From the NCBI GenBank assembly GCA_030429345.1, contig JAUIFJ010000025.1, positions 1 through 48,269 of the forward strand: a stretch of DNA of 48,269 nt, written 5' to 3'. A program made the translations under genes and the position numbers. The notes under the pieces were generated by a model. It saw nothing but the letters and a program-made list of their open reading frames with translations, was not told the DNA's origin and searched no databases. The stretch comes from a bacterium. GTDB taxonomy: Bacteria > CAIWAD01. Positions 1 to 48,269 of this stretch are shown here, piece after piece. Each line of letters opens with the position of its first letter. Position 1 is the stretch's first letter.

Positions 1-126
1 TGGCACCGTCCTTGGCACGGTTCCTGGCACCGTGCCTGGCACCGTCCCTGGCACCGTCCCTGGCACCGTCCCTGGCACCGTCCCTGGCACCGTCCCTGGC
101 ACCGTGCCTGGCACCGTCCCTGGCAC
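1..126. repeat. 12-bp tandem repeat array, cut by window edge
   Basis: Ten in-register 12-base units of the form tggcaccgtccc fill 1-120, followed by a partial unit to about 126. Variants occur at units 1 (last base t), 2 (tggcacggttcc), 3 and 9 (tggcaccgtgcc). The array probably continues left of the window. It lies just beyond the terminator of the minus-strand tonB operon. The same unit in opposite orientation forms the array at 33361-33648. Because 12 is a multiple of 3, several frames stay open across it; I treat these as artefacts. Confidence 0.95.
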
Positions 127-139
127 AAGGGCTGCCTAC

Positions 140-167
140 AAAAAAGCCCCGGCACAAGGCCGGGGCT
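140..167 (-). terminator. Rho-independent terminator of the exbB-exbD-exbD-tonB operon
   Basis: Arms gccccggc (146-153) and gccggggc (159-166) enclose a 5-base loop. On the minus strand the hairpin is followed by a run of six T (140-145). It sits 26 bases past the tonB stop codon. Confidence 0.9.
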
Positions 168-192
168 GTGGAAAACGAAGGCTGCGGATGGG

Positions 193-846
193 CTAGTTGT
201 TCAGCTGGAAGCGAACGGTCTGCTGCATCTGTACGGCGACGAAGCGGTCACGCTGGCGGCCGGGCTTGAAGGTCATCTGCTGCAGGGCGGCAATGGCGGC
301 ATCGCCGAAGCCCAGGTTCTGGGGCCTTTCGCCCATGATGGTGAAGTCGCGCGGAATCCCGTCGGCGCCGACGACAAAGCCGATCTGCGCCAGGCCCTCG
401 ACGCCGGCGTTCTGTGCCAGTTCGGGATACTTGATCAGCTTGTAGAGCTGCGAGGCCCCGCCGACCATTTCCGGCTTCTGCTCGATGGCGAAGAAGTCGA
501 CAATCTCCTCTTCCGTGTTCATCGGCGGAGGGGGAGGCGGCGCGGCCGACCAGTCATCATCCTCGGCGAAGTCGAATTCCTCGTCCTCGGGAATGTCCTC
601 GTCCTCGGCGGCGACAGTGAAGGCGGGGCGCTGGGGCTTGGGAGCCTGCTTCTGCTGGATGGTCTGCTCGATCTGCTCGACCTCGATCTCCTCCGGCACG
701 TATTCCGTCATCGTCACATCGACCCGGAACTGCTTGGAAACAATGAAGGTCACGACGAAGATCAGCAGGGCGATCGCCAGGCCCAGCTCGCTGAAAACCG
801 CGTAGCTGAGCTTGACGTCCGCTTCCGGTCTCTTGTGGTATTCCAT
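193..846 (-). CDS. tonB: TonB-family energy transducer (C-terminal TonB domain)
   Basis: A 217-residue inner-membrane anchored periplasmic protein that should pass proton-motive energy from ExbB/ExbD to outer-membrane receptors. One transmembrane helix spans about residues 16-38. An acidic and proline-rich linker follows (about 45-115, including PPPPPP). The TonB C-terminal fold covers about 125-217, with the typical pattern '[20 protein letters not shown]', then a hydrophobic '[14 protein letters not shown]' and a final beta strand. It is the last gene of exbB-exbD-exbD-tonB, 8 bases after exbD2 and directly before a terminator. The order and the lack of a receptor gene suit a general TonB system or a Tol-like one. 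Family call is firm; its specific receptor partners are unknown. Confidence 0.92.
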
Positions 847-854
847 AGGGGTCC

Positions 855-1262
855 CTACTTGGTCCGGGTGGAATAGTTCACGCGCAGGGCATAGGCCTTG
901 CGCAGCTCCTGCTGCACATCGGTGATACTCTTCATGTGCGCGTTCTGATCCGCCTTCAGCGCGATCACCAGCTTGGGATTGGCAGTGCGCTTGCTGTAGA
1001 CCAGCGGACTCAGGTCCTCGATGGCGACGAACTGGTCATCCAGCATGCGCCGGTTGGCCTTGTCGACCCAGATGTAGGCGATGTCGCGCTTGCCGGCCTC
1101 GATCTTCTGGGTGCTTTCCGCGTCGGGAATGCGCACCGGCAGGCCGTCGAACTGCTTGAAGGTGGTGACCACCATGAAGAAGATCAGCAGCATGAAGACG
1201 ATGTCCGGCATCGACGCGGTCGAGATCTCGGCCTTGACCTCGCTTTTCTTCTCGATCTGCAT
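855..1262 (-). CDS. exbD: ExbD/TolR-family biopolymer transport protein (second copy)
   Basis: A 135-residue ExbD/TolR protein. A short cytoplasmic N-terminus is followed by one transmembrane helix (about residues 17-36, 'MPDIVFMLLIFFMVVTTF') containing the conserved membrane Asp (MPD) that carries protons in this family. The periplasmic domain begins after 'FKQFDGLPVRIPDAES'. It starts with ATG on the base following the stop codon of the first exbD, so the two are translationally coupled. Two exbD genes in tandem are common in FCB-group and proteobacterial TonB operons. ExbD proteins form the dimer inside the ExbB pentamer. Confidence 0.93.
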   Translation of the reverse strand: MQIEKKSEVKAEISTASMPDIVFMLLIFFMVVTTFKQFDGLPVRIPDAESTQKIEAGKRDIAYIWVDKANRRMLDDQFVAIEDLSPLVYSKRTANPKLVIALKADQNAHMKSITDVQQELRKAYALRVNYSTRTK

Positions 1263-1691
1263 CTACTCCTCCGGCTCGGCGATGGAAATCTTCGTGGCGC
1301 CGGCCATTTTCACCTGGTCGAGCACATAGATGTAATCGTCGTACATGGTCTGGGCCTGGGTCTTGATGGAGACGATTTTCTTGTACTTGCCGTCCTGATC
1401 GCGCCCCAGCTCCTCCAGGGAATTGCGGACCTCCGAGCGGAGCTGGTTGCGCTGGCTGAGGACCTGCTCGTTGATCATGATTTTGCCGCTGTTGGCGATC
1501 AGGATGTCAAGCACGCGGTCCTTTTCCAGCTTCTGGGGCGGCTCTTCCGAGATCTCCGGCAAGGTCAGCGGCACGCCCTTGTCCTGGTCGATGGTCGTCG
1601 TCACAAGGAAGAAGACCAGCAGCAGGAAGGCGATATCCGCCATCGAAGAGGTCGGAATCTCGGATTCGGGCTTGCGCTTGTTTTTCAGCAT
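1263..1691 (-). CDS. exbD: ExbD/TolR-family biopolymer transport protein (first copy)
   Basis: A 142-residue paralogue of the next gene. Its N-terminus is 'KPESEIPTSSMADIAFLLL', followed by the transmembrane helix carrying the conserved Asp of 'MADIAF'. The periplasmic part contains 'LPEISEEPPQKLEKDRVL'. It lies 33 bases after exbB and abuts the second exbD with no gap. Having two different ExbD chains could give a heterodimer in the ExbB pore, which is an inference. The gene belongs to the operon driven from 2550-2578. Confidence 0.93.
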   Translation of the reverse strand: MLKNKRKPESEIPTSSMADIAFLLLVFFLVTTTIDQDKGVPLTLPEISEEPPQKLEKDRVLDILIANSGKIMINEQVLSQRNQLRSEVRNSLEELGRDQDGKYKKIVSIKTQAQTMYDDYIYVLDQVKMAGATKISIAEPEE

Positions 1692-1724
1692 GGGCCTGCC
1701 TTTCGCCGAATGGCGCCGAATGCG

Positions 1725-2336
1725 CTACTTCTTCTCGAGTTCGATCAGGGACTCGATCAGCTCGACGGAAGTCTCTTCCATGTCCAGCACCAGCTTGTTG
1801 ATGCGGGCGTTGAAGACATTGAAGAAGAACTGCGTCACCATGGCGGCGATCAGGCCGAAGACCGTGGTCAGAAGGGCGACCTTGATGCCGCCGGCGACGA
1901 TGCTCGGGTTGATGTCGTTGGCCTTCTCGATCTCGTCGAAGGCACCGATCATGCCCCAGACCGTTCCGGTGAAGCCGAACATGGGGGCTAGGGCGGTGCA
2001 GGTGCTCAGCCAGATCAGGCCGCGCTCCAGGAAAGCCATCTCGATGTTGGCGGCGTTCATCACCGCCTTCTCGACCTGGTCGATGCCGCGGTCGACGCGC
2101 AGCAGGCCGGCATGCACGATGGAGGCCACGGGGCCGCGGGTCGAGGCGCAGATCTCGGAGGCGCGGTCCACGCCGCCCTCGCGCAGGGCTTCATGAATCT
2201 TCTTGATGAAAGCCTTGGCGTTGACGCCCACCATGGCCAGCGTAATGCCCTTGACGATCACGATCGCGATGCCCAGGCACAGAATGATCAGAATGGGCCA
2301 CATGAAACCGCCGCCCTGCTCGAAATAGCGTAGCAT
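1725..2336 (-). CDS. exbB: ExbB/TolQ/MotA-family proton channel
   Basis: A 203-residue polytopic inner-membrane protein forming the proton channel of the TonB motor. The first helix is near the N-terminus ('FMWPILIILCLGIAIVIV'), followed by a cytoplasmic loop. The signature 'GLIWLSTCTALAPMFGFTGT' then 'VWGMIGAF' gives the second helix, and 'GGIKVALLTTVFGLIAAMV' the third. I chose the ATG at 2336 because GGAGGC lies about nine bases upstream; an upstream in-frame start at 2399 would add a hydrophilic stretch with no family match. It is the first gene of the operon, with a leader of roughly 200 bases behind the promoter at 2550-2578. Confidence 0.93.
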   Translation of the reverse strand: MLRYFEQGGGFMWPILIILCLGIAIVIVKGITLAMVGVNAKAFIKKIHEALREGGVDRASEICASTRGPVASIVHAGLLRVDRGIDQVEKAVMNAANIEMAFLERGLIWLSTCTALAPMFGFTGTVWGMIGAFDEIEKANDINPSIVAGGIKVALLTTVFGLIAAMVTQFFFNVFNARINKLVLDMEETSVELIESLIELEKK

Positions 2337-2549
2337 CTTGGTTCGCCTCCGATGGATGCACTGATGATTGTTCTGCTGACAGCTTTCCGGACTTCTCAAG
2401 CTCCTGTGCCTCCGGCAGGCCGAACCCCGGCAGGCCGGTACAAGGGAAGCTAGATACAGAGGAACCGGAAAACAGGAATCGCCGCAGCCGGAAACTTCCC
2501 CGCCCTGGAGCGGGAACGAAGACCGGACGGACGGCTACAAAGCCCGTCG

Positions 2550-2578
2550 AAAGTAGGACTTGACCGATGGGTTGTCAA
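2550..2578 (-). promoter_or_regulatory. Sigma70-type promoter of the exbB operon
   Basis: On the minus strand, TTGACA (2578-2573) is separated by exactly 17 bases from TACTTT (2555-2550). A start near 2543 would give a leader of about 207 bases before exbB. This is the closest to consensus of the promoters I found in the window. It overlaps the space just after the S41 protease gene, so that gene ends immediately before it. Confidence 0.75.
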
Positions 2579-2625
2579 TCAGGCGGCAAGCCGCGAACCG
2601 TGAGGATTCTGTAATACAGACGCCT

Positions 2626-4218
2626 CTAGCCGCCCAGCGCGGCGATGCGCTCGGCCTCGTCGAAGAGCAGCAGGGCCTCGGAAACGACCGGGTCGCCGGC
2701 GGTGTCCACCCGGCGCGACTCTTCGCGTCCCCAGAGCACGCGTGCCGTCTCGCGCTTCATATAGGACTGCACCCAGCGCAGGTCCTTCTGCCACTCCTCT
2801 TCGACGAAGGCGGTTTTCTCCTCCGCCGCTTCCAGCAGGGCCGCCACTTCGGCTTCTCCCGGGCTCCACTCGCGCAGGAAGGCCTCGAAGCCGGTGCTCT
2901 TCAGCTGCTCGGCCTGCTCGTTCTCGCTCCAGAAGCGGTTAGCCCAGTCGAAGAAGACGCGGTGCGTGCGCAGGCGGCTCACATAAGGAGTCAGGCGCCC
3001 GCCGCGGATCCGCACGTCGGGCGTGATCCCTCCGCCGCCGTAGACCTTGCGCCCGGAAAGGGTGTAGTACACCGGCCGGTCGGCCGTCGAGTCTGCGTCC
3101 AGGTTGGCGTCGAAGTCGTCGTAGCCCTCGCGGTAGTAGTCCATCAGCCCCTGGTCGTAGGGCCGCTGGATCAGCCGCCCGCTGGGCGTGTAGTAGCGGG
3201 CGATCGTCACGCGCACGGCACTTGAATCACGGAACTCGAAGGGGCGCTGCACCAGGCCCTTGCCGAAGCTGGTCTCGCCGACCACCAGCCCGCGGTCCAG
3301 GTCCTGCACCGCGCCGGAGAGGATCTCGCTGGCCGAAGCGCTGCCCTGGTTGATCATCACCACCAGGGGCAGATCGGGAAGCGGCGTGTTGTCCGTACTC
3401 TTCAGCTCCTCGTCGAAACGGTCCAGGCGGCCGCGCGTGCTGACAATGGTGTGTCCGCCCTCGATGAAGAGGTCGGTCAGGCGGAAGGCCTGCTGCAGCA
3501 GGCCGCCCGTATTGCCGCGCAGGTCGAAGACCAGGCGCTGCATGCCCTGCTCCTGCAGGTTGCGGATGGCCGTCAGCACTTCCTCCTCGGAGGTGGCGGC
3601 GAAGCGCGTGAGACGCAGGTAGCCCGTTTCGCCGTCCTGCAGCAGGAAGGAGCTGTCGACGCTGTAGATCGGGATCTTGGCCCGCGTAATGGTGAAGTCC
3701 ATCGGCTCGACCAGGCCGGGTCGTCTCACAACGATGTCGACCTGCGATCCCCGCGGCCCCTTCAACTTGCGCTGCACATCCGCGTTGCTCAGGTCGTAGG
3801 CGCTCTCGCCGTCGATCTCGACGATCATGTCCCCGGGGCTCAGGCCCAGGGCGTCGCTCGGCGTTCCCGGAATCGCGCTGACCACGGTGAGCACCTTGTC
3901 GCGGATCTCGAAGTAGATGCCGATGCCGTCGAAATCGCCGCGGAACTCCTCGTTGACCTGCTGCAGCTCGCTGCGCGGAATGTAGGTCGAGTGGGGATCC
4001 AGTTCCTGCAGCAGGCCGCTGATCGAGGCGTCGACCAGCTTCTCCAGGTCCGGCTCCTCCACGTAATACTCGCGGACGATGGTCAGGATGGTGCGGATCT
4101 TCTCCAGCCCCGCCAGGATGTTCCCGCCGCTGGCGTGTCCCACGCCTCCCTGGCGGAAGATGAAGACCGCCGTGATCAGCACGATGGCGGCCAGCAGGGC
4201 ACCGAGAGCCTTGCGCAT
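2626..4218 (-). CDS. ctpA: C-terminal processing peptidase, S41 family (PDZ domain)
   Basis: A 530-residue tail-specific protease. An N-terminal signal or anchor helix (residues 5-21) exports it to the periplasm. The helical N-terminal domain contains 'ELDPHSTYIP', a PDZ domain spans about 95-170 ('GIGIYFEI...GLSPGDMIVEIDG'), and the S41 catalytic core follows. The nucleophile lies in 'MINQGSASASEIL' (Ser near 293-297) and the catalytic Lys in 'SFGKGLVQ' (K320), so the Ser-Lys dyad is intact. Length fits the CtpA/Prc-3 range. The ATG at 4218 is preceded by AGGAAAGGA; an upstream in-frame start would bury the signal peptide. It follows the beta-helix gene by 46 bases and is probably cotranscribed. 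Confidence 0.93.
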   Translation of the reverse strand: MRKALGALLAAIVLITAVFIFRQGGVGHASGGNILAGLEKIRTILTIVREYYVEEPDLEKLVDASISGLLQELDPHSTYIPRSELQQVNEEFRGDFDGIGIYFEIRDKVLTVVSAIPGTPSDALGLSPGDMIVEIDGESAYDLSNADVQRKLKGPRGSQVDIVVRRPGLVEPMDFTITRAKIPIYSVDSSFLLQDGETGYLRLTRFAATSEEEVLTAIRNLQEQGMQRLVFDLRGNTGGLLQQAFRLTDLFIEGGHTIVSTRGRLDRFDEELKSTDNTPLPDLPLVVMINQGSASASEILSGAVQDLDRGLVVGETSFGKGLVQRPFEFRDSSAVRVTIARYYTPSGRLIQRPYDQGLMDYYREGYDDFDANLDADSTADRPVYYTLSGRKVYGGGGITPDVRIRGGRLTPYVSRLRTHRVFFDWANRFWSENEQAEQLKSTGFEAFLREWSPGEAEVAALLEAAEEKTAFVEEEWQKDLRWVQSYMKRETARVLWGREESRRVDTAGDPVVSEALLLFDEAERIAALGG

Positions 4219-4264
4219 GTTCGTTCCTTTCCTCTCTGTGCCTGCGTCCACGCGGAAAGCCACG

Positions 4265-7200
4265 CTATTTCAGCAGAAGAAGCTTCAGGGTGTCGCTTCC
4301 GCCCGCCGCCTCGGCGTGGACGAAATAGGGCCCGGAGGCCATGCCCGACCCGTCGAAGGCAATGTCGTACACGCCGGGTTCCAGGCGATCGCGCACCAGG
4401 TCGGCCACGCGGCGCCCGCGAATGTCATACACGGCCAGCCGCACCACGGAGGCCAGTCCCAGCTCGAAGCGGATTGTCGTACGCGGGTTGAAGGGGTTGG
4501 GCGCGGCCTGCGCCAGACGGATCGTCGAGGGCAGGGCGAGCAGCTCCTCGCCGGGGCCCTGCAGGGAGCCCAGCCCGCCCGGGTGGCGTCCCAGCGGCCC
4601 GCCGCCCCAGCCGATGTCGTTGCGGCTGCCGTCGCTGTCCTGCATGGCGGCGGCAGGATCGCCGGCATCGATCAGCGGCGACTCCTCCAGCAGCAGGAAG
4701 CCGTCCTCCTGCGAAAAGCCCGCCGGACCGGAGCCATTGGAAGCATGCAGAACCATCAGGGTGGTGTCGTTGCTGGCGAAAAGCCGGTCGTAGTACACGG
4801 TCTCGCCGGTCTGTGTCGTGTCCGGGCTGAGGCGCGCATCGGGAATGTCGTACCAGTTCCATGCGGTGGCCACCTCGCTGCCCGAGTCCAGCCAGATCGC
4901 CCTCTGCTCCGCTTCCAGGAGACGATCCAGGGTGAGAATCGTTCCCGAAACCCGTGTCTTGAAATGGAAGAGGTTGTTGCGAAGATCGGCCACCGACTCC
5001 AGGCAGAGCACACGCGCGCCGCCGACCATCCAGCTGGGCATCCAGATCTGGAAGCCGCCGTTGTCTACATAGCTGCTGTGGAAGCTGTTGTTGTGCACCT
5101 CCGCCTGCGCGCCGACCAGGGTGATCGCGTTCACCGGATTGACGAAGAGCGAGTTGCGGATCGAATGGCCTTCGCCGCCGGCCAGGTAGAGCATGTGGCT
5201 GCCCAGCTGGGCGCTGTCCGCCGGATCGCTGAACCAGCAGTTGCGCACGTCGACCGGGCTCTCGATGGCCAGCACTCCCATGCGGCACTGGTGGAAGTCG
5301 CAGTCCTGGATGCGGGTCGTGCCCTGGAGGTATTCGAGCCGCAGCACTTCGTCGAAGCCCTCGAAGCGCGTGTTGCGGAAGGCGGCCACGGTCGCCTCGG
5401 GGCCCAGGCGGAAGAGGTCCGGCCGCGGATCGGCGATCTGCTCGCGGGCGCCCGTCCAGGGCACTCGCGAAATGAATTCCACCGGCTGGCTCGGGCTGCC
5501 CGTCAACTCCAGCACACCGTCGACCTGGAAGGCCGCCTCTTCGCGGTTCCAGGTTTCGCCGATCACAAGGCGCGTGCCGGACGGAATCGTGAAGGAATCC
5601 CCTTCCGGCACCTGGACCCTGCCCAGAATGTATACGGGCCCCTGGGCCGGATCGATCGTGCCGGAGACCTGCCCGGCGATCTCCTGGTAGCGGGGGCGCA
5701 GGTCATAGCGCAGGACCCGCGAGAGCTGGCCGTCGCTGATCTCGATCTGCAGGTCGACACGGGCCGTGTCCAGCACCTCGCTGTAGCGCATGGTGTCGCT
5801 GGAGGTGAGCACGGAACTGGCCACCCGCTGCCCGTCGCGGTAGACGGAGTAGAGCAGCACGTCGTCGAGGCCGAGGAACTCGGTGTCGAAGTCGGAGCCG
5901 GCGACCTCCACGTCCAGTGTATCACGGGCGATGCGGTCGTCGATGACAATACCCTGCGGATCCGGGTCAAGGCACTGCCCCTCGCCGTCGGGGCAGGGCG
6001 AGACCAGGGTCCAGTCCGGCGCGCGGTTCGAGATGAACTCGAGCACCGCGCGGACCGAATCCTGCTCCAGGCTGCCATTGACGATGGTCTCGGCCAGCAG
6101 GCGCAGGTCGTATACGCCGTCCTGCTGCAGCGAATCCGGCCATTCGACGCGGATGCGCGTGCGCGCGTTCTGTGTCACCGTCAGGCCCGGAGGAGCCTCC
6201 AGCACCTGGACTTCCGGGATCGGGTAGCCGATCAGGGTGAAATCGTACTGGTAGTCGAAGCCCGTGACCCATTGCAGCGAGTCGGGAGCGTCCTGGAACT
6301 CGGGCGAAAAGTCCTCCACCGACAAGTGCCGCAGGCCGATGTCCGAGCGGCTGCCGTCGGGGTCCGTGTACTGCGGATCCCCCGTATCGATCAGGGGCGA
6401 CCAGACCGGGTCCGGCAACCAGGAAAGCGTATCCTGGAAAAAGGGATCCGCAATGAAGGAGGCGGGATCCGGGTCCAGGTAGGTGATTTCCTGTCCCGTC
6501 GATCCCTGGTAGCGCAGCAGGGAATCCCGCGTGCTGAAGTGCTGCGAGTAGCCGTTATGGGTAATGGTGGCGTTCAGCAGGTTGGAGGTGTCGAAGAGGC
6601 GGATCGGCGCGTTCGAAGGGTTGGCGCCGTCCCGCATGAAGAAATTGTTGCTGATCGTCGTGGTCGAATAGACCAGCTGGATGTCGGCAAAGGCCGGATT
6701 GCGGAAAAGGTTGTTGCGGATCAGGGTTTCGCTGGGCCAGTTGGCGTAGAGTGAAATCGTGTTTTCCTCGAAGAAGCAGTGCTCGACAAGCATGTTGAAG
6801 GGCTGCTCAGGCTGGTGCCCGTTGTCGAAGAGGTTGCTGATCACGCCGATGTTGCAACGCGAGATCTGACACCAGGCCAGCCGGCTGGGCAATCGGTCGA
6901 TGATGCCGATGGTCGAATCCGCTTCCGCGCTGTCCTGGTAGGTGGTGGTGAACTGCAGCCCGTTCCAGCGCAGGCCAAGCGCCCGGGCCTCGTCGCTGAT
7001 GCGGAAGACAATCGGATCCTCTTCCGTTCCCAGGGCCTGAAACACCCCGTGGATGATCAGGCCGGCGTTGGTGGTGTCGACTTCCTGGTGGGCAATGAAT
7101 TCCACGCCCGGCTCCACCCGCACCACACTGCCAATGGGAATCACCACCAGGTCATAGAATTCGAAAGGGCTGTCGGCCACACGCAGGGTGTCCGTGCGCA

Positions 7201-7273
7201 GCGTGTCCGGCAGAACGGTCTGTGCGGCAAGGGGCATCGCCCAGAGCAGCAGCCATCCGATCCAACGCAGCAT
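4265..7273 (-). CDS. Secreted right-handed beta-helix protein with FlgD-like C-terminal sorting domain
   Basis: A 1002-residue exported protein with signal peptide 'MLRWIGWLLLWAMPLAAQ'. Two beta-helix-type regions, rich in 'IRNNLF', 'ISNNFF' and 'VHNNSF' turns, lie at about 150-250 and 620-780. Each ends in the motif 'SPLID(T/A)GDP...DSDGSR(S/N)DIG', a calcium-like acidic turn common in NosD/pectate-lyase-like repeats, so the protein contains an internal duplication around a central Ig-like segment. The last 80 residues ('APNPFNPRTTIRFEL...VYDIRGRRV') form the FlgD/Por-type sorting tail. It probably works on the cell surface. Substrate or ligand is unknown and I see no polysaccharide-lyase catalytic motif. 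Confidence 0.85.
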   Translation of the reverse strand: MLRWIGWLLLWAMPLAAQTVLPDTLRTDTLRVADSPFEFYDLVVIPIGSVVRVEPGVEFIAHQEVDTTNAGLIIHGVFQALGTEEDPIVFRISDEARALGLRWNGLQFTTTYQDSAEADSTIGIIDRLPSRLAWCQISRCNIGVISNLFDNGHQPEQPFNMLVEHCFFEENTISLYANWPSETLIRNNLFRNPAFADIQLVYSTTTISNNFFMRDGANPSNAPIRLFDTSNLLNATITHNGYSQHFSTRDSLLRYQGSTGQEITYLDPDPASFIADPFFQDTLSWLPDPVWSPLIDTGDPQYTDPDGSRSDIGLRHLSVEDFSPEFQDAPDSLQWVTGFDYQYDFTLIGYPIPEVQVLEAPPGLTVTQNARTRIRVEWPDSLQQDGVYDLRLLAETIVNGSLEQDSVRAVLEFISNRAPDWTLVSPCPDGEGQCLDPDPQGIVIDDRIARDTLDVEVAGSDFDTEFLGLDDVLLYSVYRDGQRVASSVLTSSDTMRYSEVLDTARVDLQIEISDGQLSRVLRYDLRPRYQEIAGQVSGTIDPAQGPVYILGRVQVPEGDSFTIPSGTRLVIGETWNREEAAFQVDGVLELTGSPSQPVEFISRVPWTGAREQIADPRPDLFRLGPEATVAAFRNTRFEGFDEVLRLEYLQGTTRIQDCDFHQCRMGVLAIESPVDVRNCWFSDPADSAQLGSHMLYLAGGEGHSIRNSLFVNPVNAITLVGAQAEVHNNSFHSSYVDNGGFQIWMPSWMVGGARVLCLESVADLRNNLFHFKTRVSGTILTLDRLLEAEQRAIWLDSGSEVATAWNWYDIPDARLSPDTTQTGETVYYDRLFASNDTTLMVLHASNGSGPAGFSQEDGFLLLEESPLIDAGDPAAAMQDSDGSRNDIGWGGGPLGRHPGGLGSLQGPGEELLALPSTIRLAQAAPNPFNPRTTIRFELGLASVVRLAVYDIRGRRVADLVRDRLEPGVYDIAFDGSGMASGPYFVHAEAAGGSDTLKLLLLK

Positions 7274-7299
7274 GAGATGCCTCTTCCTTTATTCAACGG

Positions 7300-7323
7300 G
7301 GCCGATCCCTTCTAAGATCGGCC
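7300..7323 (-). terminator. Strong hairpin between two minus-strand genes, no T tract
   Basis: Arms ggccgatc (7300-7307) and gatcggcc (7316-7323) pair perfectly around an 8-base loop. It lies after the parvulin gene and before the beta-helix gene on the minus strand. There is no T run after it, so it may be a Rho-assisted terminator or a 5' leader stabiliser for the beta-helix mRNA. Confidence 0.4.
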
Positions 7324-7360
7324 GAAATGCCTGGCAAGTAAAGGCGTTCCCGCGGCAAAA

Positions 7361-8890
7361 CTAGCCGCGCACCTTGACCCGTTTCAGCTTGCGCCGTTCC
7401 CGTTCCAGGGAAGCGATGCGCTTCAGCTCCGCCTGCAGGAAGGCCTCGCGCACCTTGGCCTCGACGGCCTGTTCCAGGGTGTCGCTCTCCTCGATGTCCG
7501 GCAGGCGGCGCCCGATGCGGTACCAGAGCGCCCAGCCCTCCTGCCAGGGCATGGGCTGCGACCAGGTGCCCTCCGCCGTGTCCGCCAGGCCGCTGCGCAG
7601 CTCGGGATCCAGGCTGGCCCGTTCCACCGGGTCGATCTCGAAAGGCGCTCCGCAATCCCGCGGATCCCCCTGCAGCTCCAGCCCCTCGCCGGCCTGCTCC
7701 GCTTCCCAGCCTTCGCGCAGAATGCGGCGACGGGCCTCGCGGGCCTGCGCTTCCTCGTCGAAGACCAGGCGGCGGAAAACATCATGGCGGAACTCGAGGA
7801 ACTCCGCCGGATGATTGTCGATGTAGTTCCAGCAATCCCGCTCACTGGGATTCAAGCCCGGCTTGACCTCGACGGCGGTGAAGAGGGCGCTCTTCATCAG
7901 CCGTTCGCGCAGGCCGATGCGCTCCAGGGTCTCCTCGCCCAGCCAGTAGCCTTCCTCGTGGGCGATCGAGAGCCAGCCGAGCTGGTCGATCCAGTTCTCG
8001 GCGAAGGCGCGGCGCAGGCCGTCATTGAACATGTCGGCGCTGATGGTTGCCGAGAAGGCCGCCATGATGCGCTCGTCCAGCTGGCCGCGAGTCATGGCCG
8101 TATCCTTCGAGGCGACCACCGTGTCGCCGGGTGCGTCGGCTTCAAAAAAGAACCGCGCCCCGATATGCTGCCGCATGCGCTGCTGGGCATCCAGCTCGTG
8201 GAAGCGCCGCTGCTTGCGTTCCAGGTCCTCGCGGGCCTTGGCCAGCGCGGCCTCGGTCGGGCGGTACTCTTCGCGCGGCTGAATGCTGTCCACCACCAGC
8301 AGGTGCCAGCCGAAGGGCGTCAGAAAGGGCTCGGAGACCTGCCCCACCTCCTGGGCAAAGAGCACATCCTCGAATTCGGCGACCGTTTCCCCGGCGTGCA
8401 CGGCGCCCAGCATGCCCCCCAGCTCGGCGCTCCCCACGTCGATGGAATGCTCGAAGGCCTGTTCGCTGAAGTCGGCCCCGGCCGAGATGGCGCCGGCGAT
8501 CCCGCGGATCTCGCTTTCCTTCTCGCTGAGGATGTGACGACAGTAGAAATGCAGGGTGCTCAGTTCGAAATAGTCCCGCACTTCCTTGTCGCTGACCTTT
8601 GCCGGCGCGGTCCAGGCCCTGCGCGCCATGCGGATGGCAATGTCGCGGTGGTGCTGTTCCAGCTCCTGCAATTCGGCCTCGGCCAGGCGGTGTCCCAGGT
8701 CGTTCCACAGCAGGGCCAGCAGGTGGTGCTGCAGGACCTCTTCGGCGAGAGCATCGCGGGCATCGCCACGGGGGAGTTCCTGGGCCCGGCCCATAGCCAG
8801 CAGGTATTCTTGCAGTTCGGCCGTGCTGACCACAAAGGTTTTCGCCCCCAGGGGCGCCGCCAGGGCCAGCATCAGGATCCATTTCAGCAT
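7361..8890 (-). CDS. Exported parvulin-type peptidyl-prolyl isomerase (PpiC/SurA-like)
   Basis: A 509-residue periplasmic folding factor. Its signal peptide is 'MLKWILMLALAAPLGA'. A helical SurA-like N-terminal segment is followed by a rotamase domain at about 110-225: 'LHFYCRHILSEKESEIRGI', 'LGGMLGAV', 'EVGQVSEPFLTPFGWHLLVV'. The C-terminal half is helical and may be a second, degenerate parvulin unit. It should assist outer-membrane or secreted protein folding, which fits its secreted-protein neighbours. A GTG at 8902 is an alternative start; I prefer the ATG at 8890 because the signal peptide begins there. Neither start has a strong ribosome site. Confidence 0.85.
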   Translation of the reverse strand: MLKWILMLALAAPLGAKTFVVSTAELQEYLLAMGRAQELPRGDARDALAEEVLQHHLLALLWNDLGHRLAEAELQELEQHHRDIAIRMARRAWTAPAKVSDKEVRDYFELSTLHFYCRHILSEKESEIRGIAGAISAGADFSEQAFEHSIDVGSAELGGMLGAVHAGETVAEFEDVLFAQEVGQVSEPFLTPFGWHLLVVDSIQPREEYRPTEAALAKAREDLERKQRRFHELDAQQRMRQHIGARFFFEADAPGDTVVASKDTAMTRGQLDERIMAAFSATISADMFNDGLRRAFAENWIDQLGWLSIAHEEGYWLGEETLERIGLRERLMKSALFTAVEVKPGLNPSERDCWNYIDNHPAEFLEFRHDVFRRLVFDEEAQAREARRRILREGWEAEQAGEGLELQGDPRDCGAPFEIDPVERASLDPELRSGLADTAEGTWSQPMPWQEGWALWYRIGRRLPDIEESDTLEQAVEAKVREAFLQAELKRIASLERERRKLKRVKVRG

Positions 8891-8978
8891 GGGAGGTTCC
8901 ACAAATTCAGTGACGCGAAACCCGGATTCCGCCCAAGGCAGAACACCGGCATCCCGCGGCGGTCCGGGGAGAGAACCG

Positions 8979-9587
8979 TCAAAGCATACTCGGGTCTTCC
9001 GGAAAATCTCCGCAAGAATAGAAAAAGGCCCGGTGCAGATGGCGCGCCAGGGCCATGTAGACCAGGCGGTCCTCCTCCGCGGGGGGCAGGTTGAGGCGCA
9101 GGTTGTAGTAGGGCTGCTCGGCCTTGTCGCCGATGGCCATGCGGACCCCGGCCCCCGTGATCCCGCAGATGTAGGAGGCGCCCAGGTCGTCTTCCAGGTT
9201 CAGGTCCAGGGCCACGCCGCAGGCCAGGCCGGCCACCTTGTTGACCAGCCGGTTGTTGGGCAGCTTGAGCATGTTGTGGTCCTCGTCGGACCAGCAGATC
9301 ACGTCGCTCATCAGGCGGCCGTCGATCCAGTTGCGGTAGATCTCGTGCATGTAGACATGGATCGGCCGCGGCAGGCCGCCCTCGGCGGGACGAGTGAAGT
9401 AGTAGAGATAGGACAGGAGAGGACGCGCCGCCTCGAAGGCGCCGGCCTCCCGGGGCATCAGCACCAGGATCGGGGACTGGCCCAGCAGGACCTGGCCGAA
9501 ATTGACGGCGATGTCCTCGCGGGCGTACTTGAGATGGGTTCCGGCATAGATCTTTGCCAGCCGGCTACGAATCCCCCGCGCCTTCAT
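8979..9587 (-). CDS. Conserved-looking protein of unknown function, coupled to corC
   Basis: A 202-residue soluble protein with no signal peptide or membrane helix. The segments 'DHNMLKLPNNRLVNKVAGL', 'GVALDLNLEDDLGASYICG' and 'GVRMAIGDKAEQPYYNLRL' recall the layout of small Rossmann-like proteins related to glycosyltransferase family 9 (and DUF6913-like proteins of Bacteroidota), but this is only a memory of pattern and I do not assign a function. Its ATG lies within the end of corC (23-base overlap) and has AGGAGCAGG upstream, so it is translated by coupling. It is the last gene of the phoH-ybeY-corC run. Confidence 0.75.
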   Translation of the reverse strand: MKARGIRSRLAKIYAGTHLKYAREDIAVNFGQVLLGQSPILVLMPREAGAFEAARPLLSYLYYFTRPAEGGLPRPIHVYMHEIYRNWIDGRLMSDVICWSDEDHNMLKLPNNRLVNKVAGLACGVALDLNLEDDLGASYICGITGAGVRMAIGDKAEQPYYNLRLNLPPAEEDRLVYMALARHLHRAFFYSCGDFPEDPSML

Positions 9588-10851
9588 CCTGCTCCTGTTC
9601 CACTTTGCGATCCACGCGGACCAGCCCGATGCGGTGACGCTTCATGGTCATCACCGTGAAGGTCCAGTCCAGGTGTTCGTAGACATTCTTGATTCCCGGC
9701 ACTTCCCCGGCGAGCTTGTAGATGAACCCGCCCAGGCTTTCGTAGTCGTCCTCCGTCGGCAGCAGGTCCTCTTCCAGGGCGCGGTTGACGTCCTCCACGG
9801 GAATGCGCGAGTCCATCAGCCAGCTGGACTCGCCGGATTTGCGGAAGAGCGGGGCCTCCTGGTCGAATTCGTCCTGGATCTCGCCGACGATCTCTTCCAG
9901 GATGTCCTCCAGGGTCACCAGTCCCGCCGTGCCGCCGTACTCGTCGACGACGATCGCCATGTGCATGCGCCCGGTCTGGAACTCGCGCAGCAGCTCGTCG
10001 ATCTTCTTGCCCTCGGGGACAAAATAGGGCAGCCGCGCCAGGTGGTCGAGGCTCTGCTCGGCGTCCGGATTGCCCAGGTAGGGAATCAGGTCCTTGGCGT
10101 ATACAATGCCGACGATGTTGTCGACGCGCTCGTGATACATGGGAATCCGCGAGTGTCCCGCGCCGCGGATCAGGTCGATGGCGTCGCTCATGCTCGCCGT
10201 GTCCTCCAGGCAGACCATGTCGATGCGGGGCACCATCACTTCCTTGACCATGGTCTCGCCGAACTCGAAGATCGAGCTGATCAGCTGCTTCTCGTCCTCC
10301 TCCAGGCTGCCGCTCTCCTCGCCCACCTCGACCAGGGTGCGCAGCTCCTCGCTGCTCAGGTGATGCAGGTCGTCGCTGCGCAGGCCCTTTTTCAGGCTGC
10401 GGGTCAAGCCCGCCGCGGGCAGAATGACCGGAGTCATCACCAGGCTGAAGAGCTGCAGCGGCATGCTTGCCATGCGGGCATAGGCTTCGGCATTGTGGAT
10501 GGCGAAGACCTTGGGCGTGATCTCGCTGAGCACGAGGATCACGAAACTGACCACGCCCACTTCCAGCACCAGGGTCCAGGACTCGGGCAATCCCTGTTCC
10601 AGGGCCCACTGGTGGGTGGCGACCGCCGCCAGGGTGGCGAGGGCTACGTTGACCATGGTGTTGCCAAGAATGATCGTCACCAACAGGCGCTGGGGATTCG
10701 AGAGCAGGGCCGCCACGCGACGCGAGGTGGACTGGCTTTCCTCTTCCAGTTCCTTGACACGCAGCCGGCTCAGGCTGAAGAAGGCGGTCTCGCTGCCGGA
10801 AAAGAAGGCCGACAAGCCAAGCAGGACCACCAGGAACAGGGCCTCAAGCAC
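9565..10851 (-). CDS. CNNM/CorC-HlyC family transporter or regulator (DUF21 + CBS pair + CorC_HlyC)
   Basis: A 428-residue membrane protein. The DUF21 (CNNM) transmembrane domain fills about 1-180 and starts with 'FFSGSETAFFSLSRLRV', the family hallmark. Two CBS domains follow (about 205-325, 'MVPRIDMVCLEDTASM' and 'AIVVDEYGGTAGLVTLEDIL'), then a CorC_HlyC domain (about 340-415). Homologues are linked to magnesium or divalent-cation efflux, and 'hemolysin' is a legacy name. Start is GTG at 10851, overlapping the end of ybeY by 8 bases. The order phoH-ybeY-corC is widely conserved. Confidence 0.92.
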   Translation of the reverse strand: MLEALFLVVLLGLSAFFSGSETAFFSLSRLRVKELEEESQSTSRRVAALLSNPQRLLVTIILGNTMVNVALATLAAVATHQWALEQGLPESWTLVLEVGVVSFVILVLSEITPKVFAIHNAEAYARMASMPLQLFSLVMTPVILPAAGLTRSLKKGLRSDDLHHLSSEELRTLVEVGEESGSLEEDEKQLISSIFEFGETMVKEVMVPRIDMVCLEDTASMSDAIDLIRGAGHSRIPMYHERVDNIVGIVYAKDLIPYLGNPDAEQSLDHLARLPYFVPEGKKIDELLREFQTGRMHMAIVVDEYGGTAGLVTLEDILEEIVGEIQDEFDQEAPLFRKSGESSWLMDSRIPVEDVNRALEEDLLPTEDDYESLGGFIYKLAGEVPGIKNVYEHLDWTFTVMTMKRHRIGLVRVDRKVEQEQDEGAGDS

Positions 10852-11392
10852 GGGCGGACCCTTTCAGCCAGCGGACGAGCGGCCGTTGCGGCGCCAGGCC
10901 GTCGAGCAGCTCCTCCTCGCGCCGGTGCATTCGCTCGCGAGCGGCGGGCCGGTCGTCCTTCCAGCCGCAGAGGTGCAGCACTCCATGCAGGCAGACCTTG
11001 GCCACTTCCCGGCGCAGGCCGCTGCCGAAGCGCGGAGCCTGTTCGGCGCAGTCGTCCAGGCAGACGAAGATATCCCCGGAGACCAGGCCTTCCGGGGCAT
11101 CGAACTGGAAGCCCAGGTGATCGGTGGATTCGTCGCAGGAGTGGAAGTCGCGGTTGTAGCGACGCATTTCCTGCGCGTCCAGCAGAACCAGGTTCAGCTG
11201 TCCGTAGCCCAGGCCTTCCTGGCGCAGTGCGTGCAGGACCAGCTGGCGCAGGTAGCTGAGATCAATCTTGCGGGAGGGGTGCAGATTGCTGACCACCAGT
11301 TCCCGTTTCCCGTCCTCGTCGAGGCCTTCTGGAAAGGGACTGTCGTCCTCCCCGGGGTCAGTCCCGGTCAAGGCTTCGGTCATGGAGTTCAT
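10844..11392 (-). CDS. ybeY: Endoribonuclease YbeY (16S rRNA maturation)
   Basis: A 182-residue metal-dependent RNase of the UPF0054 family, needed for 16S 3'-end maturation and ribosome quality control. The core is present: 'LNLVLLDAQEMRRYNRDF', 'STDHLGFQFD', 'GDIFVCLDDC', and the zinc motif 'HGVLHLCGWKDD' (H136, H140). The usual third ligand of HGxLHLxGYDH is replaced: the last positions read K-D-D. I recall a similar 'GYKDK' form in Bacteroidota YbeY, so this is probably lineage-typical. The start overlaps phoH by 35 bases; a Met three codons later (11383) is also possible. An N-terminal acidic extension (about 1-30) is unusual. Confidence 0.92.
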   Translation of the reverse strand: MNSMTEALTGTDPGEDDSPFPEGLDEDGKRELVVSNLHPSRKIDLSYLRQLVLHALRQEGLGYGQLNLVLLDAQEMRRYNRDFHSCDESTDHLGFQFDAPEGLVSGDIFVCLDDCAEQAPRFGSGLRREVAKVCLHGVLHLCGWKDDRPAARERMHRREEELLDGLAPQRPLVRWLKGSARA

Positions 11393-12323
11393 AGGCGTGG
11401 ATAATGTCCTTTACCAGTTCGTGTCGGACCACGTCCGATTTTTCCATATGTACGAAATCGATCCCCTTGACGCCACGCAGAATCTCCTGGATCGCCACCA
11501 GGCCGCTGGTCTGTCCGGCGCGGAGGTCGGTCTGCGTGACATCGCCGGTGATGACCATTTTCGAGTTCTGCCCCAGGCGGGTCAGGAACATCTTCATCTG
11601 GCCGGTGGTCGTGTTCTGCGCCTCGTCCAGGATGACATAGCTGTGGTTCAGCGTGCGCCCCCGCATGAAGGCCATGGGGGCGATCTCGACGATCTGGCGC
11701 TCGACCAGCTTCTGCAGGCGGTCGGGATCCATCAGGTCGAAGAGGCTGTCGTAGAGCGGTCGCAGGTAGGGGTCGACCTTCTCCTTCATGTCGCCCGGCA
11801 GGTAGCCCAGGCTTTCCCCCGCCTCGACCGCGGGACGGCTGAGCACAATGCGATTGACGCGGCGCTCCTGCAGGGCGGCGACGGCCAGGGCCACGGCCAG
11901 GAAGGTCTTACCGGTGCCGGCGGGGCCAATGGCAAAGGTGATCTGGTTGCGCTGCGCGGCCCGCACCAGCGTTTCCTGTCCCGGCGTGCGGGTCATCACC
12001 GGTCCTTCGGGGGCATTGAGCAGGATCGTGTTGCGCTTCCCGTCCAGCGGACCGCCTTCCTCGGAAGCGATCAGCCGCAGGACCATGTCCACGTCGGCCT
12101 CGCCCAGGCTGTGCCGGCGGGCGGCCATTTCGGCCAGTTCCTGCAAGGCGCGCCGCAGCAGCTCCGGGCGTTCGCCTCCGTCCACGATGCGCAACTCCCC
12201 TTCCCGCAAAACCACACGGGCCGAGAAGACGGCTTCCAGCTTCTTCAGATGGCGATCTCCCGGGCCCAGCAGCAGGGCCGGGTCAAGGGAGGCCAGAGAC
12301 AGGGAGTCACCGTTCCAGTTCAT
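11358..12323 (-). CDS. phoH: PhoH-family ATPase
   Basis: A 321-residue cytoplasmic P-loop protein of the PhoH-like (YbeZ) type. A short KH-like N-terminus (about 20-80) precedes the Walker A motif 'GPAGTGKT' (133-140) and Walker B 'YVILDEAQN' (about residue 226), which places it among helicase-like ATPases. In many bacteria it is encoded next to ybeY and cooperates in RNA or ribosome metabolism; the same adjacency is seen here. Downstream genes overlap, so phoH, ybeY, corC and the unknown gene are one transcription unit. Length is typical. Confidence 0.93.
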   Translation of the reverse strand: MNWNGDSLSLASLDPALLLGPGDRHLKKLEAVFSARVVLREGELRIVDGGERPELLRRALQELAEMAARRHSLGEADVDMVLRLIASEEGGPLDGKRNTILLNAPEGPVMTRTPGQETLVRAAQRNQITFAIGPAGTGKTFLAVALAVAALQERRVNRIVLSRPAVEAGESLGYLPGDMKEKVDPYLRPLYDSLFDLMDPDRLQKLVERQIVEIAPMAFMRGRTLNHSYVILDEAQNTTTGQMKMFLTRLGQNSKMVITGDVTQTDLRAGQTSGLVAIQEILRGVKGIDFVHMEKSDVVRHELVKDIIHAYELHDRSLDRD

Positions 12324-12341
12324 TGTCTCTGTCCGACCTCC

Positions 12342-12380
12342 AGAAAAGACGGACCCTGCGCCGCTCAGGCACAGGGTCCG
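12342..12380 (-). terminator. Rho-independent terminator after the LysM gene
   Basis: Minus-strand hairpin with arms ggaccctg/cagggtcc (12351-12358 with 12372-12379, extended by a c-g pair) followed by TCTTTTC. It separates the LysM-protein gene from phoH. Confidence 0.8.
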
Positions 12381-12413
12381 CGATAGGAACGAATCGTTGG
12401 CTGATCCGCCTCC

Positions 12414-13226
12414 CTAGGGAAGGACGATGATCATGCCGGGGTACAGGCCGCCGAGCTGGTCCACCAGGCTCATGTTGGCTTCCTGGATCGAACGCCACTT
12501 GGAGCTGTCTCCGTAGACATTCTCGGCAATGCTGAAGAAGCTGTCGCCGCTCTGCACAACATACTGGCCGCTCTTGGAGACCTTCGGAATGTCGAAGACC
12601 TGCTGCGGGAAGATCAGGTTCGGGTCCTCGATCTTTTCGCGATTGGCCGTGTAGACGCGGGTCCACATGAAGGGATCATTGTAGTGCCGCTGGTGGCCGG
12701 CAATGCCCCACAGGTGATCGCCGCGCGCGACGGTGTAGCGGATGTTGGCGCTTTCCAGGCGACGCTGCAGGCCGTTCAGCAGGGCCTCGATGTCGTCCAG
12801 ACGGGAATCGTTCTCGCTGAGCAGGCCAATGTTGTTGGCGCGCGCCTCTTCATAGCGCTGACGCAGGGCGTCGAGCTCGTCCTGGCGCAGGGCCAGCTGC
12901 TCGGCGCTGTAGCGGTTCAGCTCGTTGGCGTCGGCCAGCAGCTCGTCCAGGCTCGCCGAGTAGTCGGCCACGCCTTCGGCGTCGGTGTTGAGCAGGGCGT
13001 AGATCTGTTCCCAGACTTCGGCCGTGCGCTCTTCGGTGCTGCCGATCTCTTCGCGGGTGCTGGCGATTTCATCGTCAACACCGCTGATCTGGGTCTGCAG
13101 TCCGGATTCGTCCTGCATGGCGCCCTGCAGCTGCATCTGGTAGTCTTCGAAGGTCATCCGCTCCTGGGCGAACAGCGTCGAGGCGCTGAACAGGAGCAGG
13201 GTCAGAAGGCTCATTGTCTTTTTCAT
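12414..13226 (-). CDS. Exported coiled-coil protein with two LysM-type modules
   Basis: A 270-residue envelope protein. The signal peptide is 'MKKTMSLLTLLLFSASTLFA'. Residues about 25-150 form a charged coiled coil. The C-terminus carries two LysM-like units: 'TVARGDHLWGIAGHQRHYND' with 'NLIFPQQVFDIP', and 'YVVQSGDSFFSIAENVYGD' with 'GLYPGMIIVLP'. LysM units bind peptidoglycan glycan, so this protein probably spans between wall and outer membrane or organises the periplasm. It starts 8 bases after the preceding coiled-coil lipoprotein, and both have the same heptad character, suggesting that they form a complex (inference). Confidence 0.88.
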   Translation of the reverse strand: MKKTMSLLTLLLFSASTLFAQERMTFEDYQMQLQGAMQDESGLQTQISGVDDEIASTREEIGSTEERTAEVWEQIYALLNTDAEGVADYSASLDELLADANELNRYSAEQLALRQDELDALRQRYEEARANNIGLLSENDSRLDDIEALLNGLQRRLESANIRYTVARGDHLWGIAGHQRHYNDPFMWTRVYTANREKIEDPNLIFPQQVFDIPKVSKSGQYVVQSGDSFFSIAENVYGDSSKWRSIQEANMSLVDQLGGLYPGMIIVLP

Positions 13227-13234
13227 GATGCCCC

Positions 13235-13504
13235 CTACTCGTCCAGCTGGCGCTGAAGATTGGCCAGCTCTTCTTCGGCGGCTGTCAGCTCGCCCTTCTT
13301 GACCTGCAGCTCACGCTGCAGTTCGCTCAGTTCCCCGCGGCGGTCGCTCAGCGTGCGTTCGGCGCTGGTGACGGCCTTCTTGGCGTTGTCAAGTTCCGCC
13401 AGGTTCTCTTCGGATGCGTACTTGGTGCAACCGGTCGCCAGCAGCATGCCGCCAAGCAGCAAGGCCAGACTTCCGACGCCCATTCCGCGTTTCAGTGCGC
13501 GCAT
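13235..13504 (-). CDS. Small coiled-coil lipoprotein
   Basis: An 89-residue lipoprotein with signal peptide and lipobox 'MLLATGC' (Cys near residue 26) followed by an almost continuous alpha-helical coiled coil to the C-terminus ('AVTSAERTLSDRRGELSELQ'). In size and form it resembles Lpp/Pal-anchoring or spacer lipoproteins. I chose the ATG at 13504 because GAGAGG lies just upstream; longer in-frame starts have no signal peptide at their beginning. It precedes the LysM gene in the same operon. The family name is not certain. Confidence 0.85.
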   Translation of the reverse strand: MRALKRGMGVGSLALLLGGMLLATGCTKYASEENLAELDNAKKAVTSAERTLSDRRGELSELQRELQVKKGELTAAEEELANLQRQLDE

Positions 13505-13622
13505 AATCCCTCTCCTGATTGTGCAGTTCGAATAATCGGCCCAAAAAGTATCACTTGCGTTCTTGGCAAGCAAACCTGAACCATCTGATCCCAACCGCTA
13601 CCGAAACATGCCTTTCATCGGC

Positions 13623-15395
13623 TCAATGATCGGATGAATCCAGCTTCTTCCTTCGCATCAGTCCCAGCTCTTCCAGCTGATTGTCATCCACGTCTCCGGG
13701 CGCGCCGTCCATCAGGGAAGCGGCGGTCGTGGTTTTGGGGAAGGCAATGACGTCGCGAATGTTTTCCGTCCCAGTGAACAGCATCACCAGCCGGTCGAAG
13801 CCGAAGGCAAAGCCCGCGTGCGGCGGCGCGCCGTAGCGGAAGGCCTCCAGCAGGAAGCCGAACTTGGCGCGGGCCTCTTCGGGCGCGATGCCCAACAGGT
13901 CGAAGACCTGCTGCTGCATCTCCTCGTCATGGATTCGCACGCTGCCGCTGCCCAGCTCGACGCCGTCCATGACCAGGTCGTAGCCGCGGGAAAGCAGTTC
14001 GGCGGGCGGCACCTTCTCCGCCAGTCCTTTCGGATCCGGCTGGGTGAAGGGATGATGGGCGGCGACCAGGCCGCCATCGCCGTCCTCCTCGAACATGGGG
14101 AAGTCGGTCACCCAGAGCAGCTCGCTGCGCTTCCGGTCGATCAGGTCATACTCGCCGGCCAGCTTGAGCCGCAGGTTCCCCAGCACCTTGCAGACCTCGC
14201 GTCGGGGAGCGGCGGCCAGGAAAAGCACATCGCCCGGTCCTGCGCCCAGTCCGGCGGCCAGCCTTTCCAGGAAGTCCTTGCCGGTCACCTTCTCGATGGG
14301 GCTGGAAATGCCGTCTTCCAGCCAGCGGACAATGACCACGCCCTTTCCGCCCAGGTGGCGGACATAGTCCTGGATCTTGTCCTGCTTCTTGCGGCTGAAG
14401 CTATCCGCCTGGCCGGGCAGAGCGATGCCGCGCACCACGCCGCCGGCTTCAAGCGCCGAGTCGAATACCTTGAACCCGGAGCCCTTTGCCGTCTCGCACA
14501 AGTCCACAATTTCCATGCCAAAGCGAAGATCCGGCTTGTCGCTGCCGTAGCGGTCCATGGCCTCGTTCCAGGTCATGCGCGGCAGGGGCAGGGAAAGCTC
14601 CTCGTCGCGGACATCGCGGAAGAGCCGGGCCATCAGGGCTTCGCAGGCCTCGAAGACGTCCTCCTCGTCGGCGAAGCTCATTTCCAGGTCCACCTGGGTG
14701 AACTCGGGCTGTCGGTCGCTGCGCAGGTCTTCGTCGCGGAAGCACTTGACGATCTGGTAGTAGCGGTCGAAACCGGCCAGCATCAGGATCTGCTTGTAGG
14801 TCTGGGGGCTCTGCGGCAGGGCGTAGAAACGGCCCGGGTATTCGCGGCTGGGGACCAGGTAGTCGCGCGCCCCTTCGGGAGTGGATTTCATCAGGATCGG
14901 CGTTTCGATCTCCATGAAGTCCCGCTCCTCGAGAGAGGCGCGGATGCTGCGCGTCATGCGGTGGCGCACCTTGAGGAAGCGTGCCTGCTCGGGGCGACGC
15001 AGGTCCATGTAGCGATAGGTCAGGCGCAGTTCGTCATTGGCCGAGTCGGGGTCGGAGATCGTGAAAGGCAGCACGGCCGCCTTGTTGATCAGCTCCAGTT
15101 CCAGGGCCTCGACCTCGACTCCGCCCGTGTCCATGTTCGGGTTGACCATCGAGTCCGGCCGACGACGCACCTGGCCGGTCACGCGGACAACATATTCCGC
15201 GTGCAGCTTGTGGGCCTGTGCGATCAGCTCCTCGCGCTCGGGCTCGAAGACGACCTGGGTCATGCCGTAGCGGTCGCGCAGGTCCAGGAAGACCAGGCCA
15301 CCCAGGTCGCGGTGCCGGTGAACCCATCCTTCCAATACGACCCGGCTGCCCTCGTCTTCGGGGCGCAGGGCTCCACAGGTGTGAGTGCGCTTCAT
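13623..15395 (-). CDS. aspS: Aspartyl-tRNA synthetase (bacterial type)
   Basis: A 590-residue class II synthetase charging tRNA-Asp (or tRNA-Asp/Asn if non-discriminating). The N-terminal OB-fold anticodon domain ('VVLEGWVHRHRDLGGLVFLD') is followed by motif 2 in 'FRDEDLRSDRQPEFTQVDLE', the bacterial GAD insertion (about 285-420), and motif 3 'GFAFGFDRLVML' near the C-terminus. Length is typical of the bacterial enzyme. I use the ATG at 15395; an in-frame TTG four codons upstream is less likely. It lies downstream of rpsU with a terminator between, so it is transcribed by read-through or from its own promoter in the spacer. Confidence 0.96.
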   Translation of the reverse strand: MKRTHTCGALRPEDEGSRVVLEGWVHRHRDLGGLVFLDLRDRYGMTQVVFEPEREELIAQAHKLHAEYVVRVTGQVRRRPDSMVNPNMDTGGVEVEALELELINKAAVLPFTISDPDSANDELRLTYRYMDLRRPEQARFLKVRHRMTRSIRASLEERDFMEIETPILMKSTPEGARDYLVPSREYPGRFYALPQSPQTYKQILMLAGFDRYYQIVKCFRDEDLRSDRQPEFTQVDLEMSFADEEDVFEACEALMARLFRDVRDEELSLPLPRMTWNEAMDRYGSDKPDLRFGMEIVDLCETAKGSGFKVFDSALEAGGVVRGIALPGQADSFSRKKQDKIQDYVRHLGGKGVVIVRWLEDGISSPIEKVTGKDFLERLAAGLGAGPGDVLFLAAAPRREVCKVLGNLRLKLAGEYDLIDRKRSELLWVTDFPMFEEDGDGGLVAAHHPFTQPDPKGLAEKVPPAELLSRGYDLVMDGVELGSGSVRIHDEEMQQQVFDLLGIAPEEARAKFGFLLEAFRYGAPPHAGFAFGFDRLVMLFTGTENIRDVIAFPKTTTAASLMDGAPGDVDDNQLEELGLMRRKKLDSSDH

Positions 15396-15408
15396 GTTGG
15401 ATTCCAAG

Positions 15409-15439
15409 AAAAAACACCCCGTCCTGGATGGACGGGGTG
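15409..15439 (-). terminator. Rho-independent terminator of rpsU
   Basis: Perfect 10-bp arms caccccgtcc (15415-15424) and ggacggggtg (15430-15439), 5-base loop, then six T on the minus strand (15414-15409). Located 25 bases past the rpsU stop codon and immediately before aspS. Confidence 0.92.
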
Positions 15440-15464
15440 CATGGATGCGAAATCGATCAGGAGA

Positions 15465-15683
15465 CTAGCGGCGTCCGCCACTGCGGCGGCGGGCGGCCTG
15501 CAGGGCCAGGTTGCGCATCTTGCGTCGCGCGGCGTTTTCCAGACGCTTGCGGCGCTCGCTGGGCTTCTCGTAGCGCTGGTTGCGACGGATCTCGGCCATT
15601 AGGCCGGCCTTTTCGCAGGCTTTCGTGAAGCGGCGGAACGCGCGGTCAAAGGGTTCGCCCTCGCGTACACGGATATGCGGCAT
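15465..15683 (-). CDS. rpsU: 30S ribosomal protein bS21
   Basis: A 72-residue, strongly basic ribosomal protein. The sequence opens '[19 protein letters not shown]' with '[20 protein letters not shown]', the bS21 signature, and ends in an Arg-rich tail. It binds 16S rRNA near the platform and the anti-Shine-Dalgarno region. A strong ribosome site (AAGGAGGTGA) precedes the ATG. It has its own promoter at 15766-15794 and terminator at 15409-15439, so it is a monocistronic unit. Confidence 0.96.
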
Positions 15684-15765
15684 GTGCTCTCACCTCCTTC
15701 GATTGCCTGTTGCGCTCCCCTCGGGGAGCGGTTCATCCGGGCTTTCCCCGGAATTGCAGCTCCGC

Positions 15766-15794
15766 AGTATAGAGTAGTGTGAAGGTTCCCACAA
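15766..15794 (-). promoter_or_regulatory. Sigma70-type promoter of rpsU
   Basis: On the minus strand TTGTGG (15794-15789), 17-base spacer, TATACT (15771-15766). The start would lie near 15759, leaving a leader of about 75 bases that includes a GC-rich inverted repeat (ctccccg/cggggag, about 15715-15729). Confidence 0.75.
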
Positions 15795-15828
15795 GACCAA
15801 AGTCGAAGAAGAACTCGCACAGAGAACG

Positions 15829-15913
15829 CGGAGAAGACGGAGAGCGCAGAGAAAGAGAGTAGCTGCCTCTTATTCCTCTGTGCTCTCCGTCTTCTCCGTG
15901 CCCTCCGTGCGAG
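15829..15913. repeat. Long inverted repeat built of 'ACGGAGA' words, at the 3' end of rsmE
   Basis: Left arm 15829-15851 and right arm 15876-15898 are 23 bases long and complementary with one mismatch, enclosing a 24-base loop. The outer part (15892-15913, ttctccgtgccctccgtgcg plus ag) recurs with one change at 24081-24102, directly after the selB stop codon and in the same orientation to the gene. It may end transcription or protect the mRNA end; no T tract follows. Confidence 0.85.
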
Positions 15914-15916
15914 ATC

Positions 15917-16621
15917 TTACAGGGCGGCCAAACAACGGAGAGCAGCCGCCAGGGCGACGGCGGCGGTTTCGGCGCGCAGGGTGTGGGGGCCGAAGGCGAG
16001 GCGCAGGCGGGCATGCGCTTCCAGCCAGCTCCGCTCGTCCATGCTGAAGCCGCCTTCCGGCCCGCAAACCAGGGCCAGCTCTTCGCTCCCGGCCAGCAAC
16101 AGGGCGGGATCCCCTTCAGGGTGTGGATCCGCCCAGGCCAGGGGCGCGCTTTCCTCCTGCAGATCCTCGAAGCGGGCATCGACGCGCAGAGCCGGGAGGA
16201 TCGGGTTGGCCGACTGCAGCAGGGCGGCCTCGAGGATCCGTCCCAGGCGGGCTGCGTCGGGACGGCGCTCGCGGTTGCCGGTGAGGGCACTCGTGTAGAC
16301 GACGATTTCCCCGACGCCCAGTTCGCAGCATTTCTCGACCGCCCATTCCAGCCGCGAGGGCTTGATCAGCGGCAGCCAGCTGCGCAGGAAGGGGCGGGGA
16401 GGGTCCTTGTGCTCCACGGCATGTACGCGGAGTTCGGGACGATCGCCGGAAACATGCAACACGGATCGTCCGACGCCGCCGCGACCGTCGAGCAGCTCCA
16501 CTTCCTGTCCGTCCTTGAGGCGCAGCACGCGCAGCAGGTGTCGACCTGTCGCACGATCCGGAACCCAGGCCGAACCGGACACAAGCTCTTCAGGATGGTA
16601 GACACGGGGAACGCGGTTCAT
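15917..16621 (-). CDS. rsmE: 16S rRNA (uracil-1498-N3)-methyltransferase RsmE
   Basis: A 234-residue SPOUT-class methyltransferase that modifies U1498 of 16S rRNA using S-adenosylmethionine. A PUA-like N-terminal domain ('HLLRVLRLKDGQEVELLDGR') precedes the knotted SPOUT domain, with 'SRLEWAVEKCCELGVGEIVV', 'ALLQSANPILPAL', 'LALVCGPEGGFS' and 'RLAFGPHTLRAETAAVAL', the classic RsmE landmarks. The ATG at 16621 gives the normal family length; the longer open frame upstream overlaps the rhomboid gene in another frame. It follows the rhomboid gene by 70 bases and is probably cotranscribed. Confidence 0.94.
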   Translation of the reverse strand: MNRVPRVYHPEELVSGSAWVPDRATGRHLLRVLRLKDGQEVELLDGRGGVGRSVLHVSGDRPELRVHAVEHKDPPRPFLRSWLPLIKPSRLEWAVEKCCELGVGEIVVYTSALTGNRERRPDAARLGRILEAALLQSANPILPALRVDARFEDLQEESAPLAWADPHPEGDPALLLAGSEELALVCGPEGGFSMDERSWLEAHARLRLAFGPHTLRAETAAVALAAALRCLAAL

Positions 16622-16691
16622 CTTCGGTCGACCCGGTGTGCCGCAGGGGTCGATCGCGATCGACCCTTGCGAGGATGCGTGCCGGGCCTCC

Positions 16692-17516
16692 TCACATCTC
16701 CTTCCTCGAGCGCAGCCAGGCGCTCGCCTCGTCGAGAAAGCGCTTCTCCTCCGCATCCAGCGAATCCATGCCCTGCTTGCGGATCTTGTCCAGCAGGAAA
16801 TCGACGCGCTTCTCCACCTCGTCCTTTTCCAGCTCCTTCTCCTTGCGGACATGCATCACGCGCTCCATGCGCTTCGTGTGACGTGCCTGGCGCGCGCGCA
16901 GCATGAGCGGCCGCCAGTAGATCAGGCCGACGCCGGTCAGCATGCCGCCCAGGTGGGCGAAGTGCGCGACCCCGTCGCTGGCGCCGGAAAGCCCGGAGAG
17001 CAGCGAGATGGCGCCGAAGAGCAGGGCGAAGGTCGAGGCCTTCATGGGCAGGATGGCGAAGAGGTAGACCTTCGAGCGGGCGAAGAGCAGGCCGTAGGCC
17101 GCGATCAGGCCGTATACGGCGCCACTGGCCCCGACCACGGAGGGGGCGAATCCGTCGATCAGCAGGCTGAGCAGGATGTGCAACACGCCGGCGCCGGCAA
17201 TGCAGCTGATGTAATACACCACCAGGTTGCGGCTGCCCCAGAAACGCTCGAGCTGGCTGCCGAACATCCAGAGCGCGAACATGTTGAAGAAGAGGTGCAT
17301 GAAGTCGGCGTGCAGGAAGCCGTAGGTCAGCAGCTGGTCCAGGCGCAGCTGGAAGACCACCTCCCCCGGGTGCAGCACGCCGAAATCCTCGATGCCGAGC
17401 ACCTTGAAGAAGAAGAAGATCGCCGTATTGAGGATCAGCAGATTGCGCACGGCCGGCCGGCTGGTGCCGAAAGGTTCCAGCTCGAAAAAGCCCTGCTGAC
17501 GAGTATCGAAGCGCAT
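16692..17516 (-). CDS. Rhomboid-family intramembrane serine protease with cytoplasmic tail
   Basis: A 274-residue polytopic membrane protein. Six transmembrane helices lie within residues 22-200. The catalytic Ser is in 'GASGAVYG' (S131), the catalytic His in 'AHLGGMLTG' (H188), and the oxyanion-type motif 'HADFMHLFFNMFALWMFG' is present, so the enzyme looks active. The C-terminal 60 residues are a charged helical tail ending 'LDAEEKRFLDEASAWL', typical of the FCB-type rhomboids with a DUF6576-like end. Its substrate is unknown. It is the first gene of a two-gene unit with rsmE. Confidence 0.92.
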   Translation of the reverse strand: MRFDTRQQGFFELEPFGTSRPAVRNLLILNTAIFFFFKVLGIEDFGVLHPGEVVFQLRLDQLLTYGFLHADFMHLFFNMFALWMFGSQLERFWGSRNLVVYYISCIAGAGVLHILLSLLIDGFAPSVVGASGAVYGLIAAYGLLFARSKVYLFAILPMKASTFALLFGAISLLSGLSGASDGVAHFAHLGGMLTGVGLIYWRPLMLRARQARHTKRMERVMHVRKEKELEKDEVEKRVDFLLDKIRKQGMDSLDAEEKRFLDEASAWLRSRKEM

Positions 17517-17572
17517 TCGGTCCTCTCTCGTGGAGCAACGGGTGTTGCCAGGAAGAAAAGAAGCTAAGAAGC

Positions 17573-17732
17573 GAAGGATGAAGTCTGAAGCATGAAGGAT
17601 GAAGCGGGGGTCTCAAGAAACCCTCTACTTCCGGCAAGGGAAACCTCTCCGATCCGCGCAGCTCAGCTGAGTCCATGCCCACAAAGCTTCGCCGCCCAAC
17701 ACTCTCACTTCATCCTTCATCCTTCATCCTTC
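17573..17732. repeat. Facing blocks of 7-base repeats (atgaagg / ccttcat)
   Basis: Block 17573-17604 reads gaaggatgaag, a variant, then catgaaggatgaag. Block 17708-17732 is cttcat followed by three ccttcat-type copies on the opposite strand. The two blocks are complementary over about 14 to 20 bases and could fold with a loop of about 100 bases. The second block lies 25 bases past the HTH-gene terminator. Confidence 0.8.
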
Positions 17733-17756
17733 GTACTTCAAAAGACATATACCTAG

Positions 17757-17790
17757 AGAAAGGGCGCCCAGGACTTCGTCCTGAGCGCCC
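17757..17790 (-). terminator. Terminator of the HTH gene
   Basis: Arms 17762-17774 and 17778-17790 pair over 13 bases with one G-U; the minus strand then reads TTTCTCT. It lies 44 bases past the stop codon. Confidence 0.75.
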
Positions 17791-17834
17791 GCAATCACTG
17801 GTGCTGATGTGATTGATTTTCTTGAAAGCGGAAG

Positions 17835-18008
17835 TCAGTTTTCCCGCTGTTTCATCCATTCGACAAGGGTAGAACGCATGATCCGCCACTCTGATCCCAC
17901 CTTGCGCGCTGGAATCACGCCGTCACGGACAAGCATGTACATGGTGTTGCGGCTGACTTTGAGGATGTCCCGCGTCTCCTTGAGGGTCAACATTTCATCC
18001 GGATTCAT
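17835..18008 (-). CDS. Small excisionase-type helix-turn-helix DNA-binding protein
   Basis: A 57-residue protein of the HTH_17/MerR-like excisionase family. 'MLTLKETRDILKVSRNTMYM' is the helix-turn-helix and 'GVIPARKVGSEWRIMRSTLV' the wing that reads the minor groove, ending in 'EWMKQREN'. Such proteins act as phage Xis factors, plasmid regulators or small transcription factors. No integrase or phage gene is nearby, so a regulatory role is more likely. The ATG at 18008 matches the family length; the longer frame upstream runs into the divergent rhodanese gene. It has its own terminator. Confidence 0.85.
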   Translation of the reverse strand: MNPDEMLTLKETRDILKVSRNTMYMLVRDGVIPARKVGSEWRIMRSTLVEWMKQREN

Positions 18009-18126
18009 GAACAGGTCCCATCCTGGTTTAATGCAAGCCGATGCCGCACGGCAGGAGGCAGTTCTCCCCGGCGGACAAACAGGGTATCGGTCCGGTGGGA
18101 CAACGATTTTAGCGGCACTGGGCAGA

Positions 18127-18675
18127 TTGTGGAAGCATCTGTCCCGGTTTGCGCTCGGCAGGTCTTCCTTCAGCTTTGCAGGAATGGCGGTCCTGCTGCT
18201 GTTTTTCCTGGCCCCGACGGGTGCGGTCGAAGCCAATGAACGCCTGGAACGGCAGATCCGGAAGATCTCGCGGGCCTACCCGGAAGTGCAGGGAATTTCC
18301 GTCGACAGCCTGCTCAGCTGGCTGGCCTCCGACAGGCCGGCCCCCTTGCTGGTGGATGTGCGCAGCAAACGGGAATTCGAGACCAGCCACCTGCCGGATG
18401 CCCTGCACATCGAGCGCGCCGACAGCCTGATCGCCCTGCTGAGCCGCAGCGAAGAGCCGGTCGTGCTCTACTGCAGCATCGGCGCGCGCTCGGCTCAGCG
18501 GGCAGAGGACGTGCGCCGGCAGTTTCCGGGAAGGCTCTACAACCTGGAGGGATCGATCTTCGCCTGGGCCAACGCCAACCTGCCCGTCGAGGCCAAGGGC
18601 CGGCCGACGCAGAAAGTGCACCCCTACAACTGGTACTGGGGACGGATGCTGGAAAAGGAGCTTCACCCGGACTAG
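18127..18675 (+). CDS. Exported rhodanese-domain protein
   Basis: A single-domain rhodanese of about 180 residues, exported. With the TTG start at 18127 the signal peptide has a basic start (LWKHLSRFALGR) and core 'MAVLLLFFLAPTGAVEA'. The domain shows 'LLVDVRSKREFETSHLPDAL' and the active-site loop 'VVLYCSIGARSAQRAEDV', whose Cys would carry persulfide. The protein may move sulfur or selenium, or act in thiol redox in the periplasm. Start is uncertain: ATG at 18184 removes the basic residues, and ATG at 18031 leaves almost no space for the divergent HTH promoter. It converges on the GNAT gene. Confidence 0.82.
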   Translation: MWKHLSRFALGRSSFSFAGMAVLLLFFLAPTGAVEANERLERQIRKISRAYPEVQGISVDSLLSWLASDRPAPLLVDVRSKREFETSHLPDALHIERADSLIALLSRSEEPVVLYCSIGARSAQRAEDVRRQFPGRLYNLEGSIFAWANANLPVEAKGRPTQKVHPYNWYWGRMLEKELHPD

Positions 18676-18676
18676 G

Positions 18677-18699
18677 ACCGGATTTCCTGAGGATCCGGT
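18677..18699 (+). terminator. Hairpin after the rhodanese gene
   Basis: Arms accggat (18677-18683) and atccggt (18693-18699) around a 9-base loop, one base after the stop codon. No T tract follows. A perfect 18-bp palindrome at 18708-18725 comes next and may serve the opposing gene. Confidence 0.5.
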
Positions 18700-18707
18700 G
18701 CAGTGGA

Positions 18708-18725
18708 AAGGCCTGATCAGGCCTT
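18708..18725 (-). terminator. Perfect 18-bp palindrome over the end of the GNAT gene
   Basis: The sequence aaggcctgatcaggcctt is its own complement and contains the GNAT stop codon (18717-18719). With the hairpin at 18677-18699 it lies in the convergent junction and probably acts as a bidirectional stop or transcript end; this is inferred from position. Confidence 0.4.
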
Positions 18726-19415
18726 GAGGACCATTCCGGGCGCTTCCCCGGATTGCAGGCGAAACCCGAGTCCCTGGAAGTAGCCGATCTGCTCCCTGGC
18801 CGCCGTGAAGTGGATGGTCGAGAGCCCTCTCTCGAGCAGCTCCTCGACCAGGGACCTTGCCAGCCGGTTTCCCAGGCCTTTCCCTTCGTAGGCCGGATGT
18901 ACGACAAGGTCCAGCAGCGTGGCGCAGAGCACGCCGTCGCTGATGGCCCGGCCGATCGCCACCAGGCGGCCCTTGTGATGCAGGCCATAGGCCAGCATGG
19001 ACTGCCGCCAGGACTGGCTGAACTCCTCCTTGCTGGCTTCGTAGGCCGACTCCAGGCCGGCCGCGGACCAGATCGTCCAGGCGGCCTGCATGTGTTTCGT
19101 CTCCAGGGGGAACACATCCTCGTCCAGGTAGTGCCAGCGCGCCTCTCCCGCGAGTTCCTCCGGCAGGTCCCGGGTCAGCTCGTCGGTCATCTCGATCTCG
19201 TCCTGGAACTCCCACAGCAGCTCCGCCGGCTTCGCAACGGGTTCCCCCATGAAATCCACCAGCACTTCCAGTTCCGGCAGGCTCTTGCGCAGGGCGGATT
19301 GCAGAATGCCCTGGACCAGCGCGGGCACGGTTCTTCCGGAACTCTCCGCCCGCTCCAGCAGCAGCCGATGGATGGCCTCGTCCACGGGAACAGCGCTGTT
19401 CTTCTTGTCTTGCAT
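18717..19415 (-). CDS. GNAT-family N-acetyltransferase with N-terminal extension
   Basis: A 232-residue cytoplasmic protein. The C-terminal half (about 85-230) is a GNAT fold: 'LVAIGRAISDGVLCATLLDL', then the acetyl-CoA loop 'VVHPAYEGKGLGNRLARSLV' (the Q/RxxGxG/A motif appears as EGKGLG), and the last strand 'GYFQGLGFRLQSGEAPGMVL'. The first 80 residues ('VDEAIHRLLLERAESSGRTV') resemble a short ribbon-helix-helix-like or helical segment, so it might carry its own DNA-binding or dimer part; this is a guess. GGAGGT lies nine bases before the ATG at 19415. Its promoter has the same layout as that of the nearby toxin-antitoxin pair. Confidence 0.85.
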   Translation of the reverse strand: MQDKKNSAVPVDEAIHRLLLERAESSGRTVPALVQGILQSALRKSLPELEVLVDFMGEPVAKPAELLWEFQDEIEMTDELTRDLPEELAGEARWHYLDEDVFPLETKHMQAAWTIWSAAGLESAYEASKEEFSQSWRQSMLAYGLHHKGRLVAIGRAISDGVLCATLLDLVVHPAYEGKGLGNRLARSLVEELLERGLSTIHFTAAREQIGYFQGLGFRLQSGEAPGMVLKA

Positions 19416-19436
19416 AACGAAATACCTCCTTGCCAG

Positions 19437-19465
19437 AGGGTAGTGCACGGAACTCCGTGATGCAA
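19437..19465 (-). promoter_or_regulatory. Promoter of the GNAT gene with operator-like palindrome
   Basis: Minus strand TTGCAT (19465-19460), 17-base spacer, TACCCT (19442-19437). The spacer holds a palindrome cacggaactccgtg (19446-19459, 6-base arms), placed as a repressor site would be. The GCACTACCCTC core is shared with the promoter at 20135-20163. Confidence 0.6.
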
Positions 19466-19557
19466 CACGAAACCATGCCGGGACGGCCGCGGCGCGCCGA
19501 GCTGTCCAGCGGATTGGACGAATAGCGAGGCGGCACTTGCGGGAAGGGGCATTCGAG

Positions 19558-19592
19558 AAAAAACCTGCCGGACACAAAGAGAGCCGGACAGG
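19558..19592 (-). terminator. Terminator of the toxin-antitoxin operon
   Basis: Minus-strand hairpin of cctgtccgg (19592-19584) with ccggcagg (19571-19564), one bulged base, followed by six T (19563-19558). Confidence 0.7.
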
Positions 19593-19628
19593 GACGAATG
19601 ACGGCACTCGGCAGGAAGAGTCATTCAA

Positions 19629-19892
19629 CTAGAAGTTCTTGTATACTTTGCTTCGGTGGGCGACACGATAAATGTCGATCGTATTCGTCTCGTCATCGAC
19701 TGCATAGACGACCCGGTAGGCACCTTGACGCACACGGTAGAAACCAGCTGCCACCAGTTTCTCGCATCCCTTCGGCCGCGGCTCCCGTGCCAGCTGCTCG
19801 ATCCGCTCCAGCAGCCGCTGCAGGTCTTTTCCAGGTATGGCTCGAAGCTCTTTTGCCGCAGACCGGGAGAAGAGCAGGCTATAGCCGGCCAT
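19629..19892 (-). CDS. RelE/ParE-family toxin
   Basis: An 87-residue basic protein of the RelE/ParE superfamily. It opens 'MAGYSLLFSRSAAKELRAIP', and carries 'LAREPRPKGCEKLVAAGFYR', 'VRQGAYRVVYAVDDETNTID' and 'HRSKVYKNF', the pattern of RelE mRNA interferases (C-terminal Arg/Lys/Tyr residues). It would cut ribosome-bound mRNA when its antitoxin is degraded. It overlaps the antitoxin gene by 14 bases and is second in the operon. A trapped-ribosome rescuer, tmRNA, is encoded just upstream, which is a fitting but perhaps accidental neighbour. Confidence 0.92.
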   Translation of the reverse strand: MAGYSLLFSRSAAKELRAIPGKDLQRLLERIEQLAREPRPKGCEKLVAAGFYRVRQGAYRVVYAVDDETNTIDIYRVAHRSKVYKNF

Positions 19893-20112
19893 GCCTTTTG
19901 AGATCCCGCAGGACCTCCTCGTAGGACATCTTCGGTTCCGCTACCCGCTCGGCGATGACCTTCAGGTCATCCACCTCTTCTTCGAGAATACGCCGAACAG
20001 CCTCGTTGACGATGGAAGACATGGATCGCCTGGAGCGGCTCGCCTTCTCCGCCAATGCGCGATGAACATCCGCATCGAAGGTGATGGTGGATCGTTTGGA
20101 CTTCGGCTGCAT
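19879..20112 (-). CDS. Ribbon-helix-helix antitoxin
   Basis: A 77-residue partner of the RelE-type toxin. The N-terminal 'RSTITFDADVHRALAEKASR' followed by 'SRRSMSSIVNEAVRRIL' is a CopG/RHH DNA-binding fold, which dimerises to bind the operon promoter. The acidic C-terminal region ('EEEVDDLKVIAERVAEPKMS') should wrap the toxin. ATG at 20112 is preceded by CAGGAGGACCTGATTC, a good ribosome site. Its promoter is at 20135-20163, presumably autoregulated. Confidence 0.9.
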   Translation of the reverse strand: MQPKSKRSTITFDADVHRALAEKASRSRRSMSSIVNEAVRRILEEEVDDLKVIAERVAEPKMSYEEVLRDLKRHGRL

Positions 20113-20134
20113 GAATCAGGTCCTCCTGGCAGGG

Positions 20135-20163
20135 AGGGTAGTGCAATCGGCCTCGAGTCGCAA
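20135..20163 (-). promoter_or_regulatory. Promoter of the toxin-antitoxin operon
   Basis: Minus strand TTGCGA (20163-20158), 17-base spacer, TACCCT (20140-20135). The same hexamers, spacing and surrounding GCACTACCCTC occur before the GNAT gene. The spacer includes ctcgag. Confidence 0.55.
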
Positions 20164-20265
20164 TCGAATCGGGGGGCTGTCCGAAGACGCAGTCCGCACT
20201 GTCCAACCCGCCGGACATCTTCTCCGTATACGCCGTGCAGGACACCTGAAAGACGGGGAGCACAC

Positions 20266-20304
20266 AAAAGAAAACCCGCCCGATTCCAATGGAAAAGGGC
20301 GGGA
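20266..20304 (-). terminator. Terminator of ssrA
   Basis: Arms cccgccc (20275-20281) and gggcggg (20297-20303) with a 15-base AT-containing loop; the minus strand then reads TTTTCTTTT. It begins one base after the mature tmRNA 3' end. Confidence 0.88.
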
Positions 20305-20657
20305 TGGAGACGGAGGGAGTCGAACCCTCGTCCGGAAAGGCGCTCCAGCGCAGTTCTACACGCTTAGTCCATCCTTTGATCTCGAGCCACGAACGCCGGT
20401 GGACAGGCTGCCGCGACTCCAGGCTGAAGAATCTCGCCCCTTCACCTCAGCCGGAATGAAGGAGCCAGCCCGCGGGGGTGATGTTCGATCCGGCGGCGGC
20501 GGGCGCGCCAGCCGGGGAACAGCTACCTAAGACTAGGCAGCGAGAGCGTAATCGTTGCCGATTAAGAGTTTGCCGAAACTTTTAACGTGGTGCTCCGGCG
20601 CGTCCACGACGTGCTGTACACTGTCACTGCGATCCCGTCGAATCCACGAACGTCCCC
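20305..20657 (-). ncRNA. ssrA: Transfer-messenger RNA (tmRNA)
   Basis: The minus strand carries a standard one-piece tmRNA of about 353 bases. The 5' acceptor GGGGACG (20657-20651) pairs with CGTCTCC near the 3' end, allowing one G-U, followed by discriminator A at 20305. CCA is not encoded. The 5' part has TGGATTCGACGGGA, and the T arm has GGGTTCGACTCCC. The tag frame (20574-20533) most probably reads GKLLIGNDYALAA followed by TAG, ending in the universal YALAA degradation signal; the resume codon GGC is inferred from position. It rescues stalled ribosomes with SmpB. A promoter (20677-20705) and terminator (20266-20304) frame it. Confidence 0.96.
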
Positions 20658-20676
20658 GGATCCGCGGTGGATCGGG

Positions 20677-20705
20677 AGTCTAGGACATTCGCTCCTTGGC
20701 GGCAA
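20677..20705 (-). promoter_or_regulatory. Promoter of ssrA
   Basis: Minus strand TTGCCG (20705-20700), 17-base spacer, TAGACT (20682-20677). The start would lie about a dozen bases before the mature 5' end at 20657, consistent with RNase P trimming. Confidence 0.65.
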
Positions 20706-20851
20706 GCAGATTGAGGGCCTACAACTTCCGCCTGCCCTTGAAAAGGTCGGCAGGGGTTCTTCCAGCACACAATTTGCCCCTCGGGCTTGTATCTTGCCGG
20801 GGATTCCAACCTGTTGATCCTGGCGGTTCCCACAACTCCACAGGAGTCCCC

Positions 20852-23257
20852 GTGCCGCGACCCTCTGCCTGCGCATGGCGCCTTGTTTTCCTGTTCTCCG
20901 TTCTCGCATCGGTCACGGGCCTTGAGGCGCGCCCCGATTCCGCTTCCTTCCGCCTGCTCGAGACCCTGGATCAGGAACTGGGACGCCTGCATCTGTCCGA
21001 GGAAGCCCATCTTGAAGAAACCCGTCTCGACCTGGGCTGGGGCCGCCTGGAGGTCCAGCGCGCGGACATTCGCCGCAAGAGCATTGATCTGGACGGTGCC
21101 GCCTACACCCTGTACGTCTTCGACGGTCGCGCCCGGCTCAGCCTGCAGGCGGAGGATTCCCTGGAGCAGAAGCTTCTGGAAAACCCCACCGGCAAGCGCC
21201 GCAACTCGCTGAAGGTGCGTGAACTGGAATGGCTGCTCCCGGCCGAGGCCGGGCTGCTGCCGGACCTCGACTGGCAGGTCAAAGGCGGCCTGCTGGAAAA
21301 ACTTTTCGGCGGGGAGTCGATCCGCCTCCTGGGAAACGACTCCCCGGCGGTCCTGCTGGAGACCTGGCTCTGCGAACAGCAGGGGCAGGAAGTCTTCTGG
21401 ACCTACTTCCGCGACCAGGACCTGCTGGTCCACGAGCTGCGCGAGAACGGGCTGAACCGCCAGACCCAGGCCTGGCGTCCGATGCAGCGCCAGCATCCGG
21501 TCTACCGTCCCTATGCAAGGCTGCAACACGTCTCCGCTCCGCTGCAACTGGCCGAACTGCCGACGCGCATCGCCGAAGCCGGCTTCCGCATGGAGCGGGT
21601 CGATACCCGGGCCTCCATGGGGCCGGCATCTTCGATCCAATGGCACACAGATCTGCTCTTTGTAGCACAAAAGGAAAGCCGGGCGCTCTGGTGCCGCCTG
21701 GACCCGGCGGCCGTGCCGCGGATCGTACAGGCAGGCGACGGGGGCGATATGATCCCGTTGGCCAGTCATCGTCGCGAGGGCTATCCCTGGCTCGTCCTCC
21801 TCCCGCCGCAGAAGATGGCTGCCGGCGACAGCCTGCATGTCACGATCGCCGGCGAGTCCCCGAGTCGCCTGGCCCAGGGCCGACTGGGATCGGACTTCTA
21901 CCGCCCCCGCCGGGCCTGGCACCCCTGCCCCGATCCGCGGCAGGGCCATGTGACACAGGCATCGCTGCGGATGGAAGGCGAAGCCCCGGCGACAACCCGC
22001 TCCTGGGCGCCGGCGCACCTGCTCCCCCTGCTTTCGCTGCACGAGGGGCCCGTGATGCAGATCGACAGCTCGCTGCAGCTCTTTGCCCGCCGGGACCTGG
22101 ATCCCTCCGTCTTCGAGGCCGAGGACCTGGGCAGCACCGCCCGGGCCTTCACCCCCGAGAACCTGCTGGACCGCGAGAGGGACTGGCGGCCGCTGAACCC
22201 GGCCTTTCCCGACGAGCGGGAGGCCCAGGAACGCTACCTGCGCGACGAAGGCCTGGCCAGCGGCAGCGAACTGAGCGATGAAGTGGAACACACCCTGGAA
22301 GAGCGTGAGCGCCGCCGCTTGCCCGCAGGCTTGAGCGCCCTTCGGCAACAGCTGGAAAGGCTGCTCGGCCCGGCGCCCACGGCACTGGCGCTGCGCGTCG
22401 AGCAGCAGCCGCGGACCCAGGCGGCACGCTTCCGGCTGGATCACCTGGGACCGGGCGCGCTCCCCGCGGCCCTGAGTATCACGCACGACGAGACGGGAGG
22501 CGGCGACTCCGATCGCCTGGCCCAGTGCCGCGCCCTGGCCCGCGCCTGGTGGCTGGAAGGTCCGGCCTGGAGCGCGGACACGCCGGCCTGGATTCCCGAG
22601 GGCCTGGCCCTGCACAGCGCCCTGCTGGCCCTGGAAGCGGACCTGGGTGTGACATGGGCCATCGAGCGACGCCGCGAAGGGCTGGAGCGCGCCCTGCACC
22701 TGGAGCGCTTCTACACCCTGGGCCGGAACATGAGCCCCGCGCTCGGCTCCCGCTGCGGCGGCCTGTGGCGTGACCCGGTCCTGCTCGAGTATACAAGCTG
22801 GCGTTTCGCCCAGGCGCTGGAGAACCTGCGCAACGGACAACGCCTGAGCGGAACCGGCAGCGATGCCGAGCTATCCGCGCTCTACCGGAGTCTCTGCCGT
22901 TCCGGCAGTCCGCGCATCCTTGGCTGGGGCCCGCTGCTGCAGGAACTGCAGGGACGCCTGGGCAGCGAGGCCGCGAGACAGCTGGCGAACTGGATGCACG
23001 CCGAGCGCCTGCCGCAGCTGGGTCTTGTCGCGCAGAAGCAGCAGGGTGAGTCAGGCCTGGTGCTGCGCACGCGCCTGCTCGCCGGCGCGCTGCCCATCGA
23101 GTTGCCCGTGCTGCTCCGCCTGCCCCGCGGAGAGGAAATGGCCCTGCTCCATGTGAGACAGGAAGAGCAGCTTTTCCCGCTGGATATTCCCGCGGAGGAC
23201 CTGGAAGCGCTGACAGCAGCCCCCTGGCACAGCGTCTCCATCGAGGAGCTGAAATGA
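20852..23257 (+). CDS. Large exported protein with degenerate M1-like (gluzincin) domain
   Basis: An 801-residue protein with signal peptide 'CAWRLVFLFSVLASVTGLEA' near the N-terminus. The GTG at 20852 is preceded by AGGAG at good distance. I recognise no domain in the first 530 residues. In the last third, R560-A-L-A-R564 is followed exactly 18 residues later by E583 in 'PAWIPEGLALHSALL'. This reproduces the HExxH-X18-E framework of M1 aminopeptidases ('HELAHQW...WLNEG'), but both His and the catalytic Glu are lost, so it is probably a pseudo-peptidase. Its stop overlaps the start of the amidase-like gene by ATGA, implying a shared role at the cell wall. Confidence 0.82.
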   Translation: MPRPSACAWRLVFLFSVLASVTGLEARPDSASFRLLETLDQELGRLHLSEEAHLEETRLDLGWGRLEVQRADIRRKSIDLDGAAYTLYVFDGRARLSLQAEDSLEQKLLENPTGKRRNSLKVRELEWLLPAEAGLLPDLDWQVKGGLLEKLFGGESIRLLGNDSPAVLLETWLCEQQGQEVFWTYFRDQDLLVHELRENGLNRQTQAWRPMQRQHPVYRPYARLQHVSAPLQLAELPTRIAEAGFRMERVDTRASMGPASSIQWHTDLLFVAQKESRALWCRLDPAAVPRIVQAGDGGDMIPLASHRREGYPWLVLLPPQKMAAGDSLHVTIAGESPSRLAQGRLGSDFYRPRRAWHPCPDPRQGHVTQASLRMEGEAPATTRSWAPAHLLPLLSLHEGPVMQIDSSLQLFARRDLDPSVFEAEDLGSTARAFTPENLLDRERDWRPLNPAFPDEREAQERYLRDEGLASGSELSDEVEHTLEERERRRLPAGLSALRQQLERLLGPAPTALALRVEQQPRTQAARFRLDHLGPGALPAALSITHDETGGGDSDRLAQCRALARAWWLEGPAWSADTPAWIPEGLALHSALLALEADLGVTWAIERRREGLERALHLERFYTLGRNMSPALGSRCGGLWRDPVLLEYTSWRFAQALENLRNGQRLSGTGSDAELSALYRSLCRSGSPRILGWGPLLQELQGRLGSEAARQLANWMHAERLPQLGLVAQKQQGESGLVLRTRLLAGALPIELPVLLRLPRGEEMALLHVRQEEQLFPLDIPAEDLEALTAAPWHSVSIEELK

Positions 23258-23946
23258 GCAGTGCCGCCCTGCTGCTCCTGACATGGACGCTTTCGGCCTT
23301 TGCCTCGGGGTTGGGCGAGCGCATGGTCCGCGAGGCGCTGGCCCTTCTGGACACGCCCTACGCCGCGGCCACCCTGGTGGGCGGCGCGGAGGCGCGGGAA
23401 CAACTGGTTTGCCGTGCGGATTCCTTCGACTGCATGACCTTCCTGGCGACGGTTGTCTCACGCGGTCTGCCCGGGGACCCCTGCGAGAATCTGCGCCAGT
23501 GGCGCTATAGGGAGGGGTTGGTCGAGTGGAGCGCGAGGCGCCACTTCTTCAGCGATTGGCTGGATCACGAATGCCTCGTCGATGCGGCCTCCGGCTGGCC
23601 CTGGGCCGTGACACACACGAACCGGCTCAATGACCGCGGAGAGGACCTGCGCTGGCTCCCCGGACTGCCGATCCGGATGATCTCCGGAGCGGTGGCCCCG
23701 GCGGATCGACGCACGCTCGCCGCCCTTCAGGATGGCGACCTTGTCGGGTTCCACAGTCCGCTGCCGGGCCTGGATGTGAGCCACGTGGGCCTGATCCGCA
23801 GGGAGGGAGACAGGGTGCTGCTGCTGCATGCCTCCAGCCGCAGCGGCCGGGTCGTGGAAGAGGAGCTGCAGGATCACCCGGCCTGGCCGAAAGGCCTTCG
23901 CGCCTTTCGCTGGAAGCCCTCCTGCGCGCCCGCTGCGGATCGCTGA
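23254..23946 (+). CDS. DUF1460-type N-acetylmuramoyl-L-alanine amidase-like protein
   Basis: A 230-residue exported protein of the NlpC/P60-related DUF1460 family. The short signal peptide is 'MSSAALLLLTWTLSAFASG'. The catalytic Cys is in 'RADSFDCMTFLATVV' (C60) and the His in 'GLDVSHVGLI' (H177), with 'LQDGDLVGFHS' before it, so the active site is complete. Homologues cut the amide of peptidoglycan fragments. It is translated by ATGA overlap with the preceding pseudo-peptidase. Both end before a convergent junction with selB. Confidence 0.88.
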   Translation: MSSAALLLLTWTLSAFASGLGERMVREALALLDTPYAAATLVGGAEAREQLVCRADSFDCMTFLATVVSRGLPGDPCENLRQWRYREGLVEWSARRHFFSDWLDHECLVDAASGWPWAVTHTNRLNDRGEDLRWLPGLPIRMISGAVAPADRRTLAALQDGDLVGFHSPLPGLDVSHVGLIRREGDRVLLLHASSRSGRVVEEELQDHPAWPKGLRAFRWKPSCAPAADR

Positions 23947-24080
23947 AGGGTGCGATGAATCGTTGGCCACCCGGGGAATCCCCGCAGTGAAAGCCCCCTT
24001 GTCGTCGCAGCTCTTGTCCAGCCTGTCCACACTCGGAGCAACCCTAAAAAGCCGGATCCAATCACTCCGCGTTCCCTGTA

Positions 24081-24102
24081 TTCTCCGTGCTCTCCGTGCG
24101 AG
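24081..24102. repeat. Dispersed 'ACGGAGA' repeat at the 3' end of selB
   Basis: This 22-base segment matches 15892-15913 with one change, and lies five bases past the selB stop codon, as the other lies three bases past rsmE. On the minus strand it reads CTCGCACGGAGAGCACGGAG and is followed by a decayed further copy to about 24066. Confidence 0.8.
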
Positions 24103-24107
24103 TACTT

Positions 24108-25988
24108 CTATTTGTCCACGAAGATTCTCTCATCCCCCTGGCGGGCCGTAAGTCCACGGGAGTCGGTGTACTCCAGCAGGGGAACCGTGAAGCGGCGCGG
24201 GGAATCCAGGCGCTGGCCGGCCTGGCTCACGGTGAAGGCACCCCCCGGCAAACCCTCTGCCAAGGCGCGCAGGGAGGAGATCAGCTCTTCCAGGTGCGAG
24301 GGGAGAACGGAAACCTCGGGGCTCAGGCAAACCAGCAGCCCTTCCCGTTCGCACAGCTTGAACAGGCGCCTCAGCTCGGTGGCGGACACCTCCAGCTCCC
24401 GCGCCAGGTCGGGCGGGCGCGGCGGCGGCAGCGCGCGCTTCTCCAGGACTCCCAGCAGCCGGTCCATGCGGGATCTCAGGGCCGGGGAAATGCGCGCTTC
24501 ATGGCCCTTGCGTATCACCTCGCCCTGCCGCAGTGTGATCTCTTCAGCAAGGTCCTCCAGCAGAAGATCGAAGAGGCGCCCTTCCTCGCCGAGTCGGCTG
24601 CGGCTGCGCAGTTCCGCAAGGGGCATGGCTTCCTGCTCCGGAAAATCCCGGTGATAGTCTTCCAGGCAGCCCAGCAGCGAGTCACGCAGCTGTTTCCAGC
24701 GGCCCGCCTCGATCCAGCAGTCCTCTCCGGGAGCGACAAGCTCCTCTCGTGTTACAAACTCCGCCAGCAGCGCCTGCAGGTCTTCCAGCGGCAGTCCCGT
24801 GCGGGCCTGGAAATCCTTTCGCTTCCAGAGTGCCTGGCGGGCGGTTCGCATCAGCCCCGGCAGGGCCTGCAGGTCGGCGGCCGGCCCCAGCAGCTCGTGG
24901 GCCTTCGAGGCGTGCGGCCTGTGACGGGGCGGCGAGGGATCGACAACCTCACCTCCGCCGATGGTCCGGGCAGGAGAATAGCGGCGGATCACGAAGCGGT
25001 CGCCGCGCAGGGCGCAGACCTCTTCCTCCAGGCGCAGCTGCACCAGGCCCGAAGTCCCCGGATCCAGGTTCTCCCGGCCCAGCAGGACCACGCGGGCCAT
25101 CACCTCGGAGGTGCCGATATGCAGCCGAACACGGTCGCGCATCTCCAGACGCGGACTGTCCGCCAGCAGGCTCAGATCGACATCCAGCAGGCGCGAGGAA
25201 CGCAGGATGCCGGGAGCGGCAAGGCAGTCTCCGCGTGCGACATCCTCCCGGTGCACGCCCTGCAGGTTCAGGGCGGCGCGATCGCCGCTGGTCACTGTCT
25301 CACAGGCCTCTCCGTGGACCTGCAGGCCGCGCGCGCGTGCGCGCAGCCCGGCGGGCAGCACCTCGACCTCGTCGCCCAGCGCGAGCTGTCCTGAAAGGAC
25401 CGTGCCGGTGCAGACGGTCCCGTGTCCGCGCACGCTGAAACTGCGGTCGACGAAGAGCCGGAAAATGCCCTTTCGACGACGGTCGGGAAGGGCGGCGATC
25501 GTCCCTTCCAGGTCCTGCTTCAGTTCGGGAATGCCGAGACCGCTCAGACTGTCCACACGGTGCAGGGGAGCGTTCTCGAGGAAGGTGCCGGCGGTGAACT
25601 CGCGCAATTCCTCGCAGACCAGTTCGATCCAGTCCTCTTCGGCCAGCGCGGTCTTGGTGAGGACGATCATGCCTTGCTCGACCCCGAGCAGGCGCAGAAT
25701 GTCCAGGTGCTCCCGGGTCTGCGGCATGATGCCGTCGTCCGCCGCCACCACCAGCAGGATGAAATCCACCGTGGCCACTCCGGTGACCATGTTCTTGATG
25801 AAGCGTTCGTGTCCCGGCACGTCGATGATCGTCGCCAAGTCGCCCAGGTGGGCAAAGCCCAGATCGATGGTGATCTTGCGTTCCTGCTCCTCTCGGAGAG
25901 TATCCGTATCACGCCCCGTCAGCGCGCGGACCAGGGAGGTCTTGCCGTGATCAATGTGGCCGGCTGTACCAAGAACAATGTGCGACAT
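24108..25988 (-). CDS. selB: Selenocysteine-specific elongation factor SelB
   Basis: A 626-residue translational GTPase that delivers Sec-tRNA to UGA codons next to a SECIS hairpin. G1 is 'GTAGHIDHGKTSL', the switch region 'ITIDLGFAHL', and G3 'DVPGHERF'. Domains II-III follow (about 170-340), and the C-terminal third consists of winged helices for SECIS binding (for example 'RDSLLGCLEDYHRDFPEQEA'). G4 reads TKTA (111-114) instead of NKxD/TKxD, which removes the guanine-specific Asp. I use the ATG at 25988 (AGCAGG upstream); 26003 is an alternative. It is the last gene of a run that includes selA. Confidence 0.95.
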   Translation of the reverse strand: MSHIVLGTAGHIDHGKTSLVRALTGRDTDTLREEQERKITIDLGFAHLGDLATIIDVPGHERFIKNMVTGVATVDFILLVVAADDGIMPQTREHLDILRLLGVEQGMIVLTKTALAEEDWIELVCEELREFTAGTFLENAPLHRVDSLSGLGIPELKQDLEGTIAALPDRRRKGIFRLFVDRSFSVRGHGTVCTGTVLSGQLALGDEVEVLPAGLRARARGLQVHGEACETVTSGDRAALNLQGVHREDVARGDCLAAPGILRSSRLLDVDLSLLADSPRLEMRDRVRLHIGTSEVMARVVLLGRENLDPGTSGLVQLRLEEEVCALRGDRFVIRRYSPARTIGGGEVVDPSPPRHRPHASKAHELLGPAADLQALPGLMRTARQALWKRKDFQARTGLPLEDLQALLAEFVTREELVAPGEDCWIEAGRWKQLRDSLLGCLEDYHRDFPEQEAMPLAELRSRSRLGEEGRLFDLLLEDLAEEITLRQGEVIRKGHEARISPALRSRMDRLLGVLEKRALPPPRPPDLARELEVSATELRRLFKLCEREGLLVCLSPEVSVLPSHLEELISSLRALAEGLPGGAFTVSQAGQRLDSPRRFTVPLLEYTDSRGLTARQGDERIFVDK

Positions 25989-26033
25989 GCTACCTGCTGG
26001 CATTGGTATTCTGTACTACAAGAGTTGGCGAGA

Positions 26034-26828
26034 CTAGATTCCCCGCACCTTGCGGATCTGCTCCCAGGCGGCCTGGAGCTTCTTGAACTTCTCCTCGGCG
26101 AACTCGCGGTATTCCTCGCCCAGTGTCTGGACGCGATCGGGATGGAATTTCTTCGCCAGATCGCGGTAGGCCTTCTTCAGCTCCTCGTTGCTGGCGCTGG
26201 AGCTCATGCCGAGGACCTCGTAGGGGTCGATCATGCCGCCGGAGCCGCTGCTGCCGGGGCGACTGCTGCCGAAGACGGCGCGCAGATCCGGCTCGCTGAT
26301 GCCGAGCTGGGCGCCGATGCTGAGGATCGTCCGCGTTTCCGCCTGGCTGACCGTTCCGTCGGCCATGGCCAGGGCGAAGAGGAAGTGACACATCTCGAGC
26401 CGTTCGTGGTAGCCCATGTGCGCCACGATCTGCGCCGTGATCTCCTGCAGGTCGTACTGCTTCTGCAGGATCTCCTTGAACATCTGCATCATCGAGGCGG
26501 CCTCGTCGCTGCCGAACTGGCGCACCAGGAACTCGCGCACATGGCGCACTTCCGATCCGCTGACCGTCCCGTCGGCGCGTATCACGGTGGCGAAGAGCGC
26601 CAGCATGGCCACGGCGAAGCTGCCGCCGTAGTTCGATTCGAAGGTCTCCCGGTGGCGGTGCAGGTACTCGTCGTCGCGGTAGTAGTCGTAGGGGATCTCG
26701 TCCAGCTCATCGCGTTCCGACTTCTGGTCGAAGCGGTTGCCGACCGCGGCGCCGACCAGGGCTCCCAGGGGACCGAGCAGCGCCCAGCCCACTCCGCCGC
26801 CGATGATCTTGCCGGTCCACTTGCTCAT
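26034..26828 (-). CDS. DjlA-like co-chaperone: TerB domain plus C-terminal J domain
   Basis: A 264-residue protein. A glycine-rich N-terminal hydrophobic segment ('[20 protein letters not shown]') probably anchors it to the membrane. A TerB-type helical domain lies at about 65-185 ('[20 protein letters not shown]' and '[20 protein letters not shown]', two acidic metal-like loops). A J domain covers about 198-264 and includes 'FHPDR' (HPD 229-231), so it should stimulate DnaK. The domain order equals E. coli DjlA. It stands between selA and selB. ATG at 26828 has AAAGGAAG upstream. Confidence 0.92.
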
Positions 26829-26927
26829 GCTCGCTTCCTTTCGGGTTCAGGTTCCATGCGACCGCGGTTTCGCGGCCCGCCGAAGGGAATTGGATCCCAT
26901 TCGTGGCCGGGAGGTTTCCCTTCCGGG

Positions 26928-28373
26928 TCAAGCCGTCCCGCTTCCGTCCTTTCGGCCGCCGACGCGCTGCAGGCACTCCGCCAGCAGGCGCTCTTCCCCG
27001 GGCAGCAGCACCTTGCCATCCAGCCAGAGCGCTTCTTCGCGCACGGCGCCTACGACGGCCGGGCGTCCCTGGCGCAACTGCCGGTGCAGTCTTTCCGCCG
27101 ACTGGCTTTCGTGTTCCACGCGCAGCGCCGCGCTGGGAAGATCCTGCTCCGGAAGGGCGCCGCTGCCGGTGCGGGCGGCCGTATCACACAGCCGGAGGCG
27201 CAAGTCGCCCAGTGTCCAGCCGCTCTCCGCCTGCTGCGCGCCGGCGTGCTGCAGCACCGCCAGGCAGCGCTCGCGGGCAGGCGCGGCGTCCTCGGAGAGC
27301 ATGCGGTATACGGGAAGGGCCTGCAGGGCCTCGCCGCCCTCCAGGTAGATCTGCAGAACGGCTTCCAGCACGGCCAGGGTCAGCTTGTCCAGGCGCAGGG
27401 CGCGCATCAGAGGATTTTTCGCCAGACGGCGGATCAGCTCCGAGCGGCCGGCAAGGATTCCGGCCTGCGAAGCGCCGAGCAGCTTGTCCCCGCTGAAGGA
27501 GACCATGTCCGCGCCGTCGCGCAGGTGCTGTGCGACAACCGGTTCCGGTTCCCGCAGGAAGTCCATCGGCACCAACGCGCCGCTGCCCAGGTCATCCAGG
27601 AGCAGCAGTCCCTTCTCGCGCGCCAGGCTCGCCATCTCGCCCAGCGGGACCTCGCTGTGGAAACCGATCACGCGGTAGTTCGAGGTGTGCACGCGCAGCA
27701 GGGCCGCCGTCCCGGGTCCGACCGCCTGCTCGTAGTCGTAGAGGTGCACGCGATTCGTCGAGCCGACCTCCGTCATGCGCGCGCCGCTGCGGCGGATCAC
27801 ATCCGGAATCCGGAACCCGCCACCGATCTCCACCTGCTGGCCCCGCGCGACGATCACTTCCCGGCGATTGCATAGGCTGTTCAGCATCAGCATCACCGCC
27901 GCCGCATTGTTGTTGCAGACAAGGGCATCTTCGGCGCCGCAGAGGTGGCGCAGCATCTCGGCCACGCGCTCGTGACGCACGCCGCGCTTGCCGTCGGAAA
28001 GGCGGAACTCCAGGTCGGTGAATCCGCGGGTCGCCCGCAGCAGGGCTTCGCGAGCGGCCTCCGGCAGGGGGGCGCGGCCAAGGCCCGTGTGCAGGATCAC
28101 GCCGCTGGCGTTGATCACGTGATCCATGCCGCCCTCCTGCATGCGCAGGGCATTTTCGCTCACGGCCCGGGCGATCTCGGAGGCGCCAGGCAGTTTCCTG
28201 CGTCGCCCCTTCAGGATGCCCTGGCGAAGCTCCTCGAGATGCTCCCGGCAGAGCCGAGCAAGGACCGCTCTCGCCGGCCGCTGAAGGCCTGCGATGCTTT
28301 CGTCGGCCAGCAGGGAATCCACGGAAGGCAGGTGCTTCAGCAGGGCGCGGTCTGGGGCCTTGGACTGGGGCAT
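26928..28373 (-). CDS. selA: L-seryl-tRNA(Sec) selenium transferase SelA
   Basis: A 481-residue PLP enzyme that converts Ser-tRNA(Sec) to Sec-tRNA(Sec) with selenophosphate. The N-terminal tRNA-binding part opens 'LLKHLPSVDSLLAD'. The core has 'VINASGVILHTGLGRAPL', 'NNNAAAVMLMLNSLC', 'LLLLDDLGSGALV' and the PLP-lysine motif 'VSFSGDKLLGASQAGIL' (K297). Length is normal. It follows the beta-barrel gene by 16 bases. With selB this establishes bacterial selenocysteine insertion; selC and selD are not in the window. Confidence 0.95.
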   Translation of the reverse strand: MPQSKAPDRALLKHLPSVDSLLADESIAGLQRPARAVLARLCREHLEELRQGILKGRRRKLPGASEIARAVSENALRMQEGGMDHVINASGVILHTGLGRAPLPEAAREALLRATRGFTDLEFRLSDGKRGVRHERVAEMLRHLCGAEDALVCNNNAAAVMLMLNSLCNRREVIVARGQQVEIGGGFRIPDVIRRSGARMTEVGSTNRVHLYDYEQAVGPGTAALLRVHTSNYRVIGFHSEVPLGEMASLAREKGLLLLDDLGSGALVPMDFLREPEPVVAQHLRDGADMVSFSGDKLLGASQAGILAGRSELIRRLAKNPLMRALRLDKLTLAVLEAVLQIYLEGGEALQALPVYRMLSEDAAPARERCLAVLQHAGAQQAESGWTLGDLRLRLCDTAARTGSGALPEQDLPSAALRVEHESQSAERLHRQLRQGRPAVVGAVREEALWLDGKVLLPGEERLLAECLQRVGGRKDGSGTA

Positions 28374-28389
28374 GGCACAGCGCCTCGTG

Positions 28390-29982
28390 CTAGAACTGCA
28401 TGTCGTAGCGCAGCTTCAGGCCGCTGAAGGGAGCGACCACCCGGCAATTGCCGCTGCTGCAGACCAGCCCGCCGCGCAGGCGCCCGGCAAAGAGGGTCAG
28501 GCTGTGTGACAGATCGCCGGCAGAGGCGAAATCATAGCGGATCTCCGTGGAGCCCATCCACTGCCGGTGCAGGGCTTCGTCGGCGGCTCCGCCCAGGTCG
28601 CGGTTCTCGAAGTCCGCGGTCAGGTTGAGCGAGAAACCGCTGAAGGGGAAAAAATCCACGTAGGCCAGGGTCAGGTTCTGGTGTACGCCCTTGTGCAGGT
28701 CCTCGCGCCGCAGGAGCTCCACGTTGGCCTCCACGCTGCCGACCAGCGGCAGGGGGGAACCGATGCCGAAGGCCGCCCCGATGTTGCGGTATACGGAGGC
28801 CGGCGAGTTGGCGTGCGGTTCGGCTTCCTCGGCCCAGCCCAGACCCAGGGAGAGATGGCGTTCGTGCTGCAGCTCCATCTGGGCCGCGCCGGTGAGCTCG
28901 CGGTAGGCCGCCCGCTCTTCGCTCAGTTCGGGCAGGAATTCCGGCGAGTCGTTCTCAGGATCCATCCGCGAGGCCATGGCCGTGGAGAAAAAGAGCTCCA
29001 GCCCGTTGTCGTAGTAGCGCTGCGCCTCCAGCTGGAAGCCGACCTCGTCGTTGAAGTGGTTCACGCGCTTGCGCTTGCGGGCGATCAGCCGGGTGGGAAT
29101 CTCCTGCTGGGCAATGGGCGGGCTGTTGAAGCGCAGGCGCTCGTCGGTGAAGCGGTAGTACTTGTATTCGCCGCGCAGGGACCAGTCGGCCAGCGTATAC
29201 CCGACGGAAGCATAGCTCGCCACGCCGCCGGAACCGGCCGTCGGCGTCTCCTCCTCCGGCAAATGCTGCTCCAGGTGTGAGACGAAAAGGTCCCAGTTGC
29301 TGCCGTAGTGGCTGTAATACACCTCGTGGTTCTGGACCTCCTGGACATCGGCGCTGTTCTGCGGATCCAGCAGGACCTCGTCCACGCCGGCGTAGGCCAG
29401 TCCCAGGGTGCCGGCACCGAGAGTCAGTTCCGGATTCAGCCCCAGCAGGCGGCCGAAGTAGTCGGATTCGCCGGCAATGGCCTTCAGGCCCAGGCGATCG
29501 CCCAGGTATTCCACGTAGCCGCCGTTCACGCTGTTGTCCCAGGTGGTCGGCTGCTCGTGCCGGCTGGTGCGCTCCAGCAGCGGATTGACCAGCTGCTCGT
29601 CGCGGTACAGGCTCAAGGAGAGCCCGCGGCCGAAAGTGGTGTAGATCGTGCCCGCCCGGAGCAGGACCGGTCCCTGCCATTCCAGGGAGGCCCGCAAGAG
29701 GGAGCCGCTGCGGACCAGGGTCGAATCCACGGTGCGCGTGTCCGGGAACTCGGCCGGGTCGACATAGGCCGCGGCCAGGTTCAGGCGGAACTCGCGCCAG
29801 GTCAGGTCGCCGTCCAGGATGAATTCGCGGAATTCCCGGTCAAGGGATTCCCCGAGCGTGTTCTGGATCTCGCCATCACCCACCCGGGCGGTCAGGGTGC
29901 CGTTGAAGGATGTCTCACCCAGGGAGAATCCGTATGCCGGCAGGGTGCCCAGCAGCCCTGCCAGCAGCAAGGTGTGTCTCAT
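28390..29982 (-). CDS. Outer-membrane beta-barrel protein, redox-operon partner
   Basis: A 530-residue protein with signal peptide 'MRHTLLLAGLLGTLPAYG'. The mature part is a series of alternating hydrophobic/polar strands with aromatic girdles ('YTTFGRGLSLSLYRDEQLVN', 'WSLRGEYKYYRFTDERL'), and it ends in Phe ('LRYDMQF'), the BAM recognition signature. It resembles the DUF6029-type barrels often found beside TlpA proteins in the FCB group, from memory. Its start overlaps the TlpA gene by ATGA and selA follows at once. Two Cys near the C-terminus ('VCSSGNC') may form a disulfide. Cargo is unknown. Confidence 0.82.
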   Translation of the reverse strand: MRHTLLLAGLLGTLPAYGFSLGETSFNGTLTARVGDGEIQNTLGESLDREFREFILDGDLTWREFRLNLAAAYVDPAEFPDTRTVDSTLVRSGSLLRASLEWQGPVLLRAGTIYTTFGRGLSLSLYRDEQLVNPLLERTSRHEQPTTWDNSVNGGYVEYLGDRLGLKAIAGESDYFGRLLGLNPELTLGAGTLGLAYAGVDEVLLDPQNSADVQEVQNHEVYYSHYGSNWDLFVSHLEQHLPEEETPTAGSGGVASYASVGYTLADWSLRGEYKYYRFTDERLRFNSPPIAQQEIPTRLIARKRKRVNHFNDEVGFQLEAQRYYDNGLELFFSTAMASRMDPENDSPEFLPELSEERAAYRELTGAAQMELQHERHLSLGLGWAEEAEPHANSPASVYRNIGAAFGIGSPLPLVGSVEANVELLRREDLHKGVHQNLTLAYVDFFPFSGFSLNLTADFENRDLGGAADEALHRQWMGSTEIRYDFASAGDLSHSLTLFAGRLRGGLVCSSGNCRVVAPFSGLKLRYDMQF

Positions 29983-30476
29983 TCATCCTCTCCGGCGGCG
30001 AAGAGTCCGGCGACGACCTCGGCGATCTCCTCTTCATCCCCGGGGCGATAGCCGCTGTGCTTGTAGACGACATCGTCCTGTGTGACAATCATCGTGTAGG
30101 GCGGGTTCTTGCCCTTGAGCTTCTTCATGGTGCGGCCGTTGGGATCCAGCAGCACGGGGTGCTCCCACTTGCGGCTCCTGGCATAGGGCCGCACCTTGCC
30201 CTGGCTGCGCGGCGTGTCCACGGAGACCAGCAGCAGCTGCATGCCCTGGTCCTTGTATTGATCGACGATCTCGATCAGGTGCGGGATCTCCTTCTTGCAG
30301 GGTTCGCAGAAGGTGGCCCAGAAACTGATCAGCACAGGCCCTTTCCCGGTCAGCTCCGCCAGCTCGACATTCCCGCCCTCGATGTCCTTCAGCTTGAAGT
30401 TCACGCTCTCGGCGAGCGCGGCGCAGTGCATCACGAGCAGGCCCAGCCCCAGTCCGATCCAGTTGCGGATGCGCAT
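29979..30476 (-). CDS. TlpA-like thiol-disulfide oxidoreductase, exported
   Basis: A 165-residue thioredoxin-fold protein. The N-terminal signal peptide is 'WIGLGLGLLVMHCAALA'. The AhpC-TSA/redoxin fold follows, with active site 'SFWATFCEPCKKEIPHL' (C57, C60), 'LLLVSVDTPRS' and the cis-Pro region 'NPPYTMIV'. It should reduce or rearrange disulfides in the periplasm, for example during cytochrome c or barrel maturation. It overlaps the barrel gene by four bases, so they probably act together. The longer TlpA lipoprotein lies two genes upstream. Confidence 0.92.
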   Translation of the reverse strand: MRIRNWIGLGLGLLVMHCAALAESVNFKLKDIEGGNVELAELTGKGPVLISFWATFCEPCKKEIPHLIEIVDQYKDQGMQLLLVSVDTPRSQGKVRPYARSRKWEHPVLLDPNGRTMKKLKGKNPPYTMIVTQDDVVYKHSGYRPGDEEEIAEVVAGLFAAGEDE

Positions 30477-30501
30477 GGCATTCGTCCTTTCTCTTGGAGG
30501 C

Positions 30502-31260
30502 CTAGCGGGCCAGGATCATGCGACGGCTTTGCTCGGCGAAGGGCGTGCGCACCGTATACAGGTAGATGCCGCTGGCCAGCTCGCCGGCCTCGAAGCGCAG
30601 GGCGTGCTGCCCCGCCGGGTAGAAGGCCTGCTGCAGGGGACTGGCCACGAGCCGGCCGGCCAGGTCGTATACATCCATGCTGACGGCGCCCGCGGAACGC
30701 AGCTCGAAGGGAATGCGCGTATCCGGATTGAAGGGATTGGGCCAGTTCTGCCCCAGGCTAAGCTGGCGGGGGCGGACGTCGACGGAGACCTCGTCGGCGA
30801 GGGTGATCGTGATCTCGGCCTCGTAGGCCTGTTCCGGGCAGTCCTGGGGAACGATCGACAGCGCGTATACACCGGTGCCGAAATTCTCCTCGGCGGTGTT
30901 GATCAGGATGTCGTAGTACTCGCTGACACCCGTTTCCACCGAATCCTCCACCGACACGCTGTACTGGTTGAAAGACAGGATCGGCAGGCAGAACAGCTCG
31001 CCTCGGCAGAGCGATATGACCCAGTCCGGGTGGTCCGGGCCGGAGACGCGGCTCAGGGACACGTCGACATACTGGACGCTGCCGCTGTTGTTCTCGAAGT
31101 CGAAATAGATCTGCTCGGTCAGGGGCAGGTCATTGATCTCGAAGGCGAAACTGGTCTCCGCCGGGGGCATGATCTCGAAGCACTGGGCCAGCAGCCTGAC
31201 GGGCGCCAGGGCAAGGAGCAGGATCACGCAGGCCGGCAGGGCGCGGGATGTGTTCTTCAT
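30502..31260 (-). CDS. Secreted protein with FlgD-like C-terminal sorting domain
   Basis: A 252-residue exported protein (signal peptide 'VILLLALAPVRLLA'). The middle has an Ig-like domain with three pairs of Cys ('LCRGELFCLPIL' among them) and no recognised catalytic motif. The C-terminal 80 residues are the sorting tail: 'LGQNWPNPFNPDTRIPFELR', then 'VSMDVYDLAGRLV' and 'SGIYLYTVRT'. This tail implies export through a type IX-like system and anchoring to the surface. It lies between two TlpA genes, 21 and 25 bases from its neighbours. Probably a structural or thiol-bearing surface partner; function unknown. Confidence 0.85.
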   Translation of the reverse strand: MKNTSRALPACVILLLALAPVRLLAQCFEIMPPAETSFAFEINDLPLTEQIYFDFENNSGSVQYVDVSLSRVSGPDHPDWVISLCRGELFCLPILSFNQYSVSVEDSVETGVSEYYDILINTAEENFGTGVYALSIVPQDCPEQAYEAEITITLADEVSVDVRPRQLSLGQNWPNPFNPDTRIPFELRSAGAVSMDVYDLAGRLVASPLQQAFYPAGQHALRFEAGELASGIYLYTVRTPFAEQSRRMILAR

Positions 31261-31281
31261 GAGGTTCCTCTATCTCTTGTG

Positions 31282-32505
31282 TTACTCGGCAAGAAGCTGC
31301 TGCACCAGGGGCTCGAAGTCCTCGCGGTGCAGCTCGCCGCTGACCTGGCGGATCACCCCGCGGCGGTCGACGACGAAGTTGGTCGGGAAATAGGTGATCG
31401 CCGCATCCCCGGCGACGGGGGCGGCTCCCAGGTCGAGCAGGAAGTCCAGCGTATACTCGGGATGATCGGCGACCCACTGGCGCTGGGCGTTCTCGGACTC
31501 GACGGGATTCAGCGCGACGATGCGGAAGCCCTCGTCGCGGTACTCGGTGAGCACGTCCTGCAGCATCGGCAGTTCTTCCTGGCAGGGCACGCAGTTGATG
31601 AACCAGAAATTGACGAGCACGACACGGCCGCGATAGGCGTGGTAGGCCAGCTGGCCTTCGTCCGCGCGGTCCAGGCTGAAGTCCGGAAGCTGCTGTCCTT
31701 CGCCGAAGCCTTCGGCAAGGGCCGTCCATTCGAAGACGGGGCTGTCGTCGCACATGCCGCTCAGGATGCGCGGAGCGCCGGCCTGGTATACATGGCCGGG
31801 GCGCCAGGCGCTCAGGAAAGAGCCGGGAGCCGGATTGAGCAGGCTGCCGGCGCTCAGGTCGATCTCCGTGCCGTCGAGCAGCAGCATCGCCTCCTCGTGT
31901 CCGGTTTCGACCGGAAGCAGCTGATCCGTGATCCAAAGCGTGTCGACGCGCGAGGGGTCATCGTCCTGCAGGGTCAACACGATCTCGCCCCGCTCGCAGT
32001 CCTCTTCTGCCACGCGAATCGTGTTCGGAACCCCGGGGGCCAGTTCGACGAGGGTCGGGGTCCGGAATCCCCAGGTCTCCCCGTTGATCGTCAGGGGCAG
32101 GCCGTCCATTTCGACGCCATCGCCGGTGAAGGTGCGGATGGTCGTGCGCACGGCATCCTGGTTGACCGCGCGTTCCAGCGACGCCGTCAGCGTCTCTGCG
32201 CCGCCGCCGCCGAATTCCAGGGTCGCGCTCCAGCTTTCGTAGTACTCGGCCTCCACGCGGACGGACCAGCTGCGGTCCACGTCCAGGTTGTTGATCGAGA
32301 GGCTGCGTGTATCACTGCCGAAGGTGTATGTAGCACGAAGCTGGTCGTTCAGATAGACCTGCGCCTCGCGGATCTCCGCGTCGCTGAACAGGGCATCCTC
32401 CACGCTCAAATGGAGCACGCCCCATTCGCGGTGCTCCTCCAGGGCGCAGGATGAGAACAGCCCCAGCGACAGCAGGGCCAGGCAGACGGTCAGGCGGGGT
32501 CTCAT
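31282..32505 (-). CDS. Lipoprotein with N-terminal PEGA-like domain and C-terminal TlpA/thioredoxin domain
   Basis: A 407-residue lipoprotein (lipobox 'LGLFSSC', Cys20). Residues about 28-115 form a PEGA-like beta sandwich ('VYLNDQLRATYTFGSDTRSL'). A middle region to about 265 is unassigned. A thioredoxin/TlpA domain covers about 272-405, with active site 'LVNFWFINCVPCQEELPML' (C305, C308) and 'YFPTNFVVDRRGVI'. It is therefore a membrane-anchored thiol oxidoreductase with a long spacer. It starts four bases after the response-regulator gene, which suggests that this regulator controls it. Confidence 0.88.
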   Translation of the reverse strand: MRPRLTVCLALLSLGLFSSCALEEHREWGVLHLSVEDALFSDAEIREAQVYLNDQLRATYTFGSDTRSLSINNLDVDRSWSVRVEAEYYESWSATLEFGGGGAETLTASLERAVNQDAVRTTIRTFTGDGVEMDGLPLTINGETWGFRTPTLVELAPGVPNTIRVAEEDCERGEIVLTLQDDDPSRVDTLWITDQLLPVETGHEEAMLLLDGTEIDLSAGSLLNPAPGSFLSAWRPGHVYQAGAPRILSGMCDDSPVFEWTALAEGFGEGQQLPDFSLDRADEGQLAYHAYRGRVVLVNFWFINCVPCQEELPMLQDVLTEYRDEGFRIVALNPVESENAQRQWVADHPEYTLDFLLDLGAAPVAGDAAITYFPTNFVVDRRGVIRQVSGELHREDFEPLVQQLLAE

Positions 32506-32509
32506 GGGA

Positions 32510-33256
32510 CTACTCCTCGTCCTCTTCCCGGGAGCCGGACCCCCCCAGGTCGATCATCTCGTCTCCCGTATCGTTCCGCACCGTCGGATGGTGCTGGATC
32601 ACGGGATCCGTCAGGTGGCTCAATTTGCGCACGGCATCGCGAATGCGGTTGCACTGGCCCAGGACGGCTTCAATGTGTTCTCCGGCCCCGTCCGTGCGTT
32701 TCATCTGCAGGGCCATCTTCAGCAGCTCGGTGCGCCCCTGGATCACCGCCAGGGGATTGTTGATCTCGTGCTGCATGGTCACGGCCGCCTGCAGAATGCC
32801 CTTCAGATGCCGTGTGCGCGCCAGCTCGTTCTGCAGGTAGCGCACGCGGAGACCGCTGCGAATGCGGGCGAAGACCTCTTCCTTCTTGAAGGGCTTGTGA
32901 ATGAAGTCGTCGCTTCCACTGTCCAGGGCCGCGACCAGGTCCTCCATGTTGGACTTGGCCGTGATCATGATCAGGTAGATCTCCTTGAGCTCTTCGTCCT
33001 CCTTGACCTGACGGCAGAGCTCAGGGCCGGACATGCCCGGCATCATCCAGTCGGTAATCACCACTTCCGGCCGTTGTTCCCGGATCATCGGAAGGCCTTC
33101 TTCGCCGCTCATCGATCGGCAGACGCGATAGCCGTGCCGCTTGAGCTGGTGTTCCAGCTTGAAGCCGCCGACATCGTCATCGTCGATGATGCCGATCAAG
33201 GCCCCGTCATCAGGGGCCTGATCCGACTGCGACAGCTCCGGAGTGCTTTCGGCCAT
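32510..33256 (-). CDS. Response regulator fused to a histidine-kinase dimerisation (H-box) domain lacking an ATPase
   Basis: A 248-residue cytoplasmic protein. The receiver domain (about 20-135) has the acidic pocket 'IIDDDD', phospho-acceptor D69 in 'VVITDWMMPG', and K121 in 'HKPFKK'. A HisKA-type helix follows with H163 in 'MQHEINNPLAVIQGRTELLK', the usual H-box with E and NPL, and a second helix to about 215. After that there is only an acidic tail; the N, G1 and G2 boxes of HATPase_c are absent. It may be a phosphotransfer or receiver-only scaffold. No ATPase partner lies next to it. First gene of the run leading to selB. Confidence 0.88.
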   Translation of the reverse strand: MAESTPELSQSDQAPDDGALIGIIDDDDVGGFKLEHQLKRHGYRVCRSMSGEEGLPMIREQRPEVVITDWMMPGMSGPELCRQVKEDEELKEIYLIMITAKSNMEDLVAALDSGSDDFIHKPFKKEEVFARIRSGLRVRYLQNELARTRHLKGILQAAVTMQHEINNPLAVIQGRTELLKMALQMKRTDGAGEHIEAVLGQCNRIRDAVRKLSHLTDPVIQHHPTVRNDTGDEMIDLGGSGSREEDEE

Positions 33257-33360
33257 GGGGTTTCCCGGATTGGTTCAGGTTGAAGCCAAGGTATATATCC
33301 TTATACGGCAAAGCCAAGGTGAAGAAATCACGGAAGAATGACCTTTGCCGCATGGACGGT

Positions 33361-33648
33361 GCCAGGCACGGTGCCAGGCACGGTGCCACGCACGGTGCCA
33401 GGGACGGTGCCAGGCACGGTGCCAAGGACGGTGCCAAGGACGGTGCCAAGGACGGTGCCAAGGACGGTGCCAGGCACGGTGCCAGGCACGGTGCCAGGCA
33501 CGGTGCCACGCACGGTACCAGGCACGGTGCCAGGCACGGTGCCACGCACGGTGCCAAGGACGGTGCCAGGGACAGTGCCAGGGACAGTGCCAGGCACGGT
33601 ACCAGGGACAGTGCCAGGCACGGTGCCAAGGACAGTGCCAGGGACGAG
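33361..33648. repeat. Array of 24 twelve-base repeats (gccaggcacggt family)
   Basis: Exactly 24 contiguous units of 12 bases. The main form is gccaggcacggt; variants are gccacgcacggt, gccagggacggt, gccaaggacggt, accaggcacggt, gccagggacagt, accagggacagt and gccaaggacagt; the last unit ends gag. Unit length never changes, and changes are limited mainly to positions 1, 5-7 and 10, leaving 'cca' and 'ac.gt' intact. ggtgccaggcacc inside neighbouring units is palindromic. It is the reverse-orientation relative of the array at 1-126 and lies 12 bases past a terminator. Confidence 0.97.
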
Positions 33649-33660
33649 TAGCGGCCCAAA

Positions 33661-33692
33661 GAAAAACCGGGATCCTGAAAGGATCCCGGTTT
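33661..33692 (-). terminator. Rho-independent terminator after the lipoprotein gene
   Basis: Arms aaccgggatcc (33665-33675) and ggatcccggtt (33681-33691) pair perfectly around a 5-base loop, with a T run on the minus strand at 33666-33662. Confidence 0.92.
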
Positions 33693-33718
33693 GAGTTGCG
33701 GCTTGTTCGCGGGCTTAG

Positions 33719-34549
33719 CTACTGCCGATCCCCGCTGACCAGGTCGAAACTCACTTCCCGGTCCTGGAGGGCCAGGCGGCCGTCCCCTTCGTCCCCGAAA
33801 GTGATCGTCGCTTCGCGGTGAATCTCCTGCCCATTGCGTATTGCGTCAAAGACAATGTGGATCGTTCCTTCCACGGGAATCCGCCGTCCGCGCAAGCCGA
33901 TCACGCGCAGGTCCGTCGCGGTCATCGTCAGCGTGAATTCGTAGCTGCGCTGTTCCTCTTCGCTGACCTGGCGTGTGCCCGAGCCGCTGCGCGTGTGGCT
34001 GCCATTGACGAGCACGCCCGGCACATCATCGTGCATTTCACGCAGCTGCCAGTTGTCGGACCCGTTCTTCTCCCATTCGCCGCGTCGATTCCAGGAGTTG
34101 CCCTCGAAGTCGAAAGTCGCGTCGAGTCCTTTCACATTGCCTTCGCCATCCCTTTCGACAATGCAGCCGCCGTCCTCGTCCATCAGGTGGATCGTGCGCA
34201 CTCCATTCCACTCATGGCCCGCAAAAGGGCCTTCGACGCTGCGCGTCATGGTGAAGGTCCAGGTGCAGGTGCTGCTGTCGAAGACGGCCTCGTCGCTCAG
34301 GAAGCCCTTGCCCGATTCCATGGGGTCATAGGGTGCATCCAGGGAGCTGCTTTCTTCCACGAGAGTGTATTCGACGCTTTCCAGCACACCGCCGGTTTCC
34401 AAAGCAACGTTCTCAATGATGATTTCGACGGCATCGTCGCTTTCCGTGCTCTGGCTGCGAGTGCCCAGGCTGTTGTCGCTGTCATCACCGCAGCCTGTCC
34501 AAAGGAAGGCCATGCCGATCAGCGCGCTCAGGGCGATAGGGCGATTCAT
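33719..34549 (-). CDS. Lipoprotein of unknown function
   Basis: A 276-residue lipoprotein with signal peptide and lipobox 'MAFLWTGC' (Cys near residue 20), followed by an acidic linker. The rest is beta-rich with no motif I recognise: 'VEYTLVEESSSLDAPYDPME', 'GKGFLSDEAVFDSSTCTWTF' and 'VEGTIHIVFDAIRNGQEIHR'. Two Cys in the mature part may form a disulfide. ATG at 34549 has GGAGGAATC upstream and replaces a longer open frame that lacks a signal sequence. It is a single-gene unit with its own promoter (34647-34674) and terminator. Confidence 0.82.
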   Translation of the reverse strand: MNRPIALSALIGMAFLWTGCGDDSDNSLGTRSQSTESDDAVEIIIENVALETGGVLESVEYTLVEESSSLDAPYDPMESGKGFLSDEAVFDSSTCTWTFTMTRSVEGPFAGHEWNGVRTIHLMDEDGGCIVERDGEGNVKGLDATFDFEGNSWNRRGEWEKNGSDNWQLREMHDDVPGVLVNGSHTRSGSGTRQVSEEEQRSYEFTLTMTATDLRVIGLRGRRIPVEGTIHIVFDAIRNGQEIHREATITFGDEGDGRLALQDREVSFDLVSGDRQ

Positions 34550-34646
34550 TCGATTCCTCCACTGGTTTTCATCCTGTCTTGCCCATTCAAACGCCCTTGA
34601 GGACATCTTATTGCAGACGAATGCCAGCGACAGATGATTCCATCCA

Positions 34647-34674
34647 AAGGTACCCATCGAACCCGCCCGATCAA
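34647..34674 (-). promoter_or_regulatory. Probable promoter of the lipoprotein gene
   Basis: Minus strand TTGATC (34674-34669), 16-base spacer, TACCTT (34652-34647). A leader of about 90 bases would follow. The -10 extended word TACCTTTG also occurs just before the PduS-like gene. Confidence 0.45.
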
Positions 34675-34676
34675 CG

Positions 34677-34710
34677 AAAAAGGCCCCGCCCGGAAAACCG
34701 GACGGGGCCT
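34677..34710 (-). terminator. Rho-independent terminator after the 613-residue secreted protein
   Basis: Arms 34681-34693 and 34698-34710 pair over 13 bases with one G-U around an aaaa loop; the minus strand then has five T. Confidence 0.9.
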
Positions 34711-34740
34711 TTGTGGTGACGCATCACCGCGTGAAGGGGC

Positions 34741-36582
34741 TTACTTCATCAGCACCATCTTGCGGGTCTCGCTCACGCCGTTGGCCTCGAGGGTGTAGAA
34801 GTACACACCGCTGCTCAGGTTGCTGGCGTCGAAGCTGACACTGTGGGCGCCGCGATCCATCGTTCCCTCGGCGATCGTCGCCACATGGGCGCCGTTCAGG
34901 CCGTAGACCTTCAGGCTGGCCATGCCGGTCTCGGGCAGTGTGAAGTCGATGGTCGTGCTCGGGTTGAAGGGGTTCGGGTAGTTCTGGCCCAGGGCGAAGT
35001 CCACCGGGACGTCGTTGGCGTTGGCGGGCGGCGGGCAGAGGTCCTCGTACCAGACTTCAATGGTGATCTGGTCACAGCAGGCGGCCGGGGCATCCACCAC
35101 GAAGGTGCTGTTCATGGTGCCGTCGTTCCAGTAGATGCTGGGAAGGATGCCGTCGGAGGGATCGCTCGGGAACCAGCCCAGCAGGTTGCCGTTCTGGCCC
35201 ACGCCCAGCAGCTGGGTGCAGGGATCGATGTCGGCGTAGGGCGGGCCCACGGCGATGACCAGGGCGTAGCACTGGGCATTGAAATCGGGCTGGAACATGT
35301 TCAACCAGACTTCGCCGCCGTCCAGCTGCTCAATGGTGTGACCGTTGCTGAAGGTGCCGGGGCCGATGTTCAGGTTCGAGCAGAAGTTGCACAGGTCGAC
35401 GGGCACGGTCAGGCGGTTGTCGAAGCCCTGGTAGTTGGTCCAGTCGTTCTCGTCGGTCAGGACGATCGGATTGTCGATCTCGTTGTCTTCCGGAGTCTGG
35501 CAGGGCTCGTTGCACTCGATCTCCATGACATAGGGGCCGGGCGCATCCCAGTTGGTGCCGATGGCGAGGTAGTAGTCGCCGGCGGGCAGTTCGCCAATGT
35601 CCAGGAAGGAGTCGTAGTTGGTGCCGCTGACGTCGTCGTTCTCGTAGAGGACCGCGCCGCAGGCGAAGCCGGCAAAGTCGATCACCTGGATGTAGGGATC
35701 GGCGCCGAAGCCGTAGGGGGCCTCGCCGAAGGTGTCGTCACCGAAGACATTGATGATGACGCGCTGAGCTGTCGGCAGGTTCAGCCAGTAGTAGTCGACA
35801 TCGGCATTGTCGTCGATCTCGCCGCAGAAGACACTGTTGCAGAAGGCCGAGTTGACGAAGTCTCCGCAGGCATCGCCTTCAATGTGCAGAATGGAATTGG
35901 TCGGGCAGGCGAAGGGCTCGGCAGCGGGGCACTCGTTGAAGGTGACTTCAAGTTCGTAGGCACCCAGGGAACTGGCATCATAGCCGTCGACCACCAGGTA
36001 GTAGGTGCCGGCCTCAAGGCAGCAGCCCTCCAGATTGGAAGTGAACCCGGGGCAAGCGGCACCCGTAGCATCGACACCGTCGTCGTTGACGGCCACCAGG
36101 TTGCCGGCGGCATCCAGGATGCCCAGGCAGGTATCGAAGGAAGAGGCGTTGCAAGTGCTGGCGCTGACATAGGTCTCGACGCTCAGGGTAAAGGTGTACC
36201 ACTCGTCGGGAGCACCAAAGGAACTGCTGTACGCGCCATAGTTGCACTCGGGCGAACCGGCGAAGGCCGTACCGACCGGCAGGTCGTCCGTATTGCCGTC
36301 GCTAGTGTCACCGCTGTCATTGAAGACCGTGCCGAAGGCGGTGTTGGCGATCGATGTCGGGTTGCCGATGTCGCCGCCGGCGCGCTGGCCGTCATTGTGG
36401 CCGGGACCGGCGTTGGGGAACAGCTCGCGATGCAACCAGGCCGGGATCTCTTCGCCATTCTTCTTCAGCTGGCCGTAGAGTTCCGCGTTGGGATCGTTCA
36501 GGTTGCTCACGGTGCTGGCGGCCATGGCGCTGCCGGCAATCGACAGGACCACGGTGCAACAGAGCAGTTTGTGCATGGACAT
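34741..36582 (-). CDS. Secreted protein with pre-peptidase-like domains and FlgD-like sorting tail
   Basis: A 613-residue exported protein (signal peptide 'LLCCTVVLSIAGSAMAA'). Three or so repeats of a bacterial pre-peptidase (PPC)-like beta sandwich can be seen: 'DEWYTFTLSVETYVSASTC', 'AGTYYLVVDGYDASSLGAYE', and 'VDYYWLNLPTAQRVIINVFG' with 'PAGDYYLAIGT'. It is Cys-rich ('GCCLEAGTYYLV', 'PAACCDQITIEVWYEDLC'). The last 80 residues ('LGQNYPNPFNPSTTIDFTL' to 'TRKMVLMK') form the sorting tail. No catalytic domain is present, so a surface structural or adhesive role is likely. GGAAG precedes the ATG at 36582, and a sigma54 promoter lies at 36671-36685. The gene at 36994 is a shorter relative. Confidence 0.87.
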   Translation of the reverse strand: MSMHKLLCCTVVLSIAGSAMAASTVSNLNDPNAELYGQLKKNGEEIPAWLHRELFPNAGPGHNDGQRAGGDIGNPTSIANTAFGTVFNDSGDTSDGNTDDLPVGTAFAGSPECNYGAYSSSFGAPDEWYTFTLSVETYVSASTCNASSFDTCLGILDAAGNLVAVNDDGVDATGAACPGFTSNLEGCCLEAGTYYLVVDGYDASSLGAYELEVTFNECPAAEPFACPTNSILHIEGDACGDFVNSAFCNSVFCGEIDDNADVDYYWLNLPTAQRVIINVFGDDTFGEAPYGFGADPYIQVIDFAGFACGAVLYENDDVSGTNYDSFLDIGELPAGDYYLAIGTNWDAPGPYVMEIECNEPCQTPEDNEIDNPIVLTDENDWTNYQGFDNRLTVPVDLCNFCSNLNIGPGTFSNGHTIEQLDGGEVWLNMFQPDFNAQCYALVIAVGPPYADIDPCTQLLGVGQNGNLLGWFPSDPSDGILPSIYWNDGTMNSTFVVDAPAACCDQITIEVWYEDLCPPPANANDVPVDFALGQNYPNPFNPSTTIDFTLPETGMASLKVYGLNGAHVATIAEGTMDRGAHSVSFDASNLSSGVYFYTLEANGVSETRKMVLMK

Positions 36583-36670
36583 AAATCTTCCTTTCTGCTT
36601 TCGTTCAGGACTAGAGATGCAAGTGTTTACAAGCGTTTGGGAGTGAGGTCCCAGGGCAAAAGGAACTAGG

Positions 36671-36685
36671 GCAAGAATAGTGCCA
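36671..36685 (-). promoter_or_regulatory. Sigma54 (RpoN) promoter element
   Basis: The minus strand reads TGGCACTATTCTTGC, which fits the consensus TGGCAC-N5-TTGC with the correct distance between the GG and GC elements. The start should be near 36660, giving a leader of about 78 bases. An equal element precedes the paralogous gene at 36994. Confidence 0.7.
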
Positions 36686-36934
36686 GCTTTTGCGAAGCTT
36701 GTGCCGCCCGTCACATATTGATTTCAATGACCTTAGACACGAAATCCTAACACTGCTTCTATAGGGCCTGCTCGATATTGAACACTGGCCGCTCGTTTTT
36801 TCGACATTCCTCATGCCGATACCATGTTGCACCATAGGGTCCTGATCCAGCCCGTACCGGATCACAGAAGTCCAGCGCGTGACTCGCCAGAACGAACAAC
36901 ACTTTCCAAGCAGCTCCCCTTCTGTACAAGGAGA

Positions 36935-36965
36935 GAAAACCCCCCGCCGGGCGAACCGACGGGGG
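36935..36965 (-). terminator. Rho-independent terminator after the 387-residue secreted protein
   Basis: Arms cccccgccgg (36941-36950) and ccgacggggg (36956-36965) pair with one G-U around gcgaa; the minus strand continues GTTTTC. Confidence 0.85.
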
Positions 36966-36993
36966 ATTTGAATCAGGCAGTTTTGAGAAGCGC

Positions 36994-38157
36994 TTACTTC
37001 AGCAAGACCATCTTGCGGGTCTGGCTGAGGCCGTTGGCTTCCAGGCTGTAGAAGTACACGCCGCTGGTCAGGCCGCTGGCATCGAAGACGACGCTGTTCT
37101 CGCCGCGCTCGACCGTGCCGTCAATCAGCGTGGCCACTTCCTGGCCGGCCATGTTGAAGACCTTCAGGCTGGCACTGGCCGTCTCGTTCATGCTGAACTC
37201 GATGGTGGTGCTGGGGTTGAAGGGATTCGGGAAGGCCTGGCCCAGCTCGAAGGCGACGGGCAGGTCGTTGGCGTCGGACGGGGTGCAGGCGTCGATGCAG
37301 AGCGTGAAGTCGCCCGTGTTGCTGCTGTAGCCGTCGACGGCCACGTAGATCATGCCGGCGGGCAGCCAGCAACCGGCGGAGTAGCTGACGATTTCAGACT
37401 GCAGGCTGCACTCGTCATCGTCGGAAGCCAGCGGGGCGCCGGTCGCGTCGAAGAGGGCCAGGGAGGTGTCATAGTCGCTGCCGCAGAGGCTGACGCTGTA
37501 GCAGCCGCCGTCGCTCATGAAGCTGTACCACACGTCGGGGGCGTTGCCCGTCGAAGTGGCGCTGTAAAAACCGGTGTAGCAGGCGTGCTGGAACAGCGGG
37601 GGGAAGTTGTCCTGGGTCGCGCCGTCGGTGCTGCCGTCAACGCAGGTGCCCACGGTCACCATCTCGGCGTCCATCATGTTGTCGTTGGCGGGCGGGCCGG
37701 CGGGCGGATCGCAGGGATCGCCAATCGTCAGCTCGAAGGTGCCGCCGGTGCCAAGATTGTAGGGATAGATGGCGATGATGTAGTCCACTCCGTCTTCGAA
37801 AAGGAACTCGTCGCATTCCAGGTAGGTGGCCCAGCCGCAGCCGCTGGCACCATCACGATAGTAGAGTTCGTTCAGGTCGGTGCAGTTGTCGATGATGCTC
37901 ATGTCGGTGTCGAAGTCGGTGAGATCGCTGCAGGTCTGCAGATCCAGCCCCAGGCCGTTGCCCGTGTAGCTGAAGAACCAGGTCTCGCCGTCGGCGACCG
38001 TGTACAGACCGCCGGCCAGCGCGGTAGCGTTGTTGCAGTCCGTGGTGCGGGGGGTGAAGGCATCGTCATAGCTAGCCTTGCGACGGGCGGCCTCGTCGGC
38101 CATCGCCGTGCCGGCGACAACAGTGCTGCACAGAACCAGAATAATTGTCTTCTTCAT
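36994..38157 (-). CDS. Secreted pre-peptidase-like protein with FlgD-like sorting tail (paralogue)
   Basis: A 387-residue exported protein related to its neighbour. The signal peptide is 'MKKTIILVLCSTVVAGTAMA'. Two PPC-like beta sandwiches are seen, 'GETWFFSYTGNGLGLDLQTC' to 'DYIIAIYPYNLGTGGTFELT' and 'DVWYSFMSDGGCYSVSLCGS' to 'MIYVAVDGYSSNTGDFTLC'. The sorting tail 'LGQAFPNPFNPSTTIEFSM' to 'TRKMVLLK' is very like that of 34741-36582. ATG at 38157 has GGAGAAGG upstream. A sigma54 element (38321-38335) precedes it. The two genes probably arose by duplication and are regulated alike. Confidence 0.87.
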   Translation of the reverse strand: MKKTIILVLCSTVVAGTAMADEAARRKASYDDAFTPRTTDCNNATALAGGLYTVADGETWFFSYTGNGLGLDLQTCSDLTDFDTDMSIIDNCTDLNELYYRDGASGCGWATYLECDEFLFEDGVDYIIAIYPYNLGTGGTFELTIGDPCDPPAGPPANDNMMDAEMVTVGTCVDGSTDGATQDNFPPLFQHACYTGFYSATSTGNAPDVWYSFMSDGGCYSVSLCGSDYDTSLALFDATGAPLASDDDECSLQSEIVSYSAGCWLPAGMIYVAVDGYSSNTGDFTLCIDACTPSDANDLPVAFELGQAFPNPFNPSTTIEFSMNETASASLKVFNMAGQEVATLIDGTVERGENSVVFDASGLTSGVYFYSLEANGLSQTRKMVLLK

Positions 38158-38320
38158 TTCCTTCTCCATCAGTTTGAGGATGTGAACCGTCAGGGCACAA
38201 CCGTCCGGTTCTATTTGCGTTTGTCTTGAGAGAACAAATGCAGCCGACTGTGCGGCAAATCGAAAGCTGTCTTCATGGGTGCGCCGGGATGGACGCAGAT
38301 TCAGGGCTGCCGAACAATGA

Positions 38321-38335
38321 GCAAATGGCTTGCCA
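38321..38335 (-). promoter_or_regulatory. Sigma54 (RpoN) promoter element
   Basis: The minus strand reads TGGCAAGCCATTTGC, matching TGGCA(C/A)-N5-TTGC with exact spacing. A start near 38309 would leave about 150 bases of leader. It is the second such element in 1.7 kb, and both precede sorting-tail proteins. Confidence 0.65.
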
Positions 38336-38540
38336 GTTTTATCAGCAATGTGCAACTCATTGAATGCTCATGTCTTAGTGTATGCAACGCTTCAGCGGAT
38401 GCTTTCCGATCGGCGGATTGAGAACAACTTGCCGACCCGAAACTGTCCAGAATCAAACAGGGACCCAATCATTTTCTGACTTGTCGCTGTAGAGAAAGCA
38501 GGTCCGTCATTCGGGTACATTGAGCAGGTATTGGGTAAAG

Positions 38541-38579
38541 AGAGGAATCCCCCGAGGCCTTTCAGCTCCGGGGGATTCC
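38541..38579 (-). terminator. Terminator of the haem-protein cluster
   Basis: Arms ggaatcccccg (38544-38554) and cgggggattcc (38569-38579) pair over 11 bases with a 14-base loop; the minus strand continues TCTCTTT. It lies 88 bases past the last cytochrome gene. Confidence 0.75.
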
Positions 38580-38666
38580 AACGCAACAATACAGGAAGCG
38601 AATCACGCAACAGAGTGTACCCATCAAACTCCGGTCGCCGGGACAGGTTCCCGCCCGAAGCCTTTT

Positions 38667-39644
38667 CTAGGGCTGATTCATGGGATCGCTCGCATGATGG
38701 AAGACCCAGTCGCGCCCGTAGCCTTCGCTGGAGTTGGCGTGGCTGTGGCAACCGGCGCAGCTGGTCTCGCTGCCGCCCTGGGCCAGCACCGTGCCATCGC
38801 CGCTGAACATGAAATACTCCCAGCCGTCGCCTGCGGGGTCGAAGGATCCGCCGCGCTTGACCATGGCCGTGCGGGCGTCGTTCAGGACGCCGTCCTGCCA
38901 GACCTCTTTGACGAAGACCGTGCCCGTGGGCCACATGTCACCGCTGGAGCCGGCCGGGTTGGGATCGGCGTGCAGGGTGTTCTTGAAGACCTTTCGCGTC
39001 GCGTCGGCGCCTCCGTGGGCGGCGTTGAGGAAGTCATGGTCGCCCGTCACCTCGTCGACCACGGCCCAGCTGCTGTAGTCGGCGAGGATGCCGCTCAGCT
39101 CGACCACCGATTCACTGGGATGCTTGAAGACATGGTCCAGGCCGTCGTAGGTCGTCGCCGCGGAATGGCAGCTGTTGCAGGCTCCGTCCATGACCTCCGC
39201 GCCGCCGCGGACCATGATTTCGCTGGCATCGTTGGACAGCATGAACCATTCCCAGTCGCCGGCACCCGGATTGAAGCCGGCGCCGCGCTTGACCATGGCC
39301 AGCAGGCCGCCCTGGTCGGCATACTGCATGCTGCCCGAAGCGTCGTGGTTGAAAGTCTCCTTGACCAGGATTGTCCCTTCCGGGTATTCCCCGTTCTGCG
39401 CGCTCGGATTGCCGTAGGCGAAAATCCGCCGGTGGAAATCCGCCTGGTTGCCCATGTGCGCGCCGCCGAGGCCGTTGCTGGCATCAATGGTGTAGTCGAC
39501 CTGCGTCCAGGAACGGTAGCCGTCGAAGGAACTAGCGTCGGCTATGAAGCCGGCCGGATCGTCGTCGCCGTCATCCTCGCAGCCGACGAAGACCAGGCTG
39601 CCGAGGGCCAGCCAGAGGCTGCCCTTGATCAGTGAGTGTCTCAT
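38667..39644 (-). CDS. Lipoprotein with two tandem cytochrome P460-like domains
   Basis: A 325-residue lipoprotein (lipobox 'SLVFVGC', Cys22). Two similar domains, about 36-175 and 186-320, each have the P460 layout: a 'SW..VD' start, 'GTILVKETF' (K95) or 'GTVFVKEVW' (K246), 'MVKRG', 'GDWEWFM' or 'DGWEYFM', and one c-type haem motif, CNSCH (156-160) and CAGCH (296-300). In cytochrome P460 a Lys can cross-link to haem; the conserved K95/K246 are candidates. Such proteins oxidise hydroxylamine or bind NO in known cases; here the substrate is unknown. GGGAGG precedes the ATG at 39644. Confidence 0.88.
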   Translation of the reverse strand: MRHSLIKGSLWLALGSLVFVGCEDDGDDDPAGFIADASSFDGYRSWTQVDYTIDASNGLGGAHMGNQADFHRRIFAYGNPSAQNGEYPEGTILVKETFNHDASGSMQYADQGGLLAMVKRGAGFNPGAGDWEWFMLSNDASEIMVRGGAEVMDGACNSCHSAATTYDGLDHVFKHPSESVVELSGILADYSSWAVVDEVTGDHDFLNAAHGGADATRKVFKNTLHADPNPAGSSGDMWPTGTVFVKEVWQDGVLNDARTAMVKRGGSFDPAGDGWEYFMFSGDGTVLAQGGSETSCAGCHSHANSSEGYGRDWVFHHASDPMNQP

Positions 39645-39806
39645 GGAATCCTCCCTAAAGATTGTGTGTGAGTACATGTTCGCATGGCCTTCCCCAGGGG
39701 AGGGAAGAGCGAAGGCGCGCCGGGAGGAGACGGCCTTTGTGGTACAAGGTCCGGATGCGCGATCCGGAAGCCTGGAAATGTCACACGGGGCTTGCCCCGT
39801 CGGAAT

Positions 39807-40613
39807 CTAGTTGTCCTGCGCGCCCTGCTCGATCCAGTCGCGCACGGCCTGGATGCTCGCGGCCGGCAGGGGGCCGGATGGCGGCATGACGCCGCCCGCT
39901 CCCTCGAGCCGCTGTACCAGCCAGCTGCCGTCGGCGTTCCCGGCGACCACCACGGGTCCCGAGGAGCCGCCGTCGAGCACACCGGTCCAGCTGCCCAGGT
40001 CCAGGCCGCCGTTGCCGGGATGGCAGGAAACGCAGTGGGCGTTGAAGATCGGCTGGATCTCGGCGGAGTAGCTGAGCAGCGGCTCGTCCTCCGGCGGCAG
40101 GGAGAAGGTGAAGCCCACGCCGCCTGCATCCTCTGCGCCGCTGTGACACGACACGCATGCCCCTCCAGCGAGGTTCGCCCCGAAGGCCCGCACGGCAGTC
40201 CCCGTCGTGTCCAGTTCGACCCACTCCCAGTCTCCGCCGGAAGGAGCGAACCCGCCGGATCGCTTGATCATTCCCAATAGGCCCAGCTCGGGAGCCCACT
40301 GGCGCTCGCCGTCCACCAGGCGGAAAGTCTCGCAGACCAGGGCCGCGCCTTCGGCGGCACCCGTGCCGTCAGCCAGGCCGTTGCTGTAGATGGCGCGCGT
40401 GTAGGTGCTGTCGCCGCCCTGGTGGGCTCCGTCCAGCGCGCCGGCCGCCACGTGATCCGTGGGGAGCCGCGTCCAGCCGTCGTAGCCGGAAAAGGCCTCG
40501 AGCAGCTCCGCTTCGGGATCCACTTCCAGCTCATCGCCCAGGTCGCTGCAGGAAAGCGCCAGCAGCAGGATCGGCAGCAGCCGGAAGGCTTCGCGTCGTT
40601 TCATCGTGGTCAT
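39807..40613 (-). CDS. Lipoprotein with one P460-like domain and a C-terminal planctomycete-type cytochrome c domain
   Basis: A 268-residue lipoprotein ('LPILLLALSC', Cys22). Residues about 40-165 are a P460-like domain with haem motif CVSCH (153-157). A C-terminal mono-haem domain (about 182-268) has 'IQPIFNAHCVSCHPGNGGLD' (194-198) and ends 'PLPAASIQAVRDWIEQGA', as in PSCyt1/c-type domains. The Lys seen in the tandem protein ('LVKETF') is here Cys94 ('LVCETF'). It is 24 bases after the barrel gene and 162 before the tandem P460 gene. A second ATG at 40604 is possible. Confidence 0.86.
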   Translation of the reverse strand: MTTMKRREAFRLLPILLLALSCSDLGDELEVDPEAELLEAFSGYDGWTRLPTDHVAAGALDGAHQGGDSTYTRAIYSNGLADGTGAAEGAALVCETFRLVDGERQWAPELGLLGMIKRSGGFAPSGGDWEWVELDTTGTAVRAFGANLAGGACVSCHSGAEDAGGVGFTFSLPPEDEPLLSYSAEIQPIFNAHCVSCHPGNGGLDLGSWTGVLDGGSSGPVVVAGNADGSWLVQRLEGAGGVMPPSGPLPAASIQAVRDWIEQGAQDN

Positions 40614-40637
40614 CCGGATCCGGTCTCCCGATTCGTG

Positions 40638-41798
40638 TTACAGGAAAAAGTGCAGCTGCACGCCTGCCTGCAGCCAGGTCTCGCTTTGGCTGCCATTGTC
40701 GTGCCGGTAGGTGTCGACCCCCGGCGTCAGCGCCATCCAGGGCAGGGGAATCCAGTCCAGGGCCAGGCGCAGCCGCTCCTCGCTGCCGCTCTTCAGCTCC
40801 AGGTCGGCATCGTGGAAGTCGTAGGCGAGCTGGGCCGTGTATCCCTGCCGGAAGGTCCAGCTGAACTGCTGTGATACAACCAGCGCATCGGTCGAGCTGG
40901 GACCGTTGACCGGATCCAGGGTCGACAGGTAGGCTTCGCCGACCAGGTCGAATCGGCCCAGGTTCAGCGCGTAGAAGGGACCGATGATCGTGTGATCCAT
41001 TTCCGTTCCCGGTCCGAGCGTGATGCGGTTGGCCCGCGCGCTGAGCCCCAGGAAGACTCCGGCATTTCCGATGAAGCGGTTGTGCGACAGCCGCAGGGTC
41101 AGGGCCTTCTGCCGGTTGGTGTCGAAGATGCCGCTGCTGCCGTTGCTCAGGGCCAGGCTGGCGCTATAGCCGTCGGGGTGGAACTCGAACTCCACGCCCG
41201 TGTCCTGTTCGCGGTTGCGGGCGCTGAAGCCCAGCTTGCTGCGGCTGAAGGCGTTGTGATCCACGAACTTCCAGCCGAAGCTCGGCAGGAAGCGCCCGAC
41301 GCGAAAGGAACCGTCGAGCGGCAGCACGCTGGCCAGGGCCCAGGCTTCCCAGGCGCCGTTCAGGTTCTGCTCGTAGACCATGTCGAAGCCTTCGGCAAGC
41401 TTGAACTGCAGGTAGAACTCCCCCTGCATCTGCACGAAGCTGCTCGTCTCGAGCCAGCTGTCGAAGAGGCCGTCCGTCGAATCGGCGCCGGAGGCCGCTT
41501 TCGGCAGATCCGGAGCCGCATCGTGCACCAGCAGGGTGCGGAAATCCGCGCCGACGGCCAGGCGTTCGGAGATCTTCGTTTCCAGCTGCCCCAGCTCTTC
41601 GAAATCGAAGGCCCGGTCGGCGAGTTCCGTTCCGGCGAAGAACTGGCTGCCGTAGCTGGTGCGCATGCCGCCGCCGCCGGGGCTGACATGGCAGAGGTGG
41701 CAGTTCTGCGTGTACTGCGAGCTGAATCGGGGCAAGGCCTGGGACAGGCCCGGCAAGAGCAGGCACACCAGGAGTAGAAGGACGAGATTCCGGTTCAT
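40638..41798 (-). CDS. Outer-membrane beta-barrel with N-terminal c-type haem motif
   Basis: A 386-residue exported protein (signal peptide 'LVLLLLVCLLLPGLSQA'). Directly after the signal comes 'QNCHLCHVSPGGGGMRTSYG', one CxxCH haem site (33-37). The remainder is a barrel of amphipathic strands ('FRVGRFLPSFGWKFVDH', 'GYTAQLAYDFHDADLELKSG'), ending 'QAGVQLHFFL'. The haem would sit at the periplasmic mouth of the barrel and could feed the two haem lipoproteins encoded next. The ATG at 41798 has only a weak ribosome site; the longer open frame upstream has no signal peptide. Confidence 0.85.
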   Translation of the reverse strand: MNRNLVLLLLVCLLLPGLSQALPRFSSQYTQNCHLCHVSPGGGGMRTSYGSQFFAGTELADRAFDFEELGQLETKISERLAVGADFRTLLVHDAAPDLPKAASGADSTDGLFDSWLETSSFVQMQGEFYLQFKLAEGFDMVYEQNLNGAWEAWALASVLPLDGSFRVGRFLPSFGWKFVDHNAFSRSKLGFSARNREQDTGVEFEFHPDGYSASLALSNGSSGIFDTNRQKALTLRLSHNRFIGNAGVFLGLSARANRITLGPGTEMDHTIIGPFYALNLGRFDLVGEAYLSTLDPVNGPSSTDALVVSQQFSWTFRQGYTAQLAYDFHDADLELKSGSEERLRLALDWIPLPWMALTPGVDTYRHDNGSQSETWLQAGVQLHFFL

Positions 41799-41904
41799 GG
41801 GGTCTTTCGCATTTGGGTCCGTCAGGAACAGGTGAAACTTCCCTGAAACTTGCCGGACAGTCCTCACGGATTGATCACAAAGCCGCAGCAGGGAGATCAC
41901 GTCC

Positions 41905-43419
41905 TCAGGAAAAGGGCGCGCCGGCTTCCTGCCACTGGGCTTTCTCCTCCTGGCTGAGCAGGTAGCGCTCCTGGAATCGTTCCGGGCTGACACGCTGGAT
42001 GGCGGCGGCCAGGCGCTGGCGACGATCCGGCTCCATGGGCAGCAGCAGAAGACGCTGGACCAGGGATTTCTCAAAGGATGTCCGCTGGCAGAGGCATTCC
42101 AGCGCCAGCTCGCGGCGGGCATCCTCCAGGGAAAGCCAGGCCTCGGCGCGTTCCTGCAGGCCGGGACGTTCGGACAGCCAGCCGAGGGCCGGAGAATCGA
42201 GCACCAGGCCCTGCTCCAGATCCGCCAGCAGGCGCTGCTCCAGCTCCGTCTCGTCCAGGCCGGCCTTGAGCAGACAAGCGATGCCCCCCGGGCGCCGATG
42301 CATGTCGGCCGGCAAGACCTCCGCTTTCAGCCCTTCCAGCCAGGCCGGATCCTTCTGCTCCTCGTACAGGCGCAGGCGCAGCTCTTCCGGCAGGTCCGCC
42401 GGGGCTTCCGCCGGACCCACTCCGGCCAGCGCCCAGTCGCGCTCGCTTTCCGGCAGGGCGGGCAGCAGGCGCAGGCGTGTGGCGCGATCCGGCTGCAACT
42501 CCTTCAAAAGGGGCATCGCGTCCCCGCGGCCGGCCAGCACCTCCTCCACCAGCAGCTCCTGCCAGGCCGGATCCTGCGCCAGGAAGGCCGGACGATCCTC
42601 CGGGCTCCCCTTGCGCCAGGCCGTGCCCAGCAACCTGCGCCAGCTGCGGCCCTTGGAATGTTCACGCAGCGCCTTGTGCAGCGGGGAGTTTTCCTCCAGC
42701 TCCCTCAACAAGGCCAGGCTTTCGCCCAGGGGCAGGCGCAGTTCGGGCAGCAGCAGTAGCAGGGAAGACTGCCCGCTCTTGCGCTGCCAGCCGAGAACGA
42801 CGCGGGGCGGAAGGTCTTTCGGCGCCTCGACGGAAAAGGGCAGCGCCGGATCGGCCTGCAGGGCCGCCAGCACCAGCTCTTCCTTGCGCCGGGGAGGAAG
42901 ATCCGCTTCCAGAAGATGAGTGAAGGTTTCGGGCGTCCAGGGCCCTTCGGGGCGCAGGCGGCCGGCCAGGTGCCTGCGCCAGCGGGGGCTGGCCATGGCC
43001 TTGGCGAGGGTCGTCGCGGGCAGCGGAAAGTCCGGGTCCGCGAGCAGGGCCTGGATCACACGGGGGTGGGTAGGCGGCGAGAGGGCGCGGGACAAGAGCT
43101 CCGGCTGGCGCAGGATCTGCAGCTTGAGCCACTCCAATCCGGCAGGCCCCAGGCCTTCCTGCGCCCAGGCGAAAACCTGCTCCAGCTCCGGCTGCGTGCC
43201 GAAACGGATGTCCTCCGCCCGCAGTTTGCGCCGTCCCTTCTCGCGCTGCTCGATGACCTCGTAGGCGATCCACTCGCCCGGATTGGCCTGCAGCTCGAAC
43301 TCGAAGAGGGCGAAGAGCTCCTCCTTCAGGCGCATGTCTCGCACGAAGCCGTAGTTGCTGCCCTTGACAATGGTCTTCACCCGCCCGAGGCTCTGCCCCA
43401 GGCTTTTTCGCTCGCTCAT
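41905..43419 (-). CDS. Unfamiliar protein: cold-shock-like OB N-terminus plus long helical repeat region
   Basis: A 504-residue cytoplasmic protein. The first 70 residues ('GRVKTIVKGSNYGFVRDMRL', 'ELFALFEFELQANPGEWIAY', 'GRRKLRAEDIRF') follow the cold-shock/S1-like pattern, with the RNA-binding aromatics of RNP1 reduced to 'NYGFV'. The other 430 residues are Leu-rich helices with no clear family, possibly HEAT-like ('RLPLGESLALLRELEENSPL'). I do not know its function; RNA binding is plausible for the N-terminus. It follows the propeller gene by 57 bases and precedes the haem cluster by 106. AGGGGA precedes the ATG. Confidence 0.8.
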   Translation of the reverse strand: MSERKSLGQSLGRVKTIVKGSNYGFVRDMRLKEELFALFEFELQANPGEWIAYEVIEQREKGRRKLRAEDIRFGTQPELEQVFAWAQEGLGPAGLEWLKLQILRQPELLSRALSPPTHPRVIQALLADPDFPLPATTLAKAMASPRWRRHLAGRLRPEGPWTPETFTHLLEADLPPRRKEELVLAALQADPALPFSVEAPKDLPPRVVLGWQRKSGQSSLLLLLPELRLPLGESLALLRELEENSPLHKALREHSKGRSWRRLLGTAWRKGSPEDRPAFLAQDPAWQELLVEEVLAGRGDAMPLLKELQPDRATRLRLLPALPESERDWALAGVGPAEAPADLPEELRLRLYEEQKDPAWLEGLKAEVLPADMHRRPGGIACLLKAGLDETELEQRLLADLEQGLVLDSPALGWLSERPGLQERAEAWLSLEDARRELALECLCQRTSFEKSLVQRLLLLPMEPDRRQRLAAAIQRVSPERFQERYLLSQEEKAQWQEAGAPFS

Positions 43420-43476
43420 GGTGGTTCCCCTGGTCTGCCGACGGCCTGCATGTCAGGCCAGCGCGAAAGGTAGGAA

Positions 43477-45987
43477 TTACGGAAGCAGCGGATCGACCCG
43501 GTAGAAGCGCGGATCGACACCGAAGACCTCGCTGAAGGTGGTATCGCTCACCGTGGCCAGCAGCTCGCTCTCGCCGGGCACGAACCAGGGCGTCGGCGAG
43601 GCGTATACACGGTAGGCCCCGGCCCCGGAGACCACTGTCCAGGACAGCCGCAGCAGGGGTCCCTCCAGGGAGGCCTGCAGCTGCGGAACCTGCTCCGGAT
43701 GCTCGTCGACGAAGAGGCGCCAGGCGCTGCGGCCGTGCGTGCCCGCCAGCAGCTGGCGGCTCGGGGCGTGGAAGGCCAGGTCGAGCACGGGCCCCAGGGG
43801 CAGCCCGCCGGCGGCGAGGGTCCATTCCATGCCGCCGTCGCGTGTGACATAGCAGCCGGTCTCGGTGGCGGCCCAGATGCGCTGGCCGTCCTGGGGATCG
43901 ATGACAATGTCGTACACCGGCGCGTCCGGCAGGTTGCCGTGGATCGGCGCCCAGCTGGCACCGTAGTCCCAGGTGCGGTAGACATGAGGCTCGGGATCCT
44001 CCCAGCGCAGGCCGCCCAGGCTGACCACGGCGCCGCCGGCAAGCGCGGGGTCCGGCGCGATGCCCGTGATCCAGCGCTGCGGCAGGCTGCCGCCCACCTG
44101 CTGCCAGAAAGCGCCGCCGCTGGTCGTGCGCGCCAGGTTGCCGTCGTCGCAGCCGGCCCAGAGCACCAGTGAATCCACGGGCGAGGGCGCAAGGCAGGTC
44201 AGGGTGTTGAAGCCCGCGTCTCCGCTGAACCCCTGGCTCAGGTCGCCGCTGATCGCGCTCCAGCTGGCGCCGCGGTTGTCGCTGCGCCAGACCCGCTGCG
44301 TTCCCGTATACAGGACTTCCGGATCCAGCGGCGAAAGCGCCAGCGGCGTGTTCCAGTTCCTGCGGTCCCCGCCGGAAATGCCGTTCGTGATCTGGAACCA
44401 GCTCTGGCCGCCGTCGTCGCTGCGGCGCAGGTTGCCCCACTGGTACTCGGCGTAGAGCACCTGCGGCTCCTCCGGATGGACGATCACATGGAAGCCGTCC
44501 CCGCCGAGCAGGTTCTCCCAGTCGGCCAGTCCCCCGGTCTGTGTGCCAATGGTGCCGTTGTCCTGCGTGCCGCCGAAGATCCGCTGCGGATCGGAAGGGT
44601 CGAAGGCCACATTGTAGAACTGGGTCAGGGGAATGTTCTGGAAGTGCGTATACGAGACCAGGTCGTGGCTGGCGTAGAGGCCGCCGTCGTTGCCGATCCA
44701 CCAGCGCCCGCTCTGCGGATGCCGCTCCAGGGCATGGTAGTCCACGTGGACGGCATGGGCCAGGCGGTTCCAGTTGTCCCCGGCATCCAGGCTGCGCCAC
44801 CAGGTGACACCCAATGCGTGGACGTGGTCGTCATCCTGCGGGTCGACGCGCAGGTTGCCGAAGTACCAGCCGAAGCTGCTGTAGAGATTGGCCAGAATGC
44901 CGTCATTGACCCGCACAAAGGATTCCCCGCCATTGTCGCTGCGGTAGAGCCCCAGGAAGTAGCCGGGATGGTCGGCGTAGCTCAGGTAGACACGCTGGGG
45001 ATCCCCGGCGGCAAGGGCCACGGCCGGACGGCCGACCAGGGCGCCCTGAGGCAGAATGCCCGTCAACTCGCTCCAGCTCTGGCCTCCGTCGAGGCTGCGC
45101 CAGACTCCGCTGCCCTCGCCGCCGCTGACCCGGCTGGTCAGCGTGCGCAGGCGCTGCCAGGAGCAGGCGAAGAGCCGGTCGGGATTGCCGGGATCAATGG
45201 CCAGGTCGACAACAGAGGTCGTGTCATTGATGAAGAGCTGCTGTTCCCAGGTCTGCCCGCCGTCGGGGCTGTAATACACGCCGCGCTGGCCGCCCGTCGA
45301 GTAGAGCCGGCCGAGAGCCGCGACCCACAGGCGCTGGCTGTCCGTCGGATCGATCACGATGCGGCCGATGTAGCCGCTGGAATCCAGCCCCATGGCCTGC
45401 CAGCTGTCTCCCCCGTCGTCGCTCTTCCAGACGCCGTTTCCGGGAAAGCCGTAGCTCGAGCTGTTGCTCTCGCCCGTGCCGACCCAAAGCACCTGCGGGT
45501 CCAGCGGGTCCAGGGCAATGTCGCCGATGGCCAGCGCGCCGGCGTTCTGGAAGATCTCCTGCCAGCTCGCTCCGCCATCCGTCGTGCGGAAGACCCCGCC
45601 CGCGGCGCTGGCGACGAAGACCCGGTTGCTGTCCGCCGGGTCCAGGGCAATGTCCGTCACCCGGCCGCCGATGTTGAGCGGTCCCGCCTGTTGCCAGATC
45701 GCGCGGGAGGCGCCGTGGGCCGCCGGCATGCGTTCCGCCTGCTGCCGAGCGCGGCGAACGGCCTCCAGGGAAATTTCGCCTTCCGGCCAGGCCAGCATGC
45801 GGAACATCCACTCGTTGGGCAGGGCATTGGGGCCGGCATCCGGGCGGCGCTCCTTTTTCAGCGCCTTGGCCGCCTGGTGACTGGACACCGCGTCGATCGC
45901 AGGCGGAGACTCCGGCCAGGCCTGCCAGATCAGGATGACGGCCACCAGGGCCAGTGCCTGGAAAAAGGGTGGCAGAATGCGTCTCAT
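43477..45987 (-). CDS. Exported BNR/sortilin-like beta-propeller protein
   Basis: An 836-residue protein with signal peptide or anchor 'FFQALALVAVILIWQAW'. About ten propeller blades carry the Asp-box/BNR pattern 'S.D.G.TW': 'FRTTDGGASWQEIFQNAG', 'WKSDDGGDSWQAMGLD', 'YYSPDGGQTWEQQLF', 'WRSLDGGQSWSELTG', and 'YVTRDGGMEWTLAAGGLP'. Between blades, 'IALDPADSNRVFVAS' and 'IALDPLDPQVLWVGTG' recur. The C-terminus is a fibronectin-like stretch without the FlgD-type tail. No glycosidase motif is seen. Likely a surface recognition or scaffold protein; the VPS10/YCF48-like families are the closest I know. Confidence 0.87.
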   Translation of the reverse strand: MRRILPPFFQALALVAVILIWQAWPESPPAIDAVSSHQAAKALKKERRPDAGPNALPNEWMFRMLAWPEGEISLEAVRRARQQAERMPAAHGASRAIWQQAGPLNIGGRVTDIALDPADSNRVFVASAAGGVFRTTDGGASWQEIFQNAGALAIGDIALDPLDPQVLWVGTGESNSSSYGFPGNGVWKSDDGGDSWQAMGLDSSGYIGRIVIDPTDSQRLWVAALGRLYSTGGQRGVYYSPDGGQTWEQQLFINDTTSVVDLAIDPGNPDRLFACSWQRLRTLTSRVSGGEGSGVWRSLDGGQSWSELTGILPQGALVGRPAVALAAGDPQRVYLSYADHPGYFLGLYRSDNGGESFVRVNDGILANLYSSFGWYFGNLRVDPQDDDHVHALGVTWWRSLDAGDNWNRLAHAVHVDYHALERHPQSGRWWIGNDGGLYASHDLVSYTHFQNIPLTQFYNVAFDPSDPQRIFGGTQDNGTIGTQTGGLADWENLLGGDGFHVIVHPEEPQVLYAEYQWGNLRRSDDGGQSWFQITNGISGGDRRNWNTPLALSPLDPEVLYTGTQRVWRSDNRGASWSAISGDLSQGFSGDAGFNTLTCLAPSPVDSLVLWAGCDDGNLARTTSGGAFWQQVGGSLPQRWITGIAPDPALAGGAVVSLGGLRWEDPEPHVYRTWDYGASWAPIHGNLPDAPVYDIVIDPQDGQRIWAATETGCYVTRDGGMEWTLAAGGLPLGPVLDLAFHAPSRQLLAGTHGRSAWRLFVDEHPEQVPQLQASLEGPLLRLSWTVVSGAGAYRVYASPTPWFVPGESELLATVSDTTFSEVFGVDPRFYRVDPLLP

Positions 45988-46111
45988 GGATTCGACTCCG
46001 ATTGCGGGAATGCGACGAACCCAAGAAGGGAAGTCCGGCCGGAAGAGGGAAGGGAAAGCGTGCCTGTACGATCATCCACCACAGTCCCGGGATTCATACC
46101 TTTGCGCGATC

Positions 46112-47419
46112 ATGAAAGACCCTCGACTCGACACCCTGCGGGAACACGGCCTGGTCGGCATGGGCGGCGCGGGTTTTCCCACGCATGTCAAGCTGGACAG
46201 TTCCGTCGACACCCTGCTGATCAACGCCGCGGAGTGCGAACCCCTGCTGCGCAAGGACAATGTGGTCATGCAGACCTGTCCCGAGGAAGTGGCGGCGGGA
46301 ATCCGCGTGGCGGCGGAACTCTGCGGGGCCTCGCGGGTCGTCATCGGCATCAAGGCCAAGAACCGCGCCTCGATCGCCGCCATGGCCTCCGTGGCCGGGG
46401 ACCTCTTCGAGATCCACGAGCTGGGGGATTTCTACCCCGCCGGCGACGAGGTGACCCTGGTCTACGAGCTGACGGGCCGCATCGTGCCGCCCTCCGGGAT
46501 TCCGCTGCAGGTGGGCTGCGTGGTGATCAACAACGAGACCGCGCTCAACATCCACGAGGCCCTGGCCGGCCAACCTGTCACACATACCTTCCTGACGGTC
46601 AGCGGGGAGGTCCGCAAGCCCCAGACCGTGCGCGCCCCCATCGGCGTCAGCTTCCGCGAGCTGGTGCAACACGCGGGCGGCACACGGCTCAAGGACTGGG
46701 TGATCCTCGACGGAGGGCCGATGATGGGCCGCATCGTCACGGATCCCGACACGCCGGTGGTCAAGACCAGTTCCGGCGTGATCGTCCTGCCGACGGACCA
46801 TCCTTATGTGGAACGGGAACTGCGCCCCCGCGAGGCCAAGTTCCGCATCGGCAAGAGCGTCTGCGACCAGTGTTCGCTGTGCACGCAGTTCTGCCCGCGC
46901 TACCTGCTGGGGCATCCGCTGGAACCGCACCAGGCCATGCGGCAGCAGTTCATCATTGACTTTCCGGCGCACAGCCGCTGGGGCCAGGTCTGCTGCGAAT
47001 GCGGCCTGTGCACGCTTTTCGCCTGCCCCGAAGGGCTCTACCCCCGCGAGGCCTGCCAGGACAGCAAGCGCAGCCTGGCGGCGCTCGGCGAGGCCTATAA
47101 CGGTCCGAGCGAGGTCACCGTCCATCCCATGTACGACCACCGCAAGGTGCCGACGAAGAAGCTGCTGATGCGCATCGGCCTTTCGCGCTTCGAGCACGAT
47201 GCGCCGTATACGGACTACGAGGGCGGGCGCGGTCCGCTCCGCATCCGCCTGGACCAGCACATCGGGGCGCCCGCGCGGCCCGTGGTATCCGAGGGCGAGC
47301 AGGTGCGGCGCGGACAGCTACTGGCCCGTCCGCCCGAAGGCGCGCTGGGCGTGCCGGTGCACAGCCCGAGGGAAGCCCGCGTGGAAGCGCTCGAAGACCT
47401 GGAGATCCGCCTCTCGTGA
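46112..47419 (+). CDS. PduS-like RnfC-family flavin/iron-sulfur protein (microcompartment electron transfer)
   Basis: A 435-residue soluble protein. The N-terminal flavin/NADH-type domain has 'GLVGMGGAGFPTHVKL' and 'LLINAAECEPLLRKDN'. An SLBB-like unit follows ('GVSFRELVQHAGG'), then two 4Fe-4S motifs: C251/C254/C257/C261 in 'CDQCSLCTQFCPR' and C294/C297/C300/C305 in 'CCECGLCTLFACPEG'. Order and length equal PduS, which reduces cobalamin or moves electrons across the shell. The ATG at 46112 has no strong ribosome site, and TACCTTTG lies at 46097-46104, so the mRNA might be nearly leaderless (inference). Its stop overlaps the shell-protein start. Confidence 0.9.
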   Translation: MKDPRLDTLREHGLVGMGGAGFPTHVKLDSSVDTLLINAAECEPLLRKDNVVMQTCPEEVAAGIRVAAELCGASRVVIGIKAKNRASIAAMASVAGDLFEIHELGDFYPAGDEVTLVYELTGRIVPPSGIPLQVGCVVINNETALNIHEALAGQPVTHTFLTVSGEVRKPQTVRAPIGVSFRELVQHAGGTRLKDWVILDGGPMMGRIVTDPDTPVVKTSSGVIVLPTDHPYVERELRPREAKFRIGKSVCDQCSLCTQFCPRYLLGHPLEPHQAMRQQFIIDFPAHSRWGQVCCECGLCTLFACPEGLYPREACQDSKRSLAALGEAYNGPSEVTVHPMYDHRKVPTKKLLMRIGLSRFEHDAPYTDYEGGRGPLRIRLDQHIGAPARPVVSEGEQVRRGQLLARPPEGALGVPVHSPREARVEALEDLEIRLS

Positions 47420-48003
47420 TACGCAACCAGAATGCCCAGTTCACGCCGGACCGGCCGCGCGACGCGGTCGGCATCATCGAATTCAGCTCGATCGCCAAGG
47501 GCATCGAGGCCGCCGACCAGATGCTGAAGACCTCCGAGATCCAGCTTCTTGTCTCACGGACGATCTGTCCCGGAAAGCACATGAGCGTGATCTCCGGCGA
47601 TACGGCGGCCGTGCAAAGCGCCCTCCAGGCGGCCCAGGTGCTGGGCGAGCGCGAGGTGGTCGACGATTTCATGATCCCCAACCTGCATCCCCAGGTGGTT
47701 CCCGCCATGGAGGGCACTCAGGAAATGGGCGAGGTGCAGGCCCTGGGCATCATCGAGGCCTTCGCCGTCGCCACGCTGATCGAGGGAGCCGACATGGCCG
47801 CCAAGACGGCGGAGGTGCGGCTGCTGGAGATCCGCCTGGCCATGGCCATCGGGGGGAAGGGCTTTGTCACACTGACCGGCGAGGTCGCCGCCGTCCGCAG
47901 CGCCGTGGAGGCCGGCGCGGCCCGTGTAGGACAAAAGGGCATGCTGGTCAACAAGGTCGTCATTCCCAACCCGCGACCGGAGATCATCCGCGACCTCATA
48001 TAA
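47416..48003 (+). CDS. PduT-like tandem-BMC shell protein
   Basis: A 195-residue shell protein with two BMC domains, about 15-95 ('AVGIIEFSSIAKGIEAADQM') and 108-190 ('ALGIIEAFAVATLIEGADMA'), which makes a trimeric pseudohexamer. Cys51 in 'SRTICPGKHM' lies where PduT binds a 4Fe-4S cluster at the three-fold pore, so this tile probably carries electrons through the shell. Start is GTG at 47416, overlapping the PduS stop codon (GTGA). No BMC-H, pentamer or encapsulated enzyme gene lies within the window. Confidence 0.93.
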   Translation: MIRNQNAQFTPDRPRDAVGIIEFSSIAKGIEAADQMLKTSEIQLLVSRTICPGKHMSVISGDTAAVQSALQAAQVLGEREVVDDFMIPNLHPQVVPAMEGTQEMGEVQALGIIEAFAVATLIEGADMAAKTAEVRLLEIRLAMAIGGKGFVTLTGEVAAVRSAVEAGAARVGQKGMLVNKVVIPNPRPEIIRDLI

Positions 48004-48034
48004 GATGAGGGTCGCAGACCCATACCCCCACTAC

Positions 48035-48056
48035 TCCCGCGGCAGAGACCGCGGGA
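48035..48056 (+). terminator. Hairpin after the BMC pair
   Basis: Arms tcccgcgg (48035-48042) and ccgcggga (48049-48056) pair perfectly around cagaga, 32 bases past the stop codon. No T tract follows, so termination is likely but Rho-assisted. Confidence 0.5.
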
Positions 48057-48172
48057 TCCCGCTCCCCCTCCTCAGCGCATCCCATGTCACACCGTGGGAT
48101 TCAGGACACAGCACCCCCCCACCCATTCAGTCGCCCCCGCGAAGGCGCTGATGCATCCCCACAAATAGCGTG

Positions 48173-48269
48173 TCATTGTAGCGCCTCGATCCGACAGTGC
48201 ATGGCCCTAACTGCGGCTTTGATCTCGGACCAGCTCGGATCGAGCCAGCTTCTGGCGCGCCGAAAGAGG
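48173..48269 (-). CDS. Possible C-terminal end of a minus-strand gene, cut by window edge
   Basis: A frame open to the edge of the window reads 'RRARSWLDPSWSEIKAAVRA' and ends at a TGA at 48173-48175, about 31 codons. Composition is protein-like but the piece is too short to assign to a family, and the same stretch is open for 20 codons in another frame. Confidence 0.2.
   Translation of the reverse strand, partial: LFRRARSWLDPSWSEIKAAVRAMHCRIEALQ

Follow-up and report, generated by a model that had tools for sequence, protein, structure and literature searches.

A haem-tagged barrel gene beside two lipoprotein genes

The window analysed here is a stretch of 48,269 nucleotides from a bacterium of a little-known phylum (contig JAUIFJ010000025.1, positions 1 to 48,269 of the forward strand). 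Between positions 38667 and 41798 its minus strand carries three neighbouring ORFs of the same orientation, encoding a barrel protein, a lipoprotein that joins a P460-like domain to a c-type cytochrome, and a lipoprotein with two P460 domains in tandem (referred to as the first, second and third proteins). A preliminary description had reported three consecutive genes with one, two and two CxxCH motifs, which the ORFs and motifs bear out. The features discussed in the text are the following:

38667..39644, minus strand: two-P460-domain lipoprotein (third protein), 2 CxxCH; Pfam PF16694, PDB profiles and a homologue in genome G003
38907..38909, minus strand: Lys246, cross-link position of P460 domain 2 of the third protein, by residue mapping
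39360..39362, minus strand: Lys95, cross-link position of P460 domain 1 of the third protein, by residue mapping
39456..39458, minus strand: His63, proposed distal-cap position of P460 domain 1 of the third protein, by residue mapping
39807..40613, minus strand: lipoprotein (second protein) with a P460/c'-beta-like domain (residues 46-162) and a PSCyt1/cbb3-type cytochrome c domain (residues 185-261), 2 CxxCH; Pfam and lipobox
40332..40334, minus strand: Cys94, standing in place of the cross-linking Lys in the second protein's P460-like domain; the sole non-Lys among 68 sequences
40638..41798, minus strand: Cyc2-like fused monohaem cytochrome-porin (barrel, first protein), 386 aa; ORF, homologues and hhalign to a Cyc2-type profile
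41661..41738, minus strand: haem signature ALPRFSSQYTQNCHLCHVSPGGGGMR, with CHLCH at 41688-41702; eight positions identical in 23 of 23 homologues
41905..43419, minus strand: upstream neighbour, no Pfam match; its homologue adjoins the barrel gene in genome G004 (BLASTP E 3e-17)

The barrel gene is separated from the second gene by 24 nt, and the second gene from the tandem-P460 gene by 162 nt; because of the latter gap, co-transcription can only be called possible. A promoter and terminator scan of the locus found no site above chance, and defence-system models gave no match. Among the 38 called genes of the window, CxxCH occurs in no others than these three, which lie side by side, an arrangement that simple counting gives to three random genes in 36 of 8436 cases (0.4%). 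Genes for c-type cytochrome assembly were found in the genome.

Both lipoproteins fit the PROSITE lipobox pattern. The third (325 aa, with CNSCH at residue 156 and CAGCH at 296) matches PF16694 in two stretches with 79.4 bits (cut-off 27), matches the PDB profiles of McCP-beta, TtCP-beta, McP460, NeP460 and NsP460 with E-values of 2e-9 to 7e-15, and has a homologue in G003 (47%). The second (268 aa, with CVSCH at residues 153 and 194) scores above the Pfam cut-offs for PSCyt1 (43 bits) and cbb3-type cytochrome c (33 bits); its P460 domain, at 19 bits, lies below the Pfam cut-off and is 39% identical to that of the third protein. The C-terminal half of the second protein also matches a monohaem lipoprotein found beside the barrel and a YceI gene in G002 and G003, and beside YceI in G004. 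With the second protein as query, phmmer also gave weak matches to GAPDH and encapsulin, which were set aside as chance.

The barrel protein is a distant homologue of Cyc2

The only CxxCH of the barrel protein (CHLCH, residues 33-37) lies directly behind the signal peptide. Pfam, NCBIfam and PDB hold no match for this protein, an AlphaFold model built on a two-row alignment, which is too shallow, reached a pLDDT of 31.6, and a count of amphipathic strands on the barrel alignment found 17 peaks, the same as the mean of the shuffled controls. Its homology to Cyc2-type cytochrome-porins and the C-terminal pattern of its family, in which the last residue is aromatic in 20 of 23 homologues and Leu in the window protein, point to an outer-membrane barrel. 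Around the haem site, P-10, C0, C3, H4, P7, G9, G11 and R13 are identical in all 23 homologues; the family pattern behind the motif is x[ND]PxGGGxR, and the window protein reads CHLCH-VSPGGGG. The preliminary description had made its reading depend on CxxCH being kept in close homologues, and it is present in all 22 complete ones. In G002 the barrel is divided between two frames, and the alignments of complete proteins do not include it.

Cyc2 is a fused monohaem cytochrome-porin, described from Acidithiobacillus and Mariprofundus PV-1, whose oxidation of iron has been demonstrated (PMC8406198). We compared the barrel family with a profile built from Cyc2-type proteins carrying the strict PxFAR[QK][TY]...CxxCH motif. 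At full length hhalign gave 97.8% (E 1e-12, 350 columns); the haem segment alone gave 97.0% (E 1.2e-10) and the barrel part alone 86.5% (E 4.6e-6), while shuffled and reversed controls stayed at or below 0.4% and an unrelated OM-type protein of the window reached 0.3%. In a tree, 23 barrels and four Cyc2-type proteins are split by a branch with 100/100 support. Judged by sequence, the window barrel is thus a distant homologue of Cyc2, yet belongs to a family of its own.

The resemblance extends to architecture: a signal peptide, a single N-terminal CxxCH, a fused small barrel and profile homology over the full length. With 386 aa and one CxxCH after the signal peptide, the protein also agrees with the length expected of Cyc2 (at least 365 aa). 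The family keeps AxPx[F/Y] and a Q/K-T/Y-like pair at an unchanged spacing to CxxCH, but the 'AR' and PXL elements of Cyc2 are replaced, and an invariant PxGxGxR follows the haem instead. Within the AXPXFAR[Q/K][T/Y] motif, the window sequence ALPRFSSQY matches A, P, F, Q and Y and differs by A to S and R to S, and it lacks the PXL motif four residues past CxxCH. The partners differ too, being P460, c-type and YceI proteins here and Cyc1 and rusticyanin in Cyc2. The barrel resembles those of MtrCAB, MtoAB and PioAB in being an outer-membrane barrel that works with haem proteins; in those systems, however, a large barrel holds a separate decahaem cytochrome, whereas here one haem is fused to the barrel and the neighbouring proteins have two CxxCH each, in place of the separate large multihaem cytochrome of MtrAB/PioAB-type conduits. 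The earlier statement that known conduits use large multihaem proteins overlooked Cyc2, a monohaem fused homologue of this very barrel.

Since the barrel is homologous to a proven iron oxidiser (PMC8406198), it might oxidise extracellular Fe(II) or another dissolved metal as Cyc2 proper does, with the P460 and c-type lipoproteins as first electron acceptors. We consider this improbable. The strict Cyc2 motif and PXL are missing and the barrels form a separate group in the tree; further, a strict-motif Cyc2-type protein and a window-type barrel occur on one contig of G240, suggesting different tasks, and the near-universal presence of the barrel in one phylum of 85 genomes (see below) is unlike that of a specialised iron oxidase.

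Haem pockets of the P460 domains

Pocket residues were mapped onto solved cytochromes c'-beta, with Lys95 of the third protein aligned to Phe61 of McCP-beta and of TtCP-beta, and with the carboxylate position taken as equivalent to Gly82 of McCP-beta from Table 2 of PMC11928373. An AlphaFold model of a P460 domain from a three-row alignment, likewise too shallow, reached a pLDDT of 41.1. The lysine predicted to cross-link the haem is found in 67 of 68 P460 family sequences, the exception being the second protein of the window. For the third protein, lysine-cross-linked P460 haems are therefore predicted; the second protein, in which Cys94 replaces this lysine, is strictly speaking no cytochrome P460. 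At the distal-cap position 67 family sequences have His, in contrast to the Phe of McCP-beta and TtCP-beta and the Phe or Arg of known proteins (PMC11928373). The window domains thus belong with the cytochromes P460 and c'-beta (PF16694), and the third protein keeps the P460 lysine, but they differ from the known members by their lipid anchor, by their tandem arrangement or fusion to a c-type domain, and by the pairing with a cytochrome-porin.

The distal carboxylate (Glu96 in NeP460, Asp102 in McP460) is absent from all three domains, which have Ala116 and Ala260 in the third protein and Gly114 in the second. The preliminary description had offered the oxidation of a small nitrogen compound as one possible function; with the catalytic carboxylate absent, these domains are unlikely to oxidise hydroxylamine by the mechanism known for P460. 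NsP460, which has Ala at this position like both domains of the third protein, is inactive on NH2OH and regains activity only with Glu (PMC11928373). A scheme in which the P460 lipoproteins oxidise hydroxylamine or a similar compound and the electrons leave via the barrel could still draw on the cross-linking lysine, and the conserved distal His could in principle replace the proton-accepting carboxylate; taken together, we regard it as very improbable. More likely, the third protein uses its P460 haems to bind ligands or to transfer electrons.

Pairing of barrel and P460 genes in other genomes

A single-sequence search of genome contigs with the barrel returned no match, and a search with a three-row barrel alignment returned only two family-mates, both uncultured MAGs. 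In family-mates the barrel is partnered by YceI and a lipoprotein with one haem. Barrel homologues were present in 39 of 386 genomes of a diverse set and in 79 of 85 genomes of one distant phylum. Of 70 barrel loci in that phylum, 56 have a P460 gene of the same strand directly upstream of the barrel gene, and a P460 gene also adjoins the barrel in G258. The recurrence of the genes together elsewhere, on which the preliminary description had staked its proposal, is thus borne out for barrel and P460; the exact trio of barrel, P460-c fusion and tandem P460 turned up in no genome other than the window's own. No paper in the literature searched names Cyc2 together with P460. The pairing of a haem-tagged barrel with a P460-type lipoprotein is real and conserved and, as a pairing, apparently undescribed, which upholds in part the earlier idea of a new combination. 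That unrelated haem proteins came to be neighbours by chance would fit the restriction of the exact trio to one genome, but is hardly credible given the 56 of 70 loci, all with the same strand and order, and the further case in G258.

In nine of the diverse genomes examined, six of them with PF04264 as confirmation, YceI adjoins the barrel; it also adjoins the tandem-P460 gene of G003. In Burkholderia, YceI lipocalins and a cytochrome b561 protect against lipid peroxyl radicals (PMC9113575). By analogy, barrel, YceI-type lipocalin and P460 and c-type lipoproteins could form an envelope stress defence that destroys lipid peroxyl radicals, peroxide or NO in the outer-membrane region, with the barrel as an electron inlet or outlet and not a respiratory conduit. 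The YceI neighbours speak for such a function, as do the binding of NO by cytochromes c'-beta and the peroxidase-like activity of one with an Arg cap (PMC11928373), a second P460 gene of G258 that adjoins cbb3-type oxidase genes, and the near-universal barrel of one phylum, which would suit a housekeeping role. Against it, YceI is encoded on other contigs in the genome to which the window belongs, and no YceI was noticed beside the barrel in the phylum where P460-barrel pairs are dense. The likeness to the BcnA (YceI) and LcoA (cytochrome b561) pair (PMC9113575) is that in several genomes the barrel has a YceI family member as its neighbour; the window has no YceI and no cytochrome b561 was identified. 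We rate a stress defence as unlikely.

A putative redox relay at the outer membrane

Our preferred reading, to which we give a probability of roughly 60%, is that the barrel serves as a Cyc2-like redox gate in the outer membrane and, together with lipid-anchored P460 and c-type haem proteins as its partners, would form a short redox relay. The barrel would be a fused cytochrome-porin in which the N-terminal segment with its single haem closes the periplasmic end as a plug, a topology taken by analogy from the Cyc2 model in the literature, and the two lipoproteins would be its lipid-anchored haem partners. Within the pore, a small diffusible redox species (a metal ion, radical or gas) would swap electrons with the haem of the plug; electrons would move to or from the c-type and P460 haems of the lipoproteins and onward to the c-type carriers of the cell. 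The observations that speak for this relay are the Cyc2 homology, the conserved haem signature, the lipoprotein signals, and a gene neighbourhood in which a P460, YceI or monohaem lipoprotein partner is conserved. Adjacency of the genes is no proof of contact between their products; we infer both direct electron transfer between barrel and lipoproteins and the membrane face on which the latter sit.

Earlier work on cytochromes P460 has dealt mainly with those of nitrifiers and methanotrophs. Here P460 lipoproteins are tied genetically to a cytochrome-porin across unrelated phyla, including most genomes of one phylum, which carries the Cyc2 type of electron gate in the outer membrane far outside the iron oxidisers and points to widespread, undescribed movement of electrons at the outer cell surface. 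More tentatively, and with somewhat less than even confidence, we propose a widespread undescribed redox module in which a Cyc2-like monohaem porin works with a new lipid-anchored P460 subgroup. The haem pocket of this subgroup would have both the lysine cross-link and a distal histidine, and at the outer membrane its haem would pass on electrons or capture ligands and would not oxidise hydroxylamine. The barrel family provides a signature for searches, AxPx[YF]...CxxCHx[ND]PxGGGxR, and the proteins described here offer a concrete test for 'halfway house' P460 proteins.

Further redox genes accompany the barrel in other lineages. In five genomes of one genus from another phylum, a P460 gene and the barrel are followed by a further c-type cytochrome, which in one of them (L098) has N-terminal hydrophobic segments and two CxxCH. 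A link to formate dehydrogenase, absent in the window's genome and in G004 as judged by the NrfD protein, is seen in G002 and G003, where the cassette of barrel, YceI and monohaem lipoprotein lies behind a run of formate dehydrogenase, NrfD, dihaem cytochrome and molybdate transport genes on the same strand.

Haem proteins of the window

The preliminary description had placed a barrel with one CxxCH and two lipoproteins with two CxxCH each on the minus strand at 38667-41798, and this gene set is indeed present there:

40638-41798, minus strand: barrel gene, first in transcription; 386 aa, single CxxCH just past the signal peptide
39807-40613, minus strand: second protein (middle gene), lipoprotein; 268 aa, two CxxCH
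38667-39644, minus strand: third protein (last gene), lipoprotein; 325 aa, two CxxCH

The genes are separated by 24 nt (barrel and second protein) and 162 nt (second and third), and they are the only ones with CxxCH among the 38 called in the window. The third protein contains two P460 domains (Pfam, 79 bits). The second has a sub-threshold P460 match in its N-terminal half (Pfam, 19 bits), where the domain is 39% identical to that of the third protein, and PSCyt1 and cbb3-type cytochrome c matches (Pfam) in its C-terminal half. Both carry a lipobox with acidic residues after its cysteine. In Bacteroidota such an acidic start marks surface lipoproteins and, by analogy, the same rule may hold for these two proteins.

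The barrel is related to Cyc2

The barrel, which gave no match in sequence searches of Pfam, NCBIfam and PDB, is present in four of the five genomes that make up the sample of the window's phylum and, using a three-row profile, in 39 of 386 genomes spread over the domain Bacteria. We aligned the haem segment of 22 complete homologues and the window protein, obtaining the approximate consensus A-x-P-x-[YF]-[SA]-x-x-x-G-Q-x-C-x-L-C-H-x-[ND]-P-x-G-G-G-x-R. P-10, both Cys, His, P+7, G+9, G+11 and R+13 are invariant in the 23 sequences; close homologues lacking CxxCH, which would have spoken against the preliminary description, did not appear. The last residue is F, Y or W, the usual ending of outer-membrane barrels, in 20 of the 23, and Leu in the window protein. 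An AlphaFold model from a two-row alignment reached a pLDDT of 31.6, and a strand count on the family was no better than control.

Cyc2 is a 16-stranded porin of at least 365 aa, with the signature AXPXFAR[Q/K][T/Y] ahead of the haem site and PXL four residues behind it (PMC8406198). A strict PxFAR[QK][TY]...CxxCH pattern run across the 386 genomes retrieved five Cyc2-type proteins, and the four complete ones were used for profile-profile comparison. The barrel family matched this profile over its full length (97.8%, E 1e-12, 350 columns), with the haem segment alone (97.0%, E 1.2e-10) and with the barrel part alone (86.5%, E 4.6e-6), while column-shuffled and reversed profiles stayed at or below 0.4% and another outer-membrane-type window protein scored 0.3%. 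In a tree with long branches, of which we used the separation alone, a 100/100 branch parts the 23 barrels from the Cyc2-type proteins. These results make the barrel a homologue of Cyc2, probably with a similar mode of action; the family departs from the strict Cyc2 motifs and is best called a sister family.

The homology, the motif, the lipid anchors, the gene pairing and the c-type haem assembly genes present in the window's genome are the observed part of a mechanism in which, on the model put forward for Cyc2, the haem segment would sit as a plug in the barrel at its periplasmic mouth. A small redox partner diffusing through the pore would get to this segment, and the lipid-anchored haem proteins would pass electrons onward. 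Iron oxidation by such a system is possible but less likely.

Partners of the barrel recur across genomes

The partners of the barrel recur as a set. In two genomes of the window's family (G002 and G003) the barrel is preceded, on the same strand, by a run of formate dehydrogenase, NrfD, dihaem cytochrome and molybdate transport genes. Next after the barrel come YceI and a monohaem lipoprotein, to which the second protein is related through its C-terminal half. On a separate contig of G003, a tandem-P460 lipoprotein that shares 47% identity with the third protein comes after YceI. In G004 the barrel lies at a contig end beside a homologue (E 3e-17) of the gene directly upstream of the barrel in the window (41905-43419, minus strand), and a separate contig starts with YceI and the monohaem lipoprotein.

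Nine genomes, seven from outside the window's phylum, have YceI next to the barrel (six of the nine confirmed with PF04264, three by eye). Because of this association and the housekeeping-like distribution of the barrel, a role in envelope stress, against lipid radicals, NO or peroxide, is the strongest rival to this mechanism; in Burkholderia, YceI and cytochrome b561 serve a role of this type (PMC9113575). Elsewhere in the window's genome (L176, G000:C11, 6470-7929) a YceI gene follows another secreted one-CxxCH protein, so that this genome too, at a distance from the barrel, pairs YceI with a haem protein.

PF16694 matches were found in nine of the 28 barrel genomes searched. In two genomes of other phyla (G258 and G043) the gene immediately upstream of the barrel encodes a P460 protein. 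The phylum of G043 has the barrel in 79 of 85 genomes (55 of the 56 of good quality) and a same-strand upstream P460 gene at 56 of the 70 barrel loci read, within about 0.5 kb with one exception. Most barrels of this phylum (65/70 loci; e.g. L068, L096, L098) carry a second CxxCH, 73 residues past the first in L066 and L068 and, in the barrels read, just ahead of an MQGE-like strand, and would represent a two-haem version of the cytochrome-porin. Five loci from one genus have a further c-type cytochrome downstream, one with N-terminal hydrophobic segments and two CxxCH. A search of mostly open-access literature found no paper combining Cyc2 and P460 and none combining cytochrome P460, YceI and porin; the conserved pairing of P460 and cytochrome-porin appears to be undescribed, and would surprise a specialist.

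Another P460 lipoprotein of G258 (L181, G258:C661, 3-752) adjoins cbb3-type oxidase genes, a context that hints that P460 proteins of this kind are connected with respiration under low oxygen or exposure to NO.

A variant P460 pocket

A profile of 13 P460 domains of this kind, run against PDB structures, matched cytochromes c'-beta (7ead, E 6.6e-15; 6hih, 1.5e-12) and cytochromes P460 (6hiu, 2je2 and 6amg, E 1e-11 to 4e-11); an AlphaFold model gave a pLDDT of 41. The cross-linking Lys70 of NeP460 corresponds to Phe61 of McCP-beta, the catalytic carboxylate (NeP460 Glu96, McP460 Asp102) to Gly82, and the distal cap, Phe or Arg, to Phe32 (PMC11928373, Table 2). We mapped these positions by aligning 68 family sequences with two c'-beta sequences as given by the PDB search. 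The cross-link position is Lys in 67 of the 68; the exception, Cys94 of the second protein (40332-40334, minus strand), could be joined to the haem edge through a thioether, or the pocket could just be c'-beta-like. Ala occupies the carboxylate position in 64 sequences, including Ala116 and Ala260 of the third protein; the second has Gly114 there. The cap is His in 67, whereas it is Phe or Arg in every structurally characterised member of the cytochrome P460/c'-beta group. This assignment follows, in the type of G043's phylum, from a gap-free His-to-VY spacing equal to the Phe-to-VY spacing of McCP-beta; in the window domains, with their longer loop, it rests on a conserved AHxG motif. The distal His could serve as axial ligand, in which case this would be an electron-transfer haem, or as a proton relay.

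Like this family, NsP460 has the Lys without the carboxylate, and it forms the cross-link and does not oxidise hydroxylamine (PMC11928373). It is unlikely that the lipoproteins oxidise hydroxylamine by the known route; from their residues they are read as a pocket variant of the known P460 kind.

Other features of the window

45935-48003, plus strand: RnfC-type protein (TIGR01945), then a tandem-BMC shell protein of the PduT kind
24108-28373, minus strand: selB, a DnaJ-like gene and selA; selenocysteine machinery in the genome
20302-20657, minus strand: tmRNA gene, tag peptide GNDYALAA
33345-33821, plus strand: low-complexity ORF with CQARC/CQGRC repeats

The RnfC/BMC pair recurs close to the barrel in G004 (L007, 3110-5004), as in the window, which suggests a microcompartment electron shuttle. 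The CQARC/CQGRC ORF is most likely a DNA repeat and not a gene.
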